Shown: positions 1-37,788 of the stretch, in pieces | Layout: each line of letters opens with the position of its first letter | Position numbering within the stretch: position 1 is the stretch's first letter | Source: Bacteroidales bacterium | GTDB taxonomy: Bacteria; Bacteroidota; Bacteroidia; Bacteroidales; P3 | Assembly: GCA_024400545.1 (NCBI GenBank) | Contig: JAKSMO010000020.1 | Coordinates: forward strand, 1-37,788 | Direction of reading: 5' to 3' | Length of the DNA stretch: 37,788 bases | Notes under the pieces: generated by a model | The model's database searches: none | The model's input: only the letters and a program-made list of their open reading frames with translations | Told to the model about the DNA's origin: nothing | Translations under genes and position numbers: made by a program

Positions 1-221
1 TTAAATCACTTTAGCTTTTCTGTCGCTTTTTTAGCCTTCGTACGCACAGCCTTGATTTTCTTTTTGTTTCGTTTTTCTTGTATCAAGACAAGAAAAATGA
101 AATAGGGTCATAGGGGCAACGCCCCTAAAACAAAAGATACGATGATACGATGATACGATTAAACGATTAGCGGCTCCCGCCCCCACAATCCACAATTCAC
201 AAATCACAAATCACAAAAAAC
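1..221. other. Intergenic stretch with two palindromes and a short tandem repeat
   Basis: No gene is supported here. The plus strand has a 15-bp imperfect hairpin (arms 67-81 and 88-102, one mismatch, 6-base loop). A perfect 7-bp hairpin with a three-base loop follows at once (TAGGGGC 111-117, GCCCCTA 121-127). Next come three tandem copies of GATACGAT (136-159) and an A/C-rich tract. A lysine-rich reading frame enters from the minus strand and stops at 6-8, but it has no start codon before the next in-frame stop, so I do not call it a gene. Confidence 0.6.
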
Positions 222-248
222 AAAAAAAGCAGCTCCAAAAGAACTGCT
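222..248 (-). terminator. Rho-independent terminator of tRNA-Ser
   Basis: Read on the minus strand, AGCAGTTC (248-241) pairs with GAGCTGCT (235-228) over eight base pairs, one of them G-U, around a 5-base loop. A run of T follows (complement of the A run 222-228). It lies 13 bases past the tRNA 3' end, where a terminator for a single-gene tRNA unit would be expected. Confidence 0.8.
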
Positions 249-260
249 CAATTTTTTTTG

Positions 261-345
261 CGGAGAGGGAGGGATTCGAACCCCCGGACCCTCGCAGGTC
301 AGCGGTTTTCAAGACCGTCGCAATCGACCACTCTGCCACCTCTCC
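261..345 (-). tRNA. tRNA-Ser, anticodon UGA
   Basis: An 85-base serine tRNA. The acceptor stem is GGAGAGG/CCTCTCC with discriminator G. The T arm has the loop TTCGAAT. The anticodon loop CTTGAAA (plus-strand 307-313) gives anticodon TGA at 309-311, reading UCN serine codons. A long variable arm (GACCTGCGAGGGTC region) marks it as a class II tRNA. No CCA is encoded, so the 3' end must be added enzymatically. It stands alone between its own promoter and terminator. Confidence 0.97.
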
Positions 346-394
346 AGTTGATTGTGAATGACTTGCGCCATTGCCACTCAACTTATATGTTTTG

Positions 395-424
395 CAAAGA
401 TACGAACTTTTTTTGAATTTCCAA
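395..424 (-). promoter_or_regulatory. Bacteroidota-type promoter for tRNA-Ser
   Basis: On the minus strand the -7 element TATCTTTG (402-395) matches TAnnTTTG, and a TTG -33 element (424-422) lies 19 bases upstream. Transcription would start near 388, about 43 bases before the mature tRNA. Confidence 0.75.
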
Positions 425-646
425 CATTTTTTTCACCCCAGCCGTTTTTTTCCGACCAGCGAAGCGAAAGAAAGAGCACCGGATAACCGCAATGCCTTCA
501 CCCCTCCCTCCGGCCAGCGGAGCAAAGCAAGCGCCTTTTGACGAGCCCAAAAAATTGTTAATGCGGCAGCCCTCTTGCATCATAAATATCATTATATAAA
601 AAAAAAATAGTACTTTTGCATTTTTGTATTTGAACACTCCCTAACT
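403..646. other. Region between the tRNA-Ser promoter and mfd with imperfect direct repeats
   Basis: No gene is supported. Two related segments, roughly CCGRCCAGCGRAGCRAARSAAG, lie at about 452-475 and 510-533. This is a short GC-richer diverged direct repeat in otherwise AT-rich DNA. The final bases hold a -7-like element for mfd. Confidence 0.4.
611..618 (+). promoter_or_regulatory. Possible -7 element of mfd promoter
   Basis: TACTTTTG matches the Bacteroidota -7 consensus TAnnTTTG and would start transcription about 20 bases before the mfd ATG. No convincing TTTG/TTG is seen at the usual 19-21 base distance upstream, so this is a half-site call. Confidence 0.5.
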
Positions 647-3600
647 ATGGTCCTTACAGACATCTACACCCAAGCCTCCATCGTGAAGGAACTTGCCGAT
701 AAGATAGCCCGCGGCAGCAACCGACTCCATGTGTCGGGACTGGTAGGCTCCATGCCTGCCATCGTAGCCTCGGCCGTCGCCAGCAACATGCCCGACTGCA
801 ACCAGCTGTTTATCGCCAACAACAAAGAGGAAGCCTATTACCTCCTCAACGATATCGAAACCCTCCTCGACGAAACCGAGGCCGAACTCGAACAAAAGCG
901 GGCGCTCCTCTTCCCCTCCTCTTACCGCAACCCCCGAAAAAACCGCCTCGTCGACGACGATGGCGCCGACCTTTTCGAAACCGACAATGCCAACATCATG
1001 CAGCGGAGCGAAGTAGTCAAACAGCTTGCCGCCGGCAAACCCCTCATGATTGTCACCTACCCCGAGGCCCTGTACGAAAAAGTCGTCTCCAGCCGCACCC
1101 TCACCCGCAACACCCTGCGCATCGCGCGCGGCGCACACATGTCCATGGACCATATTCTCGAAGTGCTGCAAGGCTACGGCTTCGAACGCGAAGACTTTGT
1201 CGTCGAGCCGGGCCAATTTGCCCTCCGCGGCGGCATCATCGATGTCTTTTCTTACGCCAACGACAACCCCTACCGCATCGAATTCTTCGACGACGAGGTC
1301 GACTCCCTCCGCACCTTCGACCCCGTCACCCAGCTCTCCATCAAGCAGTACGACCAAATCAGCATCCTCCCCAACATGCAGCGCCGCGCTGCCGACACCG
1401 TCACCATCGAAGAAAAAGTGTCGCTGCTCAAATACTTCGGCTCCAACGACCTAGTGTGGGTTCAAGGCCTCATGCTGGTGAGCGAAACCATCGAAACCCT
1501 CTTTGCCAAAGCCGCCAAGGATGCCGCCCACTACTCCTCGGCCAACGAATTCCTATCGGCCATGCTCAACTGCCGCATCATCGAGCTGGGCAACAGCGTT
1601 TATTTCACCAAAACCGAAAAACTGGTTTGCGATGCCGCCGTCCAGCCCGCCTTCAACAAGCAGTTCGATATGCTCATCAACACCCTCAACGAGTATCGCG
1701 AACGGCGCTACCGCATCATGATCACCGTGGCCAACGAGCAGCAGCAGCACCGCCTGGAGAAGGTTTTTTCCAGTGCCCAGTCGCAAGTTGACATTATCGC
1801 CATCGCCATGGGCAAGGGCATCGGCCAAAATCCCGTCCCCTCGAATGTGGAATTTCTGCAAGTGTCGCTCCGCAACGGCTTCATCGACCACCAGGAGCAC
1901 CTCGTCTGCTTCACCGACCACGAGATTTTCGAACGCTACCACAAATACACCGTTCGCGACCTCCGCGACAACCACCAGGCCCTCACCCTAAAAGAACTCT
2001 TCGAGCTCAAGCCCGGCGATTTCGTCACCCATATCGACTATGGCGTCGGCCGTTTCAGCGGACTCGAAAAAATCACCAACAACGGCCACACCCAGGAGGT
2101 CATCCGCCTCAACTACAAAAACAACGACACCCTGTATATCAGCATCCACGGCCTCCACAAAATCAGCCGCTATGTAGGCAAGGAGGGCACCGCACCCACA
2201 CTCAACCGCCTCGGCTCCAACACCTGGCAGGTGCTCAAGCAAAAAACCAAGAAACAGGTCAAAGACATCGCCAAAGACCTCATTGCCCTCTACGCCAAAC
2301 GCAAAGCCTCGCAAGGCTTCGCCTACAGCGCCGACAGCTATCTGCAAGAGCAGCTCGAAGCCTCCTTCTTCTACGAAGACACCCCCGACCAGCTCAAAGC
2401 CACCCAAGATGTCAAGCGCGACATGGAGGGGCGCTCACCCATGGACCGCCTCGTGTGCGGCGATGTGGGCTTCGGCAAAACCGAGGTGGCCATCCGCGCC
2501 GCCTTCAAAGCCGTGTGCGACTCCAAGCAGGTGGCCGTGCTCGTACCCAACACCATCCTGGCCTTCCAGCATTTCAACACCTTCAGCGAACGCCTCAAAG
2601 GACTCCCCGTCAACATCGACTACCTCAACCGCTTCCGCACCACCAAAGAGAAAAACGCCATCTACAAAAAGGTCGAAGAGGGCAAGCTCGACATACTCAT
2701 CGGCACCCACGCCATCACCAACAAGAACCTCAAGTTCAAAGACCTGGGGCTCCTCATCATCGACGAGGAGCAGAAGTTCGGCGTCGCCGCCAAAGAAAAA
2801 CTCCGCCAGATGAAGGTGAATGTCGACTGCCTCACCCTCACCGCCACCCCCATACCGCGCACCCTCCAATTCTCGCTCATGGGCGCCCGCGACCTCAGCG
2901 TCATCCGCACCGCACCCCCCAACCGGCAGCCCATCCAAACCGAGTTGTGCAACTTCGACGAAGAGGTTATCCGCGATGCCGTCCGCTACGAACTCTCCCG
3001 CGGCGGCCAGGTGTTCTTCGTCAGCAACCGCGTAGAAAACCTGCCCGAAATGGCCGGACTCGTCTCGCGCCTCGTGCCCGATGCCCGCGTGGCCATGGCC
3101 CACGGCCAGATGGACGGCAAGGAGGTGGAGCGCACCATGCTCTCCTTCCTCGAAGGCGATATCGACATCCTGGTGGCCACCTCGCTCATCGAAAACGGAC
3201 TCGATATCCCCAACGCCAACACCATCATCATCAACAACGCCCACCAAATCGGCCTCAGCGACCTCCACCAGATGCGCGGCCGCGTCGGCCGCAGCAACAA
3301 AAAAGCCTTCTGCTACCTGCTCATCCCCTCCTACAGCATGCTCACCGACGAGGCGCAGAAACGCCTCCGGGCCATCGAAGAATTCTCCACCATCGGCAGC
3401 GGACTCAACATCGCCATGCGCGACCTCGACATCCGGGGTGCCGGCAACATCCTCGGTGCCGAACAAAGCGGCTTTATCAGCGACATCGGCTACGACATGT
3501 ACCACAAAATCCTCAACGAAGCCATCGAAGAACTGAAAGAAACCGAATTCAAAGACCTCTTCCAGCAGGAAATCGAAGAAAAGCAAGAGTATGTAAAAGA

Positions 3601-4066
3601 GTGCGTTATCGAAACCGACCTCGAAGTGCTGCTGCCCGACGACTATGTGTCCAGCGTAAGCGAGCGCCTGCTCCTCTACAAAGAGCTCAACGACCTCAAC
3701 ACCGAGGAGGAACTCGACCGCTACCGCCACCGGCTCATCGACCGCTTCGGCCCCATACCGCGCCCCACCGAAGAGCTTATCCAAACCATCACCATGCGCA
3801 AGATGGCCAAAGACTTCGGCATCGAAAAACTGGTCATGAAAGGGGGGCGGATGGTGTGTCATTTTTCCGCCAACCAGGAGAACCCCTTCTACAAGTCGCC
3901 CAACTTCTTCCGCATGCTCCGTTATGCCCAAGCCAACGAAACCACCATGCACCTGAAAGAAACCGCCGAGCGCCTCACCCTAGTAGTCGACAACGTGCGC
4001 AGCATCCAATCCGCCATCGCCCGCGTCCACGAAATGGTAACCCCACCCCAAAAAGCAGCACAATAA
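647..4066 (+). CDS. mfd: Transcription-repair coupling factor Mfd
   Basis: A 1139-aa SF2 DNA translocase that removes RNA polymerase stalled at lesions and recruits UvrA. Its length matches the family (about 1150 aa). The N-terminal third is UvrB-like. An RNA-polymerase-interacting CarD-like domain spans about residues 450-515 (GDFVTHIDYGVGRF). The translocase domains carry Walker A GDVGFGKTE (Lys611), a DEEQ box at 706-709, the TATPIPRTL motif, and motif VI QMRGRVGRS near 875-885. A TRG segment (LDIRGAGNILGAEQSGF) lies near 920-950, followed by the C-terminal UvrA-interaction domain. The ATG at 647 gives the expected N terminus and closely follows a -7-like element. The gene is monocistronic here. 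Its codons end strongly in C, unlike the ribosomal genes, which leaves long open antisense frames that are not genes. Confidence 0.98.
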   Translation: MVLTDIYTQASIVKELADKIARGSNRLHVSGLVGSMPAIVASAVASNMPDCNQLFIANNKEEAYYLLNDIETLLDETEAELEQKRALLFPSSYRNPRKNRLVDDDGADLFETDNANIMQRSEVVKQLAAGKPLMIVTYPEALYEKVVSSRTLTRNTLRIARGAHMSMDHILEVLQGYGFEREDFVVEPGQFALRGGIIDVFSYANDNPYRIEFFDDEVDSLRTFDPVTQLSIKQYDQISILPNMQRRAADTVTIEEKVSLLKYFGSNDLVWVQGLMLVSETIETLFAKAAKDAAHYSSANEFLSAMLNCRIIELGNSVYFTKTEKLVCDAAVQPAFNKQFDMLINTLNEYRERRYRIMITVANEQQQHRLEKVFSSAQSQVDIIAIAMGKGIGQNPVPSNVEFLQVSLRNGFIDHQEHLVCFTDHEIFERYHKYTVRDLRDNHQALTLKELFELKPGDFVTHIDYGVGRFSGLEKITNNGHTQEVIRLNYKNNDTLYISIHGLHKISRYVGKEGTAPTLNRLGSNTWQVLKQKTKKQVKDIAKDLIALYAKRKASQGFAYSADSYLQEQLEASFFYEDTPDQLKATQDVKRDMEGRSPMDRLVCGDVGFGKTEVAIRAAFKAVCDSKQVAVLVPNTILAFQHFNTFSERLKGLPVNIDYLNRFRTTKEKNAIYKKVEEGKLDILIGTHAITNKNLKFKDLGLLIIDEEQKFGVAAKEKLRQMKVNVDCLTLTATPIPRTLQFSLMGARDLSVIRTAPPNRQPIQTELCNFDEEVIRDAVRYELSRGGQVFFVSNRVENLPEMAGLVSRLVPDARVAMAHGQMDGKEVERTMLSFLEGDIDILVATSLIENGLDIPNANTIIINNAHQIGLSDLHQMRGRVGRSNKKAFCYLLIPSYSMLTDEAQKRLRAIEEFSTIGSGLNIAMRDLDIRGAGNILGAEQSGFISDIGYDMYHKILNEAIEELKETEFKDLFQQEIEEKQEYVKECVIETDLEVLLPDDYVSSVSERLLLYKELNDLNTEEELDRYRHRLIDRFGPIPRPTEELIQTITMRKMAKDFGIEKLVMKGGRMVCHFSANQENPFYKSPNFFRMLRYAQANETTMHLKETAERLTLVVDNVRSIQSAIARVHEMVTPPQKAAQ

Positions 4067-4486
4067 AGCGTCATCACACCCGCACACAAACAACGCTCGA
4101 ACGAACCCCAAAGCAGGAATATCCGGAATGCCGTGCACTGAAAAAGTTGACTCTTTCAAACAGAGTTAATATGTTCAAGTATCACACAAAAGTAATGGAG
4201 AAGTATTACGACTTAGTGGTCAACATGTACCGTGCAGTCTGCTCGACACGTACAATTTTAACTTACTGTTGTATTGACTGATATGAGCTGAATCTGTGTA
4301 ACCGGACTGGCCATTAACTGATTCAGTCAGCAAGTTATCCAATGGCTATGAATCTTATAGCGAAGCGGCTGACACAGAGTTCTTTTTGATGAATTTGCTA
4401 ACTTTGTCCAGCTTGATGGGTTTTGGGGGGTACCCAAAGTGGTTCTGCCTGCCTTTTTGGGGGGGGCATCGGGCATCCTAGTTCTT
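4067..4486. other. Gap between convergent mfd and the IgGFc-like gene
   Basis: No gene is supported in these 420 bases. I see nested inverted repeats: GACTGA (4276-4281) with TCAGTC (4323-4328), and inside them CTGAATC (4288-4294) with GATTCAG (4320-4326). There is also a small ACTCT/AGAGT repeat near 4150. No hairpin followed by a T run is evident for either convergent gene. Confidence 0.5.
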
Positions 4487-6682
4487 CTATCTCAGCAGTG
4501 TGATGGCGCCGAATTTCTTCTGCAGGGCATCCGGTTCTGCTAAAGTGCGGTAGAGTATCAAATATACGTAGGCATCCTGCTTGCATGGGGAGCCATCTTT
4601 TGTGCCGTCCCACCATTCGGTCAGACCGTCAAATTCTGTTAAGAACATTCCCCATCTGTTGTATATTAGCACTTTGGCTTCTAGGATATTATAACATTTG
4701 GGCGCAAAGCGGTTGTTGGTTTCCAGCGAAGGTGTGAACACATTGGGCACCCAGATGGAGACATCGCCAGCGTTGCATGTTTTCACATTCACAAACAGAT
4801 TTTCTATGCTGTCGGCCCCATGGATGTTTGTGAAAGAAAGTCTAGCATAAAGATTGTCCATATCAAACCGTGCGCCGTGCCATTCGAGGGGGAGTGCAAA
4901 ATCGCATATTGTGGTGTCGTACGACATGCTATCGTTCTGCCACACGAAAAGGTGGTATGACTCGATGCTATCGCAGTGGTCGACAATGGTATAATGCTGA
5001 ATAAGGTCACCCTCCACTGCCTCATTATAGGTGTTTCCCTCATGAAAATGTGGAAGATTTGGCTCGGCTACAGTGTCGTGAACATCAAATAGATAGGTTG
5101 GATGAACCACGATACAGGTGCTCAGCGTGTCATATTTCAGGAGATTCTCTATCGTGTCGCTGATATATTCCACATTTACCACTAGGTCATATTGCCCGGG
5201 CTCTGCAAATGCATGCCTCAATGGATTGGTCTCGCCCAGTGGGCTGCCGTCGGCCAGCTGCCACTCGGTGCGTTCCACCCTGCCGCCGGGCTCCACCACG
5301 GCAATTTCCACAGAGTCGCCAACACACGACTGGGTGCAATCCTCTGTGTATTCGCCATTTACATGAAGTATGGGTTCTGTTAGGTTCTTTGCTGCAATAC
5401 CAACCGTATAGCCGTAGCTATCTCTAACCCCGGTGCCATAGGTGTAGGCAATAAATCCCTCTTGCGAATAGTCGATAATCGTATGCTTGCCCGAATTAAT
5501 CGACATCTGGGCATATCCATAGTCACTGTTGTTAGGCAGGGGTGAAAAATCGTTGGCGTGAGATACTCCGTCGATAGTGATGCTGCTTGCCGACGACATT
5601 TTGGCAACCACTGTAAGGTAATGATGTATGATATGTCCCTCAGTTACAGTGGGGAAGGAGATCCGCTCAATGGCTTGTTCCAAGGGTGGGATGGTGGTCA
5701 TGGATGGGTCGCCATAGAAGACTGCGTTGCGGCTGGCGAAATAGACATACGTCATGGCGGGCTTGCTTGTTACGATTTCATCCACAGCCGAGGGGGCGCT
5801 CATTTTGTATTCCCAAGTCTGACCGCTGTTCAGCACGGTTTGCAGGGAGTCGTTGATTCTGACCTCGCAGTTGTTTTCCTTGGATGTGATGCGCACATAG
5901 TCGCACAATGAAGTATTTGAGCCTACAACCACGAAATGCTTGCCCCAGTAGCAGGTGGGGGTTGCTTGTTCTACCACATGGTCACAGGAAAATAATCTGG
6001 AACCGTCAGGAACATACACACATGAGTTGCCATTGAACACGGCAATCCGCTTGCCGTCGCGAGCGTGGATTCGTGTGCCGGAGAGGTCGTCAAGATCAAT
6101 GCCTCGTATCTGGCACATCTGGCCTGCCTTTGGAATAGTGAGCGTATAGCTTTGGCCATCCTCAAACCCTTCAGCATTGCCCAACATATTGATGTCCACC
6201 ACAGTGCTATCCAATACGGCTACGATGGCAAACTCGCTGCTGTAGCGGTCCGGCGGATAGGTCTGCACCATATAATCGTCACGCAACAAGCGGGTTGGCA
6301 ATATATAGGTGAAGTCCATGCTAGGATTGCCTCGGGTCATTGCATACAGCGAAATGTCGGCTGTGCTGGTCACGTGGATGCCCTTGTTCACCATCACGCC
6401 AGACGATGTGGTGTGGGCCTCGCTCAGCGGCACCCACAGTCGGCAAATGGTGTTAGGCGACACATTGACGGTGCTGGACCACGAGGTGTTGGGGTTGGTG
6501 GCGGTCATGGAGCAAGAGATGGATGATGTGGCAAAAAGGCAGTACGACAAATCGCCCATGGCTGAGTCCTCGGCATCCATAAAGGCCACCCAGAAGTCGT
6601 CGCCTGTAGTATTTCTGACCTGGGCGAATGCGCTTGATGCCATCAGAGTTAGAATAGTGCACAAACATAATATTCTTTTCAT
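4487..6682 (-). CDS. Secreted IgGFc-binding-like protein with type B T9SS sorting domain
   Basis: A 731-aa exported protein. Residues 1-20 are a signal peptide ending ASSAFAQ. Roughly 25-420 resemble the IgGFc-binding N-terminal family of mucin/FcGBP-like adhesins: GDDFWVAF at the start, RDDYMVQTYPP near 130, then a segment with AVFNGNSCVYVP and CYWGKHFVVV. About 450-510 looks like a PKD domain (GQYDLVVNVEY). The last 85 or so residues form a gliding-motility-type C-terminal domain (VPNVFTPS near 645, IYNRWGMFL, WWDGTKDG, DAYVYLILYR). That is the type B T9SS signal, used for export across the outer membrane and retention at, or release from, the surface. No promoter was found in the 233-bp gap upstream, so it may be cotranscribed with the 245-aa gene. 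An adhesive role is inferred from the family. Confidence 0.92.
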   Translation of the reverse strand: MKRILCLCTILTLMASSAFAQVRNTTGDDFWVAFMDAEDSAMGDLSYCLFATSSISCSMTATNPNTSWSSTVNVSPNTICRLWVPLSEAHTTSSGVMVNKGIHVTSTADISLYAMTRGNPSMDFTYILPTRLLRDDYMVQTYPPDRYSSEFAIVAVLDSTVVDINMLGNAEGFEDGQSYTLTIPKAGQMCQIRGIDLDDLSGTRIHARDGKRIAVFNGNSCVYVPDGSRLFSCDHVVEQATPTCYWGKHFVVVGSNTSLCDYVRITSKENNCEVRINDSLQTVLNSGQTWEYKMSAPSAVDEIVTSKPAMTYVYFASRNAVFYGDPSMTTIPPLEQAIERISFPTVTEGHIIHHYLTVVAKMSSASSITIDGVSHANDFSPLPNNSDYGYAQMSINSGKHTIIDYSQEGFIAYTYGTGVRDSYGYTVGIAAKNLTEPILHVNGEYTEDCTQSCVGDSVEIAVVEPGGRVERTEWQLADGSPLGETNPLRHAFAEPGQYDLVVNVEYISDTIENLLKYDTLSTCIVVHPTYLFDVHDTVAEPNLPHFHEGNTYNEAVEGDLIQHYTIVDHCDSIESYHLFVWQNDSMSYDTTICDFALPLEWHGARFDMDNLYARLSFTNIHGADSIENLFVNVKTCNAGDVSIWVPNVFTPSLETNNRFAPKCYNILEAKVLIYNRWGMFLTEFDGLTEWWDGTKDGSPCKQDAYVYLILYRTLAEPDALQKKFGAITLLR

Positions 6683-6915
6683 AAGTAGACGATCTCTTTA
6701 ATTAAACCATTAATCCGCGTGCATAAAATGCGATATTGCGTATTTTCCTTATATAAGTGTCAAAAGTGCCGATTTCGTCACCCCCGATGTAAATATAATT
6801 AACATTCTATATTTGACAATTATATTGGAATCAGTCGTTTGGATATTTTTTTCAAATGTCATATTTAACATTCTGCCCTTGGCTATCTGATGACGCATTA
6901 GCTCAGTTGCCGAAC

Positions 6916-7653
6916 CTAGTTGACATTCCACTTCAGCATCAGCATAGAGGAGATTGCTGCGGCGAGAACTATCTGACGTTCAGGGGCGAGAGTGGTGTCG
7001 ATCCATGCCCAGCCTTTGCCGTCGGAGTTAACAGATGCCACGAGTGTGTCGCCATCATAGATGTTGTAATAGAAGTTGGCCCGCATGAGCATCACATCGA
7101 GGCTGTTGGAATAGTTGCGACCACGGATAAGGTATTGCATATCAGTGTTCTCATGGTAAATAAAACCGCAGTCGAAATCCTCATCGCTGAAAGATGTGTT
7201 CATGGCCATTGTCCAGACCCCTTCCACGGGGTCATCAATCGTTGCGGTGTAATCCAAGCCTTTGTCCAGATTGTTGTGGTTGCCGATAACCTTCACAAAC
7301 TTAGCGATATCATCAATGTTCAAATCCTGTCGTGCCTTCACCTTGATGGCCATGTCGCCCAGCAGCTGTTTGAAACGAAATTTGGCACCTCGGTTGAGCG
7401 AGACGGACATCACAACTGTCTCGTTAGTAGACGCATGGACGCGTGAGGTTTTGAAATTGCCGAAACTGATCACATGCCTTAGCCCCATATAGGCGGCTCC
7501 CGTGGCCGGCCAGAGGGAGATTGAGGAGTCTGTTGCCTCGGCCACATTGGCTGAACGAGAATAGGTTCTTGAAATTTGTGCGCTAGCAGGCATCAGCAGA
7601 ACTGCTGTCAGAAGTATTGCAATAATACACTTTTTATTAATCATAATATTCAT
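6916..7653 (-). CDS. Secreted protein of unknown function
   Basis: A 245-aa protein I do not recognise. It starts with a clear signal peptide (IIAILLTAVLLMPASAQ, cleavage near residue 26), so it is exported. There is no lipobox cysteine and no T9SS tail. The mature part looks mostly beta-stranded and mixed in charge, with a segment reading GVWTMAMNTSF and a short hydrophobic end (IVLAAAISSMLML) that could be a strand or membrane-contacting helix. Two starts are possible (Met1 at 7653 or Met4 at 7644), and the signal peptide works with either. A good promoter lies 43 bases upstream. It precedes the IgGFc-like gene on the same strand by 233 bp and could be the first gene of that unit. Confidence 0.85.
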   Translation of the reverse strand: MNIMINKKCIIAILLTAVLLMPASAQISRTYSRSANVAEATDSSISLWPATGAAYMGLRHVISFGNFKTSRVHASTNETVVMSVSLNRGAKFRFKQLLGDMAIKVKARQDLNIDDIAKFVKVIGNHNNLDKGLDYTATIDDPVEGVWTMAMNTSFSDEDFDCGFIYHENTDMQYLIRGRNYSNSLDVMLMRANFYYNIYDGDTLVASVNSDGKGWAWIDTTLAPERQIVLAAAISSMLMLKWNVN

Positions 7654-7695
7654 TTTCAGATTGATATAATGTGTTTGCTATGTTACTTGTTTTTG

Positions 7696-7726
7696 CAAAG
7701 ATACATTTTTTTAGCCACATGAACAA
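7696..7726 (-). promoter_or_regulatory. Bacteroidota-type promoter for the 245-aa secreted protein
   Basis: On the minus strand a TTG -33 element (7726-7724) is followed after 20 bases by TATCTTTG (7703-7696). The predicted start near 7689 gives a leader of about 36 bases. Confidence 0.75.
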
Positions 7727-7947
7727 TTATTTTTTGTCGGCGGAGTGTACCAAATAAGTTTGACACTATCATGACCATAATAAAGGACCAGGAAAATCTG
7801 AATTCAACCAACAAACGCCACAGGGCTGCCCCAGTTGGCTAGTCCCCAAGGCAGAGTATTTTCGCAACATATTGTGGGTTATATTATTATCAAACAGGAA
7901 TCGTGCCAAGCAACCAGCCTGACTATTTTGCCAATGTGATCGGTTAG

Positions 7948-7990
7948 ACGGCATCTTTCACCACATTACAATGCAGCAATTGCCCTCTGC
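7948..7990 (-). repeat. Diverged direct repeat, copy 1
   Basis: About 43 bases starting ATCGGTTAGACGGC and containing ACATTACAAT. It matches copy 2 near 8324-8366 at about 35 of 43 positions, and weaker similarity (GACTATTTTGCCA) continues on the low-coordinate side. Read on the minus strand it encodes CNVVKDAV followed by a stop. Confidence 0.55.
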
Positions 7991-8013
7991 CATCGCTCTG
8001 GCTTCGTCCATTC

Positions 8014-8076
8014 TACGGGGATCCTACGGGGTTGCTTCGCTCTATGAGGACGGACAGACCCCGTAGAATCCCCGTA
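8014..8076. repeat. 19-bp inverted repeat with internally doubled arms
   Basis: Arm 8014-8032 and arm 8058-8076 are complementary at 18 of 19 positions around a 25-base loop. Each arm itself contains the heptamer TACGGGG (or its complement) twice, so the structure could slip between registers. No T run follows on either strand, so it is not an ordinary terminator. It may be a REP-like or MITE-like palindrome. Confidence 0.7.
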
Positions 8077-8323
8077 ATATGAGCGGGGGTAGGGCGGATT
8101 TACTATCGCTTCAATGATAATTCGATTTACCGATTACCGGCCGCCCCATCAAATCAACAACAATCCGTTGCAGCAGATTTTTATGCATTCATGATTTTCA
8201 ATACGACAACTCATTAATGCCTATCGAACTGATCATTTATTAACTTGTATAATTCCAAAATGTTCCAAATCTCGTCAACGAACGTTTTCGTTAAGCCGAG
8301 AGAAAAGACTATTTGCCAGAATC

Positions 8324-8366
8324 ATCGGTAAGATTGCGTCTTTCACTACATTACAATACGTCAATT
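8324..8366 (-). repeat. Diverged direct repeat, copy 2
   Basis: Partner of the 7948-7990 copy, about 380 bases away. Read on the minus strand it encodes CNVVKDAI and then stays open for about 20 more codons before a stop. Several differences from copy 1 are synonymous (GTG/GTA, GAT/GAC, GCC/GCA). Confidence 0.55.
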
Positions 8367-8442
8367 ATATCGCAGGCAAACCCTTTGGCCAAGTCAAATA
8401 TGCCCTAGATTAATTCCGCCAACGGGTGGTTACCTATAGAAA

Positions 8443-8473
8443 TGTGTCAATGTGTCAAAGTGTCATGTGTCAT
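8443..8473. repeat. Short TGTGTCAA-type tandem repeat
   Basis: Two exact 8-base TGTGTCAA units (8443-8458) are followed by two degenerate ones (AGTGTCAT, GTGTCAT). Confidence 0.55.
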
Positions 8474-8561
8474 TTTGCATGGTGAATGCAATAATTATAC
8501 ATCTCATAACAAAGAATGATTCCCCGTCCGCTTGATGAATTTAACACTTTTTTTGCGGGAC

Positions 8562-8593
8562 AAGAAAAAAGGACCCCCGGGTGGGGGGTCCTT
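8562..8593 (-). terminator. Rho-independent terminator of the 1480-aa surface protein gene
   Basis: On the minus strand AAGGACCCCC (8593-8584) pairs perfectly with GGGGGTCCTT (8578-8569) around a 5-base loop, followed by a T-rich run (complement of 8564-8570). It lies 41 bases past the stop codon at 8634. Confidence 0.85.
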
Positions 8594-8633
8594 GACCAAA
8601 AACGTTAAATAAATGGACGACAGTTTGTCGGAA

Positions 8634-11600
8634 TTAGCGGATGACGACTTTGATGGCAGGGCGACGGCCGATGGATACCATATATACTCCGGTATGGGGA
8701 AGGGGGTAGAAACGGCGGTCGATGCATTGGTCTTGGAAGATTATGCGGCCGGAAAGGTCGTAGATGGTGAGTTGCTGGCCTTGGGCTCCTTCAATGGCGA
8801 GGGCACCGCTGGCGGTAAGGATGCGGATGCCGTCGGCAAGAATGGCGTCGATGCCTTGGAGGAGTTCGAAGGTGGCGGTGAAGGTGGAGTCGCTGACAAG
8901 GGTGATGGTGCGGATGGATTCGGTGACGCCGTCGTTCCATTGTGCGAAGCGGTAGCCGCTCAGTGCGGTAGCTGTGAGGGTGACTTCGGTACCCTCGGCA
9001 TATTGGCCGCTACCGGTAACGGTGCCCATGGTTTCGTCGGCACTGAGGACGGTGAGGGTGAAGATGCGGAGGTCTTCGGCAAAGAGGGCCTGGTATTGGG
9101 CGTCGGCCTGCACGGTGATGAGTCGCATTTGGTTGGTATCGCCATCACTCCACTGCAGGAAGTGGTAGCCGTCAAAGGGGGTGGCGGTGAGGGTGACCTG
9201 CTGGCCGTAGGGGTAGCTTCCACTGCCAGTAACGGTGCCCATGGTTTCGTCGGCAGAGGTGGCGGAGATGAGGAAGGTGTCGATGGCGAAGCTGGCGGTG
9301 AGGGTGGTGTCGCCAGATACTATCAGGGTACGGGGGTTGAGGGTGATACCATCGGTCCACATGACGAAATGGTGATGTTCGGCAGCCAAGGCAGCAAGGG
9401 TGGCAGTAGCACCAAGCATATAGCAGCCGCTACCAGTAACGGTGCCCATGGAGGTGTCGGCACTGAGTGCGCTTACGGTGTAGGTGAGTCGAACATTGAT
9501 GGAGGTCCAGCCCTCGGGAAGGTCGGCACCGCAGAGTGAGGCTACCGAAAGGGTGTGGATAGCGGTGGGGTTGAGGCCGGTGATGGTGTGGCTATTGGAT
9601 GCAACGGTATCGGTGATGCCGTTATAACGTACGAGCCACAAGGGACTTTCGCCAGTCCAGGTGAGAGTGACGGTGGAGTCGTTGAGGACTGTGGCAGTAA
9701 GGCTGTCGGCTATGGGTGCGGTGCTGCTGACGCAGACAACATTGAGGGCGAAACCATCGCGGACACCACTACCATCGGTATGGAAGATTACTTTAAGGAA
9801 GCCGCTTGGTGAGGTGTAGTCGATGGAGGCGTTGCCGCAATAACGATAGTCGTAGGCACCGGTTTCGCTGCTATAGAGGTAGAGGTAGTCGTAATTGTTT
9901 TCGGTTACGATGTCGCCATAGATGCGGAACGAAGAACAACCATTGGGGGAGATGAAAACGACTGTGTCGTTGCGGCTGTTGGAGTACTGACCGTTGAGGC
10001 CGCCATTGTCGGTGAGGATGGTGTTGCAAGAGGTGATGGTATCGTTGCCATCCATCACATGGAGGCCTGCAGCAACGAGGAATGGGCCGACCCAAGGACT
10101 GGTAGAACTACCGCAGACGGCGCGGAGATAGATGTCGGTAAGGCCATTGGGAATGGTGAGGGAGCAGGTGTCGGCGAGGATGCCGCTAATGAGTGTGAGG
10201 CTGTCGGTGCTGCAGCCGGATGTGCCATAACCCACTTGGAATGAATCGCCAGAGGGTGCATTCCAACTAAGGCTGGCGGTGTTTTCATTGATTGAAACAG
10301 ATACGTTGCGAGGCACTTTGCATGTGGGTGCCAGGGTGACGCTGATATTGTCGAGGTAGGAATTATAAAGGTAGGAGTTGCTCATCTGCACATGGCGGAA
10401 AGCGATGTGGAGGGCGTTGGCCGGGAGGTTGGTGTCGAGACTGAAGTCGTGTTCGTAATGAGTGGCTTGGTTAATGCGAGGAAGCGACTCGATAAGGACG
10501 AAGGTGGTAGTGTCGGCGGGGTCGCTCATGACGCCGATCTGCAGCATGCCGTTGGCGGTGCTGTACTGGCGGTAGTCGAAGCTGAGCTGGAGTTGCGCTA
10601 CGGGGGTGTCGAATACGGGAAGCACGGCCAGGCAGGGTTTGGTTGTTGAATAACCATGGAGCGAGAGGTAGGGGGTGGCATCCATAGCATAGGACGAGTA
10701 GGTGGTGACGAAAGCTTGAGGAGTATTAGTGCTGGTTGAGCCGCCGGTAATATGGAGACTGGGGAACTGCCAGCAGCTGGGCTGAGGATAGTTGCCATTG
10801 ATAACGGTCATATAATAGCCGCTAGTGGCAGCACCTTGGACGCTGTTGAAATCCTCGGAATAGGGGAGGGCGATGGCTGCAGGACAATTGGTGCGGCAGT
10901 TGATGGTGAGCGCATCGGCAGTGTCGCTGGCAGAGCAAAGGGCTTGAACTGAGAATTGGTAGCTGGTGTTGGGGGTGAGGCCGGTAACCGTGAAGGGGGA
11001 TGCATTGGCCACAAGGGTGGTGGCGGCAGCATCGCCATCGGCTGCATAGGTGACAATCCAAGCGGAGGCTGTGCCTACCTCATCCCAAGAGAGGATGATG
11101 GAATCGGAACCAGCGGCTTGGGCTGAGAGATTTTGAATGGCGCGGCAATTGGGCGCATTCTGGAGGGCGACGTTGTCGACATATATCCAGCTGTAGGTGG
11201 GTTTGGTGCCGGCAACAGGCATGTCGAGAGAGTCGATGGGGAGGTCCATGAGGGCAATATATTGGCCGGAACCAGCATAGTTGTCGAAGTATACTTCGGC
11301 ATGGAGGGTGGTATTAAGATTGGCGATAGTGATGGTGTCGACGGGCACGAAGGTGGCGGTGTCGGAAGGATTGGACATAACACCTACAATCATTCGGCTG
11401 ACGTAGCGTTCGGGGTAAGATGTGGAGGAACTGTAGCTTCTCATGTCGAAGCTGAGCATCAGGTTGGAAATGACGCCAGCGTATTGCGGCAGGGCAGCAT
11501 AGCTATAGAACTGTGTGCCGGTGATGCTCGAAGGCTGGTAGGCATAGAAGTAGAGGCAGGTGGTTCCGTCGCCATTGGTGGAGCTATAAGGATAGGGGTA

Positions 11601-13076
11601 TGCAGTAGAAGAGTTGGTGCCGCGATGCCAGCATTGGCTAATCTGCGAGATTGAACCTGTGTTATAGCTATTGAAGTTTTCGAGATAAGGAAGGTCGTCG
11701 GCGGTGAGGGCTACGCATGGGGTGATGAACTGGAACGTGGCTGCATTGCTGGTGTCGTCGGAACCGCAGATGGATCGGATGGTGATTGTGTACTCGGTAT
11801 TAGGAGTGAGCCCGTTGAGGGTGAGGGTGTCGGAACTGACTGCCAACTCGGTGCTGCCACCGATGGAAGGGCTGAAAGTGAGCATCCATTGATGAACGGT
11901 AGGAGCTGATTGCCACGAAAGGTGGGCAGCATAGGGGGTGAGATTGCTGAGACTGATGCTGTCGGGACGCAGGCAAGGAATGATGCCGAGGGTGTCGATG
12001 CTGAGCATGATGTTGGGACGCTGATTGGAGCTAGTGCCAGTGCGGGTGGCGGCACCAGCCAGGGTGCCAGCAGTAGCATCGTTGTCGTCCTGGGTGTAGA
12101 AGGCTGAGTTGGTGGCAGAGGTGTAGGCGTACTGTTGATTCAGTGAATAGTTGGCGCCTTGGCGACATACAGCAACAAGGAGATTTTCGGTGCCATTGTA
12201 GTAGTAAGGAGTGTTGAGCACAAAGGGCTGCCAGCCGGAAAGGGTGTCGAGGGAGCCGTTGGTGCTGGAATACACGGGTGTCACTTCGGAAAGGAGCGAC
12301 CAAGAGCCGACCTCGGTTTGGCTAGTGGAGCCGAGGTACATGTTGAGGCTCGTGTAAGCAAGGCCGCTACCAGCCTGCTTGTAGAACCAGAGCGTATCGA
12401 TGACACCGGAAACTCCGATTTCGCTAGCGGGATAGAGTTGGAGCGAGGTGCCGTTGTTGTAGTAGCTGCAGAAAGGGGGCTGGGCAGCAGCCGCGGTACC
12501 GTTGCCCACGACTACGCGGGTGTAGCCTGTGGCAGCGGGACTATTGGGATTGGTGGCAGCGATGGCGCTGGAGAGATTCCAGGTGCAAGTGGCACTCATC
12601 TCGAGGAAGTCGCCATTAGATACGGATTGAGAGCCATAGCCGCCAGCCCACGAACCATTGACATAGTAGCACCACCAGTTGGTGCTGGAGGCTAGATTGA
12701 GAGCGTCGTCGTGGTATTCGACAAATCCAATCATGCCACCAGAGAACTGGTAAGAGAAGCGAGAGTCGTAGGTGGCAATAGAATCGATGAGATCGATGGC
12801 CACAGCGCTGCCAGACCAACGGACGCCCCAAGCGAGGGCTACCTCGTCGCTGGAATCGTCCCAGCCGACCACGATGATGGCGCTATTGGAGCCTGAGCCG
12901 CACCAGAATTGAATGTCGGAGGCGCTGAATGTCATTTTTGCGCCATTTAGCGTTTGATTGTAGATGCCTAGCTGTGCCTTGTCGGGGTCGCCATAGCGGG
13001 TGTTGTTGGTGTTTTGTGCGAAGAGGGTGCTGATGAACATCAGCGCGGTGCACAGAGTTAGGAGTTTTTTTGCCAT
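8634..13076 (-). CDS. Giant T9SS surface protein (Fn3, adhesin, CUB, InlB repeats) downstream of a cobalamin riboswitch
   Basis: A 1480-aa exported protein. I start it at 13076, where MAKKLLTLC begins a signal peptide ending STLFAQ; the frame is open for 35 more codons upstream without one. The order is: a Trp/Gly-rich N-terminal domain of unknown family (about 30-180, with FWCGSGSNSAIIVVGW), fibronectin III (about 366-450), a cleaved-adhesin/MAM-like domain (about 460-640), Fn3 (640-727), a second adhesin-like domain (738-915), Fn3 (917-1000), a CUB-like domain (about 1010-1113), Fn3 (1117-1190), three InlB B-type repeats (1195-1398, each with MGTVTGSG), and a type A T9SS tail (about 1410-1480, IYDLSGRIIF, GVYMVSI). 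It should be attached to the cell surface. The riboswitch 216 bases upstream predicts repression by cobalamin. Ligand binding is inference. Confidence 0.93.
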   Translation of the reverse strand: MAKKLLTLCTALMFISTLFAQNTNNTRYGDPDKAQLGIYNQTLNGAKMTFSASDIQFWCGSGSNSAIIVVGWDDSSDEVALAWGVRWSGSAVAIDLIDSIATYDSRFSYQFSGGMIGFVEYHDDALNLASSTNWWCYYVNGSWAGGYGSQSVSNGDFLEMSATCTWNLSSAIAATNPNSPAATGYTRVVVGNGTAAAAQPPFCSYYNNGTSLQLYPASEIGVSGVIDTLWFYKQAGSGLAYTSLNMYLGSTSQTEVGSWSLLSEVTPVYSSTNGSLDTLSGWQPFVLNTPYYYNGTENLLVAVCRQGANYSLNQQYAYTSATNSAFYTQDDNDATAGTLAGAATRTGTSSNQRPNIMLSIDTLGIIPCLRPDSISLSNLTPYAAHLSWQSAPTVHQWMLTFSPSIGGSTELAVSSDTLTLNGLTPNTEYTITIRSICGSDDTSNAATFQFITPCVALTADDLPYLENFNSYNTGSISQISQCWHRGTNSSTAYPYPYSSTNGDGTTCLYFYAYQPSSITGTQFYSYAALPQYAGVISNLMLSFDMRSYSSSTSYPERYVSRMIVGVMSNPSDTATFVPVDTITIANLNTTLHAEVYFDNYAGSGQYIALMDLPIDSLDMPVAGTKPTYSWIYVDNVALQNAPNCRAIQNLSAQAAGSDSIILSWDEVGTASAWIVTYAADGDAAATTLVANASPFTVTGLTPNTSYQFSVQALCSASDTADALTINCRTNCPAAIALPYSEDFNSVQGAATSGYYMTVINGNYPQPSCWQFPSLHITGGSTSTNTPQAFVTTYSSYAMDATPYLSLHGYSTTKPCLAVLPVFDTPVAQLQLSFDYRQYSTANGMLQIGVMSDPADTTTFVLIESLPRINQATHYEHDFSLDTNLPANALHIAFRHVQMSNSYLYNSYLDNISVTLAPTCKVPRNVSVSINENTASLSWNAPSGDSFQVGYGTSGCSTDSLTLISGILADTCSLTIPNGLTDIYLRAVCGSSTSPWVGPFLVAAGLHVMDGNDTITSCNTILTDNGGLNGQYSNSRNDTVVFISPNGCSSFRIYGDIVTENNYDYLYLYSSETGAYDYRYCGNASIDYTSPSGFLKVIFHTDGSGVRDGFALNVVCVSSTAPIADSLTATVLNDSTVTLTWTGESPLWLVRYNGITDTVASNSHTITGLNPTAIHTLSVASLCGADLPEGWTSINVRLTYTVSALSADTSMGTVTGSGCYMLGATATLAALAAEHHHFVMWTDGITLNPRTLIVSGDTTLTASFAIDTFLISATSADETMGTVTGSGSYPYGQQVTLTATPFDGYHFLQWSDGDTNQMRLITVQADAQYQALFAEDLRIFTLTVLSADETMGTVTGSGQYAEGTEVTLTATALSGYRFAQWNDGVTESIRTITLVSDSTFTATFELLQGIDAILADGIRILTASGALAIEGAQGQQLTIYDLSGRIIFQDQCIDRRFYPLPHTGVYMVSIGRRPAIKVVIR
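9017..9460 (-). repeat. Three DNA-level direct repeats inside the InlB-repeat region
   Basis: A 24-base element beginning TAACGGTGCCCATGG occurs at 9017-9040 and 9230-9253, with a diverged copy at 9437-9460, spaced 213 and 207 bases apart. Each encodes the core MGTVTGSG of an InlB B-type repeat. The near identity at DNA level suggests fairly recent duplication or conversion. Confidence 0.8.
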
Positions 13077-13292
13077 AGTTTTGAAAACTATTACTTTTTT
13101 TTGATGTCGATGGCAACGAAATATGGGTGCCATTGGCGGGTTAAACAATAGCTTTCGGGGCAGAAAAAATACGTGGAGCAAATAGGCGCAGCAAGCCTAC
13201 GACATGGATCGGCGAGCCACAACAACCATGGCCAACAGAAAGGTTGGTCTTGGCGAATATCTCCTGCTTTTTCCTCGAAAGCGTTCAATAAC

Positions 13293-13491
13293 AATCGATT
13301 TGGCAGGTCTTCTGACTTTGCTCGCCTTTCTTCGGAGCCTTCCCACGCGACTATGGCGCCGAGCAGTGGCATTATGATGGAAGAAGGTTTGGTAAAATGA
13401 GCTTACAGCTGCGGGACAGTTCGGGAATTTCACCCGATTCCCATTTTCATGCTAATTACGCTAAATGAATATTTTTGAATGAAATACGATT
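13293..13491 (-). promoter_or_regulatory. Cobalamin riboswitch
   Basis: Read on the minus strand it shows the conserved parts of the Cobalamin family in order. There is a GGGAA...GGTGAAATTCCC segment (about 13445-13423), then CTGTCCCGCAGCTGTAA (about 13418-13402). GCCACTG follows near 13370 and GGGAAGGC near 13344. Last is the B12 box AGTCAGAAGACCTGCC (13317-13302). A closing P1 stem can form between about 13482-13491 and 13293-13301. It faces the 1480-aa surface protein gene, whose start lies 216 bases downstream with no other gene between. The family normally lowers expression when cobalamin is bound. No T-tailed terminator is obvious in the leader, so control may act on translation. Confidence 0.93.
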
Positions 13492-13526
13492 ATTCAGATA
13501 GCATAATGGGCAACCAAATCGAGGTG

Positions 13527-13534
13527 CAAAAGTA
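13527..13534 (-). promoter_or_regulatory. -7 element of riboswitch promoter
   Basis: On the minus strand TACTTTTG (13534-13527) matches TAnnTTTG. It would start the transcript near 13520, about 30 bases before the riboswitch. A clear -33 element is not seen. Confidence 0.55.
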
Positions 13535-13785
13535 CGAAGATTTTTTGAATTGACGAAATTTTCTCATCAATTCATTAAGGATGGAGAATAAAGCATAGGC
13601 TCCTCAAACAAGTTTGTTTGGTTTATCAACTATCGAGAAGAAATGGCCTGTTGGCTGGGAGGATGCTATATCCTATCGGTTGCTATTAAATATTTGGTGG
13701 GTGGAAGATAATATAATGATACTACGGAGAATATTCGTTATATCCCCCGTAGTGTCGATGAGTATGCAACGTAGGTATGTGCAGG
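13535..13785. other. Gap between riboswitch promoter and cohesin-like gene
   Basis: No gene is supported. The only structure I see is a small palindrome, CAAACAA (13605-13611) with TTGTTTG (13614-13620), which has no T run on the minus strand. It is at best a weak candidate end for the cohesin-like transcript. Confidence 0.4.
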
Positions 13786-16700
13786 CTACATTATCTTTGT
13801 TAGTCGCTTTACGTGTGAGCCGTTGGGGGTGGAAATGACGAGGAAATAGGTGCCTGCGGGCAAGTCGGAAGTGGAAAACTGGTGTTTTATGGCGCCATTG
13901 AGTATGTGGTGCTGGAGTTGGTGTCCGGAAACATCGTAGAGTTGGAGCGATAGCATGGGAAGTGATGAAGTGAGGGTGACATGATTGGTGGCTGGATTGG
14001 GGTAAAGCAGCATGGCCGTTGGGTCGGCTTCGGCAATGCCTTCGCTGTTGATGGTGAGATGCAGAGTGATGGTGGAGTCGCATCCATAGGATGTGGTTCC
14101 ATACCAGGTGTAGGAGCCCGATGCGGTGTAGGTGTCGCCTTGCCAAGTATAGCTGTTGGAGGAGGTGGCTATGATGGTGTCGGCTGAGGAGTAGTGCACC
14201 GTGAGATGGAGGGTGATGACAGAGTCGCAGCCGGCTGCATTGGTCAAAAGGTGGGTGGCGATTGTGTCGGAGAAGGTATAGAGATTGCCATCAATCCAGC
14301 GGAGGCTGTCGCAGACTTCGTGGAAATCGGTGGCTGCGGTAGTATATCGGATGGTGAGGTTGAGGGTGACAACGGAATCGCAACCATAGATGGAAGTGAG
14401 TTGCTGTTTGGCGGTGTCGACGGAAGTGGTATAAGTAATGCCGTTAGACCAGGTGTATGTATCGCATGCCGACTGGATGTCGAGGGTGTCGTGAGAAGGA
14501 TGGATGAAAAGTTGTAGTCCGATAAGGGAATCGCAGCCGACGGAGTTGATAAGCGTGTCGGCATCGATGGTAGAGGCAGTATAGGTGTTGCCATTCCAGA
14601 TGAAGGAGTCGCAGGCAGAATAGGTTTCGAAATTATTGGTAGAGTACTTGAGGTGAAGATGAAGGGTGATGAGAGAGTCGCAACCAGAGTTGTTGATGAG
14701 GTGATGTGTGATGGTGTCGGACGGGAAGGTGTGAGTGGTGCCGAACCAGGTGTAGGCATCACAGGCAGTATCGTAAATGCTGGAGGAAGAAGAATGGCGC
14801 ACCGTAAGATGGAGCGTGATAAGCGAGTCGCACCCTACGCTATTAACGAGATGGTGGGTAGCGGAAGTGTTGCTAAGGGTATAGAGGTTGCCATCAATCC
14901 AGCGGAGCGAATCGCATAGATTGTAGCTGTCGGTGCCAGCGGTGGAATAATGGATGGTGAGCTGGAGCGATACGGTGGAGTCGCAGCCTACGGAGTTGAG
15001 GGTGTGGTAGGTGGCAGTAGTGGAGGCTGTGTAGATGGAGTCGTGCCAAAAATAGGAGTCGCAGGTGGTGTGGGCAAGCGCGGTGGCGGAAGTGGGTAGG
15101 ATGGAAAGATGGAGGACATGTAGGGTGTCGCGTCGATAACCAGGCGCAAGATGAGAATAAGTGCCTCCGGCAGAGAGTGTATCGGCGAAGAAAGTGAAGT
15201 GTTGGTCGGGACAGATATTCTGATAAATATGGAGGGTGTCGATAGGGTTGGGTACTACAACAATATCAGAATAGCCGTTAAGTATGGATAGCCTATTTTG
15301 GCCTTGCTCATCTGACAGGATGACTTGCGAAACGCTGAAGCTATGGGAGCCGAAGTCGATAGAATCTGAAGGCCGAAGCAGGGCGGAGAGAAGTGTGCCT
15401 GAGGCGCCATTGAGAGGCTGATTGCTGAGAGACACAAGAATGACACGAGTGACAGAATCGTTGACTCTGGCAGTGGTGAGATAATGGCTATTGCTGCGGG
15501 AATTAGTGGCAAAATGGTCGAGAATGTAATGGTGATGGGGGTAGATGAAGTCGAATTGAACGGCTGTGATGGGGGTATAGTTTTCGAGGGAGAACTGGAC
15601 CAATGCACTATCAACACGCAACAGAGTGTCGGGTGTGATGAGGGTGAAGATATTAGGAGTGAAGCGAGTGACTGAAATCGTAACATTGAATATAGTGTGA
15701 ACAGAGTCGTTGCTGTAGATCTTCATGGTGGAGGAATAGGTACCCTCGTTGTTTTGGTTATAGGCAAGGTGTAGTGGGGAAGATTGGCCAGGGGCTACGG
15801 TGATAGGGAGTGAGTCGAGAAGTGAGAAGTCGTTGTGTAGAAATAGGACTCTGGTGATGATGAGGGGAAGGGTGCCGCTGTTGACTACTTGGTAGGTGGC
15901 TCTGGCAGGACTGGTGATAGGAATACTGCCCATATCGAAAACCGAAAGGGAGCTGTCGATATCGGGTCCGTCAACAGTTACAATGCCGCTATAACTATCG
16001 GAAACAACGTTGGCAGCAGTACTGTCGGCAAGGACGGTGTTGACAAGCGGGATGGAAAAGTCGCCATGCCCGCCAAGGACGACTTCGAAACTGCATAATG
16101 CGCTATCGTTGCCAAGGAAAGGCAGGTTGGCAAGGCTGAAAGCAATAAGGGAGAGGGTGTCGGCACGAACAGTTGCCGAAGTGATATGGCCTTGGGTACG
16201 GCTGCTCTCGACCCGAAAACTGCCGGGGACATAATGAAAGTATGGCGGAAGAATTATTTGGGTCTGTAGGCCGACGATGGGGGTCATGTTGTTCATGCCG
16301 ATGAAAAGACGGGCGATGCTATCGGTTTGGCCAGCGGCATTGAAAAGATGAAGCTCGTTAACGGCGTAAGGGGTAGCGGTGATGGTGATGATGCTGTCGC
16401 CAGCAGGGGCGTTGGAGTGGATAGTGGCAGTGGCAGTAAATGGACCAGGAACAGTTGGGGTGAAACGTATGGTAAAGGTGCTGGTGTTGCCAGCATAGAT
16501 AGTAACATCGTGACGTGTACAGGAGAGTGTGGTATCGGAGAATGTAATATTGGAGATTACGAGCGTTCGATTGCCGGCATTGCGAATAGTAAGGTTGGCG
16601 GTGTTTTGGGTAAGGAGGGGACAACGGCCAAAATTGAGTGTGGTGTTGGCTGCAATGCGAGGCGCATAAATGGTTATGGTGCCAGAAGATGTGGAATTGG

Positions 16701-17112
16701 TGAGGAGGGTGCTATCGGGGGCATAGAGGGCAGCATTGCGTAGGTAGGTAGTGACCACGCCTGAGGTGTTGCCAAGTACAAGCTGAAAGGTAAGGAGGGC
16801 ACCGGAGGAACCAAGGAGCGCATGGGGGGAGGCTGCTTGGACGTGGAGTGAATCTCCGGAAACGTATGCTGAGAGGGTGTGCCCGTTGGTGCGGGTCCCA
16901 TTCATCTGGCAGGAACCGGCGACAAAGCTATAGCGTCCGGCAAGGGGAATGCTAAAATGAAATGAAGCTACAGAGTCGGTGTTGGATAAGGATATAGTGA
17001 CGGTGACGGTGCTGCCCGCATTGCCAGATGTGGATCCTAACGATAAGGTGTTAGCTGCACGGACTGAGATGCTCAGAAAGAAAATGGCAGTGAATAAAAA
17101 GATCTTTTTCAT
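13786..17112 (-). CDS. Secreted protein with three cohesin-like domains, Cys-repeat array and T9SS tail
   Basis: A 1108-aa exported protein with signal peptide 1-19 (FLSISVRA). Three cohesin-like modules alternate with Ig-like ASH/HYDIN-type modules: cohesin-like 22-150 (LSLGSTSGNAGSTVTVTISL), ASH-like 153-248, cohesin-like 250-380, ASH-like 383-485, cohesin-like 488-620. Seven repeats of about 49 residues follow (about 680-1022), with the pattern CDS.xW...GCDSxxTLxLT; the last has lost its first Cys. A type A T9SS tail ends the protein (about 1028-1108, LLYPNPATNHVTL, YDVSG, LPAGTYFLVI). The start lies 13 bp after the stop of the protease gene, so the two should form one operon. Cohesins bind dockerins in cellulosomes, and the protease carries a dockerin-like domain. 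I am sure the gene is real, but less sure that the cohesin-like modules bind dockerin rather than acting as structural beta-sandwiches. Confidence 0.93.
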   Translation of the reverse strand: MKKIFLFTAIFFLSISVRAANTLSLGSTSGNAGSTVTVTISLSNTDSVASFHFSIPLAGRYSFVAGSCQMNGTRTNGHTLSAYVSGDSLHVQAASPHALLGSSGALLTFQLVLGNTSGVVTTYLRNAALYAPDSTLLTNSTSSGTITIYAPRIAANTTLNFGRCPLLTQNTANLTIRNAGNRTLVISNITFSDTTLSCTRHDVTIYAGNTSTFTIRFTPTVPGPFTATATIHSNAPAGDSIITITATPYAVNELHLFNAAGQTDSIARLFIGMNNMTPIVGLQTQIILPPYFHYVPGSFRVESSRTQGHITSATVRADTLSLIAFSLANLPFLGNDSALCSFEVVLGGHGDFSIPLVNTVLADSTAANVVSDSYSGIVTVDGPDIDSSLSVFDMGSIPITSPARATYQVVNSGTLPLIITRVLFLHNDFSLLDSLPITVAPGQSSPLHLAYNQNNEGTYSSTMKIYSNDSVHTIFNVTISVTRFTPNIFTLITPDTLLRVDSALVQFSLENYTPITAVQFDFIYPHHHYILDHFATNSRSNSHYLTTARVNDSVTRVILVSLSNQPLNGASGTLLSALLRPSDSIDFGSHSFSVSQVILSDEQGQNRLSILNGYSDIVVVPNPIDTLHIYQNICPDQHFTFFADTLSAGGTYSHLAPGYRRDTLHVLHLSILPTSATALAHTTCDSYFWHDSIYTASTTATYHTLNSVGCDSTVSLQLTIHYSTAGTDSYNLCDSLRWIDGNLYTLSNTSATHHLVNSVGCDSLITLHLTVRHSSSSSIYDTACDAYTWFGTTHTFPSDTITHHLINNSGCDSLITLHLHLKYSTNNFETYSACDSFIWNGNTYTASTIDADTLINSVGCDSLIGLQLFIHPSHDTLDIQSACDTYTWSNGITYTTSVDTAKQQLTSIYGCDSVVTLNLTIRYTTAATDFHEVCDSLRWIDGNLYTFSDTIATHLLTNAAGCDSVITLHLTVHYSSADTIIATSSNSYTWQGDTYTASGSYTWYGTTSYGCDSTITLHLTINSEGIAEADPTAMLLYPNPATNHVTLTSSLPMLSLQLYDVSGHQLQHHILNGAIKHQFSTSDLPAGTYFLVISTPNGSHVKRLTKIM
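14045..15070 (-). repeat. Seven tandem Cys-Asp-Ser repeats (coding)
   Basis: Seven units of about 147 bases encode the CDS...W...GCDS repeats of the cohesin-like protein. Units 2 and 6 share CDSLRWIDGNLYT and an identical 19-base DNA block (14285-14303 and 14888-14906), four units apart. This points to block duplication or gene conversion within the array. Confidence 0.85.
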
Positions 17113-17125
17113 GGCTTGGCGTGTT

Positions 17126-20100
17126 TTAGTTTAATACGACCTTGGTAGTGTGGGAAGTGATGCCGTTGACGGATAGGGTGACAAAATAGATGCCACGAGG
17201 AAGAGTAGCGGGCTGCCAGGTATAGCTGTATTGTCCAGGTTGTGGGGTACTAATAGTGTTGGTGTGAATGGTTCGACCCATGCAGTCGGTGAAAGTGAGG
17301 GTGGCATAGTGTGGATGACTGTTGCCGATAGAAAAATCAATGTTCACTTGATTGTTGGCAGGATTTGGATAGAGACGCATGATCTGGGCTGGTGCTGAAA
17401 CTATATCGGTGATACCTTGCATCTGAGCGTTAAGGGCTACAACATTGTGGCCATGAATATCAGAAAGAACCAGCTGAAGGGGCTGGCGGTTGCCTACAGC
17501 CAGAATGGGGGTTGTGCCAGCTGGGATAGTGCGTCCGCTGAAGCTGTAAGCAAGCAGGAGCAAACCACCTTTGGCGGTGGGGGCAGAAATGATTTCAAAA
17601 CCTTTGAGGGCCGAGAGCGCTTGAATGTCGGCAGCTGAAGCATCAGCAAAATAGAATTGGAATCCGGCTAGGTCAACAGGAGAATCGATATAGATAGTGC
17701 CGTCCCGTAAGGTATATGTGGCATTGAGTTGGGGGGCGGCAGACTTGGCTGAGGAATCGCCATATAGGATGATGTTGATGATGCCGACAATATCGAGAAT
17801 GTCGATGTTGTTGTCGTAGTTCACGTCTGCTTGGTTGAAGATGAATGGTTGTGGATTCTGGAAGGTCATGTAGTTGATTGTGGTGATAACGTCGGCTACA
17901 TCAACTGTATTGTTGCCGTTGGCATCGCCCAAGAGGGAGCTTAGAGGCGTAGCTGCTGCAACGGAAGATGGGGCTACTTCGGTAAAGGAGGTGTTGACGG
18001 TTTTGTAGTAATAGAAGTATCGTGTGCCTGAAGTTACAGCATAGTCGGTATAGGAGGTGTCGTGCAGGGGTGAAGTGTTGAGTCGGATAGAAGCAGTTGG
18101 AAGACTGTCGGCTTCATAGGTGTATCGATAGAGGTTATAGCCGAAAAGATCAGGTAATTGGCTGGAATTATTAGGCCAAGAAAGATTGACTTGGCCGATT
18201 CCGGCAGTGGCAACAAGCCCAGAGGCCAAGGAGCCGGAGAGTTGGATGGGAACATTGAAACGTAAGTATTCGTCAGGAATCTCGAAGTGCTCGTTGTCAC
18301 GAGCTTGGGTGACTGCTATGCGGTAGGTGCCGTCAATGTCTTCGTGGCCGGAGAGGGTGAGGTGGACGGTGAATGCGGTGCTATCGGAACTCCAAAAGGG
18401 GGATTGGGAAACAAAAATATCTTTGTAGGGATTGTCGATGCCTAAAGTAACGGTTGGAGCGATGGAAGTATCCATGGCCCGATTGAAATAAATTTTGAAT
18501 TCATGAGTGCCGATGCCGAGGGGAGCGATGGAATCAAATTGATCTTGTGCGTCGAATCCGTTGACTTCTACTTTCCATACAATGCCGTGGGCTTCGGCTA
18601 CCGGGCGCTGGGCTACATTGCCTAGGTCTAGTCGGAAGAAAGAGGTTGACGTGGGGTAGTCGGAATCCCAAATTTTTGCACGGAGGATTTCCTCGTTTGT
18701 AGAGCCGAGATAGAGATTACCTAATATGGTATGGTTTGCTGGCGTGTTGCTGGGAAGGTAGATATTGTAGGTGCTAAGTGTATTGAAGATATTGTTGTTG
18801 TGGAAGATGGGCGAGGTGAAGTATCGGCCGTAGGTGCCAGAAGAGAGTGAATAATTGGAGGAGTTGTTGCGGTTGAGGCAGAAGTTATTGTATTGCATGG
18901 CAGGATGAGCTGCAGCACCAGTACCGTAATAGGTAATAGTAGTGCCATTGGTGGATTCTTGATGAGAGAGAAGGTTGTAGTTAATGGTTCCTCGATTGTT
19001 GTAAATATTGCAGTAATAAAGATCAAGGTAGTTGAGGTAGTTGGTGGGGTAGTAATTGTTGCGGAAGATGCAGTTGAGCATTACGGCATGGGTTCCGCCA
19101 GTAGTGCCAGAACTAGTTTGTACTGCACCATTGTACATGTTTTCGATAATGCAGTATGAGAAGGTGTCCAAGGGGGAGAGGTACATGCCGTACCAACCAT
19201 TATTGCTGTTGGTAGAAGAGGTAAAGGTGATGATGCTGTCAGGTGTGCCCATGGCTTTGATTTGGCCAGAGCATGATAGGTTGATGCCGTCGTTGATGCG
19301 AATGGTGGTTCCGGGCATAATAACTAGGCTGGCATTGACGGTGATACCAAGGCTACGGGTGAGTTGGTATTGGTGGGTGGGCCAAAGAGTATCGTGGGTA
19401 TATATAAGGCCTCCAAGTTTGACAACGTTAGCAATTTCCATGTCAATGGGCTGGCGCAAGGTATCGGAATTAGGGGCTGCTGCGCATAGAGTAAGGTGCA
19501 GTTGGCGACCGTTGGTGGTGGATGGACTAACGGTGAACTCAATGGGGTTGATGGACTGGCGAACTTCGAAAGGGGAAAGTGGTTGGCCAAATAAGGTATG
19601 ATTGCTGTGGAAGAGGATTGAGGCTGAATCTTCGCCAGGTTGGAATTCGAGCCACGTGACAATAGAGTCGATAGTTCCACCGAGAGTCCGGAGTGACGGA
19701 TAAAATTGGATACGTTCTCCAGCATCGGCATAAGCTGAACTGTCGCCATAAAGGGTGTCGTTGATTAGGTAGGATGCCAGTTGAAGTTCGGTTTGGTTGG
19801 TGGAGCTGTTGAAAAGGTTCATGAAGTTGATGGACTCGTGAGGTTGAGATAGATTGATGAGGTTGGCAATAAGGTCGTGGTTGGAGGCGAAGTGGCGACG
19901 GTCCATTAGGGCGGTTATTCCTCCGGCTACTAAAGGACATGCCATGGAGGTTCCGCTATAGGATTGATATTGGCCACCAGGGATGGTGCTGAGAATGTCG
20001 GTTCCAGGAGCAGAAATTTCGTAATTGTATAGTTGGTTTGGGGAGAATTGGGAGTAGTTTGGCCCGTCGCAGTCGAAGTTGGAATAGGGAGCAAGATGTC

Positions 20101-21274
20101 CGTGATTAGAGGATGCCTGCTGGGTGGCTTGTACGCCTAATACAAAAGAAAATGCTGCGGGAAAACAAGGACGTGCCATCGGATCGCACCGGGTATCTAA
20201 GGGAAGGGCGTCGTTGCCAGCAGCAGCAACAATAATGCTATTTTGGAATGCTGATGAAAGTGCTTGTTCGAGAGCGGAAGAATAAGAATAGGTTCCAAGG
20301 GAAATAGAAATGACATCGGCATGATTTTGTGCAGCGTAGTTGATACCTTGAATGAGGGTGGAAACGGGACAACTGCCGTCGCTTTGCGCCACGGTTACCG
20401 GCATGATGAGGGCATCGGGGTTGGCTCCAGAAATACCGATACCATTGTTGGCCGAGGCAGCTGCAATACCAGCGCAGTGAGTGCCGTGGTGGTTGTAATC
20501 ATAGGTGGCTGCGGTATGTCGGACGAAGTCCCATCCGTGAATATCATCACGGAAGCCGTTGTTATCGTCATCTTGGCGTGGTGCCCCGGAGAGTTCGGCA
20601 TAGTTGGTCCAAATATTGTTGGATAGGTCGGCGTGTGTGATGTCAATGCCGGCATCGAGGATGGCAATGATCCGGCGTAAGTTGCTGTCGAGTTTGGGCT
20701 GGAGGAAAAGGCTGTCTAGTCGAGTAGCGGAAATACCCCACTGAAGCGATTGAAGAGGATCTTGCACAAGCGTGTTTTTGATGGTAGGCTTTCCCAGAGT
20801 GTGGCAGAGATAATTAGGCTCGGCATAGTCAACTCCTTGTGTCTTGGCCAAATCCTGAGAAAGCTGGATTGTTGCGAGTGGGTCGGTACCATCGAGAGTG
20901 ATGAGGTAAAGCTGAGATAGGTCGTGTTCTACAATCCTCCTGCCGCAATAGCTGAAAGAGGTTCGCGGTTGGGGTTCGAATACAAACTGAGGACATAGCT
21001 GCTCGATGGATATGATGCCGTATCGGCTTAGAATCGTATTTACTGAATCAGCCTCAGGAGCATTGTTGAGAAAACGCAGGAAATTGTCGTCTTTGGAAAG
21101 CTGAAGAATTGACCGATCGGCCAATTTGAAGATTAGTTGGTTGGGTACGGATTCGTATCTTGAATCTGCACCCAGGGCTTTGGGGGGATGAGTATTGGTG
21201 AAGGATTGCGCCAATAGAGTCTGAGGCACAAGAATGAGTAGTGCTAGGATTTGGGATAGAAAGAATTTATTCAT
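17126..21274 (-). CDS. Secreted subtilisin-like serine protease with dockerin-like domain and T9SS tail
   Basis: A 1382-aa exported S8 peptidase. A signal peptide (1-22, LLAQ) and a propeptide-like region (to about 180) precede the catalytic domain. The catalytic triad is visible as Asp207 (ILDAGID), His263 (HGTHCAG) and Ser443 (SGTSMACP), with oxyanion Asn354 (AAAGND), so it should be active. A parallel beta-helix-like region follows (about 615-830), then an Fn3-like domain (about 1020-1105). A dockerin-like pair of calcium loops comes next (about 1112-1171: DANGNNTVDVAD and DVNYDNNIDILD). After it are a short cohesin-like beta domain (about 1178-1290) and a type A T9SS tail (about 1300-1382, LYPNPANNQVNI, LPRGIYFVTL). 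It has its own strong promoter and is the first gene of an operon with the cohesin-like gene. The likely role is surface or extracellular proteolysis; the substrate is unknown. Confidence 0.96.
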   Translation of the reverse strand: MNKFFLSQILALLILVPQTLLAQSFTNTHPPKALGADSRYESVPNQLIFKLADRSILQLSKDDNFLRFLNNAPEADSVNTILSRYGIISIEQLCPQFVFEPQPRTSFSYCGRRIVEHDLSQLYLITLDGTDPLATIQLSQDLAKTQGVDYAEPNYLCHTLGKPTIKNTLVQDPLQSLQWGISATRLDSLFLQPKLDSNLRRIIAILDAGIDITHADLSNNIWTNYAELSGAPRQDDDNNGFRDDIHGWDFVRHTAATYDYNHHGTHCAGIAAASANNGIGISGANPDALIMPVTVAQSDGSCPVSTLIQGINYAAQNHADVISISLGTYSYSSALEQALSSAFQNSIIVAAAGNDALPLDTRCDPMARPCFPAAFSFVLGVQATQQASSNHGHLAPYSNFDCDGPNYSQFSPNQLYNYEISAPGTDILSTIPGGQYQSYSGTSMACPLVAGGITALMDRRHFASNHDLIANLINLSQPHESINFMNLFNSSTNQTELQLASYLINDTLYGDSSAYADAGERIQFYPSLRTLGGTIDSIVTWLEFQPGEDSASILFHSNHTLFGQPLSPFEVRQSINPIEFTVSPSTTNGRQLHLTLCAAAPNSDTLRQPIDMEIANVVKLGGLIYTHDTLWPTHQYQLTRSLGITVNASLVIMPGTTIRINDGINLSCSGQIKAMGTPDSIITFTSSTNSNNGWYGMYLSPLDTFSYCIIENMYNGAVQTSSGTTGGTHAVMLNCIFRNNYYPTNYLNYLDLYYCNIYNNRGTINYNLLSHQESTNGTTITYYGTGAAAHPAMQYNNFCLNRNNSSNYSLSSGTYGRYFTSPIFHNNNIFNTLSTYNIYLPSNTPANHTILGNLYLGSTNEEILRAKIWDSDYPTSTSFFRLDLGNVAQRPVAEAHGIVWKVEVNGFDAQDQFDSIAPLGIGTHEFKIYFNRAMDTSIAPTVTLGIDNPYKDIFVSQSPFWSSDSTAFTVHLTLSGHEDIDGTYRIAVTQARDNEHFEIPDEYLRFNVPIQLSGSLASGLVATAGIGQVNLSWPNNSSQLPDLFGYNLYRYTYEADSLPTASIRLNTSPLHDTSYTDYAVTSGTRYFYYYKTVNTSFTEVAPSSVAAATPLSSLLGDANGNNTVDVADVITTINYMTFQNPQPFIFNQADVNYDNNIDILDIVGIINIILYGDSSAKSAAPQLNATYTLRDGTIYIDSPVDLAGFQFYFADASAADIQALSALKGFEIISAPTAKGGLLLLAYSFSGRTIPAGTTPILAVGNRQPLQLVLSDIHGHNVVALNAQMQGITDIVSAPAQIMRLYPNPANNQVNIDFSIGNSHPHYATLTFTDCMGRTIHTNTISTPQPGQYSYTWQPATLPRGIYFVTLSVNGITSHTTKVVLN

Positions 21275-21362
21275 TGCTATAATAATTAGTATCTATAAAT
21301 ATTTTATTATATAGTTGAACTATTGTTAGTTCTGCGATTCGGCGTTAATAATATGCCTGATG

Positions 21363-21394
21363 CAAAGATAAGAAGTTTATTTTGAACTGACAAA
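21363..21394 (-). promoter_or_regulatory. Bacteroidota-type promoter for the protease/cohesin-like operon
   Basis: On the minus strand TTTG (21394-21391), a 20-base spacer and TATCTTTG (21370-21363) match the phylum consensus closely. The start would be near 21356, with a leader of about 80 bases. Confidence 0.8.
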
Positions 21395-21724
21395 TTTTCT
21401 TTCAAAAGTGCCAGCGAGGATGCAAGGTGGTTGGTGATAACATGTTTGATGGAAACAATGCATTTTTGGTGCTATATGGGACTTTTGACATCACAAATAT
21501 GCTGCAGTTCTTTGTTTGTCCGTTTCCTCTTGAGATTGGTGGAAAAAGGAGATATGTTGTTGATGAGTTGCCAAAATTTTAAATTGAAAAAAAGATGAAA
21601 TATAGTGTTGATAACTTTTTTAAAAAGCATACTTAAATTTTTTTTAACAAATATATAACTGTTTGATTTTTAGTATTTACAAAAGATTTTATGATTATTT
21701 AACAGCGTGTTAGTAATGTGAGGT
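21395..21724. other. Intergenic region between divergent promoters
   Basis: About 330 AT-rich bases separate the protease promoter from the rpsL promoter. I see no gene, no clear hairpin and no recognisable operator. Confidence 0.5.
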
Positions 21725-21755
21725 TTTGCTAGGTGAAAAAATAGTTGTAATTTTG
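21725..21755 (+). promoter_or_regulatory. Main promoter of the ribosomal protein cluster
   Basis: TTTG (21725-21728), 19 bases, then TAATTTTG (21748-21755): a near-ideal Bacteroidota promoter. Transcription would start near 21762, giving a leader of about 76 bases before rpsL. No other strong match was noticed before the rplD internal site. Confidence 0.85.
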
Positions 21756-21837
21756 CAAACTGATTCGGAGGGTAGTTGTGCCCTTTGAAATCGACGGAAA
21801 ACATTAATAATTAAATATATAACATCAAAGAAACAAA

Positions 21838-22221
21838 ATGCCAACAATTCAGCAATTAGTTCGCAAAGGACGTCAGCAGATGGAGTATAAGTCCAAATCT
21901 CCCGCCCTCGACAGCTGCCCCCAGCGTCGTGGCGTCTGCACCCGTGTGTACACCACTACCCCTAAAAAACCTAACTCGGCAATGCGTAAAGTTGCCCGCG
22001 TGCGTCTCACCAATGGTAAGGAAGTTAATGCATACATCCCCGGTGAAGGCCACAACTTGCAGGAGCACTCTATCGTTATGATCCGTGGCGGTCGTGTAAA
22101 AGACCTCCCCGGCGTTCGTTATCATATCATTCGCGGTGCTTTGGATACCAGTGGAGTAGACGGTCGTCGTCAGCGTCGTTCCAAATATGGTGCAAAACGT
22201 CCGAAACAGGCTGCTAAGTAA
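21838..22221 (+). CDS. rpsL: 30S ribosomal protein S12
   Basis: A 127-aa S12, the decoding-centre protein of the small subunit. The signature [13 protein letters not shown] is present with lysines at 43-44, and [12 protein letters not shown] with Lys87. These are the positions altered in streptomycin resistance, so the sequence is of the sensitive type. The basic C-terminal tail is usual. The AAAGAAACAAA stretch before the ATG is typical of the A-rich initiation regions here. First gene of the cluster. Confidence 0.99.
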
Positions 22222-22245
22222 TTAAGATTATTAGATATTTAGAAA

Positions 22246-22272
22246 TTAAGAATTGTCGAGCACAATTCATTA
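22246..22272 (+). other. Stem-loop between rpsL and rpsG
   Basis: GAATTGT (22250-22256) and ACAATTC (22262-22268) form a perfect 7-bp stem with a 5-base loop, and flanking TTAA pairs extend it past a one-base bulge. No T run follows. It sits in the 64-base gap between the two genes. Confidence 0.55.
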
Positions 22273-22285
22273 ATGATAAGAAAAA

Positions 22286-22753
22286 ATGAGAAAAGCAAAA
22301 CCCAGAAAACGTATTATCCTTCCGGATCCTAAATATAACGACGTACTCGTTACCAAGTTCGTTAACAACTTGATGATGGGCGGTAAGAAAACCATCGCTT
22401 ATAAAATTTTCTATGAGGCAATCGATGTAGTTGCTGATCGCACTAAGGAAGATGGTCTTGAAGTTTGGAAGAAAGCTTTGGCCAACATCACCCCTAGCGT
22501 AGAGGTTAAGAGCCGCCGTATCGGTGGTGCTACCTTCCAGGTTCCTACCGAGATTCGTCCCGAGCGTAAAAGCTCTATCGGCATGAAGAACCTCATTGCT
22601 TTCAGCCGCAAACGTAGCGAAAAAACCATGGCTTTGAAACTCGCTGGTGAGATTCAGGCTGCTTACAAAGAAGAAGGTGCTGCTTTCAAACGTAAGGAGG
22701 ATATCCACCGCATGGCAGAGGCTAACAAGGCCTTCTCACACTTCCGCTTCTAA
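22286..22753 (+). CDS. rpsG: 30S ribosomal protein S7
   Basis: A 155-aa S7 that nucleates the 3' domain of 16S rRNA and contacts the E-site tRNA. The N terminus [16 protein letters not shown] and the segment [16 protein letters not shown] are diagnostic, and the protein ends in the usual basic helix. It lies between rpsL and fusA as in the str operon. Confidence 0.99.
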
Positions 22754-22825
22754 TACTTACATTTTATATAGCTTTTATCAGCAACTAACAATAGCAATAA
22801 CTTATAAACGACTAACAATACTTCA

Positions 22826-24913
22826 ATGTCAGACCTGAAATATACACGTAATATTGGTATTATGGCTCATATCGATGCCGGTAAAACGACTACGACTGAG
22901 CGTATCCTTTTCTACACCGGAAAAAACTATAAGTTGGGTGAAACCCATGAGGGTTCGGCCACGATGGATTGGATGGTGCAGGAACAGGAAAGAGGTATTA
23001 CAATTACCTCTGCTGCTACCACTGTGTATTGGGAGTGGCATAATAATCGTTATAAGTATAACATCATCGATACACCGGGCCATGTGGATTTTACCGTTGA
23101 GGTTGAACGCTCGCTTCGTGTGCTTGATGGTGCTATCGCTGTTTTCTGCGCTGTTGGCGGTGTAGAGCCCCAGTCGGAGACCGTTTGGCGTCAGGCCGAT
23201 AAATATGGTGTTCCTCGCATCGCTTTCGTAAATAAGATGGACCGCGCAGGTGCCGATTTCTTTAATGTGGTTTCCCAAATTAAAGAACGTCTTGGCGCCA
23301 ACCCTATTCCTATTGTAATCCCTATTGGACAGGAAAGCCTTTTTAAAGGTGTGGTAGACTTGATTTCGAACAAGGCTTTGGTGTGGGATGAAGATTCCAA
23401 TGGCCAAACCTTTACCGAAATCCCCATGCCGGATGATTTGAAAGAAACTGCCGCCGAATATCGCCAAAGACTGATCGAGGGCGTGGCTGAGGAAAATGAA
23501 GAGCTGATGATGAAGTTCTTTGATGATCCCGATTCCATTACTTCAGAAGAGGTGTTGGCTGAGATTCGTAAGGCTACTCTTTCGATGAAAATCGTGCCCG
23601 TTATGTGTGGCTCGGCTTTCAAAAATAAAGGTATTCAGTCGCTTCTCGACGCTGTTGCTGCTTTCCTACCCAGCCCATTGGATACTCATGAGGTAGAAGG
23701 TGTCAATCCCAAGTCTGATGATACAGAGACTCGTCCTATCGATGCAAAAGCTCCCTTCTCGGCTTTGGCTTTCAAAATCGCCACTGATCCTTATGTAGGA
23801 CGTCTGTGTTTCTTCCGCGTGTATAGTGGTTCGTTGGATTCTGGCTCGTATGTATATAATGCAAATACTGGTAAAAAAGAACGTATTTCCCGTATTATGC
23901 AAATGCATTCCAACAAGCAGAATCCTATCGACCGTATCGAGGCTGGCGACATTGCAGCTGCCGTGGGTTTCAAAGATATCAAGACAGGCCATACTCTTTG
24001 TGATGAGAAACACCCAATCATTCTTGAGTCAATGAAGTTCCCAGAACCTGTGATCAGTATTGCAGTAGAACCTCTTACCCAAGGCGATATGGATAAATTG
24101 ACCAATGCGTTGACCAAGTTGGTTGAGGAAGACCCCACTTTCCGCGTGAAGAGCGACGAAGTATCGGGACAAACCATCATCAGCGGTATGGGTGAGCTCC
24201 ATTTGGATATTATTCTTGACCGTCTGCGTCGAGAATTCCAGGTTGAGGTTAACCAAGGCCGTCCTCAAGTAGCATACAAAGAGGCAATCACGGGTACTGT
24301 TCAACATCATGAGATCTATAAGAAACAGACTGGTGGTAAGGGTAAGTTTGCTGATGTATTATTTGAAATTGGTCCTGCCGATGAAGGTGTAATGGGCCTG
24401 CAGTTCGTCAATGAGGTAAAGGGTGGAAATATCCCCAAAGAATATATGCCTGCCATTGAGAAGGGCTTTAAGGAGGCTATGATGAATGGTGTCCTTGCCG
24501 GTTATCCTCTCGATAGTATGAAGGTAACTATCATTGACGGATCGTTCCATCCTGTCGACTCTGACCAGCTCTCCTTTGAGTTGTGCGCCAAGATCGGTTT
24601 CAAGACTGCTTGTCGCAAGGCAATGCCCGTATTGCTCGAACCCATCATGAAGCTTGAGGTTCTTACTCCCGATGCTTATGTGGGTGATGTTACTGGCGAT
24701 TTGAACCGCCGCCGTGGCATGCTTGAGAATATTGAGGCAAAAGTAGGCGTTCAAGCAGTCCACGCTAAAGTTCCTCTGGAACAGATGTTCGGTTATGTGA
24801 CCGCACTGCGTACGATTACATCTGGCCGAGCTAATAGCACAATGGAATTCTCTCATTATGCTGAAGTGACCAAAGACTTGCAAGAAGCTATATTGAAAGG
24901 AAATAAATATTAA
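22826..24913 (+). CDS. fusA: Elongation factor G
   Basis: A 695-aa translational GTPase that drives tRNA-mRNA translocation and, with RRF, ribosome recycling. GTPase motifs are in place: P-loop AHIDAGKTT (14-22), switch I RGITI (56-60), DTPGH (82-86) and NKMD (136-139). Domain IV contains the YDLNRR-type tip region (GDLNRRRGM), and domain V precedes the C terminus. Length is normal. The 72-base gap before it holds two copies of ACTAACAATA (22784-22793, 22811-22820). No tuf follows it; rpsJ is next. Confidence 0.99.
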
Positions 24914-24931
24914 TAATAAAATACACTAACC

Positions 24932-25240
24932 GTGAGTCAAAGAATTAGAATCAAACTGAAATCTTACGACCACAATCTCGTCGACAAATCCGCCGAGAGA
25001 ATTGTAAAGACCGTAAAGATGACTGGTGCAGTTGTGAATGGCCCCATTCCCCTGCCTACCAACAAGAAAATCTTCACCGTCAACCGCTCTACCTTCGTTA
25101 ACAAGAAGAGCCGTGAGCAGTTCGAGCTCAGCAGCTACAAGCGTTTGATGGACATCGAAATCAATGATCGTGCAAAGACTATCGATGCACTGATGAAACT
25201 GGAACTTCCCAGTGGTGTTGAAGTCGAGATTAAAGTGTGA
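24932..25240 (+). CDS. rpsJ: 30S ribosomal protein S10 (GTG start)
   Basis: A 102-aa S10 of the 30S head, which also serves as NusE in transcription antitermination. [17 protein letters not shown] at the N terminus and GPIPLPT are diagnostic. The start is GTG at 24932, since no ATG lies nearby and this gives the exact family N terminus. It is 18 bases downstream of fusA, so it should belong to the same transcript. Confidence 0.98.
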
Positions 25241-25333
25241 AATTAACTCTCAGCCAATGTCAGTAGCCGCTGTCTTGTAACTGTGGTGAGAATAAGCTGA
25301 AAACTAAAAACAACAAACAATCCAAAAAAAGAA

Positions 25334-25963
25334 ATGTCAGGATTAATTGGTAAAAAAATTGGAATGACCAGTCTTTTTGATGCCGACGGAAAGCAGATTC
25401 CGTGCACTGTTATTGAAGCTGGTCCTTGTGTTGTAACACAAGTTAAAACCATCGAAAAGGATGGTTATGAAGCTATCCAGCTCGCTTTTGGTGAGCAGAA
25501 GGAAAGCCGTGTTAGCAAGCCCATGCGTGGCCATTTTGCAAAAGCTAACACTACTCCCAAACGTTATCTCGCTGAGTTCTCCCGTTTCGAGGAAGGCAGC
25601 AAGAAACAGTATGGTGAAGTTTTAACAGTCGATGTTTTCGCAGAAGGCGAATTTGTTGATGTCGTCGGTACCTCCAAAGGTCATGGTTTCCAGGGCGTCG
25701 TAACTCGTCACGGTTTTGGCGGTGTTGGTGACAAGACTCACGGTCAGCACGACCGTCTGCGTGCCCCCGGTTCGGTAGGCGCTAGCTCCTATCCTTCGCG
25801 TGTTTTCAAAGGCATGCGTATGGCCGGTCAGACTGGCAACCATCGTGTAAAGGTTCAGAACCTTCAGGTTGTCAAAATCATCGCTGAGAAGAATTTAATT
25901 TTAGTCAAAGGTTCTGTACCGGGACCCAAAGGTTCAATTTTAAAACTTGAGAGATGGAGTTAA
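25334..25963 (+). CDS. rplC: 50S ribosomal protein L3
   Basis: A 209-aa L3 that binds near the 3' end of 23S rRNA and reaches the peptidyl-transferase centre. The N terminus [15 protein letters not shown] and the central extension with [21 protein letters not shown] are characteristic. Its last codons overlap the start of rplD by 10 bases, indicating translational coupling. A 93-base gap separates it from rpsJ. Confidence 0.99.
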
Positions 25964-26586
25964 AAGTATATAACATCAACGGAAGCGAAACCGGTAGAAC
26001 CATCACCCTCGACGATTCTATTTTCGCCATCGAACCCAATCAGCACGCTATCTATTTGGACGTTAAACAGTATCTCGCCGACCATCGTCAGGGTACTGCC
26101 AAAGCTAAAGAGCGTAGCGAGAACGCGCATAGCACTCGTAAACTGAAACGTCAGAAAGGTACCGGCGGTGCCCGTTCTGGTGATTTGAAGAGCCCCGTTT
26201 TCGTCGGTGGTGGTACCATTTTTGGACCCAAACCCCGCGACTACCGCTTTAAACTGAACATCAAAGTTAAACGTCTCGCTCGTCGTTCGGCTCTCAGTAC
26301 TGTTGTTGCTGACAATCGTTTGACCATTGTTGAGAACATTACTCTCGATGCTCCTAAGACCAAGAAGATGGTTGAGATTCTCAACAACCTCAAAATTGCT
26401 GATAAAAAATCGCTTATAGTTGTTGAAAATCAAAATAATTTCGTATCTTTGTCTGCTCGTAACCTCCAAGGCGTAAAGGTTGTAAGTGTGTCTCAGTTAA
26501 ATACTTATGACATTATGAATGCAACTAATTTAGTGCTCTGCGAGGGCTCGATCAACGAAATTAACCGCGTTTTGGCAACAAAATAA
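25954..26586 (+). CDS. rplD: 50S ribosomal protein L4
   Basis: A 210-aa L4 lining the exit tunnel. [16 protein letters not shown] is the conserved tunnel-loop segment, here at about residues 65-80. In E. coli L4 represses its own operon through a leader hairpin; no equivalent leader is recognisable here. Codons for about residues 148-167 turn AT-rich compared with their surroundings and contain a promoter-like sequence. Confidence 0.98.
26420..26451 (+). promoter_or_regulatory. Possible internal promoter in rplD
   Basis: TATCTTTG (26444-26451) is an exact -7 match, with TTG at 26420-26422 and again at 26423-26425, 21 or 18 bases upstream. It lies in an unusually AT-rich patch of rplD and would start transcription near 26458, ahead of rplW. 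Confidence 0.4.
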
Positions 26587-26619
26587 AGTAGTTAGTAATT
26601 AGATTTAAGAAAGTTTAAC

Positions 26620-26970
26620 ATGAATATCATAGTAAAACCTCTGATTAGCGAAAAGATGACGAGAATCACCGAGGCTGCCGCTGCTCCCAAGCTCAACCGC
26701 ATTCAGCGCGACAAGAATAAGCCTGAGCCTAAGGTGTTGAATCGTTATGGTTTTATTGTTGACAAGCGCGCCAATAAGATCGAAATCAAGAAGGCCGTTG
26801 AGAGTTTCTACAATGTAAAGGTTGTTGATGTCAACACCATGAACTATAGCGGCAAGGTTAAAGCTCGTTACACAAAGGCTGGTTACCTGGTTGGTCGTAC
26901 CAACGCTTTCAAAAAAGCTATCGTTACGTTGGCTGAAGGCGAGACCATCGACTTCTACGCAAATATCTAA
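26620..26970 (+). CDS. rplW: 50S ribosomal protein L23
   Basis: A 116-aa L23 at the tunnel exit, the docking site for trigger factor and SRP. It begins MNIIVKPLISEKMT and contains YGFIVDKRANKIEIKKAVESFY. It is longer than the typical 95-100 aa because of an insert after the first motif (AAAAPKLNRIQRDKNKPEPK). This may be a lineage feature. Confidence 0.98.
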   Translation: MNIIVKPLISEKMTRITEAAAAPKLNRIQRDKNKPEPKVLNRYGFIVDKRANKIEIKKAVESFYNVKVVDVNTMNYSGKVKARYTKAGYLVGRTNAFKKAIVTLAEGETIDFYANI

Positions 26971-26979
26971 ACAGTATGA

Positions 26980-27016
26980 TGCCGAAGGCATGAGGTTCTT
27001 CCCCATGCCTTTGGTA
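26980..27016 (+). other. Long stem-loop between rplW and rplB
   Basis: CCGAAGGCATGAGG (26982-26995) pairs with CCCCATGCCTTTGG (27001-27014) around a 5-base loop, with one mismatch and one G-U pair. Two further pairs extend it to about 16 bp. The following bases are AT-rich but not a T run. It starts 9 bases after the rplW stop in a 117-base gap. Confidence 0.75.
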
Positions 27017-27087
27017 CGTACTAAATTTTAAAACATAATTAATAATAGTAATAGTCCACTGATAAGAGACTAAAAAGAAAAAAAGAA

Positions 27088-27912
27088 ATGGCTTTAAAGA
27101 AAATTAAACCGACAACCCCCGGTCAGCGTCACAAAATCGTTGTTACCAATGACGATATCACGACCAATAAACCGGAAAAAAGTTTGGTGGCAGGCTATGG
27201 CAAAAGCGGTGGCCGTAACAACCAAGGTAAGATGACCATGCGCTACATCGGCGGTGGTCATAAACAGTTATATCGTTTCATCGATTTCAAGAGAGATAAG
27301 GACGGTATTCCCGCTGTCGTTAAGACTATCGAATACGATCCTAATCGTACCTCTCGTATTGCACTCGTTTTCTATGCAGACGGTGAGAAACGTTATATCC
27401 TTTGCCCCCAGGGTTTGAAAGTCGGTCAGACCATTATGTCTGGTAAAGGTGTTGCTCCCGAAGTCGGCAACACGCTGACCCTCGCCGAGATTCCTTTCGG
27501 CACTCTGATTCACAACATCGAGCTCCGTCCTGGCCAGGGTGCTAAGATGGTTCGCAGCGCTGGTGCTTATGCTCAGCTGATGTCTCGTGACGACAAGTAC
27601 GCTATCATTAAGATGCCCAGTGGTGAAATGCGCATGATCCTACAGGCTTGCCGTGCTACTGTTGGTATCGTATCTAACACTGAACACAACCTCGAGGTTG
27701 GTGGTAAGGCTGGTCGTAGCCGTTGGCAGGGCCGTCGTCCTCGCAACCGTGGCGTTGTTATGAACCCTGTTGATCACCCCATGGGTGGTGGTGAAGGCCG
27801 TCAGACTGGTGGTCATCCTCGCAGCCGCAAGGGTATCCCCGCTAAGGGTTACAAGACTCGCGCTCCTAAGAAACAGTCGAGCAAGTACATCATCGAAAGA
27901 AGAAAGAAGTAA
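27088..27912 (+). CDS. rplB: 50S ribosomal protein L2
   Basis: A 274-aa L2 needed for subunit association and peptidyl-transferase structure. The conserved [13 protein letters not shown] loop carries His230, equivalent to E. coli His229. The C-terminal basic extension ([17 protein letters not shown]) is present. Length is standard. Confidence 0.99.
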
Positions 27913-27934
27913 TTCATTTTAAAAGAAGAAAAGA

Positions 27935-28213
27935 ATGAGTCGTTCATTAAAGAAAGGTCCGTACATCTTCCATAAACTTGAGAAGAGAGTTATCGAGGCT
28001 CAGCAGAATAACAAGAAGGTTACCATTAAGACTTGGAGCCGTGCTTCTATGATTAGCCCTGACTTCGTTGGTCAGACTATCGCTGTTCACAACGGCAACA
28101 AGTTCATCCCTGTTTACGTAACCGAGAATATGGTTGGCCACAAGCTGGGTGAATTCGCTCCTACCCGCAATTTCCGCGGCCATGCCGGATCTAAAGATAA
28201 AGGTAAGAAATAA
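27935..28213 (+). CDS. rpsS: 30S ribosomal protein S19
   Basis: A 92-aa S19 of the 30S head that forms a pair with S13 and contacts the A-site region. [15 protein letters not shown] and the C-terminal [15 protein letters not shown] are diagnostic. It is 22 bases after rplB. Confidence 0.99.
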
Positions 28214-28239
28214 TAAGTCCAAAAAGTAAAAAATAAGAA

Positions 28240-28668
28240 ATGGGACGTAGAAAAAAGAACAGTGCAGACGCACTTAAAGAAGCCAAAAAGACCCTCTACG
28301 TGGCAAAGTTGATGAATAATCCTACTTCGCCTCGTAAGACCCGTCTCGTCGCTGATATGGTTCGCGGCGTTGACGTTGATAAAGCCCTGGGTATCCTTAA
28401 ATATTGCCCCAGAGAGTCCGCTCCTAAAATGTATAAGCTGATTCTCAGTGCTGTTGCTAACTGGCAGGCCAAAAACGAAGGCGCTCGTCTTGAAGACAGC
28501 CAGCTCTATGTGAAACAGATTATGGTTGACGAAGGTCGTACTATGAAGCGTATGCGTACCGCTCCTCAGGGTCGTGGTTACAGAATCCGCAAACGTAGCA
28601 ACCATATCACCGTTATCCTCGGAAGCCGCGTTGAAGAGGCTCCTAAGGCTGTAGTTGAAACTAAATAG
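28240..28668 (+). CDS. rplV: 50S ribosomal protein L22
   Basis: A 142-aa L22 lining the exit tunnel with its beta-hairpin (MKRMRTAPQGRGYRIRKRSNH). The globular N-terminal part has SPRKTRLVADMVRG. It carries a short basic N-terminal extension and an acidic-to-mixed C-terminal tail, making it longer than the 110-aa E. coli protein. Confidence 0.99.
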   Translation: MGRRKKNSADALKEAKKTLYVAKLMNNPTSPRKTRLVADMVRGVDVDKALGILKYCPRESAPKMYKLILSAVANWQAKNEGARLEDSQLYVKQIMVDEGRTMKRMRTAPQGRGYRIRKRSNHITVILGSRVEEAPKAVVETK

Positions 28669-28694
28669 TTAATATAATAAGAAGAAAGTAAACA

Positions 28695-29456
28695 ATGGGA
28701 CAAAAAACTAACCCAATTGGAAATCGTTTAGGCATCATCCGCGGATGGGATTCTAACTGGTACGGTGGTCGTAAGTTCGAGCAGAAGCTCGTTGAAGACG
28801 ACAAAATCCGTAAATATCTTAATGCCCGTCTCGCTAAGGCCAGCATCTCGAAAATCTATATCGAGAGAACTCTTAAACTCCTCACCGTTACTATCAATAC
28901 CGCTCGTCCGGGTCTCATTATCGGTAAGGCTGGTTCTGAGGTTGACAAACTGAAAGAAGAATTGAAGAAACTCACTGGCAAGGATGTTCAGATTAACATC
29001 TCTGAGGTAAAGCGCCCTGAGCTTGACGCTGTTCTCGTTGCCCAAAATATCGCTAAGCAGATCGAAGGCCGTGTTCAGTATCGTCGCGCCATCAAAAACG
29101 CTATCGTAGGAACCATGCGTTCTGGTGCTGAAGGTATCAAGGTCTCTATCAGCGGTCGTATTGGCGGTGCCGAAATCGCACGTAGCGAGCATTATAAAGA
29201 AGGTCGTACTCCTCTCCATACTCTCCGTGCTGATATCGATTACGCACATGCCGAAGCCCACACTACTTATGGCCGCATTGGTGTAAAGGTCTATATCTGC
29301 CGTGGTGTCATCTATGGTAAGCGCGAATTAGTTCCCTCCACCGTTGGTGGTCAGCAGAAGGATCATCGCCCCGCTATGGGTGGTGAGCGCCGTGGTGGCA
29401 ACAATGGAGGCAATCGTCGCCGTCCGAGCAACAACAGAAATAACAATAGTAAATAA
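28695..29456 (+). CDS. rpsC: 30S ribosomal protein S3
   Basis: A 253-aa S3 at the mRNA entry channel. It starts [14 protein letters not shown] and has a type II KH domain with the IGKAGSE loop, then a C-terminal domain with [12 protein letters not shown]. The last 35 or so residues form a Gly/Asn/Arg-rich tail ([16 protein letters not shown]), probably disordered and RNA-binding. Confidence 0.99.
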
Positions 29457-29458
29457 AA

Positions 29459-29507
29459 GGTTATAGGTTACCGTTTATAATGTAGTTACATTTGTAAACC
29501 CCTAACC
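29459..29507 (+). other. Nested stem-loop between rpsC and rplP
   Basis: In the 68-base gap the inner stem AATGTA (29479-29484)/TACATT (29487-29492) is extended by GTTTA (29473-29477)/TAAAC (29495-29499) and by an outer GGTTA..GG/CCTAACC pairing with a bulge. No T run follows. Confidence 0.55.
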
Positions 29508-29524
29508 GCTAAACAAGAAGAAAA

Positions 29525-29947
29525 ATGTTACAACCTAAGAAAACTAGATATAGAAAGCAGCAAAAGGGTAAAATTAAAGGAAATGCTTTCCGTGGTCACG
29601 AGTTGGCTTTCGGTACCTTTGGTATCAAATCCCTGGAAACCTGTTTTATTACAGGCCGTCAAATAGAGGCTGCACGTCAAGCTGTAACGCGTCATATGAA
29701 ACGTGAAGGTCAGATTTGGATCCGCATCTTCCCCGATAAGCCCATTACCAAAAAACCTAATGAGGTTCGTATGGGTAAAGGTAAGGGTGCTCCCGAATAC
29801 TTCGTTGCCCGCGTAATGCCTGGTACCATCCTGTTCGAATGCGAAGGTGTTCCTATGGATATCGCTAAAGAGGCTCTCCGTCTGGCAGCTCAGAAGCTCC
29901 CTATCTCGACCAAGTTTGTTGTTAAAAGAGATTATATCGAAGAATAA
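29525..29947 (+). CDS. rplP: 50S ribosomal protein L16
   Basis: A 140-aa L16 near the A site and central protuberance. [16 protein letters not shown] begins it. The motifs [17 protein letters not shown] and [15 protein letters not shown] are family hallmarks. Length is normal, and rpmC follows after 16 bases. Confidence 0.99.
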
Positions 29948-29963
29948 ATAAGAAGAAACAGTC

Positions 29964-30173
29964 ATGAAGAACGAATTAGTTTTAAAAGAGCTTTCGACTG
30001 CTGAAATTAAAGAAAGATTGGACAATGAGCGCGCCATGTATCAGAAGATGCTGCTGACCCATGCCGTTTCTCCGCTCGAGAACCCCAATAAGATCAAAGA
30101 AAGTAGAAAAACCATTGCTCGCTGCCTCACCGAACTCCGTGCACGCGAAATCGCTGAGCAGAAGCAGAACTAA
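29964..30173 (+). CDS. rpmC: 50S ribosomal protein L29
   Basis: A 69-aa L29, a two-helix protein at the tunnel exit next to L23. The family pattern [20 protein letters not shown] and the segment [20 protein letters not shown] are clear. The order rplP-rpmC-rpsQ supports it. Confidence 0.98.
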
Positions 30174-30181
30174 CAGTAGAT

Positions 30182-30436
30182 ATGGAAAGAAATTTAAGAA
30201 AAGAAAGAGTCGGTGTTGTGGTGAGCAACAAGATGGATAAGTCTATTGTCATCATGGTTGAGCGCAAAGTTAAGCACCCCATGTACGGCAAATTCGTTAA
30301 AAAGTCCACCAAATTCATGGCTCACGATGAGAAGAACGAGGCTAACGTAGGTGACACTGTTCGCATCATGGAAACCCGTCCTTTGAGCAAGAATAAATGC
30401 TGGCGTCTCGTTGAAATCGTAGAGAGAGCTAAGTAA
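30182..30436 (+). CDS. rpsQ: 30S ribosomal protein S17
   Basis: An 84-aa OB-fold S17 that binds the 5' domain of 16S r[22 protein letters not shown] and the motif [20 protein letters not shown] are diagnostic. Eight bases separate it from rpmC. Confidence 0.99.
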
Positions 30437-30470
30437 TTAGTCACAACCACTAAGACAAAAAGAACAAACA

Positions 30471-30839
30471 ATGATACAACAAGAAACTAGAATGACCGTT
30501 GCCGATAACAGTGGCGCAAAAAGTGCTCTCTGTATTCGCGTCCTCGGCGGCACCAAAAAGCGTTATGCCACTATTGGCGACACTGTAATGGTTGCAATCA
30601 AAGACGCTATCCCCTCTGGCAACGTTAAAAAGGGAACTGTTTCTAAAGCAGTTGTGGTCCGCACCAAGAAAGAGATTCGTCGCAATGATGGTAGCTACAT
30701 CCGCTTCGACGACAATGCATGTGTCCTCCTCACCGGTAACGATGAGCTTCGTGGCACTCGTATCTTCGGACCCGTCGCCCGCGAACTCCGTGACAAGCAA
30801 TTCATGAAGATCGTTTCGCTGGCTCCTGAAGTATTGTAA
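30471..30839 (+). CDS. rplN: 50S ribosomal protein L14
   Basis: A 122-aa L14 at the subunit interface, also the contact site for the silencing factor Rsf[20 protein letters not shown] begins it and [18 protein letters not shown] ends it. Exact family length. Confidence 0.99.
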
Positions 30840-30862
30840 AAATTAAAAAGAAGAAAAAAGAA

Positions 30863-31177
30863 ATGAAATTGCACGTTAAAAAAGGGGATATGGTTATGGT
30901 AATTGCCGGTGCCGATAAGGGCAAGAGCGGCAAGGTCCTCAAAGTATATCCCGAAAAGAATCGCGCCATCGTTGAAGGTCGTAACCTGGTCAAAAAACAT
31001 ACCAAGCCCAATGCACAAAACACCCAGGGCGGTATCGTTGAGCAGGAAGCTCCTATCCATATCTCCAACCTTATGGTTATGGAAGGTAAGACTCCTACCA
31101 AAATCGGCCGTCGTGTAAACGAAAAAACCGGTAAAATTGTTCGTTATTCTAAAAAATCAGGGGAGGAGATTAAATAA
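30863..31177 (+). CDS. rplX: 50S ribosomal protein L24
   Basis: A 104-aa L24, an early 50S assembly initiator with a KOW motif ([19 protein letters not shown]). Its stop overlaps the rplE start in the sequence TAATG, so the two are translationally coupled. Confidence 0.99.
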
Positions 31178-31737
31178 TGGCTTATATTCCTACTTTAAAG
31201 ACCAAATATAATGAGGAAATTCTTCCTGCACTCATGAAAGAGTTCGGTTATTCTACCGTTATGCAGGCTCCTCGTTTGAAGAAAATCACCCTGAACCAGG
31301 GTCTTGGCAAGGCTGCCATCGCTGATAAAAAAGTTATTGACAAGGGTATCGAGGAAATGACTCTCATCTCTGGTCAGAAGGCTGTCGCCACCAAATCCCG
31401 CAAGGATATCTCCAACTTTAAACTTCGTCGTGGCATGCCTATCGGTGTCCGCGTTACCCTCCGTGGTGAGCGTATGTACGAGTTCTTGGAGCGTCTTATC
31501 ACTGCTTCCATCCCCCGTATCCGTGATTTCCGTGGTATCAATGATAAAGGTTTTGATGGTCAGGGTAACTATACTTTCGGTATCTCTGAACAGATTATTT
31601 TCCCCGAAATTGATATCGATAAGATCGATCGTATCCAGGGTATGGATATCACTTTCGTGACCTCGGCTCAGACCGATAAGGAAGCTATGTCCTTGCTCAA
31701 ACTGTTTGGTATCCCTTTCAAGAATCAACAAAAATAA
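31177..31737 (+). CDS. rplE: 50S ribosomal protein L5
   Basis: A 186-aa L5 that binds 5S rRNA and touches the P-site t[34 protein letters not shown] and [16 protein letters not shown] are diagnostic. It starts within the stop codon of rplX. Confidence 0.99.
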
Positions 31738-31743
31738 CAGATA

Positions 31744-32043
31744 ATGGCAAAAGAATCAATCAAGGCAAGAGAGCGCAAAAGAGCTAAAATGGTTGCTCGC
31801 TATGCTGAAAAGCGCGCTGCTTTAAAGGAAATCGTCCGCACGGGTGAGCCCGAGGAGGTTGAAAAGGCTGTCATCGCCCTTCAGAAACTCCCCAAGAACT
31901 CCAACCCCATCCGCATGCATAACCGTTGCCAACTCACTGGCCGTCCTAAGGGTTACATGCGTCAGTTTGGCATTTCCCGTATCAACTTCCGCGAGATGGC
32001 CCTTAGCGGTCTCATCCCCGGTGTTAAAAAATCCAGCTGGTAA
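31744..32043 (+). CDS. rpsN: 30S ribosomal protein S14, long zinc-free form
   Basis: A 99-aa S14 of the 30S head. It has the C-terminal core [19 protein letters not shown] and the end [11 protein letters not shown]. It is the long form without CxxC zinc pairs (a single Cys), as in many Gram-negative bacteria. Six bases after rplE. Confidence 0.98.
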
Positions 32044-32058
32044 TAGATAATTAATTTT

Positions 32059-32089
32059 ATTGGTAGCTTTGCAAGTTGGCAAGCCCAAT
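32059..32089 (+). other. Stem-loop between rpsN and rpsH
   Basis: ATTGG (32059-32063)/CCAAT (32085-32089) and GCTTTGC (32066-32072)/GCAAGC (32079-32084) form a bulged hairpin in the 78-base gap. TAGCTTTG at 32064-32071 also matches the -7 consensus but lacks a convincing -33 partner. Confidence 0.5.
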
Positions 32090-32121
32090 ACTACAAAACT
32101 TAAAATCAATTTAATAATAAA

Positions 32122-32523
32122 ATGGTAACAGATCCTATTGCAGATTATTTGACCCGTATGCGTAATGCTATCGCATCCAAGCACAGAGTCGTTGAAATTC
32201 CTGCATCTAAAATGAAAAAAGAGATCACTAAGATCTTATTCGAAAAAGGTTACATCCTGAATTACAAATTCGAGAATGAAGGTTCCCACAATCAGTCTAT
32301 CAAGATTGCTCTGAAGTACCATCCCGTAACCAAAATCTCCGCTATCGCTGAGCTTAAGCGCGTCAGCTCCCCAGGTCTGCGTCGCTATGTGAGCGTGGAA
32401 GATATGCCTCGTGTTCTTAATGGTCTTGGCATCGCCATCATCTCTACTTCTAAAGGTCTTATGACTGATAAAGAAGCTCGCACGTTGAATGTCGGTGGTG
32501 AAGTTATTTGTTACATCAGCTAA
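32122..32523 (+). CDS. rpsH: 30S ribosomal protein S8
   Basis: A 133-aa S8 that binds the central domain of 16S rRNA and in E. coli represses the spc operon. [18 protein letters not shown] at the start and the conserved [20 protein letters not shown] near the end identify it. Confidence 0.99.
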
Positions 32524-32546
32524 TTAAAGAGAGGAGATTATAATAA

Positions 32547-33101
32547 ATGTCAAGAATTGGTAATATGCCCATCGCCCTGCCCGCAGGTGTTGAAGTTAAG
32601 GTATCTCCCGAAAATGTCGTTACTGTTAAGGGCCCCAAAGGTGAGCTCACTCAGCAGGTTAACCCCGCCATCACTATCAAGAACGAAGAAGGTCATCTAA
32701 CTTTCACTCGTCCTTCTGATGAGCGTGAACATAAGGCCATGCATGGTCTTTATCGCGCACTTGTTGCCAATATGGTAAAAGGTGTTTCCGAAGGTTTCAC
32801 TTGCGTCCAGGAAGTTATTGGTGTTGGTTATAAAGTTCAAGCTACTGGCAACGTTATGGAAATGGATCTCGGATACAGCCATAAGATTTTCTTCGAGCTT
32901 GCTCCTGAAATTCACGTTGAGACTGTTACTGAGAAAGGTAAGAACCCCGTCATCACTATGACTTGCTGCGACAAGCAGATCCTTGGACAGGCTGCAGCAA
33001 AGATTCGTTCACTGCGCAAACCCGAACCTTACAAAGGTAAAGGTATTCGCTTTAAGGGTGAAGAAGTTCGTAAGAAAGCTGGTAAAGCTGCTGCTAAATA
33101 A
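32547..33101 (+). CDS. rplF: 50S ribosomal protein L6
   Basis: A 184-aa L6 near the GTPase-associated centre, with two similar domains. MSRIGNMPIALPAGVEV and the C-terminal KIRSLRKPEPYKGKGIRF are diagnostic. The gap before it (23 bases) contains GAGAGGAG, one of the few Shine-Dalgarno-like stretches in the cluster. Confidence 0.99.
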   Translation: MSRIGNMPIALPAGVEVKVSPENVVTVKGPKGELTQQVNPAITIKNEEGHLTFTRPSDEREHKAMHGLYRALVANMVKGVSEGFTCVQEVIGVGYKVQATGNVMEMDLGYSHKIFFELAPEIHVETVTEKGKNPVITMTCCDKQILGQAAAKIRSLRKPEPYKGKGIRFKGEEVRKKAGKAAAK

Positions 33102-33132
33102 TAAATAATAGAACGCCTAAGTATTTGAAATT

Positions 33133-33486
33133 ATGGCTACAAAAAAAGATATAAGAAGAACTAAGATTAAATTCCGCATTCGTCATAAGATCAGCGGTAC
33201 CGCAGAAATGCCGCGTCTCTCTGTGTTCAGAAGCAACAAGGAAATTTATGCACAGGTGATTGACGATGTTAAAGGTGTGACACTGACCGCAGCTTCCTCT
33301 CTCGAGAAAGGTGTTGAAAAGAGTGGCACGAAGAGCGAAATCGCCGCTAAGGTTGGCAAAATGCTTGCTGAGCGCGCAATCGCTGCTGGTATCAATACCG
33401 TGGTATTTGACCGTAATGGTTATCTCTATCATGGTCGTGTTAAATCGTTGGCAGATGGTGCCAGAGAAGGTGGTTTAAAATTCTAA
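33133..33486 (+). CDS. rplR: 50S ribosomal protein L18
   Basis: A 117-aa L18 that brings 5S rRNA into the central protuberance. [18 protein letters not shown] and the C-terminal [26 protein letters not shown] (quoted here only as a family hallmark region, about residues 92-116) identify it. Normal length. Confidence 0.98.
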
Positions 33487-33492
33487 TAAGTC

Positions 33493-34011
33493 ATGGCAGA
33501 AGTAAACGTTAAAAGAGTTAAGTCTAGCGAAATCGAGTTCAAAGATCGTCTCGTCGCTATCAATCGTGTAACCAAAGTTACCAAGGGTGGTCGTACTTTC
33601 ACCTTTGCTGCCATCGTCGTTATTGGCAATGAAAACGGTGTCGTAGGTTATGGTCTTGGTAAAGCCAAGGAAGTCCAGGCAGCCATCCAGAAGGGTGTCG
33701 ACGACGCTAAGAAAAACCTCATCAAGGTTCCTGTTCTCAAGGGTACTATTCCCCACGAGCAGAGTGGTAAATATAGTGGCGCTCGCGTCTTCTTGAAACC
33801 CGCAGCTCCTGGTACTGGTGTTATCGCTGGTGGTGCTATGCGTGCTGTTTTGGAGAGCGTTGGTGTTAAGGACGTGCTTGCTAAGAGTAAAGGTTCTTCC
33901 AACCCTCATAGCGTTGTCAAGGCCACTATCAATGCACTGCTTCAGATGAAAGATCCCTGCATGGTCGCCGAACTCCGCGGTATCACTCTCGACAAAGTGT
34001 TTAACGGTTAA
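33493..34011 (+). CDS. rpsE: 30S ribosomal protein S5
   Basis: A 172-aa S5 involved in decoding fidelity and mRNA unwinding. The N-terminal dsRNA-binding domain reads [19 protein letters not shown] and [12 protein letters not shown]. The C-terminal part has [20 protein letters not shown]. Six bases after rplR. Confidence 0.99.
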
Positions 34012-34029
34012 TTATAGGAGGTTAGATTT

Positions 34030-34215
34030 ATGGCAGAAAAGACTTTGAAAATCAAACAGGTAAGAAGTATCATTGGCCGTCCCGCCCGTCAGAAAAGAAC
34101 TATGGAAGCTCTTGGTCTTCGCAAGATCAATCATGAGCGCACTGTAGTTGCTACTCCCCAAGTTCTGGGTATGATCGCCAAAGTGAAACACTTAATCACT
34201 GTTGAGGAAAATTAA
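34030..34215 (+). CDS. rpmD: 50S ribosomal protein L30
   Basis: A 61-aa L30. The pattern KIKQVRSIIGRPARQKRTMEALGLRK is the family signature in pieces (about residues 7-32). An AGGAGG stretch eight bases or so upstream of the ATG (34017-34022) is an unusually good Shine-Dalgarno site for this organism. Confidence 0.98.
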   Translation: MAEKTLKIKQVRSIIGRPARQKRTMEALGLRKINHERTVVATPQVLGMIAKVKHLITVEEN

Positions 34216-34227
34216 TTTGTTAGACAT

Positions 34228-34251
34228 TGCTTGGGATTCAACTCCCAAGCA
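34228..34251 (+). other. Stem-loop between rpmD and rplO
   Basis: TGCTTGGGA (34228-34236) and TCCCAAGCA (34243-34251) form a perfect 9-bp stem with a 6-base loop, 13 bases after the rpmD stop. TTAATAAAG follows, so it is not a typical intrinsic terminator. Confidence 0.7.
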
Positions 34252-34271
34252 TTAATAAAGAGAAAGAAATT

Positions 34272-34721
34272 ATGAGCTTAAATAATCTCAAACCCGCTGA
34301 AGGTTCTATCAAACATTCCAAACGTATCGGCCGTGGTGCTGGTTCTGGTAAAGGCGGTACTTCCACCCGTGGTAACAAGGGTGCCAAGGCTCGTTCTGGT
34401 TATTCCCAGAAGATTGGTTTCGAAGGTGGTCAGATGCCCATCTATCGTCGCCTGCCTAAGTTTGGTTTTAAGAACATCAACCGCGTTGAATATGTAGGTA
34501 TCAACATTGATACTCTCAACGCTCTTGCTGAGGCTAAGAACATTGCTGAATTCAATGTTGAGGTCTTCAAGCAGAATGGTCTTATTTCCGGTAAGGATCG
34601 TATCAAGATTCTTGGCCGTGGCGAACTTAACAAGGCCATCAATGTTACGGCCCATGCTTTTAGCGCTAGCGCAAAGCAAGCTATCGAAGCTAAGGGTGGT
34701 GTAGCTACAGTAATCGAATAA
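34272..34721 (+). CDS. rplO: 50S ribosomal protein L15
   Basis: A 149-aa L15, a late 50S assembly protein. I start it at the ATG 34272 (MSLNNLKPAEGSIKHSKR), which matches the family N terminus. An upstream in-frame TTG would run through the hairpin. The Gly/Arg-rich segment RIGRGAGSGKGGTSTRGNKG is diagnostic. A 56-base gap with a stem-loop precedes it. Confidence 0.98.
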   Translation: MSLNNLKPAEGSIKHSKRIGRGAGSGKGGTSTRGNKGAKARSGYSQKIGFEGGQMPIYRRLPKFGFKNINRVEYVGINIDTLNALAEAKNIAEFNVEVFKQNGLISGKDRIKILGRGELNKAINVTAHAFSASAKQAIEAKGGVATVIE

Positions 34722-34723
34722 AG

Positions 34724-34802
34724 TTAATGAAGTTGATGAAGTTAATGGAGTGTTAGCACTTTGTGACTTCAAAAACTTCATTAATTCCATCAACTTCAAT
34801 AA
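34724..34802 (+). other. 28-bp imperfect inverted repeat between rplO and secY
   Basis: Arms 34724-34751 and 34775-34802 are complementary at 24 of 28 positions around a 23-base loop. The arms are built from the repeated short word GAAGTT/AATG. It fills nearly all of the 100-base gap between ribosomal and translocase genes and lacks a following T run. Confidence 0.75.
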
Positions 34803-34821
34803 CTCATAAACCTAAACAACA

Positions 34822-36180
34822 ATGAAGAGATTTATACAGACACTCAAAAACATCTGGTCTATTGAAGACTTACGCAAGAGAATCCTCTACACCTTGGGCT
34901 TAGTCCTTGTTTATCGCATAGGTTGTTATGTGGTTCTTCCTGGTGTTGATCCTTCTCAGTTGCAAGGCCTCCAGAGTCAGGGTTCCGATGGTCTGATGGG
35001 TCTGTTGAACATGTTCTCCGGTGGTGCATTCTCTAATGCTTCCATCTTCGCTTTAGGTATCATGCCTTACATTACTGCTTCCATCGTGATTCAGTTATTT
35101 GTAATGGTTATTCCTTATTTCCAGAAGATGCAGCGCGATGGTGAGAATGGCCGTAGAAAGATGAATCAGATTACCCGTCTGCTTACTGTGGCTATCACCG
35201 GTTTCCAGGCTCCTGCTTACATCAAAAATATGATGTATCAGCTTGGTGCCTCTTCCACTGCTATCTATCCTTTTGATGGTTCCGATCCTTCCTGGACTTT
35301 TTGGGCTTCTAGCATCATCATTCTGATTGCTGGTACCTTGTTTGTCATGTGGTTGGGCGAACGTATCACCGAAAAAGGTGTTGGTAATGGTATTTCGCTT
35401 CTCATTATGATTGGTATTATCGCTCGTTTGCCTTTTGCTTTGTTCGGTGAGGCTGTTTCTCGCCTTTCTGATGCCAATGGCGGCCTTGTGATGTTCCTTA
35501 TCGAGATTGTTGTTCTTTTAGCTGTTATTCTGCTTGTTATACTTCTCGTTCAAGGTACCCGTCGTATCCCTGTGCAGTATGCTAAGCGAATCATGGGCAA
35601 TAGACAATATGGTGGTGTCCGTCAGTATATTCCTATTAAAGTGAATGCAGCTGGTGTTATGCCTATCATTTTTGCTCAGGCTATTATGTTCATCCCCATC
35701 ACCTTCATGAGTTTTAAAGGCAATACTGATTCCAAGTTTTGGATGGCATTTGCTGACTACAATGGATTCCTTTACAACCTTGTTTTCTTCGTTCTGGTTG
35801 TTCTGTTCACTTACTTCTACACTGCCATCGCTATTAACCCCAAACAGATGGCTGAAGATATGAAGAAGAATGGTGGTTTTATCCCCGGAGTGAAGCCTGG
35901 TAAGAAAACCGCCGAGTATCTCGAGAACGTTCTTTCCCGTGTTACCCTCCCTGGTTCCATCTTCCTGGCAATCGTGGCTATCCTGCCTGCCATTGTACGT
36001 TTGTTCAATGTTAACACCCAGTTTGCCCAGTTTTATGGTGGTACCTCGCTGCTGATTCTTGTCGGTGTTATCCTCGACACACTCCAGCAAATCGAGAGCC
36101 ACTTACTCATGCGCCATTACGATGGTCTTACCAAGACCGGTCGTATCAAAGGCCGTACCTCCATGTCTGTTCAGGCATAA
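34822..36180 (+). CDS. secY: Preprotein translocase subunit SecY
   Basis: A 452-aa inner-membrane channel protein with about ten transmembrane helices. It begins with the IEDLRKRILYTLGLVLVYRIG segment (N-terminal helix and first membrane helix). The plug region is rich in Gly/Met (GLMGLLNMFSGGAFSNASIF). The cytoplasmic loop has RRIPVQYAKRI, and the C-terminal loop has ITFYTAIAINPKQMAEDMKKNGGFIPG-like residues near 325-360. It closes the spc part of the cluster, as in most bacteria, and supplies the route by which the five secreted proteins in this window first cross the inner membrane. Confidence 0.99.
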   Translation: MKRFIQTLKNIWSIEDLRKRILYTLGLVLVYRIGCYVVLPGVDPSQLQGLQSQGSDGLMGLLNMFSGGAFSNASIFALGIMPYITASIVIQLFVMVIPYFQKMQRDGENGRRKMNQITRLLTVAITGFQAPAYIKNMMYQLGASSTAIYPFDGSDPSWTFWASSIIILIAGTLFVMWLGERITEKGVGNGISLLIMIGIIARLPFALFGEAVSRLSDANGGLVMFLIEIVVLLAVILLVILLVQGTRRIPVQYAKRIMGNRQYGGVRQYIPIKVNAAGVMPIIFAQAIMFIPITFMSFKGNTDSKFWMAFADYNGFLYNLVFFVLVVLFTYFYTAIAINPKQMAEDMKKNGGFIPGVKPGKKTAEYLENVLSRVTLPGSIFLAIVAILPAIVRLFNVNTQFAQFYGGTSLLILVGVILDTLQQIESHLLMRHYDGLTKTGRIKGRTSMSVQA

Positions 36181-36197
36181 CACTAATTATTAGCGCA

Positions 36198-36968
36198 ATG
36201 ATCCTCTTAAAGACTAAAGAAGAAATTGAACTGATACGTGATGCAGCCCGCCTCGTCGGTAAATCTCTCGCCGAGGTGGGCCGTCATATACGTCCCGGTG
36301 TGACTACTGCCTTCTTGGATAAGATTGGCGAGCAGTTTATCCGCGATAATGGCGGCATCCCCTTATGCAAAGGATACGAAGGATTCCCTTCTGCTTTTTG
36401 TATTTCGGTCAATGATGTCGTAGTCCATGGTATACCCAGCGAAGAAATCTTCATCAAGGAAGGCGATAATATTACACTTGACTGTGTAGTCGAGCTTAAT
36501 GGTTATTGCGGTGACTCTGCCTACACGTTTACATGTGGCGAAGTTAGTCCTGAGATGGAGCGATTGCTTAAAACTACCAAAGAGGCTCTTTATATAGGAC
36601 TTGATAAATGCAAAGCTGGCAACCGTATCGGTGATATTGGCAGTGCGGTCCAGATGCATTGCGAAAAGAATGGCTATAATGTGGTCCGCGAGCTTTGTGG
36701 CCACGGTGTAGGCATCAAGATGCATGAAAGTCCCAATGTACCCAACTATGGTGTTCGCGGCACTGGCCCTCTTTTGAAAGAAGGTATGGTAATTGCTGTA
36801 GAGCCTATGGTTTGCATGGGAAGCAAAAATGTCAAGTTCTCGAAAGAAGACGGTTGGACCTGCCGTACTAAAGATGGCAAGCCTGCTGCACATTTCGAGC
36901 ATACTGTAGCCATTGGCGCAGATGGTCCTGACATTCTCTCGACATTCGACTTTATTGAAAACAATTAA
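36198..36968 (+). CDS. map: Methionine aminopeptidase, type I
   Basis: A 256-aa M24A metallopeptidase that removes initiator Met. All five metal ligands can be placed: Asp95, Asp106, His169 (GHGVG), Glu202 (VEPM) and Glu234 (FEHT). The substrate-site His77 (VVHGIP) is present. There is no N-terminal zinc-finger extension, so it is the short bacterial form (MetAP1a). It sits 17 bases after secY. Confidence 0.98.
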   Translation: MILLKTKEEIELIRDAARLVGKSLAEVGRHIRPGVTTAFLDKIGEQFIRDNGGIPLCKGYEGFPSAFCISVNDVVVHGIPSEEIFIKEGDNITLDCVVELNGYCGDSAYTFTCGEVSPEMERLLKTTKEALYIGLDKCKAGNRIGDIGSAVQMHCEKNGYNVVRELCGHGVGIKMHESPNVPNYGVRGTGPLLKEGMVIAVEPMVCMGSKNVKFSKEDGWTCRTKDGKPAAHFEHTVAIGADGPDILSTFDFIENN

Positions 36969-36989
36969 TTTTTTATACACGATAAGTAA

Positions 36990-37208
36990 ATGGCAAAACA
37001 ATCATCCATACAGTTGGACGGAACAGTAACCGAGTCTCTGGGTAACGCAATGTTTCGCGTTGAATTGGAGAACGGGCATCAGATCATCGCTCACATCTCC
37101 GGCAAGATGCGTATGCATTATATCAAGATTCTCCCTGGCGACAAAGTTTCCATCGAGATGTCTCCCTATGACCTTACAAAGGGCCGTATCACTTATCGCC
37201 ACAAATAG
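36990..37208 (+). CDS. infA: Translation initiation factor IF-1
   Basis: A 72-aa OB-fold S1-like protein that occupies the A site during initiation. The pattern [20 protein letters not shown] and the end [15 protein letters not shown] are diagnostic. Its place between map and rpmJ is the usual Bacteroidota arrangement. Confidence 0.99.
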
Positions 37209-37265
37209 GTCGAGCGGATTGTTAATAGAATGTTGAAAAGATTTATCGCATAAATATAATAAAAA

Positions 37266-37382
37266 ATGAAAGTAAGAGTTTCTGTAAAGAAAAGATCCCC
37301 CGAATGCAAGGTTGTACGCCGTCACGGGGTTGTCTATGTAATCAACAAGAAGAATCCTAAGTTCAAACAAAGACAAGGATAA
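37266..37382 (+). CDS. rpmJ: 50S ribosomal protein L36, cysteine-poor form
   Basis: A 38-aa L36 ([17 protein letters not shown]...[13 protein letters not shown]). Of the zinc ligands seen in the C+ form only Cys14 remains, so it is the zinc-independent form. It lies between infA and rpsM, as expected. Confidence 0.97.
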
Positions 37383-37412
37383 TTAACTAACAAAAAGAGA
37401 AAAGAATAATTT

Positions 37413-37788
37413 ATGGCACGTATTGCAGGTATTGACTTACCCAAAAACAAAAGAGGCGTTATAGGTCTGACCTATATCTACGGCATCGGAAGAAGTCTTG
37501 CTTCTGAGATTCTGGCCAAAGCTGGTATCGACGAGAACAAGAAAGTCCAGGACTGGTCTGACGAAGAGCAGAACACCCTTCGTACTATCATCAATGATGA
37601 GTACAAAGTTGAGGGCGCCCTCCGTTCCGAAGTACAGATGAACATCAAGCGTTTGATGGATATCGGCTGCTATCGCGGAATCCGTCATCGTCTGGGTCTT
37701 CCTCTCCGTGGTCAGAGCACCAAGAACAACGCTCGTACTCGTAAGGGTAAGAAGAAAACTATCGCTAACAAGAAGAAAGCTACCAAGT
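37413..37788 (+). CDS. rpsM: 30S ribosomal protein S13, cut by window end
   Basis: The first 125 codons of S13 are present: [26 protein letters not shown], then [22 protein letters not shown], ending in a Lys-rich tail (quoted hallmarks at residues 1-26 and about 91-112). S13 is normally about 125 aa, so only the stop and perhaps one or two residues are missing. rpsK would be expected next. Confidence 0.98.

Follow-up and report, generated by a model that had tools for sequence, protein, structure and literature searches.

A cobalamin riboswitch linked to a DUF4430-related domain in Bacteroidota points to a predicted exported protein for corrinoid capture

The window analysed here is a stretch of 37,788 nucleotides from a Bacteroidales bacterium of the gut (assembly GCA_024400545.1, contig JAKSMO010000020.1). 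On its minus strand, Rfam model RF00174 matched at 13480..13285 with 80.6 bits against a gathering threshold of 31.5 (E 1.7e-18), and the match to this cobalamin riboswitch aptamer covered the full length of the model (1-189). The first-pass annotation had placed the conserved core at 13293-13491; the cmsearch that it proposed found the riboswitch on the minus strand with the span displaced by about 10 nt at either end, while the B12 box AGTCAGAAGACCTGCC lies exactly where it had been read, at 13302..13317 (-). Upstream of the aptamer, at 13527..13558 (-), is a candidate promoter in which TTTC is followed after 20 nt by TACTTTTG, fitting TAnnTTTG, which we take to be the Bacteroidota-type consensus, and the same letters occur in genome G020. 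The position of this candidate upstream of the aptamer means that riboswitch and gene are probably one unit. No gene was seen between the aptamer and the ATG at 13076, as the annotation had stated, and the coding sequence that begins there (8634..13076, minus strand) opens with a signal-peptide-like stretch and encodes P0001, a predicted secreted multi-domain protein of 1480 aa. From the promoter region through aptamer and leader into the N-terminal coding part, 975 of 981 nt (99.4%) are identical in G020. Paired cobalamin riboswitches were observed elsewhere: G030:C83 (L152) carries two RF00174 matches in tandem (867-1084 and 1608-1824, about 520 nt apart) upstream of a 1735-aa homologue, possibly a sharper or two-step switch, and divergent pairs separated by less than 200 nt occur in G014:C3 (60325-60515 on the minus and 60697-60888 on the plus strand) and in G009:C1 (252439-252629 on the minus and 252748-252947 on the plus strand).

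P0001 had been described from its sequence as an Fn3/adhesin/CUB/InlB-repeat protein with a T9SS tail. The Fn3 and InlB parts of that architecture are firm, with four Fn3 stretches (PF00041, E 7.5e-26) and three InlB-type repeats (PF18998, E 6.4e-31). Two of the Fn3 stretches, aa 371-444, matched to fibronectin, and aa 646-717, the best Pfam Fn3 match, lie with the spacer between them at 10926..11966 (-), and the top-scoring InlB-type repeat (aa 1343-1404) lies at 8865..9050 (-). The CUB-like stretch (aa 1058-1112; 9741..9905, minus strand) is weak, with an E-value of 0.44 that falls under the cut-off, and the T9SS-like C-terminal sorting tail (aa 1411-1479; 8640..8846, minus strand) is also just under the cut-off for DUF6383 (23.5 bits against 23.7) and further under it for TIGR04183 (13.3 against 23). 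At the N-terminus, a signal peptide was read at aa 1-21 (13014..13076, minus strand), with no lipobox. The family scan of P0001 listed no known B12-binding domain, no DUF5074 or DUF4465 and no alpha-barrel family. A search of the protein against the PDB gave 93 matches at E up to 1, and the 60 of these 93 that were listed are all of Fn3 type. The homologue in G030, which also carries Fn3 and InlB modules behind RF00174, aligns with P0001 in two long stretches at 43-46% identity. Further T9SS-tailed proteins are encoded beside the gene, at 13786-21274 and 4487-6682 (-): a repeat protein of 1108 aa, a subtilase and a protein of IgGFc-binding type that ends in a CHU_C tail.

Homologue and linkage searches drew attention to a part of P0001 that was missing from the earlier architecture, a domain of about 115 aa at aa 47-160 (12597..12938, minus strand), which is the conserved riboswitch-linked part of the protein and, from its relation to DUF4430, a likely corrinoid-binding one. 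This domain matched all 37 genomes of the same genus, among them the source genome, and, elsewhere in the order, 3 of 24 genomes, often in tandem copies, and in a phylum-wide sample it was present at E <= 1e-5 in 8 of 395 genomes, again including its own. Relatives are encoded by 222 stretches of named genome contigs, and the best 80 of the 222 gave 79 loci with 294 domain copies in 86 ORFs, up to six per ORF, from uncultured Bacteroidales or Bacteroidota, many of them from the ruminant gut where an origin is stated. One of these loci, L080, has domain copies spread across four overlapping open frames (4383-6533), as would result from gene decay or from faulty assembly.

DUF4430 (PF14478) was the sole Pfam family common to many copies of the domain, found in 12 of 28 and in 32 of 105 copies at E up to 10, with a best match of E 2e-10 among the 105. 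When ten copies were scanned singly, one (L113:2598-2954) passed the 23.8-bit cut-off with 33.5 bits, two others scored 18.6 and 16.5, and seven were unlisted; the copy that passed is a full-length homologue of the window domain (hhalign against alignment A3, E 1.8e-44). A single comparison of a canonical DUF4430 protein with the A3 profile aligned 33 columns at a probability of 78 and E 1.8e-5. The copy in P0001 itself scored 13.9 bits, under the gathering cut-off. The DUF4430 matches seen span just the last 30-50 residues of the domain, the C-terminal part that holds the common motif (Y)W.Y.VNG...NGD, and the N-terminal part (DIQFWCGSGSN...ALAWGVRW) lies outside them. On these results we regard the domain as a distant relative of DUF4430 and not as a member of it. 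DUF4430 itself is rare in the phylum, at 1 of 296 genomes at E <= 0.001. Domain profiles gave nothing convincing against the PDB, the matches including 3u7z (E 0.46) and a light-harvesting chain that is unrelated (E 1.2), and a single-copy search gave unconvincing matches only; a BtuH-type chain was absent from the domain-profile matches and from the 60 of 93 P0001 matches listed, which is an indirect look at that relationship. Four NCBIfam families each appeared in one of 28 copies and were taken as chance.

The linkage between domain and riboswitch was examined by comparing domain matches with RF00174 matches in 40 genomes, where same-strand matches were merged into a cluster if separated by less than 5 kb; one of the 54 resulting clusters, in G007, covers two genes with the riboswitch between them. 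RF00174 lay upstream on the same strand within 1 kb of 34 of the 54 clusters (median 240 nt) and within 6 kb of 41, or, counted by genome, in 30 of 40 within 1 kb and 37 of 40 within 6 kb. With sites scattered at random over genomes taken as 2.45 Mb each, about 0.03 clusters would be expected at the 1-kb distance. The pairing that the first-pass annotation had suggested looking for in related genomes is thus kept. Among the remaining 13 clusters, five run into the end of their contig within 400 nt; the other eight have enough sequence around them to count as unlinked, and a search of these surroundings at E 0.1 still gave no cobalamin match. Five of these eight have a common N-terminus (MQKFLR or MLKFLR) and reach the domain only after more than 1,270 aa of the frame, and the other three differ from this type or could not be judged. 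With eight of 54 clusters lacking a riboswitch nearby, the link between domain and B12 is not a strict one. Two stretches with such unlinked giants contain SAM-II riboswitches (L141, 509-568, minus strand; L148, 6212-6271, plus strand). In the 79 contig loci, which overlap the 40 genomes, a B12-box motif used as proxy for the riboswitch was found within 1 kb upstream of 61 of 86 ORFs and within 6 kb of 75; this proxy is conservative, since it missed L073 and L079, where RF00174 was found (G008:C47 and G023:C22).

The surroundings of the domain show the same association. In other Bacteroidota families, RF00174 was present in seven of eight neighbourhoods (from seven genomes), and the eighth, L133, ends at a contig end. 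The operon of L131, which was scanned, consists of a TonB receptor, a DUF5074 lipoprotein, another lipoprotein, and a protein in which the domain is joined to a DUF5074 propeller and a Por_Secre_tail. By reading, L127, L129 and L132 resemble it, L130 is without the receptor and L133 has the last two genes only. L134 resembles the L131 operon in part, with receptor-like and lipoprotein genes, and its domain protein is an exception in being lipoprotein-like. In L128 a single 373-aa protein, which carries a tail and two copies of the domain, stands behind the riboswitch, and in L054 a DUF5074 (BtuG-type) lipoprotein gene comes between the riboswitch motif and the domain gene. In L099 (5473-10901), genes read as an anaerobic ribonucleotide reductase and its activase come after a domain gene and share its strand, as if all stood under one predicted cobalamin riboswitch.

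P0001 had been proposed to be either a corrinoid scavenger or an adhesin, and the composition of its relatives bears on this choice. As an adhesin, the protein would be made under riboswitch control at low corrinoid and would attach to neighbour cells, host or feed particles, with the N-terminal domain as an adhesive module, a reading that fits the Fn3 and InlB-type repeats and weak CUB-like stretch of P0001, the Fn3 stretches in two scanned linked relatives (L071, and L152, which has InlB as well) and the occurrence of the domain in eight clusters without a riboswitch. Against it, six of the eight linked relatives scanned with Pfam (L049, L091, L128, L131, L134 and L153) have no Fn3 or InlB models, the 652-aa protein of L153 showing domain copies and a tail only, so that the riboswitch seems to track the N-terminal domain and not the adhesive body. 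In L131, moreover, the domain is fused to DUF5074 and stands behind a TonB receptor and a DUF5074 lipoprotein. We therefore consider an adhesin quite unlikely and favour the scavenger, for which the DUF4430-related domain would be the operative part.

Proteins with this domain appear to be built for export. Of the 81 ORFs complete at the C-terminus, 74 have a T9SS-like tail by a crude pattern, and of the 82 complete at the N-terminus, 79 have a signal-like start, a few starts seemingly being misplaced; none of the 79 ORFs with such a start had a lipobox by a similarly crude pattern. PF18962 exceeded its cut-off in six of the eight scanned linked relatives (L049, L071, L091, L128, L131 and L153), and did not in the lipoprotein-like L134 or in L152, which reached 20.6 bits with DUF6383, also under cut-off. 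The source genome encodes a PorU-type T9SS sortase (NF033707, 930 bits). We infer that P0001 is likewise exported via T9SS. Taken with the linkage, the signal sequence without lipobox, the tails of the relatives and the sortase give good comparative-genomic support to the earlier prediction of a non-lipoprotein surface factor made when corrinoid is low.

The source genome has four RF00174 sites. Two precede genes read as TonB-receptor-like, followed by surface-lipoprotein genes, and the one regulon lipoprotein that was scanned is a DUF5074 protein, a BtuG-type propeller (45.5 bits). The third precedes genes read as anaerobic ribonucleotide reductase, which is a B12-independent enzyme, and the fourth is that of the P0001 gene. 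The CobJ/CbiH marker of corrin-ring synthesis was not found in this genome, nor was MetH, sought as a sign of B12 need, and a B12-binding domain was found in two of its ORFs. The genome is a draft with estimated completeness of 96.34% and contamination of 8.27%, which makes the gene absences provisional.

The leader between aptamer and start codon contains elements from which a switch could be built. Directly 3′ of the aptamer, at 13266..13282 (-), is a P13-like hairpin GCTTTCGAGGAAAAAGC. Of the 60 leaders extracted from the 86 ORFs, 49 contain its core CTTTCGAGGA with no more than one mismatch; its loop GGAA could pair with UUCC of L5 in a predicted loop-loop contact. Pairing scores and folds further indicate a start-codon hairpin with a 5′ arm GAAAGCTATTGTTT at 13143-13156 (-) and a 3′ arm AAGTAATAGTTTTC at 13083..13096 (-) that ends 6 nt before the ATG. 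The start of the 5′ arm, CGAAAGC at 13151-13157 (13143..13157 for arm and alternative-pairing start together), can alternatively pair with GCTTTCG at 13276-13282, the proposed ON form. In the window, the start hairpin has 14 paired positions including G:T and scored 25.5 against 15.6 in shuffles, and the alternative pairing with the P13 strand scored 18 against 12.3, with 0 of 60 shuffles as good in either case. Over 40 non-redundant leaders, drawn from 52 in the length range and including that of the window, mean scores were 17.9 against 14.5 for the start hairpin and 15.8 against 12.5 for the alternative pairing, and only 13 and 17 of the 40, respectively, reached p <= 0.05 singly. Computed folding of the whole leader gave the start hairpin and no aptamer, and folding with the aptamer omitted gave the alternative helix; in overall stability the two folds do not exceed shuffles (z -1.26 for the whole leader, -0.79 without the aptamer).

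Covariation was found in a group of leaders that excludes that of the window. An inner pair of the start hairpin is C:G in 14, T:A in 10 and T:G in 1, with no mismatch among the 25 leaders counted of 28 in the group, giving 24 Watson-Crick pairs against 12.8 when one side is reshuffled (0 of 10000 as good, uncorrected for kinship). Sequence changes in the alternative helix, ATCGGT:ACCGAT, likewise leave most of its pairing intact. For one group, RNAalifold on whole leaders recovered the alternative helix, and for the other it recovered P13; the start hairpin is missing from its output because of inserts in the leaders. A start hairpin that covaries and an alternative helix that varies while mostly staying paired favour translational control. 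Premature termination has been proposed for cobalamin riboswitches of B. thetaiotaomicron in the available text of PMC12751083, and transcription attenuation acting on the same protein, a rival for the mechanism only and independent of the other readings, would find a candidate in the weak terminator-like hairpin at 13187-13201. The T tract of this hairpin is poor, however, and the scan gave two terminator-like sites in the region against 0.9 expected, while in one leader group the covarying hairpin finishes just before the start codon. Attenuation is thus unlikely in our estimate, but not negligibly so. Another hairpin, noticed by eye behind the upstream gene at 13722-13752, is absent from the terminator scan list.

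On balance, we consider it reasonably probable that P0001 is a surface protein that captures corrinoid and that its translation is under the control of the cobalamin riboswitch. When corrinoid in the cell is low, the post-aptamer GCTTTCG would pair with the 5′ arm of the start hairpin, leaving the start codon free, and P0001 would be made; with corrinoid bound, the aptamer and P13 hairpin would form, and the 5′ arm would pair with the stretch before the ATG and turn translation off. The protein would then leave the cell by Sec and T9SS and remain on the surface or in the medium, where the DUF4430-related domain may catch corrinoid for the TonB-receptor and BtuG-type systems behind other cobalamin riboswitches of the genome, with the Fn3/InlB body as stalk or anchor.

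That the domain itself binds corrinoid is suggested by its distant kinship with DUF4430. Transcobalamin-type carriers hold corrinoid between an alpha-barrel and a beta domain. According to the excerpted text of PMC4350170, DUF4430 sits in the C-terminal region of vertebrate B12 carriers of this type, a placement that suits a binder, as do the array-like copies of the domain. The domain family shares with DUF4430 the C-terminal part and the motif, and one relative exceeds the Pfam cut-off, whereas the window copy differs from the transcobalamin type in falling under the cut-off, in its extra N-terminal part and in having no alpha-barrel partner listed. All of the linkage evidence would fit equally well if P0001 were an accessory of corrinoid acquisition that does not bind corrinoid, either as a scaffold for BtuB/BtuG or by freeing corrinoids from carriers or dead cells, and BtuL, encoded in such a locus of B. 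thetaiotaomicron, did not bind cobalamin in the part of PMC12751083 that concerns it. Given the kinship and the arrays, we rate such a non-binding role as quite improbable.

Capture by P0001 would have parallels in known systems. BtuG, BtuH and BtuJ of Bacteroides are described in excerpts of PMC6143338, PMC8941943, PMC12751083 and PMC13398666 as surface lipoproteins that catch corrinoid for BtuB, and P0001 is predicted to resemble them as a surface protein for corrinoid capture under a cobalamin riboswitch. They are lipoproteins in B. thetaiotaomicron, whereas P0001 has neither DUF5074 or DUF4465 nor a lipobox and carries a T9SS-like tail. With T9SS type A cargo that has Fn3 or InlB modules it shares the signal peptide, modular repeats and C-terminal tail, and it differs from the known cargo in standing behind a cobalamin riboswitch; we know of no type A cargo so placed, and none was found in the literature searched on B12 or corrinoid together with type IX secretion. 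The DUF5074-T9SS operon proteins (L131 by scan; L127, L129, L130, L132 and L133 by reading) have the same N-terminal domain and T9SS tail around a DUF5074 propeller, in contrast to the Fn3/InlB body of P0001. No description of the domain family was found in literature on cobalamin riboswitches, DUF4430, DUF5074, transcobalamin and T9SS, a search that covered subscription journals thinly, so that an earlier description is possible. In the available text of PMC7160235, a hypothetical protein of Porphyromonas that is given no name has a cobalamin riboswitch in front of it, and the text of PMC2211319 mentions unnamed B12-regulated hypothetical proteins; these could be related to the domain family.

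Competition for B12 shapes gut communities. The pairing of riboswitch and P0001, kept in relatives, suggests a part in an undescribed surface capture of scarce B12. As a broader and more tentative reading, to which we give a little less than even weight, Bacteroidota may own a transcobalamin-like corrinoid-binding domain, exported by T9SS and carried singly or in tandem on giant riboswitch-controlled proteins as a second layer of B12 harvesting beside the Btu lipoproteins, and, as part of the same joint reading, this domain may be distantly kin to the C-terminal domain of animal B12 carriers. If this is true, a T9SS-exported and often multi-domain family under the same riboswitch would introduce a new route of export and a new domain with a likely binding role, and it would provide a function for part of DUF4430-like sequence space as well as a test of kinship with the animal B12 carriers.
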